Assembly (NCBI RefSeq): GCF_000600975.2
Contig: NZ_KK088649.1
Span: 142,749 to 206,748 of the forward strand
Length of the DNA: 64,000 bases
Source of the DNA: Limimaricola hongkongensis DSM 17492
GTDB lineage: Bacteria > Pseudomonadota > Alphaproteobacteria > Rhodobacterales > Rhodobacteraceae
Direction: 5' to 3'
Positions 1 through 64,000 of the stretch are shown here, piece after piece (position 1 is the first letter of the stretch; each line of letters begins with the position of its first letter). Both the position numbers and the translations under genes were made by a program. The notes under the pieces were generated by a model, which did no database searches, was not told the DNA's origin, and saw only the letters and a program-made list of their open reading frames with translations.

Positions 1-172
1 GCCCGACCGGCTGATTCTGCCGCATCCCCGGCTGCAGGATCGCGGCTTCGTGCTGGTGCCCCTGGCCGAGGTGGCGCCGGGCTGGCGGCACCCGGTCACC
101 GGGCTCGACGTCATGGCGATGCGCGACGCGCTGCCCGCGCAGGCGCGCGCGGAGCTGGCGCCGCTCGGCTGA
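1..172 (+). CDS. folK: FolK C-terminus (partial): hydroxymethyldihydropterin pyrophosphokinase
   Basis: Only the last 56 codons are present; the gene begins before the window. The visible tail reads PDRLILPHPRLQDRGFVLVPL and continues to a TGA at 170-172. The HPRLxxRxFVLxPLxE pattern is the conserved end of FolK, which transfers pyrophosphate from ATP to 6-hydroxymethyl-dihydropterin in cytoplasmic folate synthesis. Lying just upstream of rpoZ is the usual position in Rhodobacteraceae. The catalytic N-terminus cannot be checked. The identification rests on this short motif and on synteny. Confidence 0.85.
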   Translation, partial: PDRLILPHPRLQDRGFVLVPLAEVAPGWRHPVTGLDVMAMRDALPAQARAELAPLG

Positions 173-301
173 CCGCCCCCGGCGCGTTGGCCGCGCGCCT
201 TGTGTTCCGCCCCGCCGCGCTGTATGCGTGCGCTTTCGAGGCCGTGCCGCGCGATTCCGCGTGCGGCGGTCCTTTGCCCTACTTCAGATGGGAGTCGCCC
301 G

Positions 302-655
302 ATGGCCCGCGTGACAGTCGAAGATTGCGTTGACAAGGTTCCGAACCGGTTCGAGCTGGTGATGCTCGCCGCGCATCGCGCCCGCGAAATCACCTCCGGC
401 GCGCCGCTCACGGTGGCCCGCGACAACGACAAGAACCCCGTCGTCGCGCTGCGCGAGATCGCCGACGAGACCCAGCAGGCCGACGATCTGCGCGAGCGGA
501 TGATCGAGGCGCACCAGACCCAGATCGAGGTCGACGAGCCCGAAGCCGATTCGATGTCGCTGCTGATGAGCCAGGAAGCCGACAAGCCGGCCGAGGACGA
601 CATGAGCGAAGAGCGCCTGCTGCGTGAGCTGATGCAGGTCCAGAAAGAGGGCTGA
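302..655 (+). CDS. rpoZ: RNA polymerase omega subunit
   Basis: A 117-residue protein starting [20 protein letters not shown], the canonical omega N-terminus. RxREI and the segment ending in ALREIADE follow at about residues 28-55. Omega helps fold and assemble the beta-prime subunit and, in many proteobacteria, forms part of a ppGpp site on RNA polymerase. The acidic tail beyond residue 75 is typical of alphaproteobacteria. I chose ATG 302 over an upstream in-frame ATG because homology begins there. It lies 37 bases before rsh, so the ppGpp synthetase and a likely part of its target are adjacent and probably co-transcribed. Confidence 0.96.
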
Positions 656-692
656 TCGCAGCCCGCATTTGGCCGGGGGTAGGACGACCCAG

Positions 693-2846
693 ATGATATC
701 CGCAGACGAGCTGATCGCTCTGGTCCGCAGCTATAACCCGGCCACCCGCGACGCCCTGATCCGCGACGCCTACGCTTTTGGCGAAGAGATGCATGCGGGG
801 CAGTTCCGCAAGTCGGGCGAGCCCTACTTCATGCATCCCATCGCCGTGGCGGAGATCCTCGCGCGCCAGCAGATGGACGACGCCACGATCGTCACCGCGC
901 TTTTGCACGACACGATCGAGGACACCCGTGCCTCGTTTGCGATGGTCGAGGCGCGCTTCAGCCGCGAGATCGCCGAGCTGGTCGACGGCGTCACCAAGCT
1001 GACCAACCTGCAGCTTTCCTCGACCCGCACCAAGCAGGCCGAGAATTTCCGCAAGCTGTTCATGGCGACCTCGCGCGACCTGCGCGTGACGCTGGTGAAA
1101 CTCGCCGACCGTCTCCACAACATGCGCACGATCCGCTCCATGCGGCCCGAGAAGCAGGCCCAGAAGGCGCGCGAGACGATGGAGATCTACGCGCCGCTGG
1201 CGGGCCGGATGGGCATGCAGTGGATGCGCGAGGAGCTCGAGGACCTGTCGTTCCAGGTGCTCAACCCCGAGGCGCGCAACTCGATCATCCGCCGCTTCAT
1301 CATGCTTCAGAAAGAAGCCGGCGACGTGGTCGAGCGGATCACCTCGGACATGCGCACCGAGCTCGACCGCGCGGGCATCGAGGCCGACCTGTTCGGCCGC
1401 GCCAAGAAGCCCTACTCGATCTGGCGCAAGATGCAGGAAAAGGACCAGGGCTTCTCGCGGCTCTCCGACATCTACGGCTTTCGCGTCATCACCGACAGCG
1501 AGGCCGACGCCTACCGCGTGCTCGGCGTGATCCACCAGCGCTGGCGCGCCGTGCCGGGCCGGTTCAAGGATTACATCAGCCAGCCGAAATCCAACGGCTA
1601 CCGAAGCATCCACACCACCGTCTCGGGCCGCGACGGCAAGCGGGTGGAGGTGCAGATCCGCACCCGCGAGATGCACGAGGTGGCCGAAACCGGCGTGGCC
1701 GCGCACTGGTCCTACCGCGACGGTCTTCGGGTCGAGAACCGCTTTGCCGTCGATCCCGCGCGCTGGATCGCGCAGCTGACCGAGCGGCTCGAGACCGGCC
1801 ATGACGACGAGGATTTCCTCGAGGCCGTGAAGCTCGAGATGTACCAGGACCAGGTGTTCTGCTTCACGCCCAAGGGCGAGGTGATCAAGCTCCCCAGGGG
1901 CGCCACGCCGATCGACTTCGCCTTCGCGATCCACACCCGCATCGGCTCCGCCTGCGTCGGCGCCAAGGTGGACGGGCTGCGCGTGCCGCTCTGGACCCGG
2001 CTGAAGAACGGCCAGTCGGTCGAGATCATCACCGCCGACGGCCAGCGCCCGCAATCGAGCTGGATCGAGATCGCGGTGACGGGCCGGGCCAAGGCCGCGA
2101 TCCGCCGGAGTTTGCGCGAGGAGGACCGCGAGCGCTTCGTCAAGCTCGGCTCCGAGCTGGTGCGCGTGGCCTTCGAGAATGTCGGCAGGCGGGCCACCGA
2201 CAAGGCGCTCAGGACGGCGGCCAAGACGCTCGGGCTCGACGGATCGACCGAGCTTCTGGCGCGGCTCGGCTCCGCCGATCTCACCACCCGCGAGGTGGTC
2301 GAGGCGCTCTACCCCGAGCTGGCCGCGCGCGGCGACGCCCAGGAGATCGCGCAGGAACGCGCCGTCGCCGGTCTCGCCGCCGGGCAGAGCTTTCGCCGCG
2401 CGCCCTGCTGCCAGCCGGTGCCGGGCGAGCGCATCGTCGGCATCACCTTTCGCGGCCAGGGCGTGGTGGTCCACGCGATCGACTGCCCGGCGCTGGCGCA
2501 TTACGAGGAACAGCCCGAACGCTGGGTCGACCTGCGCTGGCAGGAAGGCACGCACGCCGCGGTCAACACGGTCGGGCTCGACCTGACCCTGACCAATGAC
2601 GCGGGCGTGCTGGGGCGGATCTGCACGCTGATCGGCGAACAATCGGCCAATATCTCCGACATGACCTTCATCGACCGCAAGCCCGACTTCTACCGCATTC
2701 TCGTCGACGTGGACCTGCGCGATGCCGAGCATCTGCACAGGGTGATGACGGCGCTGGAGGCCGAAACCCACGTCTCATCGATCGAACGGCACCGCGATCC
2801 GGCGCGCGCGGGCACGCCATCGGCCGCCGCCGCGGCCGGGGCCTGA
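693..2846 (+). CDS. rsh: Bifunctional (p)ppGpp synthetase/hydrolase Rsh
   Basis: A 717-residue RelA/SpoT homologue that makes and degrades the alarmone (p)ppGpp. Domains in order: HD hydrolase (about 25-190; HAGQFRKSGEPYFMHP, then LLHDTIEDT near residue 70), synthetase (about 235-350; YSIWRKMQEK, DIYGFRVI, NGYRSIHTT), TGS (about 385-450), a CC-containing zinc-finger-like segment (RAPCCQPVPGERI, about 568) and C-terminal ACT (about 630-705). The synthetase carries RFKD near residue 290, the RXKD form seen in bifunctional enzymes, not the EXDD of RelA. ATG 693 follows a GGGGTAGGA ribosome site; an upstream TTG at 669 is less likely. It should be the only long Rsh if the genome is typical. Confidence 0.95.
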   Translation: MISADELIALVRSYNPATRDALIRDAYAFGEEMHAGQFRKSGEPYFMHPIAVAEILARQQMDDATIVTALLHDTIEDTRASFAMVEARFSREIAELVDGVTKLTNLQLSSTRTKQAENFRKLFMATSRDLRVTLVKLADRLHNMRTIRSMRPEKQAQKARETMEIYAPLAGRMGMQWMREELEDLSFQVLNPEARNSIIRRFIMLQKEAGDVVERITSDMRTELDRAGIEADLFGRAKKPYSIWRKMQEKDQGFSRLSDIYGFRVITDSEADAYRVLGVIHQRWRAVPGRFKDYISQPKSNGYRSIHTTVSGRDGKRVEVQIRTREMHEVAETGVAAHWSYRDGLRVENRFAVDPARWIAQLTERLETGHDDEDFLEAVKLEMYQDQVFCFTPKGEVIKLPRGATPIDFAFAIHTRIGSACVGAKVDGLRVPLWTRLKNGQSVEIITADGQRPQSSWIEIAVTGRAKAAIRRSLREEDRERFVKLGSELVRVAFENVGRRATDKALRTAAKTLGLDGSTELLARLGSADLTTREVVEALYPELAARGDAQEIAQERAVAGLAAGQSFRRAPCCQPVPGERIVGITFRGQGVVVHAIDCPALAHYEEQPERWVDLRWQEGTHAAVNTVGLDLTLTNDAGVLGRICTLIGEQSANISDMTFIDRKPDFYRILVDVDLRDAEHLHRVMTALEAETHVSSIERHRDPARAGTPSAAAAAGA

Positions 2847-2857
2847 TCGGCGGCGCG

Positions 2858-3514
2858 GTGGTCTTCAAGCGGCGCGACAGGCGGTCGGTGGGCCGCGCGG
2901 TGGCCGAGGCGCTCTATCCGCGCGGCGGCTGGCGCCGGGCCTTCGGTTACGTCAAGCACCGGCTGCAGCGCCTGCCCGACACGCCCGAGAAGATCGGCCG
3001 CGGCATCTTTGCCGGCGTGCTGGCGAGCTGGACGCCGTTCTACGGGCTGCATTTCGTGATCGCGGTGATCTTTGCCAAGATCGGCCGGGGCAACATGCTG
3101 GCCTCGCTGCTCGGCACCTTCTTCGGCAACCCGCTCACCTATGTGCCGATCGGCGTGGTCGCCCTGCAGACCGGGTATTTCATCCTCGGCCGTCCGCCCG
3201 GGCGGGGGATCGAAACCTCGCTCATGGACAAGTTCGGCGCCGCGGGTCAGGATCTGTGGCGCAATCTCGGCGCGCTGTTCGGCCCCGAACGCGCCGACTG
3301 GCACGGGCTGGGGCTGTTCTATCACGAGGTGTTCCTGCCCTATCTCGTCGGCGGGCTGCTGCCCGGGCTGATCTCGGCCTTCGCCTGCTACTGGCTGTTC
3401 GTGCCGGTGATCACCGCCTACCAGAACCGCCGCCGCCGCAAGCTGCGCGCCAAGCTTCAGGCCTTGGGAAAAAACCCCGAAATCCCGGCTGACGACGGCA
3501 CGGGTCCGGGCTAG
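2858..3514 (+). CDS. DUF2062 family membrane protein
   Basis: A 218-residue protein beginning at GTG 2858, only 11 bases after the rsh stop. After a basic N-terminus ([11 protein letters not shown]) come hydrophobic segments around residues 48-75, 83-105 and 158-190, with the family pattern [17 protein letters not shown] and [11 protein letters not shown]. The tail is very basic ([12 protein letters not shown]), so it is probably cytoplasmic. DUF2062 proteins are conserved inner-membrane proteins without an assigned reaction. The position between rsh and pdxJ is conserved in Rhodobacteraceae. Function unknown. Confidence 0.88.
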
Positions 3515-3542
3515 GCTGCCGCCGCAAAGGAGACCCAAGCCC

Positions 3543-4292
3543 ATGACGGACCTCAGACTCGGCGTGAACATCGACCACGTGGCCACGGTGCGCAACGCGC
3601 GCGGCGGCGACACCCCCTCACCCGTGCGGGCCGCCAAGCTGGCCGAGGAGGCGGGCGCCGACGGCATCACCGCGCATCTGCGCGAGGACCGCCGCCACAT
3701 CTCGGACGCCGATATCGAGGCGCTGGTGGCGGCGCTCAGGGTGCCGCTCAACTTCGAGATGGCCGCGACCGAGGAAATGCAGGCGATCGCGCTGCGCCAC
3801 ACGCCGCACGCGGTCTGCATCGTCCCCGAAAAGCGCGAGGAGCGCACCACCGAGGGCGGGCTGGAGGTCGCGAAGGACGAAAACCGGCTGGCGCATTTCA
3901 TCGCGCCCTTGCGCGATGCGGGCTGCCGGGTGTCGATCTTCATCGCCGCCGACCGCCCCCAGATCGACGCCGCGGCCCGGATCGGCGCGCAGGTGGTGGA
4001 GCTGCACACCGGCGCCTATTGCGACGCCCACGCCGCGGGCGACAGCGCCACGCGCGACGCGGAGCTGGCGAAGATCACCGAAATGGCCACCCATGCCCAT
4101 GCGCTCGGGCTCGAGGTCCATGCCGGGCACGGGCTGACCTATGACACGGTGGGGCCGATCGCGGGCCTGCCGGAAATCCGCGAGCTGAACATCGGCCATT
4201 TCCTGATCGGCGAGGCGATCTTCCGCGGCCTGTCACCGGCCATCGCCGAGATGCGCCGCCGGATGGAAGCGGCACGGCGGGTGCTGCGCTAG
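3543..4292 (+). CDS. pdxJ: Pyridoxine 5'-phosphate synthase
   Basis: A 249-residue PdxJ that condenses 1-deoxyxylulose 5-phosphate with 1-amino-3-phosphohydroxyacetone to pyridoxine 5'-phosphate. Diagnostic segments are [17 protein letters not shown] at the N-terminus, [12 protein letters not shown] near residue 75, [24 protein letters not shown] and [14 protein letters not shown]. It starts at ATG 3543, ten bases after an AAAGGAG ribosome site. It shows that the organism uses the DXP-dependent PLP route, which normally also needs SerC (present but frameshifted at 53445-54600). In most relatives acpS follows directly; here a DUF2383 gene intervenes. Confidence 0.96.
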
Positions 4293-4609
4293 GGGCCGCG
4301 AACGCGCCGCCCCGGCCCGGAGGCCGGCACGGCGGCAGGATCCCGCGCAGACCGCCCGATGCCCCGGGAACGCGACCCGCCGCCAGCCGTTCTGTCCGCG
4401 TGACCGGCCGGGCCTCCACTCACCCCCCTTTGCCCGGTCGGTCATGCACGATGCCGGATCGCGCCGTCCCCGCCCATGCCGCCATGCGCAACCCGGACGG
4501 CATCAGGCCATGCCTTGATGCCGCACGGCTCCGCTCGTCCCCAACCGGGCCTGCCACGCGAACAGCCTTTTTTCACAGGGGGAGCAGCCGAAAAATTCGC
4601 GCTTTCAAA
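4293..4609. other. Intergenic stretch between pdxJ and the DUF2383 gene
   Basis: I see no convincing gene here. A CCGGCC/GGCCGG hairpin at 4312-4327 with a four-base loop lies 20 bases after the pdxJ stop and may help end transcription, although no T-run follows. The remainder has no good ribosome site or conserved coding pattern. The promoter-like signal for the next gene lies just downstream. Confidence 0.4.
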
Positions 4610-4634
4610 GGACCGATCCGCGCAGCTTTGCGTT
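4610..4634 (+). promoter_or_regulatory. EcfG-like general stress promoter (candidate)
   Basis: GGACC, 16 bases, then CGTT. The alphaproteobacterial EcfG consensus is GGAAC-N16/17-CGTT, so the -35 element has one mismatch and the -10 is exact. It ends 50 bases before the DUF2383 start codon. Similar elements precede two other small stress genes in this window (59019 and 62398), which raises confidence above what the sequence alone would give. Confidence 0.5.
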
Positions 4635-4683
4635 GTATGTGCAAGCGCCCCGAGCGGGCACCCACACAAGACGGAGGCACGAC

Positions 4684-5124
4684 ATGGCCGACCATATCGA
4701 TACCCTCAAGAAACTTCATACCCGCGTCATCGACAGCCGCGACGGCTACAAGCGGTCGCGCGAAGAGGTGAAGGACGAGCGCGGTTTCGTCGGTTTCTTC
4801 GACCGCCGCATCGCCGAGCGCGAGCAGTTCCACACCGTGATCCACCGCCAGCTCGGCGCCGAGGGCGTCGAGGTGAACGAAAGCGGCTCCACCGCGGCTG
4901 CCGCGCATCGCGGCTGGCTGGCGCTCAAGGATTCGCTGACCGGCGATGACGAGGCCGTCTATGACGAGATCATCACCGGCGAGGAGCAGCTTCTGAAGCT
5001 CTATGACGAGGCCATCGCGGCCACGGCGGGCAAGCCGGAATGGAGCTTTCTCGGCACCCAGCGCGCCGACGTGGAAAAGGCGCTCGCCGAAGCCCGTTCG
5101 GAGAAACAGCGCCACGCCGCCTGA
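4684..5124 (+). CDS. DUF2383/PA2169-type four-helix-bundle protein
   Basis: A 146-residue protein starting MADHIDTLKKLHTRVIDSRD at ATG 4684, behind a GGAGG ribosome site. The family pattern is clear: LxxLhxRVIDSRDGYK, FFxRRIAERxxF, then GSTAAAAHRGW near residue 75 and EDxxLKLYDxA near 102. DUF2383 proteins fold as ferritin-like four-helix bundles of about this length; their biochemical role is unsettled and they are often induced by stress. The gene interrupts the usual pdxJ-acpS junction and has its own EcfG-like promoter, so it is probably an independent stress-induced unit. Confidence 0.88.
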   Translation: MADHIDTLKKLHTRVIDSRDGYKRSREEVKDERGFVGFFDRRIAEREQFHTVIHRQLGAEGVEVNESGSTAAAAHRGWLALKDSLTGDDEAVYDEIITGEEQLLKLYDEAIAATAGKPEWSFLGTQRADVEKALAEARSEKQRHAA

Positions 5125-5232
5125 CGCCCGCGCCTCTTTCGGGTCCATCCGCGCCGTCCCCCCGGGGGCGGCGCCTTGTCGTGGCATGGACGCAGGTTGC
5201 GCGCCGCTTGCGCAGAAGCTACCGATATCTCC

Positions 5233-5640
5233 ATGATCCTCGGCATCGGCACCGACCTCGCGAATATCGACCGCATCGCCGGCGTGCTGGAGCGCCATGG
5301 CGACCGCTTCCGCAACCGCGTCTTCACCGACACCGAACAGCACAAGGCCGAGCGCCGCCGCGACGTGGCGGGCACCTATGCCAAGCGCTGGGCCGCCAAG
5401 GAGGCCTGTTCCAAGGCGCTCGGCACCGGGCTGCGCATGGGCATCGCGTGGAAGGACATGGCGGTGTCGAACCTCGCGACCGGGCAGCCGGTGATGGAGG
5501 TCACGGGCTGGGCCAAGGATCGTCTCGATGCGATGACCCCCGCGGGACACGAGGCGATCATCCACGTCACGCTCACCGACGATCACCCTTGGGCGCAGGC
5601 CTTCGTGGTGATCGAGGCGCGGCCGATCCCGGGGCGCTGA
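5233..5640 (+). CDS. acpS: Holo-[acyl-carrier-protein] synthase
   Basis: A 135-residue AcpS, which moves phosphopantetheine from CoA to the serine of acyl carrier protein. Motifs: [15 protein letters not shown] (the Asp binds Mg) and [17 protein letters not shown] (WAAKEA is the family signature). The start at ATG 5233 gives the usual AcpS N-terminus; an in-frame upstream ATG at 5176 would add 19 residues with no homology. The stop overlaps the following MFS start (TGATG), so the two are probably translationally coupled. Confidence 0.96.
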
Positions 5641-6857
5641 TGTTCGCGGCGACGCGGGCGCGCCTCGGTGGCAATCGCGGTCTCGGGCCGCTGCTGCTGG
5701 CGCAGGTGCCCGCCGATTTCGCCGACTGGCTCGACTTCGTCGCCGTGACCGCGCTTCTGGCCTTCACATGGTCGGCACCGACGCAGGCCTTCGCGTGGCT
5801 CGCGGTCGGGCTCGGCCTGCCCTATCTCACCGTCGGTCTCGTCGCGGGGGCGCTGGTCGACCGGCTCGACCTCAACCGGGTGCTGGTCTGGTCCAATATC
5901 GGCCGCGCGGTGGCGACCGCGGCGCTGATCCTCGCGCCGGACTGGCCGGTGCTGGTGGCGATCATCTTCGCGCGCGGCTGCGCCGACGCCTTCTTCACGC
6001 CGGCCAAACAGGCGGCGCTGCAGGCCCGGACCATGGAGGCGGATCTCATCTTCGCCAACGGGCTGAGCCATTCGATCAACCAGTCGAGCAAGATCGTCGC
6101 GCCCGCGCTCGGCGGCGCGATGCTGGCGTTTCTGGACCCCCAGGGGGTGTTTGCCATCAACGCCGTCGTGTCGATGCTGGCGGGGCTGGTGCTGTCGCGG
6201 CTCGATCCGTTCGAGCGCGAGGGCCCGGCCCGCCCGCCGCGCCCGATCCTGCACGACGTCGCCGAAGGGCTGCGGCTGGTGCGCCGCAGCCCGGTGCTGC
6301 GCGCGGCGATCTCGCTGATGGCGCTCGGGTTCTTCGCGATGTTCTTTTACGACACGCTGATCGCGCCGCTGGTCAAGGCGCTCGGCCAGGACGAGACCGC
6401 GCTTGGGCTGTGCCTTGCCGCGGTGGGGGCGGGCGGCGTGCTGGGCGGGCTGTTGATCGGCGGGGCGCGCGGCACCGGCGGCGCCTTTGCCACGATCGCG
6501 GCGGGCAACACCGCCGCGGCGTTGATCCTCGGCGGTCTCGGGCTGGCCGAGATGCTGGGCTGGATCGCGCCGCTGTGGCTCTTGCTGGCGCTGTTCGGGC
6601 TTGCGGGCGTGGTGTCGGCCCTGTCGCTGGTGCCCTACCGGGCGCTGATCCAGTCGGGCGCCGGGCCGGGCGGGGTCGGCCGGGTCTCGGCGCTGTCGGA
6701 GGGCGCGAACGCCGCCGCGCTTCTGGTCGCGCCGTTTCTGGGCGCGGCGCTGGCCGAGGCGGTTTCGGTCGGCGCGGCCTTCGTGGCGGGCGGGACGGTC
6801 ACGCTCGTGATCGCGGGGACGGCGCTGGGTCTGGCCTTGCGCCATAGGGCAGGCTAG
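5640..6857 (+). CDS. MFS transporter (MFS_3/EntS-like exporter)
   Basis: A 405-residue, strongly hydrophobic protein with a 12-helix MFS pattern. The segment FFTPAKQAALQARTMEADL near residue 118 and NQSSKIVAPALGGAML near 143 resemble MFS_3 exporters of the EntS type (conserved N-Q-S and GPxxGG regions). The start overlaps the acpS stop by one base. The substrate cannot be told from sequence. It sits inside the otherwise conserved acpS-lepB-rnc-era cluster, suggesting a lineage-specific insertion; the GC content matches its neighbours. Confidence 0.88.
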   Translation: MFAATRARLGGNRGLGPLLLAQVPADFADWLDFVAVTALLAFTWSAPTQAFAWLAVGLGLPYLTVGLVAGALVDRLDLNRVLVWSNIGRAVATAALILAPDWPVLVAIIFARGCADAFFTPAKQAALQARTMEADLIFANGLSHSINQSSKIVAPALGGAMLAFLDPQGVFAINAVVSMLAGLVLSRLDPFEREGPARPPRPILHDVAEGLRLVRRSPVLRAAISLMALGFFAMFFYDTLIAPLVKALGQDETALGLCLAAVGAGGVLGGLLIGGARGTGGAFATIAAGNTAAALILGGLGLAEMLGWIAPLWLLLALFGLAGVVSALSLVPYRALIQSGAGPGGVGRVSALSEGANAAALLVAPFLGAALAEAVSVGAAFVAGGTVTLVIAGTALGLALRHRAG

Positions 6858-6878
6858 ACGGGGCCCTTGGCGGTTTCC

Positions 6879-6907
6879 TTGACTTGTCGCACCGCCCCCC
6901 GCATGTA
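6879..6907 (+). promoter_or_regulatory. Possible housekeeping promoter for lepB-rnc-era
   Basis: TTGACT at 6879-6884 is a good -35 element. It is followed after 17 bases by CATGTA, a weak -10, 27 bases before the lepB start. The spacing is right, but the -10 is poor and the interpretation tentative. Confidence 0.3.
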
Positions 6908-6934
6908 GCGCCGAAATCCCGAGGAACCCTCCGC

Positions 6935-7786
6935 ATGGCCAGCAGATCCGATACAGAGAAGCACGGCTTCGCCCACAGCGTCTGGGAAACCATCAAGACG
7001 GTGTTCTGGGCGCTGCTGATCGCGGGCGTCTTTCGCACGCTGTTCTTCCAGCCCTTCTGGATTCCCTCGGGCTCGATGAAGGACACGCTGCTGATCGGCG
7101 ATTTCCTCTTCGTCAACAAGATGGCCTATGGCTATTCCTACGCCTCCTGCCCCTCGGTGCGGCTGGCCTCGCTCGGCGTCGACATCTCGGCCGAGGATGT
7201 CTGCGGCTGGGCCAAGGGCGACAATGACCGGCTCTGGGGCGAATACCCCGAGCGCGGCGACGTGGTGGTGTTCCGCCACCCCGTGACCGGCGAGGATTTC
7301 ATCAAGCGCGCCATCGGCCTGCCGGGCGACCGGCTGCAGGTCCGCGAGGGGCGGCTCTTCATCAATGACGAGGCGGTCGGCCACGAGCCCGCCGGCACCT
7401 TCACCGAGGTGATGGAGCGCCAGGGGCCGCAGGGGCTTTTGCCGCGCTGCCGCGGCGGCGCGGTCGGCATGGGCGCCACCTGCGAAAAGACCCGCTACAC
7501 CCAGACGCTGCCGAATGGCGTCAGCCACTCGATTCTCGACATCGGCCCGCAATCGTCGGACAATACCGGCGTCTACACCGTTCCCGAGGGGCATCTGTTC
7601 TTCATGGGCGACAACCGCGACAATTCGACCGACAGCCGGGTGCCGCAAAGCGCGCGCGGCGTCGGCTTCGTGCCGTTCGAGGATCTGGTGGGCCGGGCCG
7701 ACCGGATCATGTTCTCCTCCGCCGGGCGTTCGATGCTGGCCTTCTGGACCTGGCGGTCGGACCGTTTCTTCAAGGCGGTCGAGTGA
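6935..7786 (+). CDS. lepB: Signal peptidase I
   Basis: A 283-residue type I signal peptidase that removes signal peptides at the outer face of the cytoplasmic membrane. One N-terminal membrane segment (about 15-37) is followed by [13 protein letters not shown] with catalytic Ser47. Catalytic Lys124 lies in [12 protein letters not shown], and [11 protein letters not shown] forms box E near residue 226. The start at ATG 6935 follows a GAGGAA ribosome site. The stop overlaps the rnc GTG by four bases, giving a lepB-rnc-era operon as in other alphaproteobacteria. Confidence 0.97.
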
Positions 7787-8463
7787 AGGTATCCGCCGAA
7801 TTGCGCGCCTTCGCGGCCCGTCTGGGTCACGAGTTCGAGCGCCCCGAGCTGCTGTCGCGCGCCGTCACGCATGGTTCGATCTCCGGGCCGATGCGCGACG
7901 ACAACCAGCGGCTTGAGTTTCTCGGCGACCGGGTGCTCGGCCTCGTGATGGCCGAGGCGCTGCTCGACGCCGACCGCTCTGCGACCGAGGGCCAGATCGC
8001 GCCGCGCTTCAACGCGCTGGTGCGCCGCGAGACCTGCGCCGAGGTGGCGCGCGAGATCGAGATCGGCACCGTGCTGCGGCTGGGCCGGTCGGAGATGAAA
8101 TCGGGCGGGCGCCGCAAGGAGGCGCTTCTGGCCGACGCGATGGAGGCGGTGATCGCCGCCGTCTATCTCGATGCGGGCTTCGAGGCCGCCAAGCGGGTGG
8201 TGCGCGGGCTCTGGGGCGACCGGGTGATGCGGGTCGAGGAAGACGCGCGCGACCCCAAGACCGCGCTTCAGGAATGGGCGCAGGCGCGCGGCGAGCCGCC
8301 GCCCGTCTATGCCGAGACCGGGCGGGAGGGACCGGACCACGCGCCGGTCTTCACGATCGAGGTGAAGCTGGCCTCCGGGCCATCGGAGAATGCCACCGCC
8401 GGATCGAAACGGCAGGCGGAACAGGCGGCGGCAGCCGCGCTACTCAAACGGGTGAGCGAATGA
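7783..8463 (+). CDS. rnc: Ribonuclease III
   Basis: A 226-residue RNase III that cuts double-stranded RNA in rRNA and mRNA processing. The catalytic signature [15 protein letters not shown] lies at about residues 37-51, and [15 protein letters not shown] near 120 supplies the second acidic pair. The double-stranded-RNA-binding domain occupies the C-terminal 70 residues ([14 protein letters not shown] onward). GTG 7783 is the start because GTGA overlaps the lepB stop; the next gene, era, overlaps through ATGA. Translation of the three genes is probably coupled. Confidence 0.97.
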
Positions 8464-9491
8464 GCGAGCACGACGAGACGCCGAAGGGCGACGAGAGCCA
8501 GAACGCCGCTCAGGGCGAAACGCCCCGGACGCTGCACGAGGACGGCCTGCCCGGCGCGCCGGTGGGCGGCGACGACGCGGACGGCCCGACCAGCGCCGGT
8601 TACGTCGCGCTGATCGGCGAGCCGAATGCCGGCAAATCGACCCTGCTGAACCGCATGGTCGGCGCCAAGGTGTCGATCGTCACCCACAAGGTGCAGACCA
8701 CCCGCGCCCGCATCCGCGGCGTCGCGATGGAAGACCGCGCGCAGATCGTCTTCGTCGACACGCCCGGCCTCTTTCGCCCGCGCCGCAGGCTCGACCGCGC
8801 CATGGTCGCCGCCGCGTGGAGCGGCGTGGCCGATGCCGACATGGTGGTGCTTCTGGTCGAGGCGCATCGCGGCATCACCGATGGCGTGAAGGCGATCCTC
8901 GAGGCCCTGCCCGAACGGCTGGGCGCCAAGCCCGTCGCGCTCGCGATCAACAAGATCGACAAGGTGAAATCCGAGCATCTGCTGAAGCTGACGCAGGATC
9001 TCAACGACGCGCATCCCTTCGTGAAAACCTTCATGATCTCGGCCGAGCGCGGCCATGGCGCCGCCGATCTCAAGGCGTGGCTTGCCAGCCAGATGCCGCA
9101 AAGCCCGTGGCTCTACCCCGAGGACCAGCTCGCCGACCTGCCGCTCAGGATGATCGCCGCCGAGATGACGCGCGAGAAGCTGACGCTCCGGCTGCACCAG
9201 GAGCTGCCCTACGAGCTGACGGTCGAAACCGAAAGCTGGCAGGAGCGCGAGGACGGATCGGCCCGGGTCGACCAGATGATCTATGTCGCCCGCGAGGGCC
9301 ACAAGGGCATCGTGCTGGGCCGCGCCGGCGAGACGATCAAGGCCGTCTCCAAGGCCGCGCGCGAGGAGCTGACCGAGTTTCTGGGCCGCAAGGTGCACCT
9401 GTTCTTGCAGGTGAAGGTGCGCCCCAACTGGCTCGAGGAGCGCGAGCGCTATTCCGAGATGGGGCTCGATTTCAAGGACGGCAATTCTTGA
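8460..9491 (+). CDS. era: GTPase Era
   Basis: A 343-residue Era, which binds the 16S rRNA 3' tail and helps 30S assembly. The GTPase domain starts near residue 48: G1 [10 protein letters not shown]3 DTPG, G4 NKID. A C-terminal KH domain includes [18 protein letters not shown]. The protein has a 45-residue acidic N-terminal extension absent from enterobacterial Era but common in this family. I kept ATG 8460 because it overlaps the rnc stop (ATGA); a start near the GTPase domain is the alternative. Confidence 0.96.
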
Positions 9492-9820
9492 GCCGACTGG
9501 CCGCCGGGATCTGGGTCTCGGCCTACCTGACGCGGCTGCGGCTCGCCGACATCCCCGTCTTCGTCACCGCGAAGGGCGACGAGACGGCGGGGGCGGTGCT
9601 GGTCAAGCTCAACACGCTCGACGGGCAGGCGCGATGTTTCCAGCGCAGCCTCGACCTGATGACCGGCGCGCGGGTCTGGATCGTGCTGGCCGAGGGGGAC
9701 GAGGCCGAGGTCGACGCCACGATCGAGCGGCAGAAACGCTTCGACCCCGATCTGTGGGTGATCGAGGTCGAGGACCGGGCGGGCCGAACGCTGCTCGACG
9801 AGCCGGGGCTGGCGGACTGA
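9488..9820 (+). CDS. DUF1491 family protein
   Basis: A 110-residue protein starting at TTG 9488, which overlaps the era stop (TTGA). The sequence RLAAGIWVSAYLTRLRLADI, VLVKLNTLDGQA, WIVLAEGDEAEVDA and RQKRFDPDLWVIEVEDR matches DUF1491, a small alphaproteobacterial family of unknown function. In many relatives recO follows era and this gene; here the next genes are on the other strand, so the operon ends. No signal peptide or membrane segment is seen. The rare TTG start suggests modest, era-coupled translation. Confidence 0.88.
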   Translation: MSRLAAGIWVSAYLTRLRLADIPVFVTAKGDETAGAVLVKLNTLDGQARCFQRSLDLMTGARVWIVLAEGDEAEVDATIERQKRFDPDLWVIEVEDRAGRTLLDEPGLAD

Positions 9821-9839
9821 TCCGCCAGCGCGAGGGGGG

Positions 9840-9893
9840 TCAGGCCGACCGCCAGCGGAGCATTTTTCAGGCCGACCGCCAGCGGTCGAGGAT
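9840..9893. repeat. Tandem 27-bp duplication at the 3' end of the ornithine cyclodeaminase-like gene
   Basis: The 19-mer TCAGGCCGACCGCCAGCGG occurs exactly at 9840-9858 and 9867-9885, spaced as a 27-bp unit. The second copy is the last codons and TGA of the minus-strand gene. The first copy, just beyond it, encodes in the same frame a ghost of the same ending (LRWRSA then stop). It looks like a local tandem duplication of the gene's 3' end that left the extra stop outside the gene. Confidence 0.8.
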
Positions 9894-10766
9894 ATGCCGG
9901 GCCACCATCAGGTCGAGATGCGCGCCGCCGCCATTCTTGAACAGGGTGATCTCCTCGTCGCTTTCGCGCCGGAACGCCTCCGGCTCCGAAAACTCCGCCA
10001 CCACGTCCGCGCGCGAAATCGCCCCCGCCTCCAGCGGGATCTTCAGCTCGCCGATGTGGTCGAGCGTCGTCGCCCGGCTGTCCACGAAGATCCGCGCCCG
10101 CTGCAGGGCCCGGTCGTCGGCCTCGCGCATCTGCGGCGTGAACGCTCCGATCAGGTCGAGATGCGCGCCGGGTTTGAGCCAGTCGCCCCGCACCACAGGC
10201 GCCTTCGCCATGGTCGCGCAGGTGACGATGTCGGCGCGGCGCACGGCCTGCTCCAGATCCTCGGCGATCTCGATATCCGGGTGCTGCGCGCAAAGTCGTT
10301 CCGCGCCCCCGCGCGAGCGGTTCCAGACGGTGAAGCGCGCCTCGGGAAAGGCCGCGCCGTAAGCCTCGCGCAGCGAGGAGGCGACGTTGCCCGCCCCGAC
10401 GATCAGGATCTCGCGGCTGTCGGGGCGCGCCAGCTTCATCGCGCCGAGCAGGCTGTCGGCGGCGGTCTTCCACTTGGTCACGAGGTGGAAATCCACCACC
10501 GCTTCGAGCGTGCCGTCGGTGTCCGACAGCAGCGTCACCGCGCCATTGACGCTCGGCCCCTCATTGCCCGGAAAGATCGACGCGACCTTGACCGCGATGC
10601 CAAGCCCCTCGATCCAGGCGGAGCGGTTCAGCAGCGTGTCCTCGCCGCGATAGAGGAAGGTGTCGGTGACCTGCGCGGGCGGCAGGTCGTGCCCGGCCTC
10701 GATCGCGCGGGCCATGGAGATCCAGTCGAGCTTCGCCTCGGCCTCGAAGGGAACGATTTCGGTCAT
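9867..10766 (-). CDS. Ornithine cyclodeaminase/mu-crystallin family protein
   Basis: A 299-residue NAD(P)-dependent protein of the OCD/mu-crystallin family. It begins MTEIVPFEAEAKLDWISMAR and contains the substrate region KVASIFPGNE (conserved Lys), VVDFHLVTKWKTAADS, and the Rossmann motif ILIVGAGNVASSLREAYG near residue 125. Members act as ornithine cyclodeaminases, ketimine or delta1-pyrroline-2-carboxylate reductases, or alanine dehydrogenases; the sequence does not decide among these. The start overlaps the stop of the upstream HAD gene by four bases, placing it last in a minus-strand chain of translationally coupled genes. A 27-bp duplication lies at its 3' end. Confidence 0.88.
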   Translation of the reverse strand: MTEIVPFEAEAKLDWISMARAIEAGHDLPPAQVTDTFLYRGEDTLLNRSAWIEGLGIAVKVASIFPGNEGPSVNGAVTLLSDTDGTLEAVVDFHLVTKWKTAADSLLGAMKLARPDSREILIVGAGNVASSLREAYGAAFPEARFTVWNRSRGGAERLCAQHPDIEIAEDLEQAVRRADIVTCATMAKAPVVRGDWLKPGAHLDLIGAFTPQMREADDRALQRARIFVDSRATTLDHIGELKIPLEAGAISRADVVAEFSEPEAFRRESDEEITLFKNGGGAHLDLMVARHILDRWRSA

Positions 10767-11383
10767 GCGGCGTCCTTGTCGGTGAGCAGCCCCTCGGCGA
10801 CCAGCCTGTCGGCCAGCCCGTCGGGGCCCGTGAAATGATGCGTCCGCCAGCCGCGCGCATGGGCGGCGGCGATGTTGTCGGCGCGGTCGTCGGTGAACAA
10901 GAGCCGCCCCGGCGCCACGCCGGTCTCGCGCTCCAATGCGTCGTAGATCGGTGCATCGGGTTTCGCCATGCGCAGGTGGCCCGAAACGAACAGCGCATCG
11001 AACTCGGCGAGGACCGGGTAACGGGCGCGCGCGATCTCGAAGGTCTCCACCCCGAAATTCGACAGCGCGAAGACCGGCACCCCGCGCGCCTTGAGCGCCC
11101 GCAAGAGCCGCCCCGAGCGCGGGATCTCCGGGCTTGCCATCTCGATCCAGCGGTCGTGCCAGAGCATGATCTCGGCGCCCCAGCCGGGATGCGCCGCGGC
11201 CAGGGCCGAAACCTGCGCGTGAAAATCCTCGCCTAGGTCGACGCGTTCGTTCATGCCGTGCAGGTCGACGCTCGCGAACAGCGCGGCGCGGCGCTCCGGT
11301 CCGATCTCGGCGTCGTAGAGCCGCTCCGGGTTCCACTCGATCAGCACGTTGCCGATGTCGAAGACCACCGCCTCGATGGTCAT
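10763..11383 (-). CDS. HAD family hydrolase (YihX-like)
   Basis: A 206-residue HAD-IA protein. Motif I is VFDIGNVLIEW, with the nucleophile Asp but Gly where most HADs have the second Asp; this FDxGNV form is typical of YihX-like sugar-phosphate phosphatases. Motif II is FALSNFG near residue 108, the Lys is in RMAKPD and motif IV is LFTDDRADN. The likely reaction is hydrolysis of a small phosphorylated metabolite, possibly glucose 1-phosphate, but the substrate is uncertain. Four-base overlaps on both sides tie it to the OCD-like and UPF0178 genes. Confidence 0.87.
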   Translation of the reverse strand: MTIEAVVFDIGNVLIEWNPERLYDAEIGPERRAALFASVDLHGMNERVDLGEDFHAQVSALAAAHPGWGAEIMLWHDRWIEMASPEIPRSGRLLRALKARGVPVFALSNFGVETFEIARARYPVLAEFDALFVSGHLRMAKPDAPIYDALERETGVAPGRLLFTDDRADNIAAAHARGWRTHHFTGPDGLADRLVAEGLLTDKDAA

Positions 11384-11838
11384 GAGCCCGCCCCTTCGGT
11401 CCTCGCCTTGCGCAGCGCCCGCTCCAGCGCGTCGAGAAAGCGCGAGCGGTCGGACTTGGTAAAGCCCTTGCCGCCGCCCTGCCGGAACGGGTCGGCGGCG
11501 CGGATGTCGGCCATCAGGTCGCGGGTCGCCAGCACGTTGCCGATATTGGCCCGCGTCAGAGGCTCGCCGTTGTGGCGCAGCACCTGCGCCCCCGCCTCCA
11601 CGCATTTCGCCGCAAGCGGGATGTCGTTTGTGATCACCACGTCGCCCGGCTTGGCGCGATCCGCGATCCACATGTCGGCCACGTCCGGCCCTTCGGGGAC
11701 GATCACCGTCTCGACATAGGGGTTCTGCGACGGGCGCAGCCCGCCATTCGACACGATCGCCACCTTCACCTTGTGGCGCGTGCCGACCGTTTCGCATTCG
11801 GCCTTCACCGGGCAGGCATCGGCGTCGACATAGATCAT
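11380..11838 (-). CDS. UPF0178 (YaiI/YqxD, DUF188) family protein
   Basis: A 152-residue protein starting [14 protein letters not shown]. The PIN-like acidic motif DADACPVK, VSNGG near residue 30, DVVITNDIPLA near 66 and the C-terminal RSRFLDALERAL are family hallmarks. The fold resembles PIN nucleases and the conserved aspartates could bind metal, but no substrate is established. It is about the usual length. The ATGA overlap with the upstream fghA gene and the overlap with the downstream HAD gene show a tight operon. Confidence 0.9.
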   Translation of the reverse strand: MIYVDADACPVKAECETVGTRHKVKVAIVSNGGLRPSQNPYVETVIVPEGPDVADMWIADRAKPGDVVITNDIPLAAKCVEAGAQVLRHNGEPLTRANIGNVLATRDLMADIRAADPFRQGGGKGFTKSDRSRFLDALERALRKARTEGAGS

Positions 11839-12662
11839 GACCAGAGCGCCTGCGCGTGGAAATCGACGTGATCCTCCATGAAGGAGGACACGAAGAAATA
11901 GCTGTGGTCATAGCCCTTTTGCAGCCGCAGCGTGCCGGGCTGGCGCCGTTCGGCCATGGCGCGGGCAAAGGCTTCGGTGCCGAGCTTGTCGCCGAACTGG
12001 TCGGCGGTGCCGGTGTCGATCAGAAGCGGGCCGTCGAAGCCGGTCTTGGTCATCAGGAGCGTCGCGTCATGGCGCGCCCACGCGGCCTCGTCCTCGCCGA
12101 GATAGGCGGTGAACTGGCGGCGGCCCCATTCGCTCTGGGTCGGGTGGCAGATCGGGGCAAAGGCGGAGACCGAGCGATACCGCCCCGGCAGCCGCATCGC
12201 CATGGTCAGCGCGCCATGCCCGCCCATGGAATGGCCGGTGATCGACTGGCGCGCCTCGTCGATGGCGAACTGCCCTTCGAGCAGCGCGGGCAGCTCCTCG
12301 GCCACGTAATCCCACATCTGGTAGTGCCCCCACGGGTCCTTGGTGGCGTTGAGATAGAACCCCGCCCCCTGCCCCATGTCGAAGCTTTCGTCATCGGCCA
12401 CGCCCTCGCCCCGCGGCGAGGTGTCGGGGAACACCAGCGCGATGCCCTGCTCGGCGGCCCAGCGCTGCGCGCCCGCCTTGGTCATCGCGTTCTCGTGGGT
12501 GCAGGTGAGGCCCGACAGCACCCACAGCACCGGCACCGGGCCCTCCTGCGCCTCCATCGGCAAAAACAGGCCAAAGGTCATCTCGGTGCCGGTCGCTTCG
12601 CTGGCATGGGAAAAGACCCCCTGCACGCCGCCGAAACAGGTGTTCTCGCTGATCGTCTTCAT
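11835..12662 (-). CDS. fghA: S-formylglutathione hydrolase
   Basis: A 275-residue esterase-D-like alpha/beta hydrolase. Key segments are [20 protein letters not shown] (oxyanion region), the nucleophile elbow [10 protein letters not shown] near residue 147, DTGTADQF for the acid, and a C-terminal [10 protein letters not shown] with the catalytic His. It hydrolyses S-formylglutathione to formate and glutathione, the second step of glutathione-dependent formaldehyde oxidation. The first-step dehydrogenase lies about 4 kb away at 16455-17585 on the same strand. It overlaps the nitroreductase stop by four bases. Confidence 0.94.
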
Positions 12663-13366
12663 GTGGTCTCCGTCTGCGCCCCGATCACCGTGAGGATTTC
12701 GTCGAGCGGTTTCTTGATCTTCGCCGCCGCAGGGACGGTCGCGTCCCAGGCGGGGTGGCCCACCGCAAGGATCATCACCGGTTTCTCGGCCACCGGGCGG
12801 TCGCAAAGATCGTTGAGGAACTTCATCGGGCTCGGCGTGTGGGTCAGCGCCGACAGCCCCGACAGGTGCAGCGCCCCGATCAGGAAACCGGTGGCGAGGC
12901 CGACGCTTTCGGGTACGTAGTAATGCTTGTAGCGTGACCCGTCTTCGCGCACGCCCCAGCGCTGCGCGAAGACCACGATCAGCCACGGCGCGATGTCGAG
13001 ATGCGGCTTGGAGGCGCCGGTGCCGATCGGCTCCAGCGCGGCGATCCATTCATCCGGCGCGCCGCCATCGTAGAAGGCGCGCTCCTCCTCCTCGGCGGCG
13101 GCGCGGATCTTCGCCTTCATGGCCGGGTCCGAGATCGCCACGAAATGCCATGGCTGCTGGTTGGCGCCCGACGGCGCCCGGCCGGCGGTGGCGATGGCGG
13201 TTTCGATCACCGCGCGCGGCACCGGCCGGTCGGAAAAATCGCGCACCGAATGGCGCGTCACCATGGCGTCGAAATGCGCCCGCGCGGCCGTCTGCATCGC
13301 CGCGTCGTCCATCTCGGGCCTGCGGGGCAGCGGTGCGGGCCTGTATGCCTTGGTCTCGTTCGTCAT
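12659..13366 (-). CDS. Nitroreductase family protein
   Basis: A 235-residue FMN-dependent reductase. The N-terminal motif [14 protein letters not shown] near residue 37 binds the FMN phosphate, followed by [36 protein letters not shown] and [11 protein letters not shown] support the fold, and [17 protein letters not shown] is the usual closing glycine-rich region. Members reduce nitro or enone groups with NAD(P)H; the substrate is unknown. The start at ATG 13366 is chosen because homology begins there. It is first or second in the minus-strand chain leading to fghA. Confidence 0.9.
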
Positions 13367-13425
13367 CGCGCCCTCCCCTTGCGAAGCGGCAGTCTCGCCA
13401 AAGCCTGCGCCGGGCGCAACCCGCC

Positions 13426-14404
13426 TCAGCCGCCGCCGATCAGCACCCCGGCGGCAAAGACCAGCGCGCCGCCCAGCACCACCTGAAACGCGGCGCGAAA
13501 GAACGGCGTGTCCATGTAGCGGCTCTGGATCCACGCGATGGCCCACAGCTCGACGAAGACGATGACGATGGCGGTGATGGTCGCGGTCCAGAAATGCGGG
13601 ATGAGATAGGGCAGCGCGGGCCAGGCCCCCCCCCACCGTGGTCATGATGCCCGTGGCCAGCCCGCGTTTCACCGGCGAGCCGCGCCCCGACAGCTGCCCA
13701 TCATCCGAAGCCGCCTCGGTAAAGCCCATGGAGATGCCCGCCCCGACGCTCGCGGCCAGCCCGACGAGAAACGTGGTGTGCGTGTCCTGCGTGGCAAAGG
13801 CGGTGGCGAAGATCGGCGCCAGCGTCGAGACCGAGCCGTCCATCAGCCCCGCGAGGCCGGGTTGCACATAGGTCAGCACGAACTGCCGCCGCGCGGCGTG
13901 ATCCTCGTCGGCGCGGGCGCCGTCGGTCAGGTGCTCCTCCTCCAATGCCCGCGCGGTGTCTTGGTGCCCGGCCTCGGCGGCGGCGAGATCGCCCAGCAGG
14001 GTCCGGGTCGCCGCATCGCGGGCGCGGGCGGCGGCGCGGGCATAGAAGGCCCCCGCCTCGTGCTCCATCTGCGCGGCCTGCGCGCGGATCGTCTCGAGAC
14101 CGAGATTCTCCATCAACCAGACCGGGCGGCGGGCATGGAACCCCGCCACGTGCTCGCGCCGCAAGAGCGGGATCACCTCGCCGAAGCGGTCGCGGTGCAG
14201 CGCGATCAGCTGGCGGCGATGCCCGTCCTCCTCGGCGGCCATGCCGTCGAACACCGCGGCCGAGGCGGGGTAGCCCTCGCGCAGCCGCGCGGCATAAAGC
14301 CGGTAGATCCGGGCGTCGTCCTCCTCCGAGGAGATGGCGAGCGCGAGGATCTCCTGCTCGCTGAGATCGTTGAACCTGCGACGGGAGGAAAAACCGGGAA
14401 TCAT
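13426..14404 (-). pseudogene. mbfA: MbfA-type ferritin-like/VIT1 iron exporter, frameshifted
   Basis: The gene begins at ATG 14404 ([20 protein letters not shown]). Residues 1-150 form a ferritin-like domain with metal motifs [25 protein letters not shown] and AEAGHQD; the rest is a CCC1/VIT1 membrane domain ([38 protein letters not shown]). MbfA proteins export iron and protect against iron and peroxide. At 13626-13634 a run of nine C bases (G on the coding strand) breaks the frame near residue 257. With eight, the frame reads [18 protein letters not shown] and ends at TGA 13426-13428 as a 325-residue protein. The extra base may be a sequencing error. Confidence 0.85.
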
Positions 14405-14417
14405 GGCGGCGGCCTTC

Positions 14418-14434
14418 TTTAGAATGATTCCAAT
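14418..14434 (-). promoter_or_regulatory. Irr/ICE-like iron-control box upstream of mbfA
   Basis: TTTAGAA-TGA-TTCCAAT is an imperfect inverted repeat close to the rhizobial iron-control element (TTTAGAA spaced from TTCTAAA), with five of seven matching positions in the second half. It ends 14 bases before the mbfA start. MbfA genes in alphaproteobacteria are classic Irr targets, repressed when iron is low. The left half is exact; overall this is a strong but unproven site. Confidence 0.6.
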
Positions 14435-14530
14435 CTATCGGTTCCCACCCGTCCCGCAACCCTTCGCCGGGTCATGGCTGGCCGCCGCCGGGCCGGGCGG
14501 CTATCGTGGCGCCGTTCCACAGGAGACAAG

Positions 14531-15148
14531 ATGACAGCCGAGCCGCAGGAGATCCGCAAGGGTCGCAAATACGACCAGGTGCTGCACGGGGCCCGCGAGG
14601 TGTTTCTCGGAGAAGGTTTCGAAGGTGCCAGCGTCGATGACATCGCCCGTGCGGCGGGCGTGTCGAAGGCCACGCTTTACAGCTATTTTCCCGACAAGCG
14701 CCTGCTGTTTCTCGAAGTGGCGCGCAGCGAATGCCGGCGTCACGCCGACAGCGCCATGGCCGAGATTCGCACCTCCGGCCCGCCCGCCGAGGTGCTGGGC
14801 CGCACCGCGCGGCGCAAGATCGCCTTTTATACCTCGGATTTCGGGCTGCGGATGTTCCGGGTCTTCGTCGCCGAAAGCGCGCGGTTTCCCGATATCGGCC
14901 GCGCCTTCTACAAAAGCGGCCCCGAGATGGGCCGCGCCCACCTGATGGACTATCTGCGCCAGGCGGTGGAGCGCGGCGAGCTGGAGATCGCCGATCTCGC
15001 GCTGGCTGCCGACCAGTTCCACGAGCTGTGCCGCGCCGACCTGTTCTATCGCGCGATCTTCAACGTCACGCAGGAGTTCACGCCCGAGGAATGCGACCGC
15101 GTGGCCGATGGCGCGGTCGCCACCTTCCTCGCCCGCTACGGCACCTAG
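14531..15148 (+). CDS. TetR/AcrR family transcriptional regulator
   Basis: A 205-residue regulator starting at ATG 14531 behind an AGGAG site. The HTH is GASVDDIARAAGVSKATLYS (about residues 35-54), ending YFPDKRLLF. The C-terminal ligand domain (about 75-200; FRVFVAESARFPDIGRAFY) resembles the AefR-like TetR_C group. It is divergent from the mbfA gene, with 126 bases between starts, so it might control that gene or itself, although the only visible box there looks Irr-like. The ligand is unknown. The stop overlaps the convergent NYN gene by four bases. Confidence 0.9.
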   Translation: MTAEPQEIRKGRKYDQVLHGAREVFLGEGFEGASVDDIARAAGVSKATLYSYFPDKRLLFLEVARSECRRHADSAMAEIRTSGPPAEVLGRTARRKIAFYTSDFGLRMFRVFVAESARFPDIGRAFYKSGPEMGRAHLMDYLRQAVERGELEIADLALAADQFHELCRADLFYRAIFNVTQEFTPEECDRVADGAVATFLARYGT

Positions 15149-15873
15149 TCCTTGCGCCGCACCTGAAGCTGGTTGCCCTGCTTGCGGGTTTCGAAGCGCT
15201 TGAGATCGAGCACCAGGTCCGACAGCTTGCGCTTGCCGTAGCTGCGCACGTCGAAATCGGGGTTGTCGGCGGTGATGTACTGGCCGATCGGCCCGAGCGG
15301 GTACCATTCGTCGTCGTCCTGCTCGATCTTGTCCATCGCGCGCAGGATCAGCGGCACCGCCTCGAGAGGCGGCTTCTTGCCGGCGGGGGCGGGCGCTTCG
15401 CCCATGGGCTCGCCGGTCTTTTGCGGCGCGGGTTCGTCGATCAGGTTCTCGATCAGCACGAAGCGGTTGCAGACCTTGCGCAGGCTCTCGGGCGCCTTGG
15501 CCTCGCCGATGCCGATCACGTCGAGCCCCTGCTCGCGGATGCGGTTGGCCAGCGCGGTGAAATCCGAATCCGACGACACCAGCACGAAGCCGTCGAACCG
15601 GCCCGTGTGCAGGATGTCCATCGCGTCGATCACGAGACCGATGTCGGAGGCGTTCTTGCCCTTGGTGTTGGCCGTTTCCTGATGCGCCACGAGGCCGAGC
15701 GCGCGCACGTTGTCGGCCCAGCCCTTGAGCCGGTCGGCCGACCAGTCGCCATAGACCCGGCGCAGCGCCGGTTCTCCGAAGGAGGTGATCTCCTTGAGGA
15801 TCGGCTTGGCAAAGCGCGCCGGGATGTTGTCGGCATCGATCAGCACGGCGTAGAGCGGACGGGTCTCGGGCAT
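15145..15873 (-). CDS. NYN domain protein with C-terminal OST-HTH-like region
   Basis: A 242-residue LabA/DUF88-type protein. The PIN-like NYN nuclease domain spans about 1-155, with acidic residues in VLIDADNIPARF, DIGLVIDAMDIL and VLVSSDSDFTALANRIRE. A linker rich in Pro and Ala (about 150-170) leads to an OST-HTH/LOTUS-like RNA-binding region (PLGPIGQYITADNPDFDVRS and RKLSDLVLDL). This points to an RNA-processing or RNA-turnover role, inferred from the fold. Convergent overlap with the TetR stop (four bases) is the only link to that neighbour. Confidence 0.87.
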   Translation of the reverse strand: MPETRPLYAVLIDADNIPARFAKPILKEITSFGEPALRRVYGDWSADRLKGWADNVRALGLVAHQETANTKGKNASDIGLVIDAMDILHTGRFDGFVLVSSDSDFTALANRIREQGLDVIGIGEAKAPESLRKVCNRFVLIENLIDEPAPQKTGEPMGEAPAPAGKKPPLEAVPLILRAMDKIEQDDDEWYPLGPIGQYITADNPDFDVRSYGKRKLSDLVLDLKRFETRKQGNQLQVRRKD

Positions 15874-15952
15874 CTCGGGCCTCCATCATTGGCTGCATCG
15901 GCCATCGCCCCCCGACAGCCCCGCGTCAAGCCGAAGCCGCCCGAAGGATATG

Positions 15953-15974
15953 AACGAAACATGAACATTTCGTT
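15953..15974. repeat. Perfect inverted repeat in the NYN/DUF1428 intergenic region
   Basis: AACGAAA and TTTCGTT flank an eight-base spacer in an AT-rich island between two divergent genes, 72 bases before the DUF1428 start. The arms are exact. It could be an operator for a dimeric regulator; no regulator can be named. Confidence 0.5.
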
Positions 15975-16045
15975 TGCGGGACTCGGGCGACCGGGCGTAG
16001 CATGGCGGCACGGTCCTGTTCGGACCGGCAAGGAGGAGCGGACCC

Positions 16046-16402
16046 ATGAGCTTCATCGACGGATTCGTCATCGCGGTGCCAAACGCCCGCAAGGATGACT
16101 ACATCGCGTTCTCGCGCGCGTGCTGGCCCCTTTTTCAGGAGTTCGGCGCGGTTTCGATGCGCGAATGCTGGGGCGTGGACGTGCCCGATGGCGAGATCAC
16201 CTCGTTCCCGATGGCGGTCAGGAAATCGCCGGAGGAAACGGTGGTCTTTTCGTGGATCGAATGGCCCGACAAATCGGCGCGCGATGCCTGCATGGCCAGC
16301 ATGGAGAGCGACCCGCGCTGGGAGGCGTTCGGCCCCGACAAGGTGCCGTTCGACGGCAAGCGGATGATCTTCGGCGGTTTCGAGCCGGTCTTCGCGGCTT
16401 GA
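16046..16402 (+). CDS. DUF1428 (YbaA-like) family protein
   Basis: A 118-residue protein starting MSFIDGFVIAVPNARKDDY at ATG 16046, after an AAGGAGGAG ribosome site. The pattern WPLFQEFGAVSMRECWGVDV, GEITSFPMAVRKSPEETVVF, RMIFGGFEPV matches DUF1428, small dimeric alpha-beta proteins related to the stress-responsive barrel fold. The biochemical role is unknown. It has its own strong ribosome site and an upstream inverted repeat, so it may be a separately regulated single-gene unit. Confidence 0.9.
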   Translation: MSFIDGFVIAVPNARKDDYIAFSRACWPLFQEFGAVSMRECWGVDVPDGEITSFPMAVRKSPEETVVFSWIEWPDKSARDACMASMESDPRWEAFGPDKVPFDGKRMIFGGFEPVFAA

Positions 16403-16454
16403 AACATCCCGGTGGCCGGTCGGAACCGGCCACCGGGCAGGGATCGCAAAGGGA

Positions 16455-17585
16455 TCAGAACTCCACGACCGAACGGATGCTTTCGCCCGCATGCATCAGG
16501 TCGAAGCCCTTGTTGATCTCGTCGAGCTTGAGCTTGTGGGTGATCATCGGGTCGATCTCGATCTTCCCCTCCATGTACCAGTCCACGATCTTGGGCACAT
16601 CCGTGCGCCCGCGCGCGCCGCCGAAGGCGGTGCCCTTCCACGTTCGCCCGGTGACGAGCTGGAACGGCCGGGTCGCGATCTCGGCCCCGGCCGGCGCCAC
16701 GCCGATCACCACCGACACGCCCCAGCCGCGATGCGCGCTCTCCAGCGCCTGCCGCATCACCGTGACGTTGCCGGTGCAGTCGAAGGTGTAATCCGCCCCG
16801 CCGATCAGGTCGCCGCGCCGCTTGGTCATGTTGACCAGGTGGGCCACGATGTCGCCGTCGATCTCCTTGGGGTTGACGAAATGGGTCATGCCGAAGCGTT
16901 CACCCCATTCCTTCTTGTCGTCGTTGAGATCGACGCCGATGATCATGTCCGCGCCCGCCAGCCGCAGCCCCTGGATCACGTTGAGCCCGATGCCGCCCAA
17001 GCCGAACACCACCGCCGTCGATCCCACCTCGACCTGCGCGGTGTTGATGACGGCGCCGACGCCGGTGGTGACGCCGCAGCCGATATAGCAGATCTTGTCG
17101 AAGGGGGCGTCCTCGCGCACCTTGGCCAGCGCGATCTCGGGCAGCACGGTGTGATTGGCGAAGGTCGAGCAGCCCATGTAGTGCAGGATCGGATCGCCAT
17201 CGAGCGTCGAGAAGCGCGACGAGCCGTCGGGCATCAGACCCTGCCCCTGCGTGGCCCGGATCGAGGTGCACAGGTTGGTCTTCTGGCTCAGGCAGGACGG
17301 GCATTGCCGGCATTCGGGCGTGTAGAGCGGGATCACGTGATCGCCCTTCTTGAGCGAGGTCACGCCCTCGCCCACCTCGACCACGACGCCCGCGCCCTCA
17401 TGGCCGAGAATGGCCGGGAACAGCCCTTCGGGGTCGGCCCCCGACAGGGTGAATTCGTCGGTGTGACAGATACCGGTGGCCTTGATCTCGACCATGACCT
17501 CACCGGCTTTGGGGCCGTCGAGATTGACGTCCATGATTTCGAGCGGCTTGCCCGCCTGAACGGCGACGGCGGCACGTGTGCGCAT
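16455..17585 (-). CDS. adhC: S-(hydroxymethyl)glutathione dehydrogenase (class III ADH)
   Basis: A 376-residue zinc alcohol dehydrogenase of class III. Catalytic zinc ligands are in GICHTDEFTLSGADPEG (Cys44 region), GHEGAG (His) and a Cys in CGVTTG near 170. Structural zinc cysteines are in PECRQCPSCLSQKTNLC. The cofactor motif VFGLGGIGLNVIQG lies near 195. It oxidises the spontaneous formaldehyde-glutathione adduct to S-formylglutathione with NAD; the hydrolase for the next step is at 11835-12662. It begins at ATG 17585 behind a GGAGG site and ends SIRSVVEF, typical of the family. Confidence 0.95.
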   Translation of the reverse strand: MRTRAAVAVQAGKPLEIMDVNLDGPKAGEVMVEIKATGICHTDEFTLSGADPEGLFPAILGHEGAGVVVEVGEGVTSLKKGDHVIPLYTPECRQCPSCLSQKTNLCTSIRATQGQGLMPDGSSRFSTLDGDPILHYMGCSTFANHTVLPEIALAKVREDAPFDKICYIGCGVTTGVGAVINTAQVEVGSTAVVFGLGGIGLNVIQGLRLAGADMIIGVDLNDDKKEWGERFGMTHFVNPKEIDGDIVAHLVNMTKRRGDLIGGADYTFDCTGNVTVMRQALESAHRGWGVSVVIGVAPAGAEIATRPFQLVTGRTWKGTAFGGARGRTDVPKIVDWYMEGKIEIDPMITHKLKLDEINKGFDLMHAGESIRSVVEF

Positions 17586-17691
17586 GGGATGACCTCCGTG
17601 ATGGGCGCGCGCCGGGGGCTGGCGCGCATTGGCGGGCAGGGTCGCGGAAAGCGCGGGCGAGATCAATGGCCCGGGCCGCTCACATGGGTGT

Positions 17692-17752
17692 GCGCGGCGG
17701 GTCTCGCGCGGGGTCGCGCGGCGGGTCTTGTGCGGGGGCGCGCGGCGGGTCA
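17692..17752. repeat. Imperfect tandem repeat of GCGCGGCGGGTC
   Basis: The 12-mer GCGCGGCGGGTC appears at about 17692, 17716 and 17741, separated by related GC-rich sequence. It lies between the divergent adhC and I78 lipoprotein genes, immediately before the latter. It is probably replication slippage; no function is suggested. Confidence 0.5.
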
Positions 17753-17762
17753 GGCTCGTGCC

Positions 17763-18038
17763 ATGCGATACCTGATCCTGCCCCTCCTGCTCGCCGCCTG
17801 CGCCTCCGCGCCGCACATTCCCACTCCGACGCCTGCCCCCGCCGATCCGGGGGCGTGCGGCGCGGCCGAGCGGCAGCGCCTCGTCGGCGCGCCCGCCACC
17901 GCGCTGGAGCGCGAGCTGATTCTCGGACAGGTGCGGGTGATCCGGCCGGGCGATGCGGTGACGATGGATTTCAGCCCCACGCGGATCAATTTCGAGATCG
18001 ACGCCATGGAGCAGATCGCGCGCGTCTATTGCGGCTGA
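17763..18038 (+). CDS. I78 family peptidase-inhibitor-like lipoprotein
   Basis: A 91-residue protein with a short signal peptide and lipobox LLAAC (Cys16). After a Pro-rich linker, the domain GACGAAERQRLVGAPATAL, VRVIRPGDAVTMDFSPTRIN and the ending ARVYCG matches the I78 inhibitor family, where the RVIRPG and DxxPxRxN segments form the inhibitory region. It is likely anchored in the outer or inner membrane on the periplasmic side. Targets are unknown; family members inhibit serine proteases. ATG 17763 is the only plausible start. Confidence 0.85.
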   Translation: MRYLILPLLLAACASAPHIPTPTPAPADPGACGAAERQRLVGAPATALERELILGQVRVIRPGDAVTMDFSPTRINFEIDAMEQIARVYCG

Positions 18039-18277
18039 ACGATGCATGACCGGGCCGGGTCTGCGGACAGGCCCCGCCCCGCCATGGGTCAGGTGGGGGC
18101 TATTATCGCCATGATGGGGCGGGCTGCCTGCCGCTGACCTCCTTGTGCCAGCGACTCGCGGCTTTGCTGCGGTGGACCGGGGACGAAGGGGCGGTGATTT
18201 CGCGGCATTCGCGTGACGCGGCCCGGGATGAGGCCGCCGCACTTGAATTACCGCATCGCCCGCGTAACTTTGTATTC

Positions 18278-18619
18278 ATGACGCTTCAGCCCCCCACGCC
18301 GTTTCCGGGCCGCCTGCCGGAGCAGGTCGCCTTTCACCGGACCGAGCTGGGGCCGATCCTGTCGGTCTATGGCCGCATGGTCGCCGCCGGGGAATGGCGC
18401 GACTACGCGATCGCGAGCCTGCGCGAGATGGCCGTCTTCTCGGTCTTTCGCCGCACCGCGGAAACGCCGCTCTACCGCATCGAGAAACGCCCCAAGCTGC
18501 GCCACCGGCAGGGGCAGTTCGCGGTGATCGGTCCCGAAGGACAGGTGCTGCGGCGCGGCGACGAGCTGAAACAGGTGCTCAAGGTGTTCGAGGCGCGCCG
18601 GTTCCGGGTGATCGAGTAA
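18278..18619 (+). CDS. DUF2794 family protein
   Basis: A 113-residue alphaproteobacterial protein starting MTLQPPTPFPGRLPEQVAFH. The core VYGRMVAAGEWRDYAIASL, AVFSVFRRTAETPLYRIEK and QLKVFEARRFRVIE-type ending match DUF2794, which has no known function. I prefer ATG 18278 over an in-frame GTG 135 bases upstream because homology begins at this Met. A TTGAAT-N16-TAACTT promoter-like element lies at 18243-18270, very close to the start, so the mRNA may be nearly leaderless. It converges with the C40 peptidase gene with only four bases between stops. Confidence 0.86.
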   Translation: MTLQPPTPFPGRLPEQVAFHRTELGPILSVYGRMVAAGEWRDYAIASLREMAVFSVFRRTAETPLYRIEKRPKLRHRQGQFAVIGPEGQVLRRGDELKQVLKVFEARRFRVIE

Positions 18620-18623
18620 CCCC

Positions 18624-19444
18624 TTACAGCCTGCGCCTGTGCGTCACCGGCCCGCCGCCCTGCGCCTCGATCCTGAGCGCGGCCTTTCGCGCATCCTCGT
18701 AGGTCACGGCCATGGCGTGGCCATTGGCGTGGATGATCGTCTCCGCATCGACCAGCAGCGCCACGTGCCCCTTCCAGAACCACAGATCACCGCGCTGCGG
18801 GGCCTCATCCGCCACGTCGCGGCCCAGGCTCTCCTGCAGGTCGCTGTCGCCCGGACAGGGCATGCCGCAGGCCAGGAGCGCCGCCTGCACCAGCCCCGAG
18901 CAATCGATGCCGAGCCGCGAATTGCCGCCCCACAGATAGGGCGTGCCGAAGAACATCTGCGCCACCGTCACCGGGTCGGTGAAAGGCCGGTCGATCTCGC
19001 GCAGGTGCTTTTTCGGGATGAAGCCCTCGGGCGTCTCGAAGGTGGTCTTCAGCTCGTGCAGCACGGTGACCCGGCTGCCGAAGGACAGATGCGCGCGGTC
19101 GGGCGACTTGATGTCGTCCTCGGCATAGAGATGCGTGGCCGGCGTGGCGACGATATGGGTCGCGGCGCGCGCCTCGCCCAGCGCCGCGGCCTCGACATAG
19201 CCGCAATAGCCGTCGCGCGCGGCGCGGACGAAGGCCCAGCCCTCCCGCGTCTCGAAGCGGTCGACCGCCTCGCCCATCAGAAGCTGCCGCTCGCGCGCGC
19301 CGCCCGGCGCCGCCAGCAGGTCCAGCACGGGCCGCACCACCCGCACCTCTTCGCCCGGCACGTAACGCTCGGCCCGGACCTGCCCGGCCAGGTCCAGCGC
19401 CGCGACGCGGCCATTGGCGGGGGTCAGGCGGCGGTCCATCGCGG

Positions 19445-19448
<4 letters not shown>
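18624..19448 (-). CDS. NlpC/P60 (C40) cysteine peptidase with SH3-like region
   Basis: A 274-residue protein. Residues about 30-130 look like tandem SH3-type domains (REGWAFVRAARDGYCGYVEA), and the C-terminal half is NlpC/P60. The catalytic Cys lies in GIDCSGLVQAALLACG and the His in KGHVALLVD, with IHANGH nearby. Such enzymes cut gamma-D-Glu-DAP links in cell-wall peptides. There is no clear signal peptide, consistent with recycling of imported muropeptides, like related cytoplasmic members. It overlaps the leucyl aminopeptidase stop by four bases; the pair may process peptides in sequence. Confidence 0.9.
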
Positions 19449-20839
<1,391 letters not shown>

Positions 20840-20926
20840 GGCGGGGCTCCTCGGGTGGCGGTGGCGGTCGGAGGCGAGACTAGCCCCCTTCGCCGCCGCC
20901 GCAACCGGGATCGCGCGTCAGCCTTT

Positions 20927-21316
20927 TCAGCCCGAGCGGCGCAGCGCCTGCAGCGCGCCCGTGCCGCAGCGCCCCAGCCGCGCCACCGTCGCGCCAAGCG
21001 CCGCCGCGTCGCCGGAGACGGCGCAGGCCTCGACGCTGGCCGCGACCCGCGCCATCTCCGACAGGCCGACCCGCGATGCGAGCCGCCGCAGCCCGCGCGC
21101 ATCGGCGCGCAGCCGCCCGAAGGCGCAGGCGCGAAGATGCGCCTCCAGCCGCGAAAGCCGGACCGAAAGCTCCGCCGGTGGCGCGCCCCCGGGGCCGCGT
21201 GCGTCGCCGAGCACGCAAAGCAGCCGCACCCGCAAAAGCGCCTCGGGCGACGGCACCGGCACGGGCAGCCGCAGGGCAAGCGCATGCGGGGCGGGGCTTG
21301 TCTGTGGGCACATCAT
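20927..21316 (-). CDS. Hypothetical helical protein
   Basis: A 129-residue predicted protein starting MMCPQTSPAPHALALRLPV (ATG 21316 or the next codon). It is Ala/Arg/Leu-rich, mostly helical, with LRRLASRVGLSEMARVAASV in the middle, a faintly Hpt-like arrangement without the His. I do not recognise a family. Support comes from its place between leucyl aminopeptidase and the divergent carbonic anhydrase and from codon-position bias like its neighbours. No good ribosome site is seen, so it could be spurious. Confidence 0.5.
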   Translation of the reverse strand: MMCPQTSPAPHALALRLPVPVPSPEALLRVRLLCVLGDARGPGGAPPAELSVRLSRLEAHLRACAFGRLRADARGLRRLASRVGLSEMARVAASVEACAVSGDAAALGATVARLGRCGTGALQALRRSG

Positions 21317-21429
21317 GACGGCAACCTTGGACGCGGCGGGTTTGAAAACCGTTGCGGGCCAAGCAAGATATATCTCGAATCCTTGGCCAATTCCGCCTAT
21401 TCGCGTCGGGACGACGCATGGAGACCGAC

Positions 21430-22077
21430 ATGACCATCGCCAGACCCCTCCCCGATTACCTCGTGAAGCGCTATCATGGCTGGAAGGCCACGTCCTATTC
21501 AGAGAACAGCAGCTGGTACCGCAAGCTCGCCGATGACGGGCAGCACCCGCGCGCCATGGTGATCTCGTGCTGCGACAGCCGGGTGCATGTCACCTCGATC
21601 TTCGGCGCCGATCCGGGCGAGTTCTTCATCCACCGCAACATCGCCAACCTCGTGCCGCCCTATGCCCCCGACGGCAACCAGCACGGCACCTCGGCGGCGA
21701 TCGAATACGCAGTGACCGCGCTCAAGGTGCCGCATCTGATCGTGATCGGCCATTCGAGCTGCGGCGGCGTGCGCGGCTGCTTCGACATGTGCGAGGGCCA
21801 CGCGCCCGGGCTCGAGGAAAAGTCGAGCTTCGTGGGCCGCTGGATGGATCTTCTGCGCCCCGGCTATGCGCGGCTGCCCGAGGGCACGGATGCCGAGCGG
21901 GTCAAGGCGCTGGAGAAAGAGGCGGTGCTGGTCTCGCTCGATAACCTGATGAGCTTCCCCTATGTCCGGGACGCGGTCGAACAGGGCAAGCTGACGCTGC
22001 ACGGGCTGTGGACCGATATCGGCGAGGGCGGGCTCGAATGCTACGATTCCGATCGCGGCGGGTTCGTCCCGGTCTGA
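21430..22077 (+). CDS. Beta-class carbonic anhydrase
   Basis: A 215-residue beta carbonic anhydrase that interconverts CO2 and bicarbonate. Zinc ligands are in VISCCDSRVH (Cys and Asp-Arg dyad, near residue 46) and IGHSSCGGVRG (His and Cys, near 103). The FIHRNIANLVPPY segment is the usual active-site strand. ATG 21430 fits the family; an in-frame ATG at 21418 is possible. AT-rich sequence around 21342-21374 (TTGAAA, then the palindrome AGATATATCT) may hold its promoter. Its last 37 bases overlap the convergent AbrB-type gene. Confidence 0.95.
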   Translation: MTIARPLPDYLVKRYHGWKATSYSENSSWYRKLADDGQHPRAMVISCCDSRVHVTSIFGADPGEFFIHRNIANLVPPYAPDGNQHGTSAAIEYAVTALKVPHLIVIGHSSCGGVRGCFDMCEGHAPGLEEKSSFVGRWMDLLRPGYARLPEGTDAERVKALEKEAVLVSLDNLMSFPYVRDAVEQGKLTLHGLWTDIGEGGLECYDSDRGGFVPV

Positions 22078-23138
22078 TCCCTGCGCCGCGTCGCCTTGAA
22101 CACCGGCTGCGCGGCAAAGATCACCAGCATGATCCGCACCAGGTGCAGGACCGAGACATAGGCCACGTCCTGCCCCATCGCGAGCGCGAGCAGGCTCATC
22201 TCGGTGAGCCCGCCCGGCGAATAACCCAGAAAGCTGAGCGACAGCGGCAGGCCGGTGATCGCGGTCAGTGCGGCGGCAAAGGCCACCGCCACCGCGATCA
22301 TCGCCACCGATGACACCGCCCCCAGTGACAGGTCGCGCCCGATCTGCGCCGCGCTCACCCCGATGAAGCGGCAGCCGATCACGGTGCCGATCACCACCTG
22401 CGCCACGATGATGAGAAAGCCCGGCGGCGCCACGGTGACGAGCCCGGCCAGATGCAGCGCCCCGCTCAGCGCCATCGGCCCGGTGATCTGCGGCGCGGGC
22501 AGGCGCAGGATCTTGCCCAAAGGCACGCCCGCGACCGCCGCCGCGCCCAAAAGCGCCCAGTCGCGCGCGGTGAGCGCCGAAGCCGCGGTGCCGCGCGCCA
22601 CCTCGCCCGAACTGACATCGAGCGCGGTGCCGTAGAACAGCACCACGAAGAGGATCACCAGAAGCACCCGCGCGGCATGGGCCAGCGCGATCCGCTTTTC
22701 GTTGCCGCCCGCAGCGCCGCCGAGGATCAGCATGTCGTTGAGCCCGCCGGGCATCGCCGAGAAGAAGGCGGTCACGGGATCGTAGCGCCCGATCCGGCGA
22801 TAGACCGCGTAGGAGGCCAGCGCCGTCAGCCCGAGAAACGGTACGAGCAGCGCAAAGCTCGCCATGTAGCGCGGCGCGGCGTCGAGCATTTCGGGCGTCA
22901 TGGCGGAACCGAGCATCACCCCGATCACCGGGATCACCAGCGGGCGCAGCCGGTCCGGCCCGCGCACCGGCAGCGACAGGATCGCCGCCAGCGTGTTGCC
23001 GATCATCGGCCCCAGCATCCACGGCAACGGCATTCCGGCAAGGGCGGCGAGCCAGCCCGACAGCGCCCCGATGGCCAGCGCGAAGACGGCGCGGCGCCCG
23101 GGCACGAGGCCGCGCAGATACATGACGACATCATCCAT
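22041..23138 (-). CDS. AbrB family integral membrane protein
   Basis: A 365-residue, strongly hydrophobic protein of the Pfam AbrB family (PF05145; not the SpoVT DNA-binding AbrB). It shows two internally similar halves: GMPLPWMLGPMIGN near residue 35 and ALHLAGLVTVAPPGFLIIVA later, with SAMPGGLNDM and LGYSPGGLTEM as paired motifs. About ten membrane spans are likely. The name 'ammonia monooxygenase', often attached to it, is not supported; function is unknown. It ends inside the 3' end of the convergent carbonic anhydrase gene. Confidence 0.9.
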   Translation of the reverse strand: MDDVVMYLRGLVPGRRAVFALAIGALSGWLAALAGMPLPWMLGPMIGNTLAAILSLPVRGPDRLRPLVIPVIGVMLGSAMTPEMLDAAPRYMASFALLVPFLGLTALASYAVYRRIGRYDPVTAFFSAMPGGLNDMLILGGAAGGNEKRIALAHAARVLLVILFVVLFYGTALDVSSGEVARGTAASALTARDWALLGAAAVAGVPLGKILRLPAPQITGPMALSGALHLAGLVTVAPPGFLIIVAQVVIGTVIGCRFIGVSAAQIGRDLSLGAVSSVAMIAVAVAFAAALTAITGLPLSLSFLGYSPGGLTEMSLLALAMGQDVAYVSVLHLVRIMLVIFAAQPVFKATRRRDQTGTNPPRSES

Positions 23139-23179
23139 ATCGCCTGCTTAACCTGCCGCAAAGGCAAGGTGTAGGGGGC

Positions 23180-24052
23180 TCAGCCGCCCATCTGCCGCTG
23201 CCGCTCGGCGTAGCGGGCGCGATCTTCGTCCGAGCGCGTCTCGATGCAGCCGGGGCAGGAGATGCCTTCGACATAGGCCGGGTCCCGCGTGGCCTCGGGC
23301 GAGACCGGCATCCGGCAGGCGCGGCACAGCACGTGGCTGCCCTGTGCCAGCCCGTGACCGACCGACACCCGTTCGTCGAAGACGAAGCATTCGCCGCGCC
23401 ACAGGCTCTGCTCGGCGGGCACCTCTTCGAGGTATTTCAGCACGCCGCCCTTGAGGTGAAAGACCTCCTCGACCCCTTGGGCCTTGAGAAAGGAGGTCGA
23501 TTTCTCGCAGCGGATGCCGCCGGTGCAGAACATGGCGATGCGCTTGCCCGCCAGCGCCTCGCGGTTGGCCTCCCACCAGTCGGGAAATTCGCGAAAGCTG
23601 CCGGTGCCCGGATCGACCGCGCCGTCGAAGCTGCCCACCGCGACCTCGTATCCGTTGCGCGTGTCGATCACGGCGACATCGGGCGCGGCGATCAGCGCGT
23701 TCCAGTCGGCGGGCTCGACATGGGTGCCGACATGGCCGGTGGGGTCGACGCCGGGCTGGCCCATGGTGACGATCTCGCGCTTGAGCCGGATCTTGAGCCT
23801 GCGGAAGGGCGCGGCGTCGGCGGCGCTTTCCTTCCACTCCAGCGCTTCGAATCCCGGCCAGCCGCGCAGATGCGCGATCAGCGCGATGATCGCGTCGCGC
23901 TCCGGCGCGGCGACGGTGCCGTTGATCCCCTCGGCGGCGAGGATCAGCGTGCCGATGATGCCGCGCGCGGCGCAGAATTCGAGCAGCGCCTCGCGGCGGT
24001 CGGGCGCATCCGGCAGCGGTGCGAAATGATAGAGGGCGGCAACGGTGAACAT
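23180..24052 (-). CDS. trhO: tRNA uridine(34) hydroxylase TrhO (rhodanese family)
   Basis: A 290-residue YceA/TrhO protein. The N-terminal ferredoxin-like domain reads [15 protein letters not shown] and [15 protein letters not shown]. The rhodanese domain includes [15 protein letters not shown] and the catalytic loop [11 protein letters not shown]; a C-terminal Cys-rich tail ([18 protein letters not shown]) probably binds zinc. TrhO makes 5-hydroxyuridine at tRNA position 34 using oxygen or prephenate-dependent chemistry. ATG 24052 gives the canonical N-terminus; in-frame sequence upstream is not homologous. SelD, feeding another U34 modification, lies just upstream on the same strand. Confidence 0.93.
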
Positions 24053-24112
24053 GGCGCGCGGGATTACGCCGGGGACGGCGCCTGCGCAAGCCGGGGCGCG
24101 CGGCATGGGCAA

Positions 24113-24132
24113 CTTTGTTCCCCAAATACGCA
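24113..24132. repeat. Half-copy of the TGCGTATTT intergenic repeat
   Basis: CTTTGTTCCCCAAATACGCA, the reverse complement of TGCGTATTTGGGGAACAAAG. It lies in the 129-base gap between trhO and selD. It shares the TGCGTATTT and GGAA cores with the palindromic copies elsewhere in the window, but has an ACAAAG end and no second arm. Confidence 0.75.
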
Positions 24133-24181
24133 ATTCCCCGCCCTGCCGCCTTTCCGACATCCGGCGCCTTGCGGCCCCCGA

Positions 24182-26335
24182 TCAGACAAGCCGCAGCCCC
24201 CGCCCCTCGACCATCCGCCCGACGATCGCCGCCGGGTAGCCCGCCGCGCGCAGCGCCTCGACCAGCCGCTTGGCCGTTTCCGCGGCGACGGCGGCGAGCA
24301 GCCCGCCCGCGGTCTGGGGGTCGAACATGAGATCGGTGCGCGCCCCGCCCGCGCCCCGGATGACCGCACCGGCCCCGGCCATGTTGTCGGCAAACAGCGT
24401 CGAGCGCGTCCCCGCCTCGGCCAGTTCCAGCGCCCCTTCCATCAGCGGCACCTTCGCCACCTCCAGCTCGGCGCCGCAGCCGCTCGCCTCGCAGATGCCC
24501 GACAGGTGCCCGGCGAGGCCAAAGCCGGTCACGTCGGTCATCGCCTGCGCGCCGCGCAGGATCTCCGAGGCGCGCCCCTGCCCCTGCGCCATCATCTCCC
24601 AGGCCTTGGCCACGACCGGGCCGGGGGCGGCGCGGGCCATCTCGGCGGCCATGATGGTGCCGGAGCCCACGGGCTTGGTCAGGATCAGCGCCGCGCCGGG
24701 CCGGGCCCCGCCGAGCGTGACGGGCTCGCCCTCGCAGATCCCCGTCACGGTGAATCCCACGGTCAGCTCGGAGCCGAGAGAGCTGTGCCCGCCGATGATC
24801 GCCGCGCCCGCCGCGTCCATGACCTCGCGCGCGGCCGCCATGATCTCGGCCATGCTGCGGCGCTGCATCTCGGCGCTCATGCGCGGCAGGACCAGGTTCA
24901 CGGTCGCGGCCTGCGGACGCGCGGCCATGGCCCAGATGTCGCCCAGCGCGTGGATGGCGGCGATCCGGGTCATCAGGTGCGGATCCTCGACGAGGCTGCG
25001 CAGGTGGTCGGTGGAGATCACCTGTTTCGCGCCGCCGGTGATGACCAGCCCGGCATCGTCGCCGGGCAGCGTCACCACGTCGGCGCGGGGCTGCGCCGGC
25101 AGCCCGGCCAGCGCCTCGCGCAGCGCGCCGCGCCCGACCTTGGCGCCGCAGCCGCCGCACATCGGCTTGTCGCCCAGCGCCTCGATCACGCCCTCGGCCA
25201 CCGGCTCGGGCAGCTTCGGAGCGGCCATGTCGGGCAGGTCCGACAGCTTGTCCATGAATTTCCGGTCGATCCGGTCCTTCCAGCGCCACAGCACGGGATG
25301 CGCCCATGCCCGGCCCCATTTCTCGGCCATCGCGGCCTTGCCGCCGAGCGAGACGAGCTTGAGGTAGTCCTTCTGCGGGACATAGTCGCGCATCTCCCCG
25401 CCCGAGAGCGCGGCGCGCAGATTGTCGAAGAGCACCGGCGCCTGCCGCACCGCGAAGACCCCCGCCTTGGAGCGCGGCGTCTCGACCATGTGGGCGCAAT
25501 CGCCCACGGCAAAGACCTGCGGCGCGCTGGTCTCAAGCGTCGGGCCGACCCGGATGAAGCCGTCTTCCAGCGCCAGCCCGGTCGCCTGCAGCCAAGCCTG
25601 GGGCCGCGCCCCCGCCGCGCCGATGGTGAAGTCGGAGGCGATGTCGCGCCCGTCACCGAGCCGCACATGATCGGCCTCGACCCGCGCGACGGCGGCGTTC
25701 TCGACCACCTCGACGCCGAGGTCGGCCATCCGCCGCAGCACGAGGCGGCGGGCGCTGGGAGAGGTTTCGGACAGCGCCCTGCCCTGTTCGATCACCGTCA
25801 CCCGCGCGTCACGGTGGCGCAGCCCGTGGGCCGCCGCCATGGCCAGCTCGGCCCCCGCCACGCCGCCACCGATCACCGCCACCCGCGCCGGACCGTCGCC
25901 CGCACGAAAGACGCCCCAGTCGCGCGCGAGACGGCCCAGCGGCTTGGCCGGCACGCCGTGTTCGGCGAACCCCTCGAGCTGCGGCATCTCGCTGGTCACG
26001 CCGACATCGAAGGAGGCCGCGTCGAAGCCGATGCGCCGCGCCCCGACGATCACCTCGCGCGCCTGCGCGTCGACCCCCTCGGCCCGGCCGATGATCAGCC
26101 GCGCGCCCGCGAAGCGCGCCAGCCGCACGAGGTCGATCTGCGGCGTGTGGGCGTCGTAATGCCCGGCGACATGGCCCGGCAGCATGCCCGAATAGGCGGT
26201 GAGCGGACCGGGATCGATCAGCGTCAGCCGCACGCCGGGCAACGGATCCATGCCCCAGCGTTTGAGCAGCAGCGCATGGGCGTGGCCGCCGCCGATCAGG
26301 ACGAGGTCGCGGGTCAGGGGGATGAGGGGCGTCAT
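24182..26335 (-). CDS. selD: Selenide, water dikinase fused to an NADH dehydrogenase-like domain
   Basis: A 717-residue fusion. Residues 1-370 form an FAD/NAD(P)-binding domain (LVLIGGGHAHALLLKRWGM, VAVIGGGVAGAELAMAAA, VFAVGDCAHM) like type II NADH dehydrogenases. Residues about 385-717 are SelD, with catalytic Cys and Lys in MCGGCGAKVG, VVTLPGDDAG and GGHSSLGSELTVG. It makes selenophosphate from selenide and ATP; the flavin domain may reduce or deliver selenium, which is inferred. The active-site residue is Cys, not selenocysteine. The user in this window is MnmH at 50499-51551. The fusion occurs in many bacteria, including cyanobacteria and Rhodobacteraceae. Confidence 0.95.
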   Translation of the reverse strand: MTPLIPLTRDLVLIGGGHAHALLLKRWGMDPLPGVRLTLIDPGPLTAYSGMLPGHVAGHYDAHTPQIDLVRLARFAGARLIIGRAEGVDAQAREVIVGARRIGFDAASFDVGVTSEMPQLEGFAEHGVPAKPLGRLARDWGVFRAGDGPARVAVIGGGVAGAELAMAAAHGLRHRDARVTVIEQGRALSETSPSARRLVLRRMADLGVEVVENAAVARVEADHVRLGDGRDIASDFTIGAAGARPQAWLQATGLALEDGFIRVGPTLETSAPQVFAVGDCAHMVETPRSKAGVFAVRQAPVLFDNLRAALSGGEMRDYVPQKDYLKLVSLGGKAAMAEKWGRAWAHPVLWRWKDRIDRKFMDKLSDLPDMAAPKLPEPVAEGVIEALGDKPMCGGCGAKVGRGALREALAGLPAQPRADVVTLPGDDAGLVITGGAKQVISTDHLRSLVEDPHLMTRIAAIHALGDIWAMAARPQAATVNLVLPRMSAEMQRRSMAEIMAAAREVMDAAGAAIIGGHSSLGSELTVGFTVTGICEGEPVTLGGARPGAALILTKPVGSGTIMAAEMARAAPGPVVAKAWEMMAQGQGRASEILRGAQAMTDVTGFGLAGHLSGICEASGCGAELEVAKVPLMEGALELAEAGTRSTLFADNMAGAGAVIRGAGGARTDLMFDPQTAGGLLAAVAAETAKRLVEALRAAGYPAAIVGRMVEGRGLRLV

Positions 26336-26384
26336 GCGCGGCGCTGTATCCCGCCGCGCGGCTTCGCGCCAGAGCGGCTCACGC

Positions 26385-26945
26385 TCACGGCACCAGCCAG
26401 CTGCCCTGCCAGCCTTCCTCGCGCTCGTACCGCGCGCGGCGGTGGATCTCGCCGATATGCAGCGCCTCGATCCGCAACAGCCGCGCCCGCAGCACCGCGA
26501 AGCGCGCCGGGCGCGGGTTGGGGTGCCACGCATCGGCGGCGGCGATCGGCGTGCCGGGCGGCGGCACCGCGCCGTATTGCGCGCGCGACGGCTCGGGCAC
26601 CTGCTGCCAGAGCGCCTTTTCCTCTTCGTGCGGCAGCCGCACGACATGGGCGCGCATGCGGATCTGCAGGCGCGCCTCGGCGTCCCAGACATGCAGCGCC
26701 GCGCGCGGCCCGTCGGTGAGCTGCAGCACCTTGGCGGCGTCGGCGTCGGAATGGATGTCGAGCGTCCAGTCATGCGCGTCGAAGCCGCGCATGACCATGG
26801 TCCGGGCCGAGGGCCAGCCCTGCGCGTCGCGCGTCGCCAGCACCGGCAGCCTTGCCGCGGCATCGCGGTCGTGCAGCCCGGCCTCGATCCGGTCGCGCAC
26901 CAGCGCCAGAAGCCCCGTCAATGTCGTGTGATCGTGTTCACTCAT
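26385..26945 (-). CDS. Pyridoxamine 5'-phosphate oxidase-like flavoprotein
   Basis: A 186-residue PNPOx-like protein of the Alr4036 type. Features: LPVLATRDAQGWPSARTMVM near residue 33 (FMN-binding strand pair), DIHSDADAAKVLQL, ALHVWDAEARLQIRMRAHV, and FAVLRARLLRIEALHIG near the end. Family members bind FMN; true PdxH activity is unproven, because the C-terminal region differs from classical PdxH. It begins at ATG 26945 and overlaps the upstream AttH-like gene by eight bases. Confidence 0.85.
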   Translation of the reverse strand: MSEHDHTTLTGLLALVRDRIEAGLHDRDAAARLPVLATRDAQGWPSARTMVMRGFDAHDWTLDIHSDADAAKVLQLTDGPRAALHVWDAEARLQIRMRAHVVRLPHEEEKALWQQVPEPSRAQYGAVPPPGTPIAAADAWHPNPRPARFAVLRARLLRIEALHIGEIHRRARYEREEGWQGSWLVP

Positions 26946-27972
26946 AACCCGTCATCTCCAGATAGCCCCGCCCCTCATGGCTGCCGCTCACCGTCACGGG
27001 GCCCTCCCAATAGGGCGGCGAGAGCGCGTTCCAGCTTGCCGGGTTGAGCGCCGCGATCTCGGCGTCCACCCCCTCCTGCGGCAGCCGCACCCGCCAGCGC
27101 ACCGGCACCGATATCCCACCGAGGTCGGCCCGGTCCAGCGGCTCCGCCTCGAATGCCCCGACATAGGGGGTGAGCGCGCCGTCCGGTTCGATCCAGCTGG
27201 CGTAAGTGTAGCCGCCCGCATCGCCCTCGCGAAGCTGGAAGCCCATCAGCTTCTCGCCACCGTCGAAGGAGAGCGAGAACCAGTCCCATCCGGTCTGCCG
27301 CTCGGACAAAGGTTGCGAGGACCATTCATGGTCGAACCACGCGCTCCCGGTCACCGGCACCTCGCCCCCCGGCAGGCTCAGCACGCCCTCCACCGCGAAG
27401 AAGGGCTGCGAGTAATAATAGCTCGCCTGGCCTTCGGCGGATTTGACCGAAAATCCGTCCTCGCCATGCAACACCAGGGGCCCCTGCGCGTCGAGCGTGA
27501 CGTCATAGGCGAAATCCGGGCCGCTGGCCGAAAGCGCGAGCGCGTCGAAACCCGGCCCCGCCATACGCCAGTCGTCGATGAAGGCCTCGAAGGGCGCGGC
27601 GGTGACGCCCGCCTGCCCGATGCCGCCGCGCGCGAGACGCTGGGTGAAAAGATGCGTGTCCGGCCCGGTGACGGCGGCATGGCCGAGCCAGATCTGCGGG
27701 CTGTCGAAGCCCGGCGCCTCGCGCGGCGCGAGGGCCGAGCGGAACAGCGTCCATTGCAAGCCATAGGGCGTGCCGTCCGGGCCGGTGAGATTGGCCGTGA
27801 CGTACCACCATTCGATGCGGAATTCGGGATGGGGCCCGTGATCTTCGGGAAAGACCGGCGGCACGCCGCGTTCAGGCAGCGCGAATTCCCCGGCCTCGCC
27901 CGCCAGCCCGGCGAAACCCTGCGCCTGCGCGAGACCGGGCAGGCAGGCGAGGACGAGCCATCTAGCGTTCAT
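26938..27972 (-). CDS. AttH-like secreted lipocalin-fold protein (COG5621 type)
   Basis: A 344-residue protein with a signal peptide (MNARWLVLACLPGLAQA, cut near residue 17). The body has the CrtC/AttH double-lipocalin pattern: FRIEWWYVTANLTGPDG near residue 53, YYYSQPFFAVEG near 190, SAWFDHEWSSQPL and GWDWFSLSFDGG. The DHEW motif is the family hallmark. It was once called a 'predicted secreted hydrolase', but no reaction is proven. It overlaps the 3' end of the upstream ABC permease by 11 bases, and family members travel with that kind of ABC transporter. Confidence 0.88.
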   Translation of the reverse strand: MNARWLVLACLPGLAQAQGFAGLAGEAGEFALPERGVPPVFPEDHGPHPEFRIEWWYVTANLTGPDGTPYGLQWTLFRSALAPREAPGFDSPQIWLGHAAVTGPDTHLFTQRLARGGIGQAGVTAAPFEAFIDDWRMAGPGFDALALSASGPDFAYDVTLDAQGPLVLHGEDGFSVKSAEGQASYYYSQPFFAVEGVLSLPGGEVPVTGSAWFDHEWSSQPLSERQTGWDWFSLSFDGGEKLMGFQLREGDAGGYTYASWIEPDGALTPYVGAFEAEPLDRADLGGISVPVRWRVRLPQEGVDAEIAALNPASWNALSPPYWEGPVTVSGSHEGRGYLEMTGYE

Positions 27973-30346
27973 TGGCAAAGACCCCCAGAAGTGCCGCGGG
28001 CGGCGTGCGCGCCAGCCTGAGCGCGGGCCACAGCGCCGCCAGCCCCGCCGCCCCGAGCGCGAACAGACCCAGCACCGCGTAATCGGCCGGAAACAAGAAC
28101 ATCGGCAGCCGCCAGCCAAAGGCCGCGACGTTGACGATCGCCAGCAGCACCCAGGCCAGCGCGAGGCCCAGCGGCAGCGCGAAGAGCGCGGTCAGCGCCG
28201 CCAGCAGCACCGCGCGCGCCATTTCCAGCGCGGCGAGACGGCGCCGCGTCAGCCCCAGCGCCCAGACCGGCGCGAGCTGCGGCAGCCGAAGTGCCGCGAG
28301 CGTCAAGAGCGACATCAGCATCGCGAAGCCCGCCACCGCGAGGGTCAGCACGTTGAGCGCCGCCGTCACCGCGAAGGTGCGGTCGAACACCTGCAGCGAA
28401 AACCGCTTTACCGCCGCCTGATCGGTGATCGCCGAGGCCGCGAGCCCCCGTTCGATCAACGCCGCGCGCAGCGCCGGTACCTCTTCGGGCGCGAGGCGCA
28501 GGCCGAAACGACGCGGCACGATCTCGGGGTAGAGATCGGCGAACAGCGCCTCGGTGACGATCACCTCGCCCCTGGGATTGCCGTAATCGCCGTAGACGCC
28601 GAGCACCGGCAGCTCGACCCCCGGCGCGATCCGCACGCCATCGCCAGGCGCCAGCCCGGCCCGGCGCGACAGCTGTTCGTTGATCAGGACGCCGTCGCGG
28701 GCGGCGAGCCGTTCCCATGGCCGGTCGACCGATTGCAGGAAACGCCAGTTCTCCGGGTAGGTCGGATCTGGCCGCGCAAGTTCGAGCGAGACCGGCAGCC
28801 CCGCCACCTCGGTCTCGACCGAAGCGAGCGGCAGCACCGATCGCAGGCGGGGTTCGAGAAAAGCCGCGATCTCGCGCGCCTGCGCGTCATCGGCGGTCTC
28901 GACATACAGCTCGGGCGCGAGCCGCTGGTCGAGAAAACCGGTGAATGTCTCGCGGAAGGACGACACCATGGTCGAGACGCCGATATTGGCCGCCATCGCC
29001 AGCATCAGCGCCATCAGCGCCAGCGACAGACCCGGCAGCTGCTGGCGCGTGTCGGCCCAGAACCACTGCGCCAGCGGGCCGCGCGCCGTCCGCGCGCCGA
29101 TCCGCATCACCGCGCCCAAGACCACCGGCAACAGCAGCGCCGCCCCGACGAGCCCGGTGCCAAGGAGCGCAAAGCCCGCCGCGAGCCCCTCGCCCCAGAT
29201 CGCGAGCCCCACGGCCAGCGCCAGCAGCACCGCTGCCGCCAGCGCCTGCCAACGGGCCGAGCGCGCCTCCGCCATCGCCCAGGCCCGCCGCCCGCCCGCC
29301 GCCAGCAGCGGCATGGTGGCGAGCCGCCACAAGGCGGCGCCCGCGGCGATGGCGGTGCCGAAGAGCGCGATGCCGAGCCCCGAGAGCCACCAGACCGGGC
29401 GAAGCTGCAGCCCGCCCGCCACCTCGGCGCCGTAAAGCCCGCGCAGCGTCGCGGCGACATCCGGCAGCAGGCTCGCCGCCAGCAGCCAGCCGAGGCCCAC
29501 GCCGATCGTGCCCGCGATCAGCGCGAAGCCCAGAAGCTCGATCGTCATCAGCAGCACGAGGCGGCGCAGCGACACGCCCAGCGCCCGCAGCGTCCGCAAC
29601 ACCGGGCGGCGCTGCTCGAAAGCGAGCCCGACCGCGCCATGCACGATGAAGATGCCCACCGCAAAGCACAGGAAGCCAAAGGCGGTGAGGTTGAGGTGAA
29701 AGCTGTCGGTCAGCCGCCCGACCTCCGATCCGGCCTGCGCTGGGCGCAGCACGAGATCCGGCGCGATCTCGGCCAGGGCGGGCCGACCCATGGGCTGTTC
29801 GGGCGCCACCATCAGAAAGCTCAGATCCGCGCGCCCCAGCAGCCGCCGCGCGACCGAGACGTCGGTGATGGCGGTGCCCGGCGCGACCTTTGGCGAGACC
29901 ACCTTGTCAGCCCCGCCCTCGGGCAGCGCGTCGAGCGCCTCGGCCCGGCCGAAGACCTGCCCGCCGCCCGACAGGAAGACCGCGATGTCGGCGTCCTCGC
30001 CCGCCACCGGCCCGAGCCCGCCGGGCGCGGTCAAAGGCTCCAGCCCGACCACGCGCACGCCGTTCAGGCGGCCTTCGACCACCGGGCTCACCTGCCAGCC
30101 CGCGCGGCGCAGCGCGACGTAATCGGCCAGCGCGATGCCGCCGCCCGCCGCAGGCTCGATCCGGTCGAACCGCCCCTCGCCCAGCGTCGCCGCGGCGGCG
30201 TCGTAGCTGGCGCGCGCCTCGGCGTTGATCGCCTGCACCCCCGACCACAGCCCCGTGGCCAGCGCCAGCCCGGCGATCAGGGTGAAAAGCTGCAACGGCG
30301 CGCGCAGCCAGTGCGACAGCAGCGCGCGGAGCACGGCCCCGGTCAA
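27962..30346 (-). CDS. ABC transporter permease, FtsX-like (YbbP type)
   Basis: A 794-residue permease with an N-terminal membrane segment (LQLFTLIAGLALATGLW), a large periplasmic domain (about 40-220), FtsX-like four-helix clusters near 230-420, a second large domain (about 470-670) and a final FtsX cluster (about 680-790). This two-unit form resembles YbbP and differs from LolC/E, which have a single unit. Such systems extract or transduce signals at the inner membrane; the substrate is unknown, and with an AttH-like partner a lipid-like ligand is plausible. Overlaps its ATPase by four bases. Confidence 0.92.
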   Translation of the reverse strand: MTGAVLRALLSHWLRAPLQLFTLIAGLALATGLWSGVQAINAEARASYDAAAATLGEGRFDRIEPAAGGGIALADYVALRRAGWQVSPVVEGRLNGVRVVGLEPLTAPGGLGPVAGEDADIAVFLSGGGQVFGRAEALDALPEGGADKVVSPKVAPGTAITDVSVARRLLGRADLSFLMVAPEQPMGRPALAEIAPDLVLRPAQAGSEVGRLTDSFHLNLTAFGFLCFAVGIFIVHGAVGLAFEQRRPVLRTLRALGVSLRRLVLLMTIELLGFALIAGTIGVGLGWLLAASLLPDVAATLRGLYGAEVAGGLQLRPVWWLSGLGIALFGTAIAAGAALWRLATMPLLAAGGRRAWAMAEARSARWQALAAAVLLALAVGLAIWGEGLAAGFALLGTGLVGAALLLPVVLGAVMRIGARTARGPLAQWFWADTRQQLPGLSLALMALMLAMAANIGVSTMVSSFRETFTGFLDQRLAPELYVETADDAQAREIAAFLEPRLRSVLPLASVETEVAGLPVSLELARPDPTYPENWRFLQSVDRPWERLAARDGVLINEQLSRRAGLAPGDGVRIAPGVELPVLGVYGDYGNPRGEVIVTEALFADLYPEIVPRRFGLRLAPEEVPALRAALIERGLAASAITDQAAVKRFSLQVFDRTFAVTAALNVLTLAVAGFAMLMSLLTLAALRLPQLAPVWALGLTRRRLAALEMARAVLLAALTALFALPLGLALAWVLLAIVNVAAFGWRLPMFLFPADYAVLGLFALGAAGLAALWPALRLARTPPAALLGVFANER

Positions 30347-30999
30347 GCGATCCGCCCGCCCGACAGGTGCATCCGGCGCGACATGCGCGCGGCGTGGCGT
30401 TCGGAATGGGTGACCATCAGGAGCGCCGCGCCGGTGTCCTCGACCAGCGCCAGCATCGCGCCCAGCACTTCTTCGGCGGTGGTCTCGTCGAGATTGCCGG
30501 TCGGCTCGTCGGCCAGCACCAGCTCGGGCCGCGCCGCGAGGGTGCGGGCAATGGCGGTGCGCTGCTGCTGGCCGCCCGAAAGCTGTTCGGGATATTTCGA
30601 CAGCTGCGGCCCGAGACCCAGCCGCTCGGCGAGATCGCGGGCCCGCGCGGGATCGTGCCGCCCGGCGATGCGGGCCTGGAACGCGATGTTGTCGCCGACG
30701 CTGAGCGACGGGATCAGGTTGAACTGCTGGAACACCACGCCGACCGTGCCGCGCCGGAGCCGCGCGCGCCCCGAATCGTCGAGCCGCGTGACCTCGGTCC
30801 CGGCGATCTCGATCCGCCCCGAATCGGGCCGGTCGAGACCGCCCGCAAGGTGCAGCAGCGTCGATTTGCCGGAGCCGCTCTCACCGGTCAGCGCCATGGT
30901 CTCGCCCGCGTCGAGATCGAGATCGACGCCGCGCAGCACCGGCACCGGCCCCTCGGCCCCGGCATGGCTTTTGTGGATATCGCGCAATCGCATCAGCAT
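30343..30999 (-). CDS. ABC transporter ATP-binding protein (YbbA/LolD-like)
   Basis: A 218-residue ATPase. Walker A is TGESGSGKSTLLHLAGGLD near residue 38, the Q-loop VVFQQFNLIPS, the signature LSGGQQQRTAIART, Walker B VLADEPTGNLD and the H-loop VTHS. It belongs to the MacB/LolD/YbbA group that powers FtsX-type permeases. ATG 30999 or ATG 30993 could be the start. It is first in an ATPase-permease-AttH operon, divergent from bphO with 160 bases between. Confidence 0.94.
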   Translation of the reverse strand: MLMRLRDIHKSHAGAEGPVPVLRGVDLDLDAGETMALTGESGSGKSTLLHLAGGLDRPDSGRIEIAGTEVTRLDDSGRARLRRGTVGVVFQQFNLIPSLSVGDNIAFQARIAGRHDPARARDLAERLGLGPQLSKYPEQLSGGQQQRTAIARTLAARPELVLADEPTGNLDETTAEEVLGAMLALVEDTGAALLMVTHSERHAARMSRRMHLSGGRIA

Positions 31000-31159
31000 G
31001 AGGCCAAGCTAATGCAATCGCGCCTCCCGGAAACAGGGACACCGTGCCGCATCGTCACACGAAACGGCATCGGAATTTCCGGGAACCTTGCACCCTCTCC
31101 GGCTATTGGTGATCTCATGCTATGACAGCCGAAGCGATGGATCACGAGGAACGACGGAA

Positions 31160-31744
31160 TTGACGGTTTGCCAGACGCCGCTTCGCAGCCGCCTGAGGCG
31201 GGATCTCGCCGCGCGGCACGCACGGCTCGACGCCTGCTTTTCGCGGTTCGACCTGACGACGCGGCCCGGCCTGTCGGGGTTTCTCGCCGCCCACCGCACC
31301 GCCTTTGCCGCGATACGGCCCGCTCCCGGCGGGCTGACGGGGGCGCTGCTGCTCGACCGGATGATCGCGGCGATCGACGCCGATCTCGGCGTGCTGGATC
31401 ATGCGCCGGACGCCGGGCCCGCGCCGCTGCGGCTGACGCGCAGCATGGCGCAGGACTACGTGCTGCTCGGCTCTCGGCTGGGCAGCCAGCTGCTGCGGCG
31501 GCGCTGGGCCGCGGCGCGCGACCCGGTGCTGCTCGCGGCCGGGGCCTATCTGTCGCTGCCGCCGATGGCGCAGGACTGGCGCGCCTTTTGCGACCGGGCC
31601 GGGGCCCTGCCGGACCAAGGTACGGAAGCGGACCTGGTGGTGCACGAAGCCGGTCAGTTGTTTGATCTTTTCCTGGCTGCCGGTCAGGCTGGCACGCAGT
31701 CTTTCGCGGCCCCGACCGCCGCCCAGAGCGAACGGACCGTCTGA
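31160..31744 (+). CDS. bphO: Biliverdin-producing heme oxygenase of the phytochrome operon
   Basis: A 194-residue helical protein, LTVCQTPLRSRLRRDLAARH at the start, with HARLDACFSRFDL (proximal His region) and RLTRSMAQDYVLLGSRLGSQ, the SxLGS/GxxLGS pattern of bacterial heme oxygenases. It opens heme to biliverdin, the chromophore of the next gene's product. The start is TTG 31160, ten bases after a GAGGA site; no ATG is in frame nearby. The stop is one base from the bphP ATG, as in other bphO-bphP operons. The upstream 160 bases probably hold the promoter. Confidence 0.87.
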   Translation: MTVCQTPLRSRLRRDLAARHARLDACFSRFDLTTRPGLSGFLAAHRTAFAAIRPAPGGLTGALLLDRMIAAIDADLGVLDHAPDAGPAPLRLTRSMAQDYVLLGSRLGSQLLRRRWAAARDPVLLAAGAYLSLPPMAQDWRAFCDRAGALPDQGTEADLVVHEAGQLFDLFLAAGQAGTQSFAAPTAAQSERTV

Positions 31745-34312
31745 ATGACCGATTCACCGGGCGATGCGCCCGTCGATCTCGACAATTGCGCCCGCGAACA
31801 GATCCAGTTTCTCGGCCATGTGCAGCCCTATGGCTGCCTGCTCGCGGTGTCGCGCGACTGGGTGATCGACCATGCCTCGGCCAATACCGGCGACATGCTC
31901 GGCCACGCGGCCGAAACCCTGATAGGAACCGATCTGGCCGGGCTGTTCGCGCGCGGCGTGCTGCACGACATCCGGGGCCGGTTGCAGATGCTCGGCCATG
32001 GCACGGGGGCGGCGCGGATCTACGGGATCGAGCCACTCGGCGATGGCCGGGTCTTCGACATGTCGGTGCACCTGTCCGGGGCGCATTACCTGTTCGAGCT
32101 CGAACCGAAGGACGACACCGGCACGCGCGACGAGATGTCCCTGGTCCAGCCGTTGATCGCGCGGGTGCGCCGCCGCCCCGAGATCGTGGCGATGGCGCGC
32201 GAGGCGGCGCGCGCGATGAAGGCGCTCACCGGGTTCGACCGGGTGATGATCTACCAGTTCCAGCGCGACGACAGCGGCCGGGTGATCGCCGAGGCCGCCG
32301 CACCCGGCCTTGCGCCCTTTCTCGGGCTGCGCTTTCCGGCGAGCGACATCCCCCCGCAGGCGCGCGCGCTCTACGAGCGCAACCCGATCCGGCTGATCCG
32401 CGACGTCGACGCCGCCCCGCAGCCGATCCTTCCGGCGCTCGACGCGGCGGGCCAAAGGCTCGACCTGTCGCTGTCGGTGACGCGGGCGGTGTCGCCGATC
32501 CATCTCGAATACCTGCGCAACATGGGGGTCGCGGCGTCGATGTCGGTGTCGATCCTGCGCGATGGCAAGCTGTGGGGGCTGATCGCCTGCCACCATTCCA
32601 CCCCGCATTACGTCGATTACCAGAAACGCTCGGCGGTGGAGCTGTTCACCCAGCTTCTGTCCTACGAGATCGCCGCCGTCGAGACCGGGGCCGAGCGCGG
32701 CCAGATCGCGCGGGCGCGGGCGCTGCACGGCGCGATGCTGTCGCGGATGACCGACGGCACCGCGATCGCCGACAATTTCGACGGCATCGCCCGCGAGATC
32801 GGCGAGGTGATCGCCTGCGACGGCATCGCCCTGTGGATCAACGACCGCTACCACGCGACCGGGCTTGCCCCCACGCGCGAGGACTTCGCCGGGCTGCGGC
32901 AGCATCTTGGCGGGGTCGATGCGGGCCGGGTCCATGCCATCGACCGGCTGATCGACGCCTACCCCGCCTCGGGCGGCTTTGCGGCGCCGGTCGCGGGCAT
33001 CCTGGCGCTGCCGATCAGCCGGGGCCCGCGCGACTATGTCGTGCTGTTCCGCCGCGAACAGGTCGAGACGGTCACCTGGGCGGGCGACCCGGCCAAGCCG
33101 GCGCAGCCCGGGCCGAACGGGCTGCGCCTGACCCCGCGCAAGAGCTTCGAGGCCTGGAGCCAGACGGTGCGCCACCAGAGCGCGCCCTGGAGCGATGGCG
33201 ACATCGCCGCCGCCGAGACGCTGCGCATCACGCTGCTGGAGGTGGTGCTCAAGATCGCCGATGATTCCATCGCCGAGCGCAAGCGCGCGCAGGAGCGTCA
33301 GGAATTGATGATCGCCGAGCTGAACCACCGGGTGCGCAACATTCTCAACCTGGTCCGCAGCCTCGTGTCGCAAAGCCGCTCCGGCGCCGCCAGCATGGAC
33401 GATTATGGCCGCATCCTCGACGGGCGCATCGATGCGCTGGCGCGGGCGCATGACCAGCTCACCGGCGCGCAGGGCGAGACGGCTTCGCTCCGCGGGCTGA
33501 TCGAGACCGAGATCGACGCCTTCATCGCCGCCCATCGCCAGCGGGTGCAGATCACCGGCACGGACGTGGCGCTCGCCCCGGAGGCGTTCTCGGCGCTGGC
33601 GCTGGTGCTGCACGAGCTGGTCACCAATGCCGCGAAATACGGCGCGCTGCGCGCGCTGCACGGGTGGGTGGAGGTGGAGCTGACCCGCTGCGCCGACGGC
33701 GCGCTGCGGATCGACTGGCGCGAGCGGGGCGGCGCGCCGGTGCGACCGCCTGCCGGGCGCGGCTTCGGCACCACGGTGATCGAACGCTCGATCCCGTTCG
33801 AGCTGGGCGGCGAAGCCGACCTGCATTTCGCGCTCACCGGTCTCGAGGCGCGGTTCCGCATTCCCGCCCGCTTCGTCAGCGCCGATCCGGTCCGCCCCGC
33901 CCCGGCCAAGAGCGACACCGCGCGGGACCGCGCCGGGACGGCTGTTAGACTGTCGGGCCGGGCGCTGGTGGTCGAGGACAACATGATCATCGCCATGGAC
34001 GCCGCCGACATCCTGTCCGAGCTGGGTTGCGACGACGTGGTCACGGCCAGCGGCGTGGGCGAGGCGCTGCGGCTGATCGAGACGGGCAGCTTCGACCTCG
34101 CGCTGCTCGACGTCAATCTCGGGCACGAGACCTCGGTGCCGGTGGCCGAGGCGCTGCGCGCGCGCGGCGTGCCCTTCCTGCTCGCCACGGGCTACGGCGC
34201 CACCGACGACATCGCCGCGGCCTATCCCAAGGCGCCGGCGCTCAAGAAACCCTATACGAAGGGCAGCATGCGCGCGGGCTTCGCGGCGCTTCTGAACGGG
34301 GCCGGGACATGA
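31745..34312 (+). CDS. bphP: Bacteriophytochrome histidine kinase with fused receiver domain
   Basis: An 855-residue red/far-red sensor. PAS-GAF-PHY photosensor: biliverdin-attachment Cys15 in NCAREQIQFLGHVQPYG, PAS-knot and GAF motif FPASDIPPQAR near 198, MGVAASMSVSI and WGLIACHHSTPHYVDY near 278, and PHY tongue PRKSFEAW near 463. The kinase is HWE-type: ELNHRVRNILNLVRSL (phospho-His near 526), LHELVTNAAKYGAL and IDWRERGG (W-x-E). A C-terminal receiver has VVEDNMIIAMD and phospho-acceptor Asp in LALLDVNLG. No output DNA-binding domain is present, so it probably signals to a separate response regulator or through its own receiver. Confidence 0.95.
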   Translation: MTDSPGDAPVDLDNCAREQIQFLGHVQPYGCLLAVSRDWVIDHASANTGDMLGHAAETLIGTDLAGLFARGVLHDIRGRLQMLGHGTGAARIYGIEPLGDGRVFDMSVHLSGAHYLFELEPKDDTGTRDEMSLVQPLIARVRRRPEIVAMAREAARAMKALTGFDRVMIYQFQRDDSGRVIAEAAAPGLAPFLGLRFPASDIPPQARALYERNPIRLIRDVDAAPQPILPALDAAGQRLDLSLSVTRAVSPIHLEYLRNMGVAASMSVSILRDGKLWGLIACHHSTPHYVDYQKRSAVELFTQLLSYEIAAVETGAERGQIARARALHGAMLSRMTDGTAIADNFDGIAREIGEVIACDGIALWINDRYHATGLAPTREDFAGLRQHLGGVDAGRVHAIDRLIDAYPASGGFAAPVAGILALPISRGPRDYVVLFRREQVETVTWAGDPAKPAQPGPNGLRLTPRKSFEAWSQTVRHQSAPWSDGDIAAAETLRITLLEVVLKIADDSIAERKRAQERQELMIAELNHRVRNILNLVRSLVSQSRSGAASMDDYGRILDGRIDALARAHDQLTGAQGETASLRGLIETEIDAFIAAHRQRVQITGTDVALAPEAFSALALVLHELVTNAAKYGALRALHGWVEVELTRCADGALRIDWRERGGAPVRPPAGRGFGTTVIERSIPFELGGEADLHFALTGLEARFRIPARFVSADPVRPAPAKSDTARDRAGTAVRLSGRALVVEDNMIIAMDAADILSELGCDDVVTASGVGEALRLIETGSFDLALLDVNLGHETSVPVAEALRARGVPFLLATGYGATDDIAAAYPKAPALKKPYTKGSMRAGFAALLNGAGT

Positions 34313-34376
34313 TCGGCACTGGACGCCGCCTGCCCCGCGCGGCAGTCTGCGCCGGCATTCAAACGGGAGAGACGGC

Positions 34377-34736
34377 ATGACGCGGATCACGGCACGGAAC
34401 ATGGGGCTCGCGGGGCTCGGGCTGGCGCTGCTGGCCGGGTGCGGCGCGCTGCCCGCCAGCGCGCCCGCCGACCAGGCGGTGCCGATGGCGTTCCAGCAGT
34501 GCCTTGCGCGGATCGACGAGACGGCGGCCCGGATCGGTCAGGACCCCGCCATGCTCGCCGAGACCTCCGACAGCCGCATCGTGCGCTTTCGGGACGGGGA
34601 GGAGATCGTCACCGTGACCTGCGATGCGATCGGCAACCAGATGGTGGTGCAGACCCGCCCCGCGCCCGCGCCGCTGCCGGGGGCCGCGCCGTTGCCCGCC
34701 TCCGGCCCGGAGCCGGATCCCGCGCCCGGCTTCTGA
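34377..34736 (+). CDS. Small lipoprotein of unknown function
   Basis: A 119-residue protein with a signal peptide and lipobox LLAGC (Cys22) followed by a central domain with QCLARIDETAARIG, DSRIVRFRDGEE and VTVTCDAIGNQMV, and a long Pro/Ala tail. The two cysteines after the lipobox (in QQCL and VTCD) could form a disulfide. Anchored on the periplasmic side. No family recognised. It starts 64 bases after bphP and 30 bases before idi on the same strand, so it may be co-transcribed with both. Confidence 0.72.
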   Translation: MTRITARNMGLAGLGLALLAGCGALPASAPADQAVPMAFQQCLARIDETAARIGQDPAMLAETSDSRIVRFRDGEEIVTVTCDAIGNQMVVQTRPAPAPLPGAAPLPASGPEPDPAPGF

Positions 34737-34766
34737 TCGCTTCACCGGCTTCGAAAGGACAGTTCC

Positions 34767-35291
34767 ATGCGCGACGGCACCGACAACTTCGAGATTCCGG
34801 CCTGGGTCGGAGAACGGCTGGTGCCGGTCGACAAGATCGAGGTGCATGCGCGCGGGCTGCGTCATCCGGCGGTCAGCGTCTTCGTGATGTGGCAGGGCCG
34901 AACGCTGCTGCAGCAACGGGCGGCGGGCAAGTACCACACGCCGGGGCTCTGGGCGAACAGCTGCTGCACGCATCCCGACTGGGGCGAGGCGGCCATCGAC
35001 TGCGCCGAAAGGCGGCTGGCCGAGGAGCTGGGCCTCAAAGGGCTGCCGCTGCGCCCGGCCGGGCGGATCGAGTACCGCGCCGATGTCGGCGCGGGCCTCA
35101 CCGAGCACGAGCTGGTCGAGGTCTTCGTCAGCGAACCCACGGAGGAGCCGCGCCCCCACCCCGCGCCCGCCGAGGTGCAAGACACCGCCTGGATCACGCC
35201 CGAGGCGTTGCGCGCCGATCTGGCGCGGCGCCCCGAACGCTATACCCCGTGGCTCAGGATCTACATGGAGAAGGCCGGCCTGCTGGGCTGA
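34767..35291 (+). CDS. idi: Isopentenyl-diphosphate delta-isomerase, type I
   Basis: A 174-residue Nudix-fold isomerase that interconverts IPP and DMAPP. HTPGLWANSCCTHPDWGEAA holds the catalytic Cys and metal His; AERRLAEELGL is the Nudix-like box with the metal Glu; GLTEHELVEVFV carries the second Glu. It starts at ATG 34767 behind GAAAGGA. In purple bacteria idi often sits in the photosynthesis cluster; here its neighbours are phytochrome and cytochrome c2-like genes, with no bch or crt gene in the window. Confidence 0.95.
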   Translation: MRDGTDNFEIPAWVGERLVPVDKIEVHARGLRHPAVSVFVMWQGRTLLQQRAAGKYHTPGLWANSCCTHPDWGEAAIDCAERRLAEELGLKGLPLRPAGRIEYRADVGAGLTEHELVEVFVSEPTEEPRPHPAPAEVQDTAWITPEALRADLARRPERYTPWLRIYMEKAGLLG

Positions 35292-35307
35292 TCCCGGACA
35301 GTTCGCC

Positions 35308-35760
35308 TCAGTTCGCCGCCGCGCGCGCGCCCGACAATGACCGCAGATAGGCGTAGATATCCGCCGCGTCCTGCGGATCGCGCACCCTGTAGGCCATCTT
35401 GCCGCGCGCCCGGCGATCGTCGAGCGTCCTGCGCAGCCATGCCGTCGGATCCTGCACGTAGCCCAGGAACCGTTCTTCGTTCCAGGTGACGTCGCGCGCG
35501 CGCAGCTCGCCCAGCGCATCGCCGTAGCGGAATCCCTCGACCGAGCCGATCACCCGGCCTTCGAGCCCGTGGAGATTGGGCCCGGTGCGCGCGGTGCGCC
35601 CGGCCAGAACCTGGCCCTCGGGGTCGCGCACCACGTGGCAGGCCACGCATTGCCGGCCGAACTGCATTTCGCCATTGGCGATGTCCTGCGCCTGTGCCGG
35701 GGCCTGCAGCAGCCCGAAACCGGCCAAGGCCAGCGCCGCGCCTCGTGACAGCAACTTCAT
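35308..35760 (-). CDS. Cytochrome c2-like protein
   Basis: A 150-residue secreted c-type cytochrome: signal peptide (GAALALAGFGLLQAPAQA), heme motif CVACH near residue 38, TGPNLHGLEGR (as in c2) and axial Met in GKMAYR near 122. Length and motif spacing resemble photosynthetic cytochrome c2, with RDPEGQVLAGRTARTGPNL aligning well. It would carry electrons between cytochrome bc1 and an oxidase or a reaction centre. It converges with idi, 17 bases apart. A tight inverted repeat lies about 85 bases upstream. Confidence 0.87.
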   Translation of the reverse strand: MKLLSRGAALALAGFGLLQAPAQAQDIANGEMQFGRQCVACHVVRDPEGQVLAGRTARTGPNLHGLEGRVIGSVEGFRYGDALGELRARDVTWNEERFLGYVQDPTAWLRRTLDDRRARGKMAYRVRDPQDAADIYAYLRSLSGARAAAN

Positions 35761-35844
35761 CGGGATCTCCTTGATCGTCTCAGCGACTGATGCCCCAGTC
35801 GAGCCGGAGATATATGCTATCACGTCCGCATCCAATCCCCGACC

Positions 35845-35862
35845 CGACACGTGATCGTGTCG
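35845..35862. promoter_or_regulatory. Perfect inverted repeat upstream of the cytochrome c gene
   Basis: CGACACG-TGAT-CGTGTCG, exact seven-base arms and a four-base centre, extended outwards by CGACC/GGGTC with a bulge. It lies between the cytochrome start (35760) and the end of the molybdenum oxidoreductase (35891). No T-run follows, so an operator or mRNA hairpin for either gene is more likely than an intrinsic terminator. Confidence 0.5.
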
Positions 35863-35890
35863 AATCGGGTCAATCGGGCCCGTGCGCGGA

Positions 35891-38101
35891 TCAGCCGCGG
35901 GCGATCAGCCCCTCCATCACCTGATCGAGCGTCGCGGGCAGGGTCCGCACCCGCACGCCGCAGGCATTCTCGATGGCGTTGACGACGGCGGCGCCGGAGC
36001 CGCAGATCGCCAGCTCACCGATGCCCTTGGCCTGCAAGGGATTGGCCCAGTCGTCGCGCTCCTCGAGGAAATGCACGCCAAGCTGCGGCACGTCGAGATT
36101 GACCGGCACGTGGTATTCCGCGAGATCGCGGTTGACCATGTGGCCGTCGCGCGGGTCGTGCTCCAGCGCCTCGGTCAGCGCGAGGCCGATGCCCCAGATC
36201 ATGCCGCCATGGCATTGCGAGCGCGCGGTCTTGAGGTTGAGCACCCGGCCACAGGCATAGGTGCCGTCCATCCGGCGCACGCGGGTCTCGCCGGTGGTGT
36301 CGTTGACCGCCACCTCGGCGAAGATCGCGCCCCATGTCGCCTGCCGCACGTCCTGCCCGGCGCGGCCCGGCTTCAGATGGCCCAGCGCGCGCCACTCCTC
36401 CTCGCCCATGATCTCCGAGAGCGGGGTCTGGCGGTTGGCGTGGATCGCGTAACCGTCCTTGAGCGTCAGCTCGCCTTCCTTGACGCCGATCTTGGCCGCC
36501 AGCCGCTCGCGCAGCTCCATGCAGGCGAGATAGACGGCGGTGGAGGTCGAGGCCGCGCCGAAGCTGCCGCCCGAGCCGGAGGCGGGCGGCAGGTCGGTGT
36601 CCCCGAGGATCGTCTGCACCTGCGCGGGCGCGTGGCCCAGCATCTCGGCCGCGACCTGCGTCAGGATCGCGTAGGAGCCGGTGCCGATATCGGTCATGTC
36701 GGTCTCGACCCGGACGCCCGCGCCGGTCAGCACGACCCGGGCGCGCGCCTCGATCATCATGTTGACGCGCACCGCGCCCGCCATGCCGGTGCCGATCCAC
36801 CATTCGCCCTCGCGGCGCTGGCGCGGCGCAGTATGGGTCCAGCCGAACCGCCTGGCCCCCTCGCGCAGCGTCGCCTCCATGGTCGACGACGAAAACGGCT
36901 TGCCGGTTTCGGGATCCTCGGTCGGCACGTTCCTGAGCCGGAATTCAAGCGGGTCGATGCCCGCTTTCTTGGCCAGCTCGTCCACCGCGATCTCGAAGGC
37001 GGTGACGCCCACCGCCTCGCCCGGCGCACGGACCGATCCGGCGGCGGGGCGGCGGATGCGGGCGATGTGGTGCCCGACGACCCGGTTGGGCGCGGCATAC
37101 TGGAAATGCGTGCCCTGCGCGACCGGCTCGGAGAAGGTCTCCTCGGGCAGCTGGCTCACGAGGTTCTCGTGGCCGATCCCGGTCAGCTTGCCATCCGCAT
37201 CGCAGGCGAGCCGGATGCGCTGCTTCGTCTCCGAGCGGCGGGTGACGGTCTCGAACACCTGACGGCGGTGCATCACCACCTGAACGGGCCGCTCCAGCAC
37301 CTTTGCCGCCAGCGCCGCCGCCACGGCCTCGGGCGCGAGGCCGAGCTTGGAGCCGAAGCCGCCGCCGACATAGGGCGACAGGATGCGGACCTTGTCGGGC
37401 GAAACGCCCAGCACGTCGGCCAGCTCGTTCTTGTTGAAGCGCAAAAGCTGGTAGGAGCCGCGCAGCGTCACCGCGCCGTCCTCCCACTGGGCGATCGAGG
37501 CGTGCGGCTCCATCGCCGCGCTCGACATCGACGGCGTGCGGTAATCGTGGTCGACGGAGAAGGCGGCAGAGGCCATGGCACCGTCGAGATCGCCCTGCGA
37601 GACCTGCTTCTTCTCGGGCGTCTCGATCTCGGCGCCCTCGGCCTCCGCGTCGAAGACATGGGTGCCGTCGGGCTCGATCGTCACCATCATCGCCTGCGCG
37701 GCGTGGCGCGCCTGCTCGAAGCTTTCGGCCACGACGCAGGCGACGGGCTGGCCGACATACCACGACCGGCCCTGCTTCTGGACCGGCGATTCACCGGCCA
37801 TGCCCTGCGCGGCGTTGCGGATCATCCGCTCGTCTTCGAGCACGTGGAGCACGCCGGGCATCGCCCGGACCGCGTCGGCGTTCGACCCGGTGATCCGGCC
37901 GATGGTGGCGGCGCGCACGAGGTAGCCGTGGGCCATGCTCTCGGGATGCGCCTCGGCGGCATAGGTGGCCTGTCCCGACACCTTCAGGGCGCCTTCGGGC
38001 CGGTCCATGTCGGTGCCGATCACGCCCTGGGCCATGCCGTCGAGACGGCGGTCGCGGTCGGGCGTGTCGTGCTTGAGGTGGCGCGTGGTCTCCAGGGTCA
38101 T
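35891..38101 (-). CDS. Molybdopterin-binding subunit of a PaoC/YagR-type oxidoreductase
   Basis: A 736-residue xanthine-dehydrogenase-family large subunit. Molybdopterin motifs include [20 protein letters not shown] and [17 protein letters not shown], and the C-terminal [14 protein letters not shown] supplies the catalytic Glu. It oxidises aldehydes or N-heterocycles with water as oxygen source. The order small-medium-large subunit on the minus strand, with four-base overlaps, matches paoABC. The start at ATG 38101 overlaps the FAD-subunit stop. The exact substrate is unknown; aromatic aldehydes are likely by similarity. Confidence 0.93.
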
Positions 38102-39081
38102 GCTGCGGCCTCCGTCGCCTGCGTCAGAACGGCGGCGAGCGTGCGCCGCGCCAGCGGGATCTTGAAATCATTGCCGCCATGGCCCTTCGCATCCGCGAGA
38201 AGGATATCGGCGGCGCGGTCGAACAGCGCCTTGGTGGGTGTTTCGCCAATGAGCGCCTGCTCCACTCTCGCATCGCGCCATGGCATCGGGCCAAGCCCGC
38301 CGAAGGCCAATTGCGCGCGGGCGATCCTGCCCTCCTCGACCGTCACCACGGCGGCGACGGAAACCAGCGCGAAGGCATAGGAGGAGCGGTCGCGCACCTT
38401 GCGGTAGACCTGCCTGCCGCCCGCGGGCGGGGGCAGGATCACGGCGGTGATCAGCTCGCCCGGCGCCAGCACGGTCTCGATATGCGGCGTATCGCCCGGC
38501 AGGCGGTAGAATTCGGACAGCTCCACCTCGCGGGCGCCATCCTGCCCTTCGATCTCGACCCGCGCGCCCAGGGCCTGCATGGCGACCGCCATGTCGGAGG
38601 GATGCGTGGCGATGCAGTGGTCGGAGGTGCCCAGGATCGCGAGGATGCGGTTCATGCCGCCCTGCGCGGCGCAGCCCGAGCCGGGCTCGCGCTTGTTGCA
38701 GGGCTCGCCCCGGTCGTAGAAGTAATAGCACCGCGTGCGCTGCAACAGGTTGCCGCCCGTGGTCGCCTTGTTCCTGAGCTGGCCGCTGGCGCCCGCGAGC
38801 AGCGCCCGGCTCAGCACCGGCCAGTCGCGGCGCACCCGCGCGTCGGCGGCGAGATCGGAATTGGTGACCAGCGCGCCGATCCTGAGCCCGCCCTCGTCGG
38901 TCTCCCCGATCCGGCCCAGGTCGAGCCGGGTGATGTCGACGAGCTTGCCCGGCGCCATCACCTCGAGCTTCATCAGGTCCAGGAGGTTGGTGCCGCCTGC
39001 GATGAAGCGGGTCTCTTCGCCCGCCCCTTGGCGCAGCGCCTCCCCGGTGTCGCCCGCGCGGACGTAATCAAAGGCCCTCAT
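38098..39081 (-). CDS. FAD-binding subunit of a PaoB-type oxidoreductase
   Basis: A 327-residue medium subunit: [14 protein letters not shown] near residue 26 (FAD pyrophosphate loop), [20 protein letters not shown], and a Cys cluster [21 protein letters not shown] that in PaoB binds an extra [4Fe-4S] centre. [14 protein letters not shown] and [17 protein letters not shown] complete the FAD and CODH-flavoprotein C-terminal parts. It passes electrons between molybdenum, iron-sulfur and acceptor. The Cys cluster separates this PaoABC-like group from ordinary xanthine dehydrogenases. Confidence 0.93.
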
Positions 39082-39590
39082 GCCCCTGCCTCCTCTTTCG
39101 TCACCTGCCGGATCGCGTCGACGATGCCCGGATAGCAGGAGCAGCGGCACAGGTTGCCGCTCATCCGTTCGGAGATTTCCTCGATCGAGGCTTCGACGCG
39201 CGCTTCGAGATCGCCGGTGACGTTGCTGGGCCAGCCCGCCTCGATCTCGGCCAGCATCGCGGTGGCCGAGCAGATCTGGCCCGAGGTGCAGTAGCCGCAT
39301 TGATAGCCGTCATGCTCGACGAAGGCGCGCTGCAGCGGTGACAGCGCGTCAGGCGTGCCCAGCCCCTCGATCGTGGTGATCTCGTCGCCCTCATGCATGC
39401 AGGCCAGCGTCAGGCAGGAGTTGATGCGCCGCCCGTTCACCATGACGGTGCAGGCGCCGCACTGGCCGTGATCGCAGCCCTTCTTGGAACCGGTCAGGCC
39501 GAGATGCTCGCGCAGCGCGTCGAGCAGCGTGGTGCGCGTGTCGAGGTCGAGCGCATGCGTCTCGCCGTTGATGTCGAGTTGGAACTGCAT
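39078..39590 (-). CDS. Two-[2Fe-2S] subunit of a PaoA-type oxidoreductase
   Basis: A 170-residue ferredoxin-like subunit. Cluster-binding cysteines: [16 protein letters not shown] (plant-type, near residue 38) and [10 protein letters not shown] with [11 protein letters not shown] (xanthine-dehydrogenase type, near 97-150). Unlike E. coli PaoA it has no Tat signal, starting directly [16 protein letters not shown], so this complex is probably cytoplasmic. First gene of the three-gene operon; a maturation chaperone (PaoD/XdhC-like) is not in the window. Confidence 0.94.
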
Positions 39591-39656
39591 GGGGGCATCC
39601 TTGGGCGGTCGGGCAATGCGGTCCCAACCGCTGCCGGCGGCCCCGGTTCCGCCCGC

Positions 39657-40229
39657 TCAGCCGCCCGGTGTCACTACCCCGTGCCACAGGCCCGGATCTT
39701 CGGTGACGAAACCGGTCTCGTCGAGCGTGACGCGCGCATCGCGCCCGAGCGCCGGGATCGCGTGATCCATGCCGCTCCGAACCCGGCAGAAGCTGTGCCC
39801 GAGCGGCACCAGCCGTCCGCCATCGGTGGCGCGCAGACGGGCCGTCCCGATCTCGTAGGGGCGCGCCTGCGGCAGATCGAGCCGGTTGAGCGGCACCAGC
39901 ATCCAGGCCGGGGTGAAACCGAGATCGAGATCGGTGCCCGGCACCGGCGCCTGGCCTTCGAGCGCGAAACCGTCGCCCTGCCGCGCGATCCGGTAGGCCA
40001 CGGCGCGGTCGCCGCGCAGCCCGGTGATATCGACCGAGCGGCAGTTCCAGCCCGGATCGCAGCGCAGCGCGTAATCGAGCGCCATCTCTTCGCCCGCCTC
40101 GTCCCAGCGGGCATGGCCGACGATCAGCCAGCCCGCGTCGAGCCGCGCGAGACGACAGCGATCGGTGCCGTCGCGGTCGAGCCTGTGCCAGATCACGCTG
40201 GCGATGGTGGTGCCGGTGGTGCCGGTCAT
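39657..40229 (-). CDS. Putative glycolipid-binding protein (DUF1089)
   Basis: A 190-residue protein starting MTGTTGTTIASVIWHRLDRD. The pattern IWHRLDRDGTDRCRLARLD, ALRCDPGWNCRSVDI and LGFTPAWMLVPLNRLDLP matches the DUF1089/putative glycolipid-binding family, related to the phytochelatin/lipid-binding SRPBCC-like folds only by name. The true role is unknown. I prefer ATG 40229; an upstream in-frame start would add 19 residues without homology. No signal peptide. Confidence 0.82.
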   Translation of the reverse strand: MTGTTGTTIASVIWHRLDRDGTDRCRLARLDAGWLIVGHARWDEAGEEMALDYALRCDPGWNCRSVDITGLRGDRAVAYRIARQGDGFALEGQAPVPGTDLDLGFTPAWMLVPLNRLDLPQARPYEIGTARLRATDGGRLVPLGHSFCRVRSGMDHAIPALGRDARVTLDETGFVTEDPGLWHGVVTPGG

Positions 40230-40319
40230 CGCGGATCTCCCGAGGCGTTCGCATGATGCTGGCACGGGGCCGGCCACCCTGTCCACGATTCCGCGGCCTG
40301 CCTTCGGCGACCGCCTCGC

Positions 40320-42368
40320 CTATGCCTCCCCGGCGCTGTCCTCGAGCACCTGCAGAAAGGCCGCGCCGAAGCGTTCGGCGTGGCGCGCGCCCACGAGCCG
40401 CTCCATCGCCTCCATGTCGCGCGGGCGCGCACCGGCCACCCGCGCCAGCTCCTTGGCCGAGCAGCTCATCGGCTTGTCATGGCCGTCTTCGCCGCGCAGC
40501 AATTCCGCCTGCGCCGCCATCAGCCGGTCATAGACCGAGCCCGCGCCGCGCGCGGCGAGCTTGCGCCGCGCCGGGTGCAGATCTTCCGATGCGCCGGTGA
40601 TGACCTCCAGAAACGCGCGCCCGTAGCTTTCGAGCTTCTTGGCCCCCACCCCGCCGATCCGCGCCATTTCGTCGAGCGTTCCGGGCTTCTTCTCGGCCAT
40701 CTCGATCAGGGTGCGGTCGGTGAAGATGATGTAGGCGGGCAGGTTCGCCGCCTCGGCCAGCGCGCGCCGCTTGGCTTTCAGCGCCGACAGCAGCGGCGCG
40801 TCCTCCTCGGAGACCATCTCGCGCACCTTGGGACCGGAGCGGGCGGATTTGATCGTGTCGCGGCGCAGCACGATGCTCTCTTCGCCGCGCAGGATCGGGC
40901 GGGCGGCCTCGGTCATGCGCAGCGCGCCGTGCCGTTCGGGGTCGGGGCGCATCAGGTCGCGGCCCATGATCTGCCGGAAGATCGCCTGCCACTGTGCCTT
41001 GGAGTGCCCCTTGCCGACGCCGAAGGTCGGCAGATCCTCGTGGCCGCGTTGCTTCACCTTGTCGGTGGCATTGCCCATGACGATGTCGATCAGGTGCCCC
41101 GCGCCGAACCGCTCATCGGTCCGAAGCGCCGCCGAGAGCGCCATGCGCACCGGCTGGGTCGCGTCGAAGGTCTCGGGCGGCTTGTCGCACAGATCGCAAT
41201 GGCCGCAGGCCGCCTCCGGCGCCTCGCCGAAATAGCCCAAAAGCACGCGGCGGCGGCAATCGAGCGCCTCGGCCAGCCCCAGAAGGGCGTTGAGCCGGCC
41301 ATGATCGGCAGCGCGGCGTTCGGGCGGTGCCAGCCCCTCGTCGATCTGCTGGCGGCGGTAGCGGATGTCATCGGGGCCATAGAGCGTCAGCGTCTCCGAC
41401 GGCGCCCCGTCGCGGCCCGCGCGGCCGATCTCCTGATAGTAGGCCTCGATGCTTTTCGGCAGGTCGGCATGCGCGACCCAGCGGATGTCGGGCTTGTCGA
41501 TGCCCATGCCGAAGGCAATGGTGGCGGCGACGATCAGCCCGTCCTCGCGCTGGAACCGGGTCTCGGCCTCGCGCCGCGCTTCGGCCTCCATGCCGCCATG
41601 GTAGTGCAACGCCGAATGCCCCGCTTCGCGCAGCGCGGCGGCCAGCGCCTCGGTCTTGGCGCGGGTGCCGCAATAGACGATGCCGGACTGGCCCCGCCGC
41701 GCCGCCGCGAAATCGAGGATCTGGCGGCGCGGCCCGTCCTTCACGGCAAAGGCGAGGTGGATGTTGGGCCGGTCGAAACCGCGCAGGAAGGTCTCGGGCT
41801 GCTGGCCGTCGAACAGCTTGCGGACGATCTCCTCGCGGGTTTCGGCATCGGCGGTGGCAGTGAAGGCCGCGAGAGGCACGCCCAGCTCGCGCTTGAGATC
41901 GCCGATGCGCAAATAGTCGGGCCGGAAATCATGCCCCCACTGGCTGACGCAATGCGCCTCGTCCACCGCGATGAGCGAAGCGCCCGCCCGTTTCAAAAGC
42001 GGCACCGTGGCCCCGGAGGCGAGCCGTTCGGGCGCCATGTAGAGCAGCTTCAGCCGCCCTTCGCGCAGGCTTTCAAGCACCGCGTCGGTTTCCTCGGGCG
42101 TGTTGCCCGAGGTCAACGCGCCCGCCTCGACCCCGGCCTCGCGCAGGCCGCGCACCTGATCGCGCATCAGCGCGATCAGCGGCGAGATCACCACCGTCAC
42201 CCCGTCGCGCACCAGGGCGGGAAGCTGGTAGCACAGCGATTTGCCGCCGCCGGTGGGCATGATCGCCAGCGTGTCGCGCCCGGCGGCCACGGCATCGACG
42301 ATCTCCTCCTGACCGGGGCGGAAGGCGTCGAAGCCGAAGACATCGCGCAGATAGCTGACGGGGCTCAT
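40320..42368 (-). CDS. recQ: ATP-dependent DNA helicase RecQ
   Basis: A 682-residue 3'-5' helicase for repair and replication restart. Motif I MPTGGGKSLCYQLPALV, motif II VDEAHCVSQWGHDFRPDY, motif VI QEIGRAGRDGAPS, zinc cysteines in ACGHCDLCDKPP near 390, an RQC winged-helix region (about 400-510) and C-terminal HRDC (about 520-600), followed by a further 70 residues that read like a second HRDC-type helix bundle. Starts at ATG 42368 with the helicase sequence SYLRDVFGFDAFRPGQEE. Confidence 0.96.
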   Translation of the reverse strand: MSPVSYLRDVFGFDAFRPGQEEIVDAVAAGRDTLAIMPTGGGKSLCYQLPALVRDGVTVVISPLIALMRDQVRGLREAGVEAGALTSGNTPEETDAVLESLREGRLKLLYMAPERLASGATVPLLKRAGASLIAVDEAHCVSQWGHDFRPDYLRIGDLKRELGVPLAAFTATADAETREEIVRKLFDGQQPETFLRGFDRPNIHLAFAVKDGPRRQILDFAAARRGQSGIVYCGTRAKTEALAAALREAGHSALHYHGGMEAEARREAETRFQREDGLIVAATIAFGMGIDKPDIRWVAHADLPKSIEAYYQEIGRAGRDGAPSETLTLYGPDDIRYRRQQIDEGLAPPERRAADHGRLNALLGLAEALDCRRRVLLGYFGEAPEAACGHCDLCDKPPETFDATQPVRMALSAALRTDERFGAGHLIDIVMGNATDKVKQRGHEDLPTFGVGKGHSKAQWQAIFRQIMGRDLMRPDPERHGALRMTEAARPILRGEESIVLRRDTIKSARSGPKVREMVSEEDAPLLSALKAKRRALAEAANLPAYIIFTDRTLIEMAEKKPGTLDEMARIGGVGAKKLESYGRAFLEVITGASEDLHPARRKLAARGAGSVYDRLMAAQAELLRGEDGHDKPMSCSAKELARVAGARPRDMEAMERLVGARHAERFGAAFLQVLEDSAGEA

Positions 42369-42425
42369 CGTGACTTCACCTCGGTCGGGGCGGGCGCCGC
42401 CCCCATGGAGCGCGGCGCATGGTTA

Positions 42426-42445
42426 CTTTGTTCTTAAAATACGCA
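42426..42445. repeat. Half-copy of the TGCGTATTT intergenic repeat
   Basis: CTTTGTTCTTAAAATACGCA, the reverse complement of TGCGTATTTTAAGAACAAAG. Same half-form as the copy at 24113-24132, sharing 16 of 20 bases. It lies in the 105-base gap between recQ and the YggT gene. Confidence 0.75.
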
Positions 42446-42473
42446 TGACCCGGCGCCGGGGCCGGGGCTGTCG

Positions 42474-42761
42474 TCAGAGGAACGCGGCGGCGTTGTTCCG
42501 CAACACGATCTCGATGGCATAGATGCCGACCAGCACGACGAGCGGCGCGAGGTCGAGCCCGCCCATCTGCGGCAGGATCCGGCGCACCGGGGCGTAGAGC
42601 GGCTCCAGAAGCCGGGTCAGACCGTCCCAGATCTGCGCCACCAGCGGCTGGCGCAGGTTCAGCACCTGAAAGCTGATGAGCCAGCTCATGATGAAATGCG
42701 CGAAGATGAAGAAGGTCGCGATGTCGAGGATCAGCATCAGGATCTGGTAGAGCGAGGTCAT
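42474..42761 (-). CDS. YggT family membrane protein
   Basis: A 95-residue protein with two membrane segments (about 5-28 and 66-88) joined by the family motif LLEPLYAPVRRILPQMGGLDLAPLV, in which P-x-R and GGLDLSP are characteristic. YggT proteins are linked to osmotic or potassium homeostasis and to division-site or polar envelope proteins, but no reaction is known. ATG 42761 is the start. Divergent from the thioesterase gene, with 168 bases between. Confidence 0.9.
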   Translation of the reverse strand: MTSLYQILMLILDIATFFIFAHFIMSWLISFQVLNLRQPLVAQIWDGLTRLLEPLYAPVRRILPQMGGLDLAPLVVLVGIYAIEIVLRNNAAAFL

Positions 42762-42929
42762 GGGCGGTCCGTCCGGGGCTTTTGGGGTCGCCAAGACAGG
42801 TAAGGAGCGAAACCCCCAAGAGCAATCCCGCGCACCCGGGCCTGCGACCCTGTGGCCCCTGCGTCACCCGTTGACGCGTCCGTCACCCTCGCGCACCTTG
42901 CGCGGCGATCCCCGTCCCCGGAGTCCCGC

Positions 42930-43499
42930 ATGTATCCCTTCATCCGTATGTTCTGGCAGTTCTGGCGTCACCGCAGCGATGCGCCGCTGCCGATCACCGG
43001 CACGCATGAAAGCCGGCATGTCGTCATGCCATGGGATCTCGACTTCTGGAACGAGCTGAACAATGGCCGGACGCTGACGCTGTTCGATCTGGGCCGGATG
43101 CCGCTGTCGCAACGGATCGGCGTGATCGGCGCGCTGCGCAAGCGGGGCTGGGGCATGGCGGTGGCGGGTGTTTCGGTGCGCTATCGCCGCCGGGTGCAAG
43201 GGTTTGCGCGCCTGACGATGCGCTCGCGCGCCGTCTGCTGGGACGACCGCTATGTCTATACCGAACAGGGCATGTTCCGCGCCGATGGCGAATGCACCAG
43301 CCATGCGCTGGTCCGGCTCGCGATCACCGATCGCAAGAAGGGCGGCGTGGTGAACCCGGCGCGGCTGATGGAGGCGCTGGGACAGGAGACCGCCTCGCCA
43401 CCGATGCCCGACTGGATCGCCGACTGGGTCCGCGCCGAGGCCGAACGGCCCTGGCCGCCGATGGCCGATGCCCGGGCCGAGGCGATGGCCGCGGAATAG
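42930..43499 (+). CDS. Acyl-CoA thioesterase-like hotdog protein
   Basis: A 189-residue protein of the 4HBT_2/Them6-like group. MPWDLDFWNELNNGRTLTLF near residue 33 has the D-x-x-x-H/N substrate region with N-N-G-R, and the family's beta strands follow (GMAVAGVSVRYRRRVQGFAR). Hydrolysis of acyl-CoA is likely but the chain length is unknown. The C-terminal 25 residues, rich in Ala and Glu, extend past the fold. ATG 42930 is the only plausible start. Followed by a palindromic repeat copy that may end its transcript. Confidence 0.82.
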   Translation: MYPFIRMFWQFWRHRSDAPLPITGTHESRHVVMPWDLDFWNELNNGRTLTLFDLGRMPLSQRIGVIGALRKRGWGMAVAGVSVRYRRRVQGFARLTMRSRAVCWDDRYVYTEQGMFRADGECTSHALVRLAITDRKKGGVVNPARLMEALGQETASPPMPDWIADWVRAEAERPWPPMADARAEAMAAE

Positions 43500-43543
43500 G
43501 CGCGCCCGCCTTCCCCGGCGCGCCCGCGACCGGTGTCGCGCCA

Positions 43544-43608
43544 TGCGTATTTTCGGAATGGTGAAAGGGGCAGCGCGCGCTCTCCTTTCACCATTCCCCA
43601 AATACGCA
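43544..43608. repeat. Palindromic copy of the TGCGTATTT repeat
   Basis: The left arm 43544-43568 reads TGCGTATTTTCGGAATGG then TGAAAGG; the right arm 43584-43608 is its complement with two mismatches, around a 15-base GC-rich loop. It can form a 25-bp hairpin and is intergenic between the thioesterase and UMF1-type genes. It is the tightest of three full copies and could act as a transcription-end or mRNA-stability element. Confidence 0.88.
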
Positions 43609-43713
43609 AATCCCCGGCCGGGGCCCCTGCCCGGCCGGCCGGTGAAAGACGGGTGTGGACAGTCGCGCCCCACCCCTGTCTGATCCGGCGCCACGGGCAG
43701 GCGGGGAGCGGGC

Positions 43714-45075
43714 ATGGCGACGAAAAGACGGATCTGGGGCTGGATGATCTTCGACCTGGCCCAGCAGCCCTATGCCACGCTCGGTCTGACCTTCATCTTC
43801 GGTCCCTATTTCGCCGCCGTCGCCACCGCGCGCTTTGCCCGCGAAGGGCTCGATCCGGGGCTTGCCGATGCGCGCGCGCAGTCGCTCTGGGCTTCGGGGC
43901 AGACGGTGGCGGGGCTGGTGATCGCCTTCAGCGCGCCGGTCCTCGGGGCGCTGGCCGATGCCTCGGGCCGGCGGATGCCGTGGATCGCGGGGTTTTCGGT
44001 GATCACCGTGATCTGCGCCGCCGCGCTGTGGGTGCTGGAGCCCGACGGGGCGATGCTGATCCCGGCGCTGGTGCTGTTCTTCGCGGGCTTCGTCGCCGCC
44101 GAATCTGCGACCAACGTCAACAACGCGCTGCTGCCGTCGCTTGCGACGGGGCCGATGATCGGGCGGATTTCGGGCTCGGGCGCGGCGCTGGGCTATTGGG
44201 GCGGGGTGGTGTCGCTGATCCTCGTGCTGCTGCTGTTCGCCGAGAACGCGGCGGGGGTGACGCTTCTGGGCCGCCCGCCCGCCTTCGGGCTCGACCCGGA
44301 GGCGCGCGAGGGCACCCGCGCCACCGGGCCGATCATCGCGGCGTGGTACGCGGTGTTCATCATCCCCTTCTTCGCATGGGTGCGCGACACGGGGCCGGTC
44401 GCGCGGGCGCCGGTGACGCCGGGCGTGATCGCGGCGCGGCTGGTCGAGACGCTGCGCGACGTGGCGCGGCGGCCCAGCCTCGCGGCATTCCTTGGCGCCT
44501 CGATGCTCTATCGCGACGCGCTCGCCGCGATCTATGCCTTTGGCGGGCTCTACGCCACGCTGGTGCTCGGCTGGTCGGTGGTCCAGATCGGGGTGTTCGG
44601 CATCATCGGCGCGATCGCGGCGGCGGTGCTGACCTATGCGGGCGGGCGGGCCGATGCGCGGCTCGGGCCGAAACCGGTGATCCACGCCTCGGTCTGGGTG
44701 CTGATCGGGGTGTCGGTGCTGGTCGTCTCGATGAGCCGCGACAGCCTGTTCGGCGTGGCGCTGGCGCCCGGCTCGCGGCTGCCCGACATCCTGTTCTATC
44801 TCTGCGGCGCGCTGATCGGCGGCGCGGGCGGCGCGCTTTATGCCGCTTCGCGCAGCCTGATGGTGCGCCATGCCGACCCGGCCCGCGCGACCGAAACCTT
44901 CGGCCTGTTCGCCCTGTCGGGCCGCGCGACGGCCTTTCTCGCGCCGATGACGATCGGGCTCGCCACATGGATGAGCGGATCCACGCGCGCCGGGCTGATC
45001 CCGGTAATCCTGCTGTTCGCGATCGCGCTGTTCCTGCTACGCTGGGTCGACAAGAACGGAGATCGAGCAGCATGA
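43714..45075 (+). CDS. MFS transporter, UMF1/Atg22-like
   Basis: A 453-residue membrane protein. It begins ATKRRIWGWMIFDLAQQPYA with the UMF1 signature WxxxDxxxQPY; VLGALADASGRRMPW near residue 78 is the usual MFS loop. About eleven to twelve spans are likely. UMF1/Atg22-type carriers export amino acids or related compounds; the substrate here is unknown. The stop overlaps the mepA start (ATGA), so the two are coupled. Confidence 0.92.
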   Translation: MATKRRIWGWMIFDLAQQPYATLGLTFIFGPYFAAVATARFAREGLDPGLADARAQSLWASGQTVAGLVIAFSAPVLGALADASGRRMPWIAGFSVITVICAAALWVLEPDGAMLIPALVLFFAGFVAAESATNVNNALLPSLATGPMIGRISGSGAALGYWGGVVSLILVLLLFAENAAGVTLLGRPPAFGLDPEAREGTRATGPIIAAWYAVFIIPFFAWVRDTGPVARAPVTPGVIAARLVETLRDVARRPSLAAFLGASMLYRDALAAIYAFGGLYATLVLGWSVVQIGVFGIIGAIAAAVLTYAGGRADARLGPKPVIHASVWVLIGVSVLVVSMSRDSLFGVALAPGSRLPDILFYLCGALIGGAGGALYAASRSLMVRHADPARATETFGLFALSGRATAFLAPMTIGLATWMSGSTRAGLIPVILLFAIALFLLRWVDKNGDRAA

Positions 45076-45980
45076 TCCGCCCCCTCGCCGCCGCCCTGCT
45101 GGGCCTCGGCCTTCTCGCCGCCTGCGACAGCGAGCCCGCCGCCCCGCGCGCCGTGGTCTCGTCGCAAAACGCGGGCGACACCCGCGTCGCCAAACAGCTC
45201 TTCGGCCATGTTCCGACCGGCTCGGCGCAGCGTCCCGAATCGATCGGCTTCTACTCCAAGGGCTGCCAGGCCGGCGGCGCGCAGCTGGCCGAGACCGGTC
45301 CGACTTGGCAGGCGATGCGGCTGTCGCGCAACCGCAACTGGGCCCAGCCCGAAACCATCGGCTTCGTGCAGGACCTGTCGCGCAAGGCCGCCGCCCTGCC
45401 CGGCTGGAACGGTCTCTATGTGGGCGACATGAGCCAGCCGCGCGGCGGGCCGATGCTGACCGGCCATGCCAGCCACCAGACCGGGATCGACATCGACATC
45501 TGGCTGCGCCCCGCCGACCGGCTGACCCTCAGCGTGGCCGAGCGCGAGTCGATTTCGTCCACCAACATGCAGGCGCGCGGCGGCGCCTATACCAACGGCA
45601 ACTGGACACCGGCGCATGAGGCGCTGCTCAAGGCCGCGGCCTCGGACCCGCGCACGGCGCGGATCTTCATCTTCCCCGGCGCCAAGGTCGCGATGTGCGA
45701 CAGCGCCACGGGCGATCGGTCCTGGCTTGGCAAGATCCGGCCCTGGTACGGGCACAACACGCATTTCCACGTGCGGCTGAACTGTCTGCGGGGCGATACC
45801 AACTGCACGCCGCAGGACCCGCCGCCGCCGGGCGATGGCTGCGATCAGGCGCGCGAATGGCAGCGCAACATCCTCAACCCGCCGGCCCCCGACCCGGACG
45901 CGCCCAAGCCCGCGCCCAAGCGCGAGATCACCATGGCCGACCTGCCCGGCCAATGCGCCTCCGTCCTGACCAGCGAGTGA
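45072..45980 (+). CDS. mepA: Penicillin-insensitive murein endopeptidase (lipoprotein)
   Basis: A 302-residue M74 peptidase that cuts D-Ala-DAP crosslinks. Signal with lipobox LLAAC (Cys18). Zinc ligands lie in [17 protein letters not shown] near residue 133 and [14 protein letters not shown] near 230. A disulfide-rich C-terminus ([15 protein letters not shown]) is typical. The true start is ATG 45072, where the signal peptide begins and it overlaps the MFS stop; the open frame extends far upstream without homology. The lipid anchor differs from E. coli MepA, which is soluble. Confidence 0.95.
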
Positions 45981-45984
45981 ACTG

Positions 45985-46833
45985 ATGAAAGCGATGGTCC
46001 TGGCGGCCCTGCTTCTTGGCGGGGCGCCGTCCCAGCAGCCTGCCGCCTATATCGGCAGCCATGTCTGGTCCGAAAGCGCGCATGGCTCCGGCGGATTTTC
46101 CGCGATCGAGACCGACGGCACCGGCTTTGTCGCGATCAGCGACCGGGCCCGGATCGTCGACGGGCGCTTCAGCCGCGACGCCCAAGGCCGGATCACCGGG
46201 GTCGAGATCCTGCGCTCCGAGCCGCTGCGTTCGGGGCGCGAGGGGATCATGACCGGGCATCTGGCCGACAGCGAAGGGCTCGCGATCGGCGCCGACGGGC
46301 GGCGCTGGATCTCGTTCGAGGCGCGCGCGCGGGTGCGGTCCGAAACCGGGCCGAACGGCCCCGAGGTGCTGTCGCGACCCAAGGCGTTCGAGCGGATGCA
46401 GCTCAACAGCGCGCTGGAGGCGCTGGCGATCGACACGGCGGGCGCGCTCTATACCATCCCGGAGCGTTCGGGCCGCATCGACCGGCCCTTCCCGGTCTAT
46501 CGCTGGCAGGACGGGGACTGGTCGATCCCCTTCACGATCCCGCGGCGCGACAGCTTTCTCGTCACCGGGGCGGATTTCGGACCGGACGGCAATTTCTACC
46601 TGCTGGAGCGCGATTTCGTGGGCATCGGCTTTCGCAGCCGGGTGCGGCGTTTCGCGCCCGACGGCAGCGGCGAAACCGTGCTTCTGGAGACCGGCGTCGG
46701 GGTGCATGACAACCTCGAAGGCCTCTCGGTCTGGCGCGACGATGCGGGCCGGATCCGGCTCACCATGCTTTCGGATGACAATTTCCGCTTTTTCCAGACC
46801 ACGGAGTTCGTGGAATACGCACTGGACGAATGA
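45985..46833 (+). CDS. Phytase-like esterase-domain secreted protein
   Basis: A 282-residue protein with a signal peptide ([18 protein letters not shown]). The 'esterase-like activity of phytase' beta-propeller pattern is visible: [20 protein letters not shown] near residue 35, [18 protein letters not shown] near 93, [11 protein letters not shown] near 138, [11 protein letters not shown] near 248. It probably acts in the periplasm on phosphate esters or a related substrate; enzymatic activity is not proven. It begins four bases after the mepA stop and is likely co-transcribed with mepA. Confidence 0.88.
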
Positions 46834-46966
46834 CGACCGTCGCGACTGCGGAGGATTGACCACAGTTCGGCTTCCCCCACGTAATGTCATATAAATTTCT
46901 GTTTGACGAAGCCGCCTTCCATGCCAGCTTTGGATCAGGCGAAACATAGCGAAAGGAGGTGATCCA

Positions 46967-47023
46967 GTGTCGAGAAGGGTATTGGAGAAATGTGTCGGGA
47001 CAGCTTGGGGAGTGCGTGGCTGA
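46967..47023 (+). CDS. Short ORF (18 residues) with a 15-base Shine-Dalgarno sequence
   Basis: GTG 46967 to TGA 47021 encodes MSRRVLEKCVGTAWGVRG. It is preceded at 46951-46965 by GAAAGGAGGTGATCC, complementary over 15 bases to the usual alphaproteobacterial 16S rRNA 3' end, with optimal spacing to GTG. A TATAAA sequence at 46890-46895 may be a -10 element. The stretch 46834-47178 has no larger gene. The peptide has no recognisable domain; it could be a leader peptide for arfB, a tiny protein, or the translated part of a ribosome-binding RNA. The site itself is clear; the function is unknown. Confidence 0.6.
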   Translation: MSRRVLEKCVGTAWGVRG

Positions 47024-47049
47024 GGCAGCCCTTGGCCGCATGTGACCCC

Positions 47050-47080
47050 AGGTGGACCACGGTCTAACCGGCCCACCTCC
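47050..47080 (+). promoter_or_regulatory. Competing anti-Shine-Dalgarno element
   Basis: CACCTCC at 47074-47080 can pair with GGAGGTG of the short ORF's ribosome site (46955-46961). The overlapping CCACCT at 47073-47078 can instead pair with AGGTGG at 47050-47055, closing a local hairpin. The two pairings exclude each other, the geometry expected of an on/off switch. Seen only by inspection; no energy calculation was done. Confidence 0.45.
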
Positions 47081-47091
47081 TGATCTTCGAA

Positions 47092-47125
47092 GGGTCGTTC
47101 CCCATCGCCGGGAACGGCCCTTTTT
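47092..47125 (+). terminator. Intrinsic terminator upstream of arfB
   Basis: GGGTCGTTCCC (47092-47102), a seven-base loop, GGGAACGGCCC (47110-47120), then five T bases. The 11-bp stem has one G-T pair. It ends 53 bases before arfB and closes the short-ORF transcript, so it is either that unit's terminator or an attenuator for arfB. Confidence 0.88.
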
Positions 47126-47178
47126 GTATGTCGCGCGCGCCCGCGCTATCTGTGGCGCGACGCTCCGGGAGAGGGACC

Positions 47179-47589
47179 ATGCTGAGGATCGACGACCGCA
47201 TCACCATCGAGGATTGGGAGCTGACCGAGCAGTTCACCCGCGCCTCCGGCCCCGGCGGGCAGAACGTCAACAAGGTGAGCACGGCCGTGGAGCTGCGCTT
47301 CGAGGCGGAGCGCTCGCCCAACCTCCCCGATCCGGTAAAACGGCGGCTGAGAAGGCTGGCGGGCCGCCGCTGGACCAATGACGGCGCGGTGCTGATCTTC
47401 GTGCAGGACACCCGCCACCAGCCCCGCAACCGCGAGATCGCCCGCGAGCGGCTGGCCGAGCTGGTGCGCCGCGCAATCGAGGTCCCCAAGCGGCGAATTC
47501 CGACCAAGCCGACCAAGGGCAGCGTCAGGCGGCGGCTGGAGGCGAAGAAGCAGCGCGGCGAGGTGAAGGCGCTGCGCCGCGATCCCTAG
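47179..47589 (+). CDS. arfB: Alternative ribosome-rescue peptidyl-tRNA hydrolase ArfB
   Basis: A 136-residue release-factor-like protein. The catalytic loop ASGPGGQNVNKVSTAVELRF (GGQ at about 26-28) hydrolyses peptidyl-tRNA on stalled ribosomes. The basic C-terminal tail (PTKGSVRRRLEAKKQRGEV) enters the empty mRNA channel. ATG 47179 follows GGAGAGGG. It is a backup to tmRNA trans-translation. An intrinsic terminator and a ribosome-site-like short ORF lie just upstream, suggesting attenuation linked to translation. The stop overlaps the convergent CBS gene. Confidence 0.94.
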   Translation: MLRIDDRITIEDWELTEQFTRASGPGGQNVNKVSTAVELRFEAERSPNLPDPVKRRLRRLAGRRWTNDGAVLIFVQDTRHQPRNREIARERLAELVRRAIEVPKRRIPTKPTKGSVRRRLEAKKQRGEVKALRRDP

Positions 47590-48122
47590 AGATTGCTGAC
47601 CAGCAGGATCATCAGGATCGTGTAGAGCATGATGCCGCCGCCGATCATCCAGATGCCGTAGTTCTGGCTGACATGCGCGCGGGCGAGGTTCTTGGCCTGA
47701 TAGATCAGGTCGGGCCAGGTGTAGGAGACGAAATCGCCCTGGCTGAACACGGCCTTCAGGCGGCCTTCGCTGTCGACGACCGGCAGGCGGCGGAACCGTT
47801 CGTTCGACATGATCCGCAGCCAGTTGAGCACCTCGTCATTCTCGTTGGCCAGGCGCAGCTCGGTGGTCATGATGTCGCCCAGCGGCGTGGTCTTTGGGTC
47901 GAGCCCCTTGTTGATCAGCTTGCGCATCAGGTCGCGCTCGGTGACGATGCCGATGACCTTCTCGTCGCCATCGACGATGACGACCGAGCCAAAGCCCTTT
48001 TCGGTCATCTCGGCCACTGCATCGGACACCATGACATCCCGGGTACGGGTCAGGGGGCGTTTCTTGCTGGTGAATTCCGGGCGGTCCCTGAGGCGCATCC
48101 CCGCGTGGTCGGTGGCTGCCAT
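47586..48122 (-). CDS. CBS-domain protein with C-terminal membrane segment
   Basis: A 178-residue protein. Two CBS motifs span about 25-145 (VMVSDAVAEMTEKGFGSVVI and the second half FRRLPVVDSEGRLKAVFSQG), which usually bind adenosyl nucleotides. A single membrane helix lies at the C-terminus (YGIWMIGGGIMLYTILMILL), so the CBS pair is tethered at the membrane. It starts at ATG 48122 behind AAAGGAG. The partner it regulates is not evident. Convergent with arfB. Confidence 0.9.
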   Translation of the reverse strand: MAATDHAGMRLRDRPEFTSKKRPLTRTRDVMVSDAVAEMTEKGFGSVVIVDGDEKVIGIVTERDLMRKLINKGLDPKTTPLGDIMTTELRLANENDEVLNWLRIMSNERFRRLPVVDSEGRLKAVFSQGDFVSYTWPDLIYQAKNLARAHVSQNYGIWMIGGGIMLYTILMILLVSNL

Positions 48123-48309
48123 GGCTGGCTCCTTTCGAATGACGTTTCGAACTGAGCTAGGCCGGAAGGCCCGTGGATGACGCAGGGTCACGCCCTTGTG
48201 ATGATGCTGCCCATGCGCTGCGATCGGGTCGAACGCTTCGCCGCGCCGGTTTCGAAATCGGGCAGGCCGCCCGGCGCATGGCGGCCTGCCTTGCGCGTGG
48301 CCGGACCGG

Positions 48310-48549
48310 TCAGAACACCCGGAACGTCTGCGTCGTCAGCGTCCGCTCGATCCCCTCGATGCCCATCAGGTGCTCGTTGAGATACATGCCGATATCCTCG
48401 CCCTCGGGCACGTAGATCTTCACCATGAGATCGAAGGCGCCGGAGGTCGAATACAGCTCGGAATGGATCTCCTTCAGCGCGATGGCGTCGGCCACCTTGT
48501 AGGTAGTGCCGGGTTTGCAGCGGATCTGGACGAAAAGCGGAAGCGACAT
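48310..48549 (-). CDS. Stand-alone Lrp/AsnC ligand-binding (RAM) domain
   Basis: A 79-residue protein starting MSLPLFVQIRCKPGTTYKVA. It has the RAM fold pattern (betaalphabeta; IRCKPGTTYKVADAI, IHSELYSTSGAFDLMVKIYV, GIEGIERTLTTQTF) of Lrp/AsnC regulators but lacks the N-terminal HTH. Such single-domain forms may bind an amino acid and modulate other proteins. It lies nine bases after pncB on the same strand. I see nothing in the 187 bases before it that would be a separate gene. Confidence 0.88.
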   Translation of the reverse strand: MSLPLFVQIRCKPGTTYKVADAIALKEIHSELYSTSGAFDLMVKIYVPEGEDIGMYLNEHLMGIEGIERTLTTQTFRVF

Positions 48550-48558
48550 GGGAATACC

Positions 48559-49845
48559 TCAGACGGTGACGGGAATGGCGTCCTGCGGGCCGACCCCGAA
48601 GACGCGCTTGTAGCGGGCGATCTCGGACGCCGGGCCCATCGCCTTTTCGGGGTTGTCCGACAGCTTCACGGTCGGCCGCCCCTCGGCGGCGACGGCCTTG
48701 CAGACGAGGCTGAAGGGCGCGAGCGCATCGCCCGCCAGACCCTTGAAATCATTGGTCAGCATCGTGCCCCAGCCAAAGCTCACCTTGACCCGGCCCGAAA
48801 ACCGCGCATGCAGGTCGAGGATCTTTTCGGCGTCGAGCCCGTCGGAAAAGATCACCAGTTTCTCGCGCGGATCCTCGCCGCGTTCCTGCCACCAGCGGAT
48901 CGCGGTTTCGGCCCCGGTCGCCGGGTCGCCGCTGTCGATGCGGATGCCGGTCCAGCCCGCCAGCCAGTCGGGCGCGCGATTGAGAAAGCCTTCGGTGCCA
49001 TAGGTGTCGGGCAGGATGATCCGCAGGTTGCCTTCGTGCTCGTCATGCCAGTCGGCCAGCACGTCATAGGGCGCGCGGGCGAGGCTTTCGTCATCCTCGG
49101 CAAGTGCGGCATAGACCATGGGCAGCTCATGCGCGTTGGTGCCGATCGCCTCCAGGTCGCGGTTCTTGGCGATCAGGCAGTTCGACGTCCCGGCAAAGCT
49201 GCCGCCCAGCCCCTCCAGCATCGCCTGCACGCACCAGTCCTGCCACAGGAAGCTATGCCGCCGCCGCGTGCCGAAATCGGCGATGCGCAGCCCCGGCGTG
49301 CCGCGCAGCCGCTCGACCTTTTCCCATGTGCGGGTCATGGCGCGGGCATAGAGCACCTGAAGCTCGAACCGGCCCATGTCGTTGAGCACGGCGCGCGAGC
49401 GCAGCTCCATCAGCACCGCGAGCGCCGGGATCTCCCACAGCATCACCTCGGGCCAGCTGCCTTCGAAGGTCAGCTCGTATTGCCCGTCGCGCTTTTCGAG
49501 ATGGTAGGGCGGCAGGCGGAGATTCTCGAACCAATCCATGAAATCGGGCCGGAACATCTGCCGCTTGCCATAGAAGGTGTTGCCGCGCATCCAGGTGCTT
49601 TCGCCGCGGGTGAGCGAGAGCGAGCGGATATGGTCGAGTTGCTCGCGCAGCTCGCCTTCGTCGATCAGCTCGGCGAGGCGGACGGATTTCGTGCGGTTGA
49701 TCAGGCTGAAGGTGACCTGCGTGTCGCGCCGGTTGCGGAACACCGACTGGCACATCAGCAGCTTGTAGAAATCGGTGTCGATCAGCGAACGGACGATCGG
49801 GTCGATCTTCCACTTGTGGTTCCAGACGCGGGTGGCGATGTCCAT
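48559..49845 (-). CDS. pncB: Nicotinate phosphoribosyltransferase
   Basis: A 428-residue type II phosphoribosyltransferase that forms nicotinate mononucleotide from nicotinate and [18 protein letters not shown] near residue 23, [16 protein letters not shown] near 206 (active-site His and Arg), [33 protein letters not shown] (PRPP loop) and [14 protein letters not shown] are diagnostic. It overlaps pncA by one base (TGATG on the minus strand), giving a pncA-pncB NAD-salvage operon followed by a RAM-domain gene. Confidence 0.96.
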
Positions 49846-50447
49846 CAGGCGAGCCTCACGCCGGCGACGCGCATCGACTGGCGCGCATCCTCAAGGCTGC
49901 CGTCGAGGTCGATCCCGCGCGAAAGCTTCTCGATCACCGTGACCTCGTAGCCGAGCTTCGCGCCGTCGAGAGCCGAGTAGTTCACGCAGAAATCGGTGGC
50001 GAGCCCTGCAAGCGTGATCGCGGTGATGCCGCGCTCGGACAAGTAGCCGTGCAGCCCGGTGGGGGTTTCGCGGTCGTTCTCGAAAAAGGCCGAGTAGCTG
50101 TCGATCCCGCGGCGAAACCCTTTGCGGATGATCAGGTCGGCATCCGTGCGTAGGTCTGGGTGAAACGCCGCGCCTTGGCTGCCCTGCACGCAATGATCGG
50201 GCCAGAGCACCTGCGGCCCATAGGGCATTTCGGTCATCGACATCGGCGCGGCATTCGCGTGCTGGCTGGCAAAGGACGAATGGTCCGCGGGGTGCCAGTC
50301 CTGCGTGAGGATCACGGCGCGAAATTCGTCCATGACCGCGTTGATGCCGGGAACGATGGCATCGCCCTCGGCCACCGCCAGCGCGCCGCCGGGGCAGAAG
50401 TCGTTCTGCATGTCGATGACGATCAATGCCTCGTTGGCGGGGCGCAT
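49845..50447 (-). CDS. pncA: Nicotinamidase
   Basis: A 200-residue isochorismatase-fold amidase that turns nicotinamide into nicotinate. The catalytic Asp is in [16 protein letters not shown] (near residue 12), the Lys in [11 protein letters not shown] (near 110) and the Cys in [14 protein letters not shown] (near 152). Metal ligands fit [12 protein letters not shown]. It starts at ATG 50447 with the family N-terminus. First gene of the salvage operon; the divergent side has MnmH on the same strand, 51 bases upstream. Confidence 0.96.
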
Positions 50448-50498
50448 GGCGGTCTCCTCAGCTCTACAGAACCGAGGTAAGCCGCGCCCGCGCCTGCG

Positions 50499-51551
50499 TC
50501 AAATGGCGCGCATCGCCGCCGCGATCTCGTCGGCGGCGCGATCGAGCCCCGCCGCGTCGAGCGTCGCCGCCGCCACGCTGGCCGCGAATTGCGGATCATG
50601 GGCGGCGCGCGACCGGGCATAGGCCGGGTCGTAATGCTCGGCCATCAGCGCGGCGGACAGCTCCACCATGCGCCGCTGCGCCAAAAGCGCCTGCCAGCCA
50701 TCGACCACCTCGTGCCCGCGATGCGCGCGCAACTGGTCGAGCAGCCGCGACAGCCGGGCCGGATCGGCGCTGACATCCTCGTATTGGCGGGCGAGAAATT
50801 CGGCCCGCGCCCCGATCGGCGCGGTGATCTCGATACGCGGGGCCTGCGTCATCACGGCCCAGAGCGCCGGTGGCAGGGTGATGCGCCCGATCTTGGAGCT
50901 TTCGGCCTCGACCAGCACCGGGCGCTCGGGGTCGAGCCTGGCGAGGCGCTCGGCGAGCCGGCTCTCGAAGCCCTTCTGCGCGGGTTGCTCCTCGGGGTCG
51001 CCGCCCAGGAGCGATCCGCGGTGATGGGCCAGCCCCTCGAGATCGAGCACCTGCCCGCCCCGCGCCTCCACGCGCGGCAAGAGCGCGGTCTTGGCGGTGC
51101 CGGTAAAGCCGTCGAGCAACACCAGCCGGTGCGGCAGCTCTGCGACGTAAAGCGCGTCATGCACCAGCCGGCGCCACGACTGGTAGCCGCCCGTCACCAC
51201 CTCGGCGCGCCAGCCGATCTGGGTCAGGATCGAGGCGAAGGAGTTCGACCGCTGCCCGCCGCGCCAGCAATAGACCAGCGGCCGCCAGCGGTATTCGCGG
51301 TCCGCGAGCGGACCGGCGATGTGATCGGCGGCGTTGCGCGACACGATCGCGGCGCCGATCTTGCGCGCGTCGAAGGGCGAGACCTGTTTGTAGATCGTGC
51401 CGACCTCGGCCCGCTCGGCATTCGACAGCACGGGCAGGTTGATCGCCCCGGGCACGTGGTCCTCGGCGAACTCGGCGGGGCTGCGCACGTCGATCACGTC
51501 GTCGAAGCCGTGGTCGAGAAAGGCGGCGATGGTGTCGAAACGGATGCTCAT
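50499..51551 (-). CDS. mnmH: tRNA 2-selenouridine synthase
   Basis: A 350-residue MnmH/SelU. The N-terminal rhodanese domain has VIDVRSPAEFAEDHVPGAIN and the catalytic Cys in LVYCWRGGQRSNSF near residue 97. A P-loop-like GFTGTAKTALL near 148 follows. It geranylates s2U34 and replaces the sulfur with selenium from selenophosphate made by SelD (24182-26335). The ATG at 51551 is chosen by homology; open frame extends 102 bases further. The presence of SelD and MnmH without SelA/B in view fits the selenouridine trait. Confidence 0.94.
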   Translation of the reverse strand: MSIRFDTIAAFLDHGFDDVIDVRSPAEFAEDHVPGAINLPVLSNAERAEVGTIYKQVSPFDARKIGAAIVSRNAADHIAGPLADREYRWRPLVYCWRGGQRSNSFASILTQIGWRAEVVTGGYQSWRRLVHDALYVAELPHRLVLLDGFTGTAKTALLPRVEARGGQVLDLEGLAHHRGSLLGGDPEEQPAQKGFESRLAERLARLDPERPVLVEAESSKIGRITLPPALWAVMTQAPRIEITAPIGARAEFLARQYEDVSADPARLSRLLDQLRAHRGHEVVDGWQALLAQRRMVELSAALMAEHYDPAYARSRAAHDPQFAASVAAATLDAAGLDRAADEIAAAMRAI

Positions 51552-51615
51552 GCGGGCCTCTCTACAGGGGCTGCGCCGGAGCGGGAAGCGGCGCGCGGGG
51601 GCCGAAGGTCGGATT

Positions 51616-51680
51616 TGCGTATTTGGAGAATGGTGAAAAGGGAGGCGCGCCATGTCATTTCACCATTCCGCAAATACGCA
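51616..51680. repeat. Palindromic copy of the TGCGTATTT repeat
   Basis: Left arm 51616-51638 reads TGCGTATTTGGAG then AATGGTGAAA; right arm 51658-51680 complements it with two mismatches, around a 19-base loop. It lies between the mnmH start and the end of serA, in a 210-base gap otherwise without features. Confidence 0.88.
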
Positions 51681-51761
51681 TGGCGGCGCATCGGGGCTTG
51701 GAACGACGAAGGGGCCGCGGCGTGCTGCGCCGCGGCCCCTGCCCCATGCCTCGCGGCGGAT

Positions 51762-53357
51762 TTACTCCTCGACGTCGAAGGTCAGCGCCTTGACCTGCTG
51801 GAACTTGCCGGTGTCGCGCAGCTTCTGCAGAGTCGGCTCTTCCACCGCCTCGTCGGCGTAAAGGATGGCGATCGCCTCGCCCGCGCGGTCGTTGCGGCCC
51901 AGCGTGAAGTTGGCGATGTTGACGCCGTTCTCGCCCATGATCGTGCCCAGCACCCCGATGATGCCCGGCACGTCGCGGTTGGTGGTATAGACCATGTGGC
52001 GGCCGATCTCGGCGTCGATGTTGATGCCCTTGATCTGGATGAAGCGCGGCTTGCCATCCGAGAACACCGTGCCCGCGACCGAACGCTCGCGCTTTTCGGT
52101 GACGACCGTGACCTTGACGTAGCCTTCGAAGGTGCCCGACTGGTCCTGCTTGGTGGTCGAGATCTGGATGCCGCGCTCTTTCGCGATCACCGGGGCGGAG
52201 ACCATGTTCACGTCCGGGTTCACCTTGCGCATGATGCCCGCCACCAGCGCCGAGTTCAGCGCCGCGAGGTTCATCTCCGAGACGACGCCGTCATAGAGGA
52301 TGTTGATCGCCTTGATCGGCTCGTCGGTCATCTGGCCGATGAAGTTGCCCAAGTGACCCGACAGGCCGATCCACGGCCCCATGATCTTCGCCTCCTCGGC
52401 GGTGATCGAGGGCATGTTGATGGCGTTGGTCACGGCGCCGGTCAGCAGGTAGTCCGACATCTGCTCGGCCACCTGCAGCGCCACGTTTTCCTGCGCCTCG
52501 GAGGTCGCGGCGCCCAAGTGCGGCGTGACGACGACGTTGGGCAGGTTGAACAGCGGCGATTCGGTCGCGGGCTCCTCGGCGAAGACGTCGAACGCCGCAC
52601 CGGCGACGCGGCCTTCGGTGATCGCCTCGGCCAGAGCCGCCTCGTCCACCAGCCCGCCGCGGGCGCAGTTGACGATGCGCACGTTCGGCTTGAGCTTGGC
52701 GATGTTCTCCTTGGACAGGATGTTCTTCGTCTGGTCGGTCAGCGGCACGTGCATGGTGATGAAGTCCGCGCGGCCCAGCAGCGCGTCCAGCTCGACCTTC
52801 TCGACGCCGATCTCGGTGGCGCGCTCTTCCGAGAGGAAGGGGTCGTAGGCCACGACCTTCATCTTCAGCCCATGCGCGCGGTCGATCACGATCGAGCCGA
52901 TATTGCCCGCGCCGATCACGCCGAGCGTCTTGCCGGTGACCTCGACGCCCATGAAGCGCGATTTTTCCCACTTGCCCGCATGGGTCGAGGCGTTGGCCTC
53001 GGGGATCTGGCGCGCGACGGCCATCAGCATGGAAATGGCGTGCTCGGCGGTGGTGATCGAGTTGCCGAAGGGCGTGTTCATCACGATGATGCCCTTCTTC
53101 GACGCCGCCGGGATGTCGACATTGTCGACGCCGATCCCGGCGCGGCCGATGACCTTCAGGTTGGTGGCCTTCTCGATCAGCTTCTCGGTCGCCTTGGTGG
53201 CCGAGCGGATGGCGAGGCCGTCATAGTCGCCGATGATCTCGGCCAGCTTTTCCTTGTCCTTGCCGAGCTTCGGCTGGAAATCGACCTCGATGCCGCGATC
53301 GCGGAAGATCTGCACGGCGGCGTCGGAAAGGGCGTCGGAAATCAGAACCTTGGGCAT
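51762..53357 (-). CDS. serA: Phosphoglycerate dehydrogenase (long form)
   Basis: A 531-residue SerA that oxidises 3-phosphoglycerate, the first step of serine synthesis. NAD motif GVIGAGNIGSIVIDRA near residue 148; catalytic Arg in RIVNCARGG, Glu in FAEEPATESP and His in VTPHLGAATSEAQ. C-terminal allosteric substrate-binding domain (about 320-450) and ACT domain (about 455-525; VPGIIGVLGTIMGENGVNI). This is the three-part form also seen in mycobacteria and plants. It lies 87 bases after serC on the same strand. Confidence 0.97.
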   Translation of the reverse strand: MPKVLISDALSDAAVQIFRDRGIEVDFQPKLGKDKEKLAEIIGDYDGLAIRSATKATEKLIEKATNLKVIGRAGIGVDNVDIPAASKKGIIVMNTPFGNSITTAEHAISMLMAVARQIPEANASTHAGKWEKSRFMGVEVTGKTLGVIGAGNIGSIVIDRAHGLKMKVVAYDPFLSEERATEIGVEKVELDALLGRADFITMHVPLTDQTKNILSKENIAKLKPNVRIVNCARGGLVDEAALAEAITEGRVAGAAFDVFAEEPATESPLFNLPNVVVTPHLGAATSEAQENVALQVAEQMSDYLLTGAVTNAINMPSITAEEAKIMGPWIGLSGHLGNFIGQMTDEPIKAINILYDGVVSEMNLAALNSALVAGIMRKVNPDVNMVSAPVIAKERGIQISTTKQDQSGTFEGYVKVTVVTEKRERSVAGTVFSDGKPRFIQIKGINIDAEIGRHMVYTTNRDVPGIIGVLGTIMGENGVNIANFTLGRNDRAGEAIAILYADEAVEEPTLQKLRDTGKFQQVKALTFDVEE

Positions 53358-53444
53358 TTGGATGCTCCTGTGGCGGTCGGACGCATCGCGTCCGGGGAAT
53401 GGGGGGATGCGGGGCGCAGCGCGCGCCCCGTGAAGGTCAGGGTC

Positions 53445-54600
<1,156 letters not shown>

Positions 54601-54603
54601 TGC

Positions 54604-54664
54604 TGGTATCCTTGCAGATAAGCGCCCCTCGTTGGGGAGGGGTGTCCCGCGGATGCAGATACGC
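54604..54664 (-). promoter_or_regulatory. serC leader RNA structure (candidate serC motif)
   Basis: On the minus strand an outer stem pairs GTATC-TGCA (54654-54662) with TGCA-AG-GATAC (54606-54616) and an inner hairpin pairs CCCCTC with GAGGGG (54625-54642) around a six-base loop. The whole structure ends five bases before the serC ATG. A cis-regulatory 'serC' RNA motif is known upstream of serC in alphaproteobacteria; the position and compact two-stem form agree, but I cannot compare with its covariance model here. Confidence 0.5.
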
Positions 54665-54759
54665 CCTGCCCAGTGCTTTCACAACATCGAAATTGCCGCT
54701 AAGGCAGCGCGAAACGTCGCAAGCGGCCCCGCCCGCGCCACTATCGGAAACTTCTGCCC

Positions 54760-55632
54760 ATGTTCACAGCGCTCCTGCTCTCCGCCCCCGGCACCCCGAT
54801 CGACCCCGCTCTCGCCGAGGCGCTGCGCGGCGCATGGGGCGGCAGCGCGCTCGACTGGCTCGCGCCCGGCGAAGCGGTGGAATTCGGCATGCCCGAGATT
54901 CCCTCCAATCGCTGGGATGTCTGGGCCGAGCTGCAGCAAGGCGGCGTCGACCTCGTGGTTCAGAAGACCGAAGGACGGCGCAAGAAGATGCTGCTCGCCG
55001 ACATGGACAGCACCATGATCGAGCAGGAATGCATCGACGAGCTGGCCGCCGAAGCCGGCGTCGGCGAGCGCGTGGCCGAGATCACCGCGCGGGCGATGAA
55101 CGGCGAGCTCGATTTCGAAGGCGCGCTGGTCGAGCGGGTGGGCTTGCTCAAGGATCTCGACGAAGGCGTCATCGCCCGCGTGCTCGAAAGCCGGATCACC
55201 CACATGCCCGGCGGGCGCGCCCTGATCGCCACGATGAAGGCCAATGGCGGCCACGCGGCGCTGGTCTCGGGCGGCTTCACCGCCTTCACCGAAAAGGTGG
55301 CCGCGGCGCTGGGCTTCGACGAGCACCGCGCCAACACGCTCCTCGCCTCGGGCGGCAGGCTCACCGGCGAGGTCGCCCGCCCGATCCTCGGGCGCGAGGC
55401 CAAGATACAGGCGCTGCACGAGATCACCACCCGGCTCGGGGTCACGCCCGCGGACGTCATCGCGGTGGGCGACGGGGCCAACGATCTGGGCATGCTCGGC
55501 CTTGCGGGCACCGGCGTGGCGCTGCACGCCAAGCCGGTGGTGGCCGAACAATGCGAGGTGCGGGTGAACCACGGCGACCTGACGGCGCTGCTCTACATCC
55601 AAGGCTACCGCAAGGAAATGTTCGCCATTTGA
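54760..55632 (+). CDS. serB: Phosphoserine phosphatase
   Basis: A 290-residue HAD phosphatase, the last step of serine synthesis. Motif I DMDSTMIEQECIDELA near residue 81, motif II LVSGGFTAFTEKVAAALGF near 168, Lys in REAKIQALHEI and motif IV AVGDGANDLGMLGLAG near 237. The N-terminal 75 residues form an ACT-like region. Divergent from serC with 159 bases between starts, so both arms of the pathway can be controlled from one intergenic region. Confidence 0.96.
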   Translation: MFTALLLSAPGTPIDPALAEALRGAWGGSALDWLAPGEAVEFGMPEIPSNRWDVWAELQQGGVDLVVQKTEGRRKKMLLADMDSTMIEQECIDELAAEAGVGERVAEITARAMNGELDFEGALVERVGLLKDLDEGVIARVLESRITHMPGGRALIATMKANGGHAALVSGGFTAFTEKVAAALGFDEHRANTLLASGGRLTGEVARPILGREAKIQALHEITTRLGVTPADVIAVGDGANDLGMLGLAGTGVALHAKPVVAEQCEVRVNHGDLTALLYIQGYRKEMFAI

Positions 55633-55705
55633 TCTTGCACGAATCGACCGGCGGCCCGAAACTGGCGGCGGGGCGAACAGGCCCCGTCACCTGCGGGAGA
55701 CCGAC

Positions 55706-56029
55706 ATGGCCGACAAACGTTTCATGTATATCTACCACGGCAACGGGATGAGCCCGCCCGAGAGCGAGGAAGCGGGCCGCGAGGCGATGGCCCGCTGGCA
55801 GGGCTGGATGGACGGCATCCGTTCCCACATCGTCGACGAGGGCGCGCCCGCGGGCAAATCGCATACCGTGAGCCAGAGCGGCGTGACCCATGACGGTGGT
55901 GCCAATCCCGTCTATGGCTACACCCTGGTCACCGCGCCCGACATCGACGCGGCGATCGCCATGGCCAAGGATTGCCCGATGGTCGCCGATGGCGGCAGCG
56001 TCGAGGTCTGCGAAGCCCTCGAAATGTGA
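55706..56029 (+). CDS. YCII-related protein
   Basis: A 107-residue protein of the YCII-like fold: RFMYIYHGNGMSPPESEEAG, RWQGWMDGIRSHIVDEGAPA, GYTLVTAPDIDAAIAMAKDC and a closing VEVCEALEM. These small proteins have a ferredoxin-like fold and a possible His/Asp active site; function unknown. It starts at ATG 55706 behind GGGAGA, 74 bases after serB. No signal peptide. A dehalogenase-type or monooxygenase-type stress domain is the nearest relative. Confidence 0.82.
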   Translation: MADKRFMYIYHGNGMSPPESEEAGREAMARWQGWMDGIRSHIVDEGAPAGKSHTVSQSGVTHDGGANPVYGYTLVTAPDIDAAIAMAKDCPMVADGGSVEVCEALEM

Positions 56030-56340
56030 GCCCTGGCCCCGCCGGGCGGAATCCACGCGCATGAAGGCGGGCGCGCGGCCCGTGCGCGCGGACCCTGCGC
56101 GCGGCCTTGCCCCACGCGGCGGAACGGCCTCGCGGCGGCGCCGTTGCAGCGAGGCCACGGTTCCGGTTTCGCGCGATTCGCCCCGGCTTTGGGCGGGAAT
56201 CCGCGCAGACATGTGACCGCGCGGGGCTTTCCCATGGGGCACAGTTCTTGATAAGCCTCCGATCATCGAGTTGAACCCGCCCCTTCCAGTCGAAAAGGCG
56301 CCGGGGGCATCCAAGAGGCCAGACAGCTGGAGGCTGCTAC
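56030..56340. other. Intergenic stretch between YCII and IalB genes
   Basis: No gene supported. It holds an exact eight-base inverted repeat, GGCCTCGC at 56126-56133 with GCGAGGCC at 56149-56156, around a 15-base spacer that itself is palindromic (GGCGCC), possibly ending the YCII transcript although no T-run follows. The last 100 bases are less GC-rich and presumably carry the IalB promoter; a TTGATA-like sequence at about 56248 is seen but not a convincing -10. Confidence 0.4.
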
Positions 56341-56880
56341 ATGATGTCACGACTTTTCCGCGCGATCGGGACCCTGTCGGCGAGCGCGATGATCGCCGCC
56401 GCCGCCACGAGCGCCGCCGCGCAGGAGGCGTCGAACCGCGTCGCCGCCGAAACCGACTGGAGCGTGTTTCAGGAAACCGATCCGGTCGAATGCTTCGGCG
56501 TCTCGGCCCCCAAGAGCCAGCTCAACACCAAGGACGGCAAGCCGGTGACCGTGAACCGCGGCGAAACGCTGCTGTTCGTGTTCTACCGCCCGGCGCAGGG
56601 CGTGAACGGCCAGGTGACCTTCACCGGTGGCTATCCCTTCGCGTCGGGCTCGACCGTGACGCTCGAGGTCGGCGGCAATGATTTCCAGCTGTTCACCGAA
56701 GGCGACTGGGCCTGGCCCGCGACGCCGCAGGACGACGCCAAGATCGTCGCCGCGATGAAGCGCGGCGCCGAGGCGGTCGTGACCGGCATGTCGGGACGCG
56801 GCACCCAGACCAAGGACACCTTCTCGCTGCTGGGCTTCACCGCCGCGGTGGACGAGGCATCGAGCCGCTGCACCAGCTGA
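56341..56880 (+). CDS. IalB (invasion-associated locus B) family periplasmic protein
   Basis: A 179-residue protein with a signal peptide (about residues 1-28, ending SAAAQ). The mature part has the IalB pattern: TDWSVFQETDPVECFGVSAP, SGSTVTLEVGGNDFQLFTEG, DDAKIVAAMKRGAEAVVTG and a final TFSLLGFTAAVDEASSRC. Two cysteines likely form a disulfide. IalB-like proteins are widespread in free-living alphaproteobacteria and the name from Bartonella does not imply invasion here. ATG 56341 or 56344; a GGAGG site precedes. Confidence 0.88.
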   Translation: MMSRLFRAIGTLSASAMIAAAATSAAAQEASNRVAAETDWSVFQETDPVECFGVSAPKSQLNTKDGKPVTVNRGETLLFVFYRPAQGVNGQVTFTGGYPFASGSTVTLEVGGNDFQLFTEGDWAWPATPQDDAKIVAAMKRGAEAVVTGMSGRGTQTKDTFSLLGFTAAVDEASSRCTS

Positions 56881-56991
56881 GATCCGCGCCCGCGGGCGTG
56901 GCATGTTAAACCGAAGGCGGGGCCGGTTGTCCTTGATGACCGGGCCCGCTTTCCCATATGAGCCGGGCACCCCCGGCCCCGAGGTACACCC

Positions 56992-58179
56992 ATGACCGCC
57001 CCCGTCGCCCCGACGTCCCCGATCACGCAAGACATGATGACCATCCCGCGCAAGGCGCCGGAAGGTCTGCCCAACCTCGTCGGCATGCGCCGCGAGGCGA
57101 TGCGCGACGCGCTGATCGCCGCCGGCACGCCGGAAAAGCAGGCGAAGATGCGGGTGAACCAGATCTGGCAGTGGATCTACCATTGGGGCGTGCGCAGCTT
57201 CGACGAGATGACCAATCTCGCCAAGCCCTACCGCGAATTGCTGGCCGCGAACTTCACCATCGGCCTGCCCGAGATCGTCTCCAAGCAGGTCTCGACCGAC
57301 GGCACGCGCAAATACCTCGTGCGGATCGCCGGCGGCCACGAGGTCGAAACCGTCTACATCCCCGAGGATGAGCGCGGCACGCTGTGCATCTCTTCCCAGG
57401 TGGGCTGCACGCTGACCTGTTCGTTCTGCCATACCGGCACCCAGAAACTGGTGCGCAACCTGACGCCGGGCGAGATCATCGGACAGGTGATGCTGGTGCG
57501 CGACGACCTCGCCGAATGGCCGCGGCCGGGCGTTCCCAAGGAAGAGCGCCGGCTTTTGTCGAACATCGTGCTGATGGGCATGGGCGAGCCGCTCTACAAC
57601 TTCGAGGGCGTGCGCGATGCGATGAAGATCGCCATGGATGGCGAGGGCATCGCCCTGTCGCGCCGCCGGATCACGCTGTCGACCTCCGGCGTGGTGCCCG
57701 AGATCGCGCGCACCGCCGAAGAGATCGGCTGCATGCTGGCCGTCAGCTTCCACGCCACCACCGACGCGGTGCGCGACAAGCTGGTGCCGATCAACAAGAA
57801 ATGGAACATCGAGACGCTTCTGGAGGCGCTCAAGGCCTATCCGCGCCTGTCGAACTCCGAGCGGATCACGTTCGAATACGTGATGCTCAAGGACGTGAAC
57901 GACAGCGACGAGGACGCGCATCGTCTGGTCAAGCTGATCGAGGGCATCCCGGCGAAGATCAACCTGATCCCGTTCAACGAATGGCCCGGCTCGCCCTATG
58001 AGCGGTCGTCGAACAACCGGATCCGCGCCTTTGCCGACATCATCTACAAGGCGGGCTATGCCAGCCCGATCCGCACGCCGCGCGGCGAGGACATCATGGC
58101 CGCCTGCGGCCAGCTGAAATCCGCGACCGAGCGGTCGCGCAAGAGCCGCGCCCAGATCGCGGCCGAGGTTCAGGGATAA
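56992..58179 (+). CDS. rlmN: 23S rRNA (A2503-C2)/tRNA (A37-C2) methyltransferase RlmN
   Basis: A 395-residue radical-SAM methyltransferase. The cluster motif is [11 protein letters not shown] near residue 137 (CX3CX2C), followed by [14 protein letters not shown] (SAM-binding GGEP-like region), and a C-terminal Cys in [10 protein letters not shown], near 369, that forms the methyl-transfer intermediate; the other active Cys belongs to the RIMAACG segment. N-terminal helices (about 20-115; [20 protein letters not shown]) bind RNA. It methylates C2 of A2503 and of some tRNA A37. ATG 56992 fits the family start. Confidence 0.95.
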
Positions 58180-58219
58180 GGCGCCGGATCAACCGGGCGC
58201 CATTCGGGGGAGAAGAGCG

Positions 58220-59014
58220 GTGAAGATCAAGCTCAACGGGATCGAGTTCGAGGTGACGGCGGTGGAGGGGGCCCTGCGCGAGGCCATCCTCACCGACCCG
58301 GTGATCGTCAAGGCGGTCTGGCGCGACGTCTACACGTGGGACGCGGCGGCGCAGGAGGGCAAGCCCACCGGCCCGATGACCCAGACCGGCGCGGTCCCGC
58401 TCGCCAACGGCATTTCGTTCTACGTGGCCAAGGGCGACACCCATGCCAAGAACGAAAGCGCGTCGAAAACCTCGGGCGAGCGGTTTCTCAAGGCGCTCGA
58501 CGTGCGCTCCTCGCTCGATGTGCTGAAAGCGATGGCGCGGCTTCTGGGCATGCCGCAAAAGACCCTGCCCAAGGAGTTCGACCCGCTCAAGCCGGTCGCC
58601 TCCTTCACGCTGAAGATGCATGTCGAGCATTCGGTGCTGCGGCTGCGCAACGCCAGCCGCAACCTGCAGGCCTATGTGCTGGTGCCCGGACAGGTCGGCT
58701 TTCACCACGAGATCACCGCGATCAGCGACCAGCCCGGCTATGACGCGCTGATCGCCGAGAAGCCCGAGCTGAAGACGCTGACGCCGATGTTCCTCGTGCC
58801 CGCCCGCTCCAAGGCCAACCGCGAAATGCGGGCCACCGCGCTGATGGCGCAGACCCGCGAGCTGGCGGCGCAGGCACAGGGCAAATCGGCCGAGGCGTTG
58901 CCGGAGGCGCTGCGCATGCGCATCGGCCGCAACCAGGCCGAGCTGCGGATGCTGGCGCAAGCGGCGCAGCAGGCCCGCGCGCCCCAGGCACAGCCCCGCC
59001 GCGCGACCGCCTGA
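58220..59014 (+). CDS. Uncharacterised 264-residue protein
   Basis: GTG 58220 starts KIKLNGIEFEVTAVEGALRE, six bases after GAAGAG. The protein looks soluble: a mixed alpha/beta core to about residue 190 and a helical Ala/Gln-rich C-terminus (from about 195; AREMRATALMAQTRELAAQA). A central block reads SFTLKMHVEHSVLRLRNASR and AYVLVPGQVGFHHEITAISD. I recognise no domain or catalytic motif. It is bracketed by rlmN and a DUF2945 stress gene. No membrane segment or signal peptide. Codon use is like its neighbours. Confidence 0.72.
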   Translation: MKIKLNGIEFEVTAVEGALREAILTDPVIVKAVWRDVYTWDAAAQEGKPTGPMTQTGAVPLANGISFYVAKGDTHAKNESASKTSGERFLKALDVRSSLDVLKAMARLLGMPQKTLPKEFDPLKPVASFTLKMHVEHSVLRLRNASRNLQAYVLVPGQVGFHHEITAISDQPGYDALIAEKPELKTLTPMFLVPARSKANREMRATALMAQTRELAAQAQGKSAEALPEALRMRIGRNQAELRMLAQAAQQARAPQAQPRRATA

Positions 59015-59018
59015 CGCG

Positions 59019-59044
59019 GGAACCGGGCGCGCAGGCGGGCTGTT
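59019..59044 (+). promoter_or_regulatory. EcfG-like general stress promoter (candidate)
   Basis: GGAAC, 17 bases, then TGTT, 31 bases before the DUF2945 ATG. The -35 is exact and the -10 has the conserved GTT. DUF2945 genes are regular members of alphaproteobacterial general-stress regulons. Confidence 0.55.
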
Positions 59045-59075
59045 GGCCGTGCATCCATCACAGGAAGGCACGGCC

Positions 59076-59288
59076 ATGAGCTATTCGGAAGGCGACAAGG
59101 TGAAATGGAACTGGGGCAACGGCACCGGTACCGGCAAGATCACCAAGGTCTACACCCAAAAGATCATCAGGAAGATCAACGGGTCGGAGATCACCCGCAA
59201 CGCCAGCGAGGACGACCCCGCCTACCTGATCGAGCAGGAGGATGGCGACGAGGTGCTCAAGGGCGATTCGGAGCTCTCGAAGGCCTGA
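59076..59288 (+). CDS. DUF2945 (HVA1) family protein
   Basis: A 70-residue protein starting MSYSEGDKVKWNWGNGTGTG. It is an all-beta HVA1-like domain (VKWNWGNGTGTGKITKVYTQ, RNASEDDPAYLIEQEDGDEV and LKGDSELSKA) of a length typical of the family. Many alphaproteobacterial members are induced by desiccation or general stress. The function is unknown; hydrogen-bonding KVxxV patterns suggest a nucleic-acid or ligand-binding beta barrel only by analogy. ATG 59076 follows AGGAAGG, and a GGAAC-N17-TGTT promoter precedes. Confidence 0.9.
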   Translation: MSYSEGDKVKWNWGNGTGTGKITKVYTQKIIRKINGSEITRNASEDDPAYLIEQEDGDEVLKGDSELSKA

Positions 59289-59317
59289 GCGCGGCGCGCG
59301 GGGCCTGCGGCGCGCCA

Positions 59318-59404
59318 TGCGTATTTATGGAATGGTGAACGGCAAGGCGCGCGCATCAAGACCGAAGGCGCGCGCCGCCCCTTTCACCATTCTCCAAATA
59401 CGCA
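59318..59404. repeat. Palindromic copy of the TGCGTATTT repeat with long loop
   Basis: Left arm 59318-59339 reads TGCGTATTTATGGAATGG then TGAA; right arm 59383-59404 complements it with three mismatches, around a 43-base GC-rich loop. It lies between the DUF2945 gene and the LOG-family gene, which converge on it from both sides, as expected for a bidirectional terminator. Confidence 0.85.
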
Positions 59405-59439
59405 AATCCCGGCCTTGCCCCCGCCCGCGGCGGCGAAGG

Positions 59440-60291
59440 TCACTCCTTGCGGCCGGGAATATGCTCTCGACGCTCATCCGCATGGCTCCAGCTGCGCATC
59501 GCCTCGATCGCCTCGTCGGCGGTTTCGACGAACTTGAACAACTGCAGGTCTTCGTCGGCGATGGTGCCCGCCTCGGCCAGCGCGTCCCAGTTGACGATGC
59601 GTTCCCAGAAGGCGCGCCCGAACAGCAAAAACGGCACCCGCCGCATCCGGCCCGTCTGGATCAGCGTCAGCGTCTCGAACAGCTCGTCGAGCGTGCCGAA
59701 GCCGCCCGGAAACACGCAGACCGCCTCGGCGCGCATCAGGAAATGCATCTTGCGGATCGCGAAGTAGTGGAAATTGAACGCCAGCTCCGGCGTCACATAG
59801 GGGTTCGGCGCCTGCTCGTGCGGCAGCACGATGTTGAGCCCGATCGACCGGCCGCCCGCCTCCTCGGCGCCGCGGTTGCCCGCCTCCATCACGCCCGGGC
59901 CGCCGCCGGTGACGATCACGTGGTCGGTGCCACCCTCTTCGAGCGACCATTCGGTCACGCGCTGCGCGAACAGCCGCGCCTCTTCGTAGAAGGCCGACAG
60001 ATCGGCGAGGGTCTGGGTCCGCGCCGTGTCCTTCTTGGCGGGCTCGGGGATGCGCGCGCCGCCGAACAGCACCACGGTCGAGTTCACCCCCGCCTCGTTC
60101 ATCAACAGCTCGGGCTTGAGCAGTTCGAGCTGCCAGCGCACCGGGCGCAGCTCGTCGCGCAGCAGAAACTCCGAATCCGTGAAGGCGAGCCGGTAGGAGG
60201 GCGATGTCGTCTGCGGCGTCTGGGGCACCTGCCCGGCCGTGCGCTGGTCTTCCTGGCTGTCGCGCAGCAGCTGTCGTCTGTCCTTGGTCAT
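59440..60291 (-). CDS. LOG family protein (nucleotide 5'-monophosphate phosphoribohydrolase-like)
   Basis: A 283-residue TIGR00730-type Rossmann protein. TGGGPGVMEAGNRGAEEAGG near residue 125 and FPGGFGTLDELFETLTL near 200 are the two LOG signatures, with the catalytic Glu in PGGFGTLDE and Arg in FAIRKMHFL. The reaction in this family is release of ribose 5-phosphate from nucleotides; plant LOGs activate cytokinins, but bacterial roles are broader. It has a longer N-terminus than plant LOG. The start at ATG 60291 is by homology, because the open frame runs on. Divergent from dapD. Confidence 0.9.
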   Translation of the reverse strand: MTKDRRQLLRDSQEDQRTAGQVPQTPQTTSPSYRLAFTDSEFLLRDELRPVRWQLELLKPELLMNEAGVNSTVVLFGGARIPEPAKKDTARTQTLADLSAFYEEARLFAQRVTEWSLEEGGTDHVIVTGGGPGVMEAGNRGAEEAGGRSIGLNIVLPHEQAPNPYVTPELAFNFHYFAIRKMHFLMRAEAVCVFPGGFGTLDELFETLTLIQTGRMRRVPFLLFGRAFWERIVNWDALAEAGTIADEDLQLFKFVETADEAIEAMRSWSHADERREHIPGRKE

Positions 60292-60381
60292 GCCGTCCCC
60301 TTCGAGGTGGGCGCGTTGCGCCGATTGCCGCATCCGGTCTATAGCCGCAGGCGAGCCGCATAACAAACCGGAGCCCGCCCC

Positions 60382-61218
<837 letters not shown>

Positions 61219-61243
61219 TCGCGCGGCACCGCGAAAGACCGGC

Positions 61244-61267
61244 AAGGGGGCGCTTCGGCGCCCCTTT
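61244..61267 (+). terminator. Intrinsic terminator of dapD
   Basis: AAGGGGGCGC-TTCG-GCGCCCCTTT: a 10-bp stem with a UUCG tetraloop, ending in T bases, 25 bases after the dapD stop. It lies only eight bases before the next ATG, so it must be read through or the next gene has its own promoter inside it. Confidence 0.88.
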
Positions 61268-61275
61268 CTGCTTTC

Positions 61276-62346
61276 ATGCGAACGGAACCCCCGGCCCGCC
61301 GCGCGCCTTGGGCCGGCATGATCGCGAACCTGTCACTCCCGCTTCTCCTGCTCGTCTTCGCCTTCGCCGGCGCGGCGGTGATCTTTTCCTCGATCCGCGC
61401 CACCCATCTGGCCGACGTCATCGCCGACCGCACCCGGATGGGCGAGGCGATGGCGGGCGGCATCATCCTCGGCGGCGCGACCTCGCTCGCCGGCGTGGTG
61501 GTCTCGGTCAACGCCGCGCTCGACGGCGACGCCTCCTTCGCCTTCTCCAACGCGGTGGGCGGCATCGCGGCGCAGACCCTGTTTCTGGCCATCGCCGACC
61601 TGATCTACCGCCGCGCCAACCTCGAACACGCCGCCGCCGAACCCGCCAACCTGTTCCAGGCGGTGATGCTGATGATCCTGCTCAGCCTGCCGCTGTGCGC
61701 CATCGCCGGGCCCGACATCACCTATCTCGGCGTGCACCCCGTCTCCGTGGTGCTGTTCCTCGCCTATCTCTACGGGGTACGCGTGTCGGCCCACGTCTCC
61801 GAAGAGCCGATGTGGCGGCCGGTGATGACCGCCGAGACCCGCACCGACGCGCCCGAAGACGAAGCCGAGGCGGGCCGCTCGGCCATGGGACCGGCGCTGC
61901 GCTTCGCGGCGCTCGTGGCGATCATGGGGCTGGGCGGCTTCGTGATCAGCCAAGTGGGCGGTGCCTTCATCGAACGCTTCGGCCTGCGGTCGAGCCTCGT
62001 CGGCTCGCTCATCACCGCCGTCGTCACCTCCCTGCCCGAATTCGTCACCACCATCGTCGCGGTGCGGCGCGGCGCGCTGCAGCTCGCCGTGGGTGGCATC
62101 ATCGGCGGCAACACCTTCGACACGCTGTTCCTCGTCGCTTCGGATGTGAGCCTGCGCGAAGGCTCGCTCTACCACGCGGTCGGCACGACCGATCTCTACT
62201 GGCTCGGCACCGGCCTGTTGATGACCGGCATCCTGCTGGCCGGGCTGATCGCCCGGCAACGCCAGGGCCCGGCCCGGATCGGCTTTGAAAGCGTCGCCAT
62301 GCTGGCGGTCTACGGCATCGCGGCGACGATCGAGGTGGTCGGATGA
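61276..62346 (+). CDS. CaCA-type (sodium:calcium antiporter-like) membrane protein with an asymmetric repeat
   Basis: A 356-residue protein with two inverted halves of about five spans each, joined by an acidic cytoplasmic loop (TRTDAPEDEAEAGR near residue 192). The second alpha repeat keeps the CaCA motif TSLPEFVTTIVAVRRG with the ion-binding Glu and ends GGNTFDT. The first reads GATSLAGVVVSVNAALDGD: the P-E pair is A-G, so its Glu is missing. One of two ion-binding acids is thus lost, which argues for altered stoichiometry or substrate. ATG 61276 or, with a better hydrophobic start, ATG 61318. Confidence 0.82.
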   Translation: MRTEPPARRAPWAGMIANLSLPLLLLVFAFAGAAVIFSSIRATHLADVIADRTRMGEAMAGGIILGGATSLAGVVVSVNAALDGDASFAFSNAVGGIAAQTLFLAIADLIYRRANLEHAAAEPANLFQAVMLMILLSLPLCAIAGPDITYLGVHPVSVVLFLAYLYGVRVSAHVSEEPMWRPVMTAETRTDAPEDEAEAGRSAMGPALRFAALVAIMGLGGFVISQVGGAFIERFGLRSSLVGSLITAVVTSLPEFVTTIVAVRRGALQLAVGGIIGGNTFDTLFLVASDVSLREGSLYHAVGTTDLYWLGTGLLMTGILLAGLIARQRQGPARIGFESVAMLAVYGIAATIEVVG

Positions 62347-62397
62347 CCCCGCGCCGATGCAGGATCGACGCGATCGCCATGTCAGGACGGTCGGGCG

Positions 62398-62422
62398 GGA
62401 ACGATTCCGCAAGCAGGTCGTT
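62398..62422 (+). promoter_or_regulatory. EcfG-like general stress promoter (candidate)
   Basis: GGAAC, 16 bases, then CGTT: an exact match to the alphaproteobacterial EcfG consensus in both boxes and spacing. It ends 51 bases before the GlsB/YeaQ-type start, a gene class regularly found in general-stress regulons. The best of three such sites here. Confidence 0.65.
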
Positions 62423-62473
62423 GCCGCCGCAACAGCCCCCGCGACGGGGGCGCTTGGTACGGAGTGAAACGAC

Positions 62474-62728
62474 ATGACGGGTATTGGCTGGTTCATGAGC
62501 ATCATTCTCGGCGGGCTGGCCGGGTGGATCGCGGAAAAGGTCATGAAGGCCGACATGGGCCTCTTGATGAACATCATCCTCGGGATCGTCGGCGCGTTGG
62601 TCGCCAACTGGATCCTCGTGGCGATCACCGGCTCGACACTGGGCGGCTGGATCGGACAGCTCGTGGTGGCGGTGATCGGCGCCTGCCTGCTGATCTTCGT
62701 GGCGCGGTTGATTCGCGGCAAACACTAG
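62474..62728 (+). CDS. GlsB/YeaQ/YmgE family membrane stress protein
   Basis: An 84-residue transglycosylase-associated-type protein with three hydrophobic segments: GWFMSIILGGLAGWIAEKV, MNIILGIVGALVANWILVA and LVVAVIGACLLIFVARLI. The G-G-L-A-G-W-I-A-x-K and LGIVGA motifs are family hallmarks. Cytoplasmic-membrane protein of unclear function, induced by stress in many bacteria. It is under an EcfG-like promoter and is followed by a strong terminator, so it forms its own transcript. Confidence 0.92.
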   Translation: MTGIGWFMSIILGGLAGWIAEKVMKADMGLLMNIILGIVGALVANWILVAITGSTLGGWIGQLVVAVIGACLLIFVARLIRGKH

Positions 62729-62759
62729 GCCGCGGCCCGGCCCGCCCTAAGACGAAACG

Positions 62760-62787
62760 AGACCCCGCGCCGCAAGGCGCGGGGTCT
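62760..62787 (+). terminator. Terminator hairpin after the GlsB/YeaQ gene
   Basis: AGACCCCGCGCC-GCAA-GGCGCGGGGTCT, an exact 12-bp stem capped by a GNRA-type GCAA loop and followed by TTG. It starts 32 bases after the stop. The T-run is short, but the stem is very stable. Confidence 0.8.
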
Positions 62788-62842
62788 TGCGCATCCGGCC
62801 CCGCGATGCCACCTGCGTCCCGATCGCATGATGGAGGCGCGG

Positions 62843-63208
62843 ATGGCCGAAAAGCAGGACAAGCCCAAGCGGGTGCAGCAGGTCTACACCCTGCTGGTCG
62901 AGGTCGGCCGCAAGTCGGGCGACGGGCTTCCCGAGGCGGCCACCGGCGCCGCGCTGATGTGCTATGCCTCGGGCGTCGATGAGGCCGAGGCGGTGCGCGA
63001 GACCGTCGCCATTCTCAAGCAGGCCGATCTCGCGCCGCTCGACGTGACCGGCTACGGCACGCTCGAAGAACGGCTGGCCGAAGGCCACGACATCGACGCC
63101 GAGGAGCGCGCGCTGATGGATCGCGCCCGCGACGAGAACTCGGTGATCGTGGCGCAGATGACGCCGTTCTTCGAGAACGCCAAGGGCGGCTCGGACACGG
63201 TGCACTAG
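62843..63208 (+). CDS. Conserved-looking small protein of unknown function
   Basis: A 121-residue soluble protein starting [20 protein letters not shown] (ATG 62843; an upstream ATG at 62828 would add five residues). The helical pattern [40 protein letters not shown] and [17 protein letters not shown] has no motif I recognise. It lies 80 bases before dapE and may be co-transcribed. Codon use is normal. It looks like a conserved soluble protein of this lineage, but I cannot assign a family. Confidence 0.72.
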
Positions 63209-63287
63209 GGCGGCGCCCGTGCGCCCCGGGGCGATTGAAACCGCTTCGCCGCCGCGCTACCCCTTCGTCAACCGAAGGAGTGACCGG

Positions 63288-64000
63288 ATGCCACAGACCA
63301 CCGACCCCGCCGACCTGACCGCCCGGCTGATCCGCTGCGCCTCGGTCACCCCCGAGGAAGGCGGCGCGCTGGTGCTGCTGCAAGGGATGCTGGAGCAGGC
63401 CGGCTTCGACTGCACCCGTGTCGATCGCGGCGGCATCGCCAACCTGTTCGCCCGCTGGGGGACGAAGGGCGCGGCGAAGAGCTTTGGTTTCAACGGACAT
63501 ACCGACGTGGTGCCGGTCGGCAATATCGCCGACTGGTCTGTCGATCCCTTCGGCGCCGAGGAAAAGGACGGCCAGCTTTACGGGCGCGGTGCCTGCGACA
63601 TGAAATCGGGCGTGGCCGCCTTCGTCGCCGCCGCCATCGATTTCGTGCGGGACACGCCGCCCGAAGGGGCCGTGATCCTCGCCATCACCGGCGACGAGGA
63701 GGGCGACGGCGTCGACGGCACCGCCGCCCTGCTCGACTGGATGGACGAGACCGGCGAACGCATGGACCTCTGCCTCGTCGGCGAGCCGACCTGCCCCGAA
63801 CGCTTTGGCGAGATGATCAAGATCGGGCGGCGCGGCTCGCTCAACGCCTTTGTCACCGTCACCGGCACACAGGGCCATGCCGCCTATCCGCACCGCGCCA
63901 ACAACCCGATCCCGGCCCTGGCGCGGCTGGTCGACCGGCTCTCCTCCCACGCGCTCGACACCGGCACCGATCATTTCGACGCCTCGACGCTGGCGGTGGT
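63288..64000 (+). CDS. dapE: Succinyl-diaminopimelate desuccinylase, cut by the window end
   Basis: The first 237 codons of a zinc-dependent M20 peptidase-family enzyme. Metal-binding segments: [13 protein letters not shown] (His), [14 protein letters not shown] (bridging Asp), and [14 protein letters not shown] (general-base Glu pair). The lid-domain segment ends [16 protein letters not shown]. It removes succinate from N-succinyl-LL-DAP in lysine synthesis, following DapD two steps on. Starts at ATG 63288 after AAGGAG. The C-terminal third is outside the window, so its integrity cannot be judged. Confidence 0.96.

Follow-up and report, generated by a model that had tools for sequence, protein, structure and literature searches.

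What could be the use of a Shine-Dalgarno (SD) sequence that complements the whole single-stranded tail of 16S rRNA, when all that follows it is an 18-codon open reading frame (ORF), a terminator and then arfB, the gene of a rescue factor for stalled ribosomes? This question was raised by a stretch of 64,000 nucleotides from Limimaricola hongkongensis DSM 17492 (contig NZ_KK088649.1), referred to below as the window. A preliminary description of the window had listed a 15-base SD, an ORF of 18 codons with a GTG start, a CACCTCC strand, a terminator and arfB, and all of these were found in their places (Table 1). The GTG start of the short ORF sits 7 bases past GGAGG, and the identity of arfB is supported by a profile search, in which it scored 184.2 bits against NF006718 (cut-off 100).

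Table 1. Positions in the window of the predicted RNA, its helices (P1 to P4) and the neighbouring gene
Feature	Position	Strand	Remarks
Predicted promoter of the RNA	46890-46930	+	A/T tract 46890-46898; -35 TTGACG 46903-46908; -10-like CAGCTT 46925-46930; placed by eye
Predicted start of the RNA	near 46937	+	From the promoter placed by eye
Full-length SD, GAAAGGAGGTGATCC	46951-46965	+	Complement of the 16S 3' tail
P3 5' strand, AGGAGGTG (lock)	46954-46961	+	Pairs with 47074-47081; 91.7% (39 sequences) and 92.5% (100 sequences) of cells paired
P1 start-codon hairpin, TCCAGTGTC / GGTATTGGA	46963-46986	+	95.2% (39 sequences) and 94.1% (100 sequences) of cells paired; few two-sided changes
Short ORF, VSRRVLEKCVGTAWGVRG, 18 codons	46967-47023	+	GTG start, TGA stop; translated from the sequence
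P4 5' strand, GCTTGGGG	47003-47010	+	ORF codons 13-15; pairs with 47046-47053
P2 stop-codon hairpin	47016-47039	+	Loop CAGC, stop codon within the stem; compensatory changes above permutation
P4 3' strand, CCCCAGGT	47046-47053	+	Overlaps the AGGTGG of the preliminary description
P3 3' strand, CACCTCCT (anti-SD, lock)	47074-47081	+	CACCTCC at 47074-47080
Intrinsic terminator	47092-47125	+	Hairpin 47092-47120, T-run 47121-47125; two-sided changes in 10 of 10 tested pairs
arfB	47179-47589	+	Neighbouring gene, counted as outside the RNA; Pfam RF-1, NCBIfam NF006718 (ArfB)

Homologous sites proved to be present in relatives of the host, to an extent not attributable to chance. A covariance model of 39 sequences matched 140 of 150 Rhodobacteraceae genomes (149 genera) at E 0.001, 138 of them at E < 1e-8, and gave no match in the other 10; two family genomes (G015 and G024) have an RNA that belongs to a different peptide type. 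For the analyses described below, 100 of the 110 family loci L242-L351 were used as a homolog set (left out were L251, L259, L265, L266, L271 and L347-L351). The 14-base core of the SD, AAAGGAGGTGATCC, occurs in a single copy in the 3.19 Mb L. hongkongensis assembly, and the 10-base AAAGGAGGTG in five, compared to two for its reversed control. The complement is exact in a family relative (G520, L369), the 16S rRNA of which ends in ggctggatcacctcctttcta; in L. hongkongensis itself it is presumed to be so. No 16S gene was found by a search of its own assembly, an absence that says little because the same search returned none in three of four relatives and was successful in 9 of 14 control genomes. 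The 15-mer of the preliminary description is present in the window letter for letter, but it is not the conserved unit: it is found in 49 of the 100 homologs, while all 15 pairs with the 16S tail are possible in 80 if wobble is allowed, and at least 14 in 98. GGAGGTG is identical in all 100 and each position of AAAGGAGGTG is conserved at 99-100%; the variable positions are 11 (A60/G30/C10), 13 (C95/T5) and 14 (C94/T5).

The fold of the family RNA was assessed by covariation. In the 39-sequence alignment 88.2% of the cells were paired, and two-sided changes were displayed by 24 of 43 pairs, compared to 15.0 in shuffled alignments (0 of 500 as high) and 13-15 in slid controls. The 100 model-aligned matches yielded 92.0% paired cells and two-sided changes in 30 of 43 pairs, compared to 17.9 (0 of 500), in an alignment that leans to the model, although only 3 of its sequences share their core with a build sequence and 97 do not. 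The terminator had 99.7% of cells paired and two-sided changes in all 10 tested pairs (39 sequences). P4 changed two-sidedly in 7 of 8 pairs in the smaller alignment (72.6% of cells paired) and in 8 of 8 in the larger (86.8%). For P2, the paired fraction was 67.3% (outer part) and 89.1% (inner part) in the 39 sequences, which are partly misaligned here, and 86.2% in the 100-match alignment; in an alignment-free comparison of 48 sequences, anchored on the loop, pairs 2-10 were all above permutation, with a small bias caused by an anchor that was chosen for pairing.

Two pairings had been suggested in the preliminary description for the region downstream of the ORF. That of CACCTCC with the SD, designated P3 here, is conserved (91.7% of cells in the 39 sequences). 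The alternative hairpin AGGTGG:CCACCT found no backing, with 58.7% of cells paired and no excess over shuffles; AGGTGG instead overlaps the 3' strand of P4, another helix with covariation, whose 5' strand lies in ORF codons 13-15. Within P3 the strand facing the SD drifts to wobble, with G-U in 39 and U-G in 19 of the 100 homologs at two of the pairs, and the outermost pair is weak (43 of 100). If GGAGGTG were free to change along with its partner, it would be expected to do so; the fact that it is invariant while the partner drifts points to a second constraint on the SD, which is most simply the 16S tail.

Energy predictions suggest what this double engagement may mean. The mean unpaired probability of the SD in the family branch was 0.118, compared to 0.326 in dinucleotide shuffles, and was below 0.25 in 30 of 30 sequences tested (the test included up to 30 sequences per RNA type, 119 in total). 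Pairing of the SD with 16S rRNA was predicted to yield -28.0 kcal/mol, compared to 12.9 kcal/mol for opening the lock and to -5.0 to -9.2 kcal/mol for ordinary SDs. The predicted cost of opening the SD was 3.8-8.9 kcal/mol as long as the nascent RNA measured 40-140 nt, and 12.9-14.0 kcal/mol from 150 nt onwards. As the SD:16S duplex outweighs the lock and ordinary SDs do not, the length of the SD may be read as a need to beat its own lock.

The explanation that we favor, at roughly even odds, is that the locus encodes a stand-alone, self-locked small RNA of about 188 nt, with a promoter and a terminator of its own, which is the Rhodobacteraceae branch of a group of CC2171-like RNAs widespread in Alphaproteobacteria, and is opened by the ribosome. 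According to this model the maximal SD would pair with the whole single-stranded 16S tail, the anti-SD strand of P3 would shut the same SD bases in cis, and the start and stop codons would each be held in a hairpin of their own; weaker SDs are predicted to fail against the lock. Capture of a ribosome, followed by translation of the short ORF, would then open the RNA, and it would be the act of opening, rather than the peptide, that selection keeps. The comparison of homologs establishes the architecture and the fold, together with the conservation of the SD, of the ORF length and of its stop; from these we infer that the RNA is transcribed and translated, that the lock forms in the cell, and that the opened RNA or its anti-SD strand may then have an effect.

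The presence of promoter-like sequences agrees with an RNA that stands alone. In 79 of the 100 homologs the best -35-like box upstream of the RNA, of the TTGAC type, starts at -47 to -50, and it is preceded by a conserved A/T tract at -57 to -53 (100 homologs). A sigma-54 promoter was also considered for the RNA and was dismissed by eye, the spacing being wrong. The preliminary description had offered two readings of the locus, either a translation-sensing attenuator of arfB or an independent ribosome-binding RNA or tiny protein. The second is favored by the conserved promoter-like box, the terminator, the lack of a shared downstream gene family in other RNA types and the persistence of the RNA in homologs with no arfB found in the flank; the first is not (see below).

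One possible explanation for the position of the RNA is indeed that in this family it is the leader of arfB, in which a change in the translation of the ORF would allow readthrough of the terminator, and hence more of the rescue factor, under ribosome stress. In 85 of the 100 family homologs the RNA is followed by arfB on the same strand, and in 83 of them within 400 nt; the ORF frame and stop are conserved, and the gap between the T-run and the arfB start (median 44 nt) is shorter than 35 nt in 25 of 76 loci, these being the close arfB copies with a terminator call (77 of 83), excluding L278, where the call was wrong. The association is nevertheless not as constant as would be expected of an attenuator of this gene. 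The RNA persists, with scores of 116-161 bits, in the 15 homologs that lack arfB in the available flank (1.48-1.68 kb in 14 cases and 488 nt in one), and arfB was found downstream of none of 117 loci of other RNA types, for which the flanks are limited (at least 700 nt downstream in 105); in two such loci (L055 and L098) it is encoded upstream, on the opposite strand. Among these 105, no downstream same-strand gene family was shared by more than five loci, so that no fixed downstream gene accompanies the RNA across types. In addition, a phytase-like gene upstream likewise remains adjacent to the RNA (on the same strand and no more than 1.2 kb away in 43 loci), and therefore the closeness of arfB can be accounted for by conserved gene order alone.

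The terminator and the arfB upstream region may also speak against a leader. Among the 60 best column pairs no run of neighboring pairs formed a helix competing with the terminator, though weak or unaligned helices could escape such a survey; a candidate antiterminator noted by eye, CCGACCC against an arm of the terminator, had no matching covariation among the best column pairs and was discarded. In 60 loci in which the arfB start codon coincides exactly with the first residue of the query, a TANNNT box was found at -12 in 11 cases and in at most two at any other position, compared to 3.5 expected from mononucleotide shuffles over the entire -16 to -10 interval. In the window, a promoter-like TTGTAT-17-TATCTG was read by eye at 47124-47152. 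Such sequences would fit a promoter that belongs to arfB itself, and often a leaderless mRNA, in some of the genomes. It was also observed that the T-run of the RNA terminator is often located near the -35 of arfB (L242-L346), as if terminator and promoter overlap. Attenuation of arfB is thus rejected by synteny as a general function and is made less likely within the family by the promoter-like sequence; it is unlikely to be the main function of the RNA, and we consider the arfB leader improbable. Homologous sites beside unrelated genes, sharing neither peptide nor structure, had been named in the preliminary description as evidence against arfB attenuation; outside the family type this is largely the case, as the neighbors and the peptides differ, though the 5' block, a short ORF and a terminator are shared.

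An additional scenario is that the transcript is a tiny messenger, and that a peptide of 14-31 residues, made at a very high rate, is its product. Nearly all homologs have a short ORF, and its spacing is constant. Its length is 18 codons in 92 of the 100 family homologs, ended by three different stops (TGA in 45, TAG in 34 and TAA in 13), and the codon of Thr12 is ACA in all 92; TGG was not encountered at codon 19 in any of the 100. Over codons 2-12 the pN/pS ratio was 0.64 in frame, compared to 1.13 and 1.07 out of frame, and was lower in frame in 100 of 100 bootstraps. This difference vanishes over codons 3-10 (0.95 in frame, compared to 0.68 and 0.84), so that the signal comes from codons 2 and 11-12, where the peptide may be under a weak constraint. 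The ratio for the whole ORF was 0.84 in frame, compared to 0.77 and 0.78 out of frame, in the larger set, and for codons 2-18 it was 0.87, compared to 0.75 and 0.84, in the first set of 47 sequences. The conserved C-terminus expected of a ribosome-arrest leader peptide is absent: the residues of codons 13-18 vary, with a pN/pS of 1.05. A conserved peptide product was rejected on the lack of a signal over codons 2-18 (47 sequences) and over codons 3-10 (larger set). The codons of the ORF moreover build covarying helices, and between lineages the peptides differ beyond their first two residues. It appears that the start, the stop and the frame are kept while most letters of the ORF are set by the RNA, with little sign of selection on amino acids, and we regard the tiny messenger as rather unlikely. 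A point in its favor may be SEP1 of Sinorhizobium meliloti, which in the available text of PMC10117765 has the length of a 23-codon version of the ORF and a pI of 4.18, and which is possibly its homolog. This version (e.g. MSSDFVFQNVASADCTFGKQSSR) was observed in L357-L361, in 6 Mb genomes of one family; its predicted pI is 5.4-5.7.

To place the self-locked RNA among known families, the window was compared with Rfam. Its match to RF01867 (CC2171), 34.9 bits with E 6e-6, is below the gathering score of 75 but covers model positions 1-159. The only Rfam match in the window above the gathering score is a serC leader RNA (RF00517; 54601-54652, minus strand; 70.1 bits). Ten of 54 other motif loci pass the RF01867 cut-off with a match that covers the motif, all of them of other RNA types (L005, L160, L163, L168, L169, L171, L174, L038, L065 and L068). 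In a sample of the class, RF01867 matched 69 of 290 genomes at E 0.001, a count that includes likely false matches, and scored above the cut-off in 10; of 67 loci from the RF01867 search, among which 4 occur twice, 7 lack the SD motif (4-5 mismatches). Among the 14 control genomes, a match was obtained in Caulobacter vibrioides only. In one full-length alignment, the 5' block AACAANNGAAAGGAGGTGATCC-N-NTGTC and the terminator are common to the window RNA and CC2171. The CC2171 helix CAUUGUC/GACAAUG is not kept in the window, its 5' strand being partly aligned and its 3' strand largely deleted; in the 67 loci this helix (CATTGTC/GACAATG) reaches 7 pairs in 39 cases, compared to 29.4 when the 3' strands are swapped between loci. 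Judged by its sequence, the window RNA looks like a sub-threshold relative of CC2171.

The motif itself is common in the class. Its exact form, AAAGGAGGTGATCCANTG, was present in 41 of 387 class genomes, and its reversed control in none; the looser AAAGGAGGTGRTCYNNTGTC was present in 39 of 71 alphaproteobacterial genomes, compared to none of 128 other Pseudomonadota (a split counted from the table). A scan of named contigs returned at least 120 motif records; of those listed, three (L032, L087 and L143) are contigs of metagenome-assembled genomes (MAGs) named Gemmatimonadetes, Nitrospinota and Acidobacteriaceae, and unless these are mis-binned the restriction of the motif to the class may not be absolute. 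The peptides fall into several types: MSRxxLExGVGT, mainly in Rhodobacteraceae, MSHCH...TWILAS, MSSE...EQP and a 14-residue Bradyrhizobium form, with little in common beyond MS. The 117 loci of other types mentioned above were grouped by peptide type and include a few odd ones (long exported-protein ORFs and other-phylum records). A terminator was called in all peptide types, in 184 of 202 distinct records (216 less 14 duplicates; the simple caller made no call in 18), and the median length from the motif to the T-run was 150-174 depending on the type.

The lock is less evident outside the family type. The SD was not sequestered in the SHCH and SSE types (unpaired 0.362 and 0.375, compared to 0.296 and 0.335 in shuffles), nor was it less accessible than expected in the Bradyrhizobium type (0.298, compared to 0.313), and in a small group of other loci it was more open (0.434, compared to 0.329). 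In every type, the best duplex that the SD can form with a downstream strand nonetheless exceeded the shuffles in strength (median ranks 0.05-0.18). Covariation with the downstream strand was sought in 104 distinct records, out of 184, in which the last C of the SD takes part in the best duplex: nt 14 could pair in 57 of the 104, compared to 50.6 upon permutation (p 0.0075), and nt 15 in 64, compared to 44 (0 of 2000), both without correction for common descent. This covariation in the other types is modest and may be a lineage effect. A thermodynamic lock universal to all RNA types was accordingly set aside, the accessibility test being unsupportive outside the family type and only the weaker test of duplex potential positive everywhere.

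These differences bear upon a further possibility, that of a small RNA acting in trans, the CACCUCC of which, set free when ribosomes hold the SD, would block the SDs of other mRNAs. The anti-SD strand is conserved in the family, directly after a conserved CTAACYG, and it is freed only if P3 opens; however, the strand that faces the SD differs in place and in sequence between the types, and anti-SD strands would act very broadly. We therefore find such a regulator quite improbable. A broader idea would make the RNA a translational counterpart of 6S RNA, widespread in Alphaproteobacteria, that senses or holds ribosomes: its perfect start site, matching all of the 16S tail, would lure free 30S subunits as a decoy or measure them as a gauge, the anti-SD lock would set the threshold, and a throw-away ORF would release the ribosome. 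This proposal is speculative, and we think it unlikely.

Among known systems, CC2171 is one of the closest to the self-locked RNA. It is a Caulobacter small RNA that reportedly originates from the work of Landt et al. in 2008. The two have in common the 5' block, the short ORF at a fixed spacing and the terminator, and differ in that the central helix of CC2171 is replaced by P1, P3, P4 and P2 in the window RNA. Leader-peptide attenuators and SD-sequestering switches also combine a short ORF, competing SD/anti-SD pairing and a terminator; in contrast to these, the window RNA has no conserved regulated gene across types, no antiterminator was found, and the C-terminus of its peptide is free to vary. 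According to PMC10117765, rnTrpL/peTrpL of S. meliloti is a small transcript that arises by termination and carries a short ORF, which is translated there, and in this it resembles the window RNA. It differs in being leaderless and in serving as the trp attenuator, whereas the window RNA has a maximal SD and, across types, no downstream gene that stays the same. Extended SD initiation in Staphylococcus aureus shares an SD pairing that is longer than usual, and in the available part of that source (PMC13009471) appears as a general feature of initiation, whereas here there is one exact 14-mer in the genome, in a class where many genes have no SD. In Caulobacter, 75.4% of the genes lack an SD (Schrader et al. 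2014, PMC4117421), and the part of this study available to us states that two earlier Caulobacter ncRNAs are translated, giving no names in the text.

In the portions available of Rfam 15 and of a Mesorhizobium list, CC2171 is entered as an RNA family with no mention of an ORF or an SD. The literature searched, which was partly accessible and concerned CC2171, alphaproteobacterial and Rhodobacteraceae small RNAs, Caulobacter ribosome profiling, decoy RNAs and ArfB (among the sources were PMC11701678, PMC5596092, PMC5082802, PMC5988900, PMC4287350, PMC4809877 and PMC5107571), contained no description of the window RNA or of a function for CC2171, and no expression or ribosome data for the window RNA. 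The present analysis shows the Rfam family CC2171 in a new light, with a full-length SD and a short ORF as its conserved features, and draws attention to an RNA that occurs nearly throughout a major family of marine and soil bacteria and for which no function is described in the literature searched. If the logic of a lock and a maximal SD holds, this RNA would offer a compact natural system for studying to what extent a ribosome can exploit pairing with the 16S tail, as well as a way to ask whether the cell monitors its free ribosomes by means of an RNA.

Several loci of the other types displayed features of their own. At L160 a tmRNA gene (2721-3018, minus strand) is located ca. 1.2 kb upstream of the CC2171 RNA, an arrangement not seen at the other scanned loci; ARAGORN reported no tmRNA at 56 loci, and missed the incomplete tmRNA of L160 as well. 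A 5' block of the form AAAGGAGGTGATCCAATGTCTCATGG opens an ORF of 56-59 residues, resembling a small exported protein, in L070, L096, L105, L151 and L152; L070, L096 and L105 are named Azospirillum, and L070 and L152, which were scanned, contain no CC2171 match above the cut-off. The 14-residue ORF of Bradyrhizobium, VSYTKRCHLAGIAR (L051, L057, L061, L062, L074 and others), varies solely at residues 3-4 among the Bradyrhizobium loci compared, and in the predicted fold the SD is paired with the codons for its residues RCHL, CGCTGTCACCTC.
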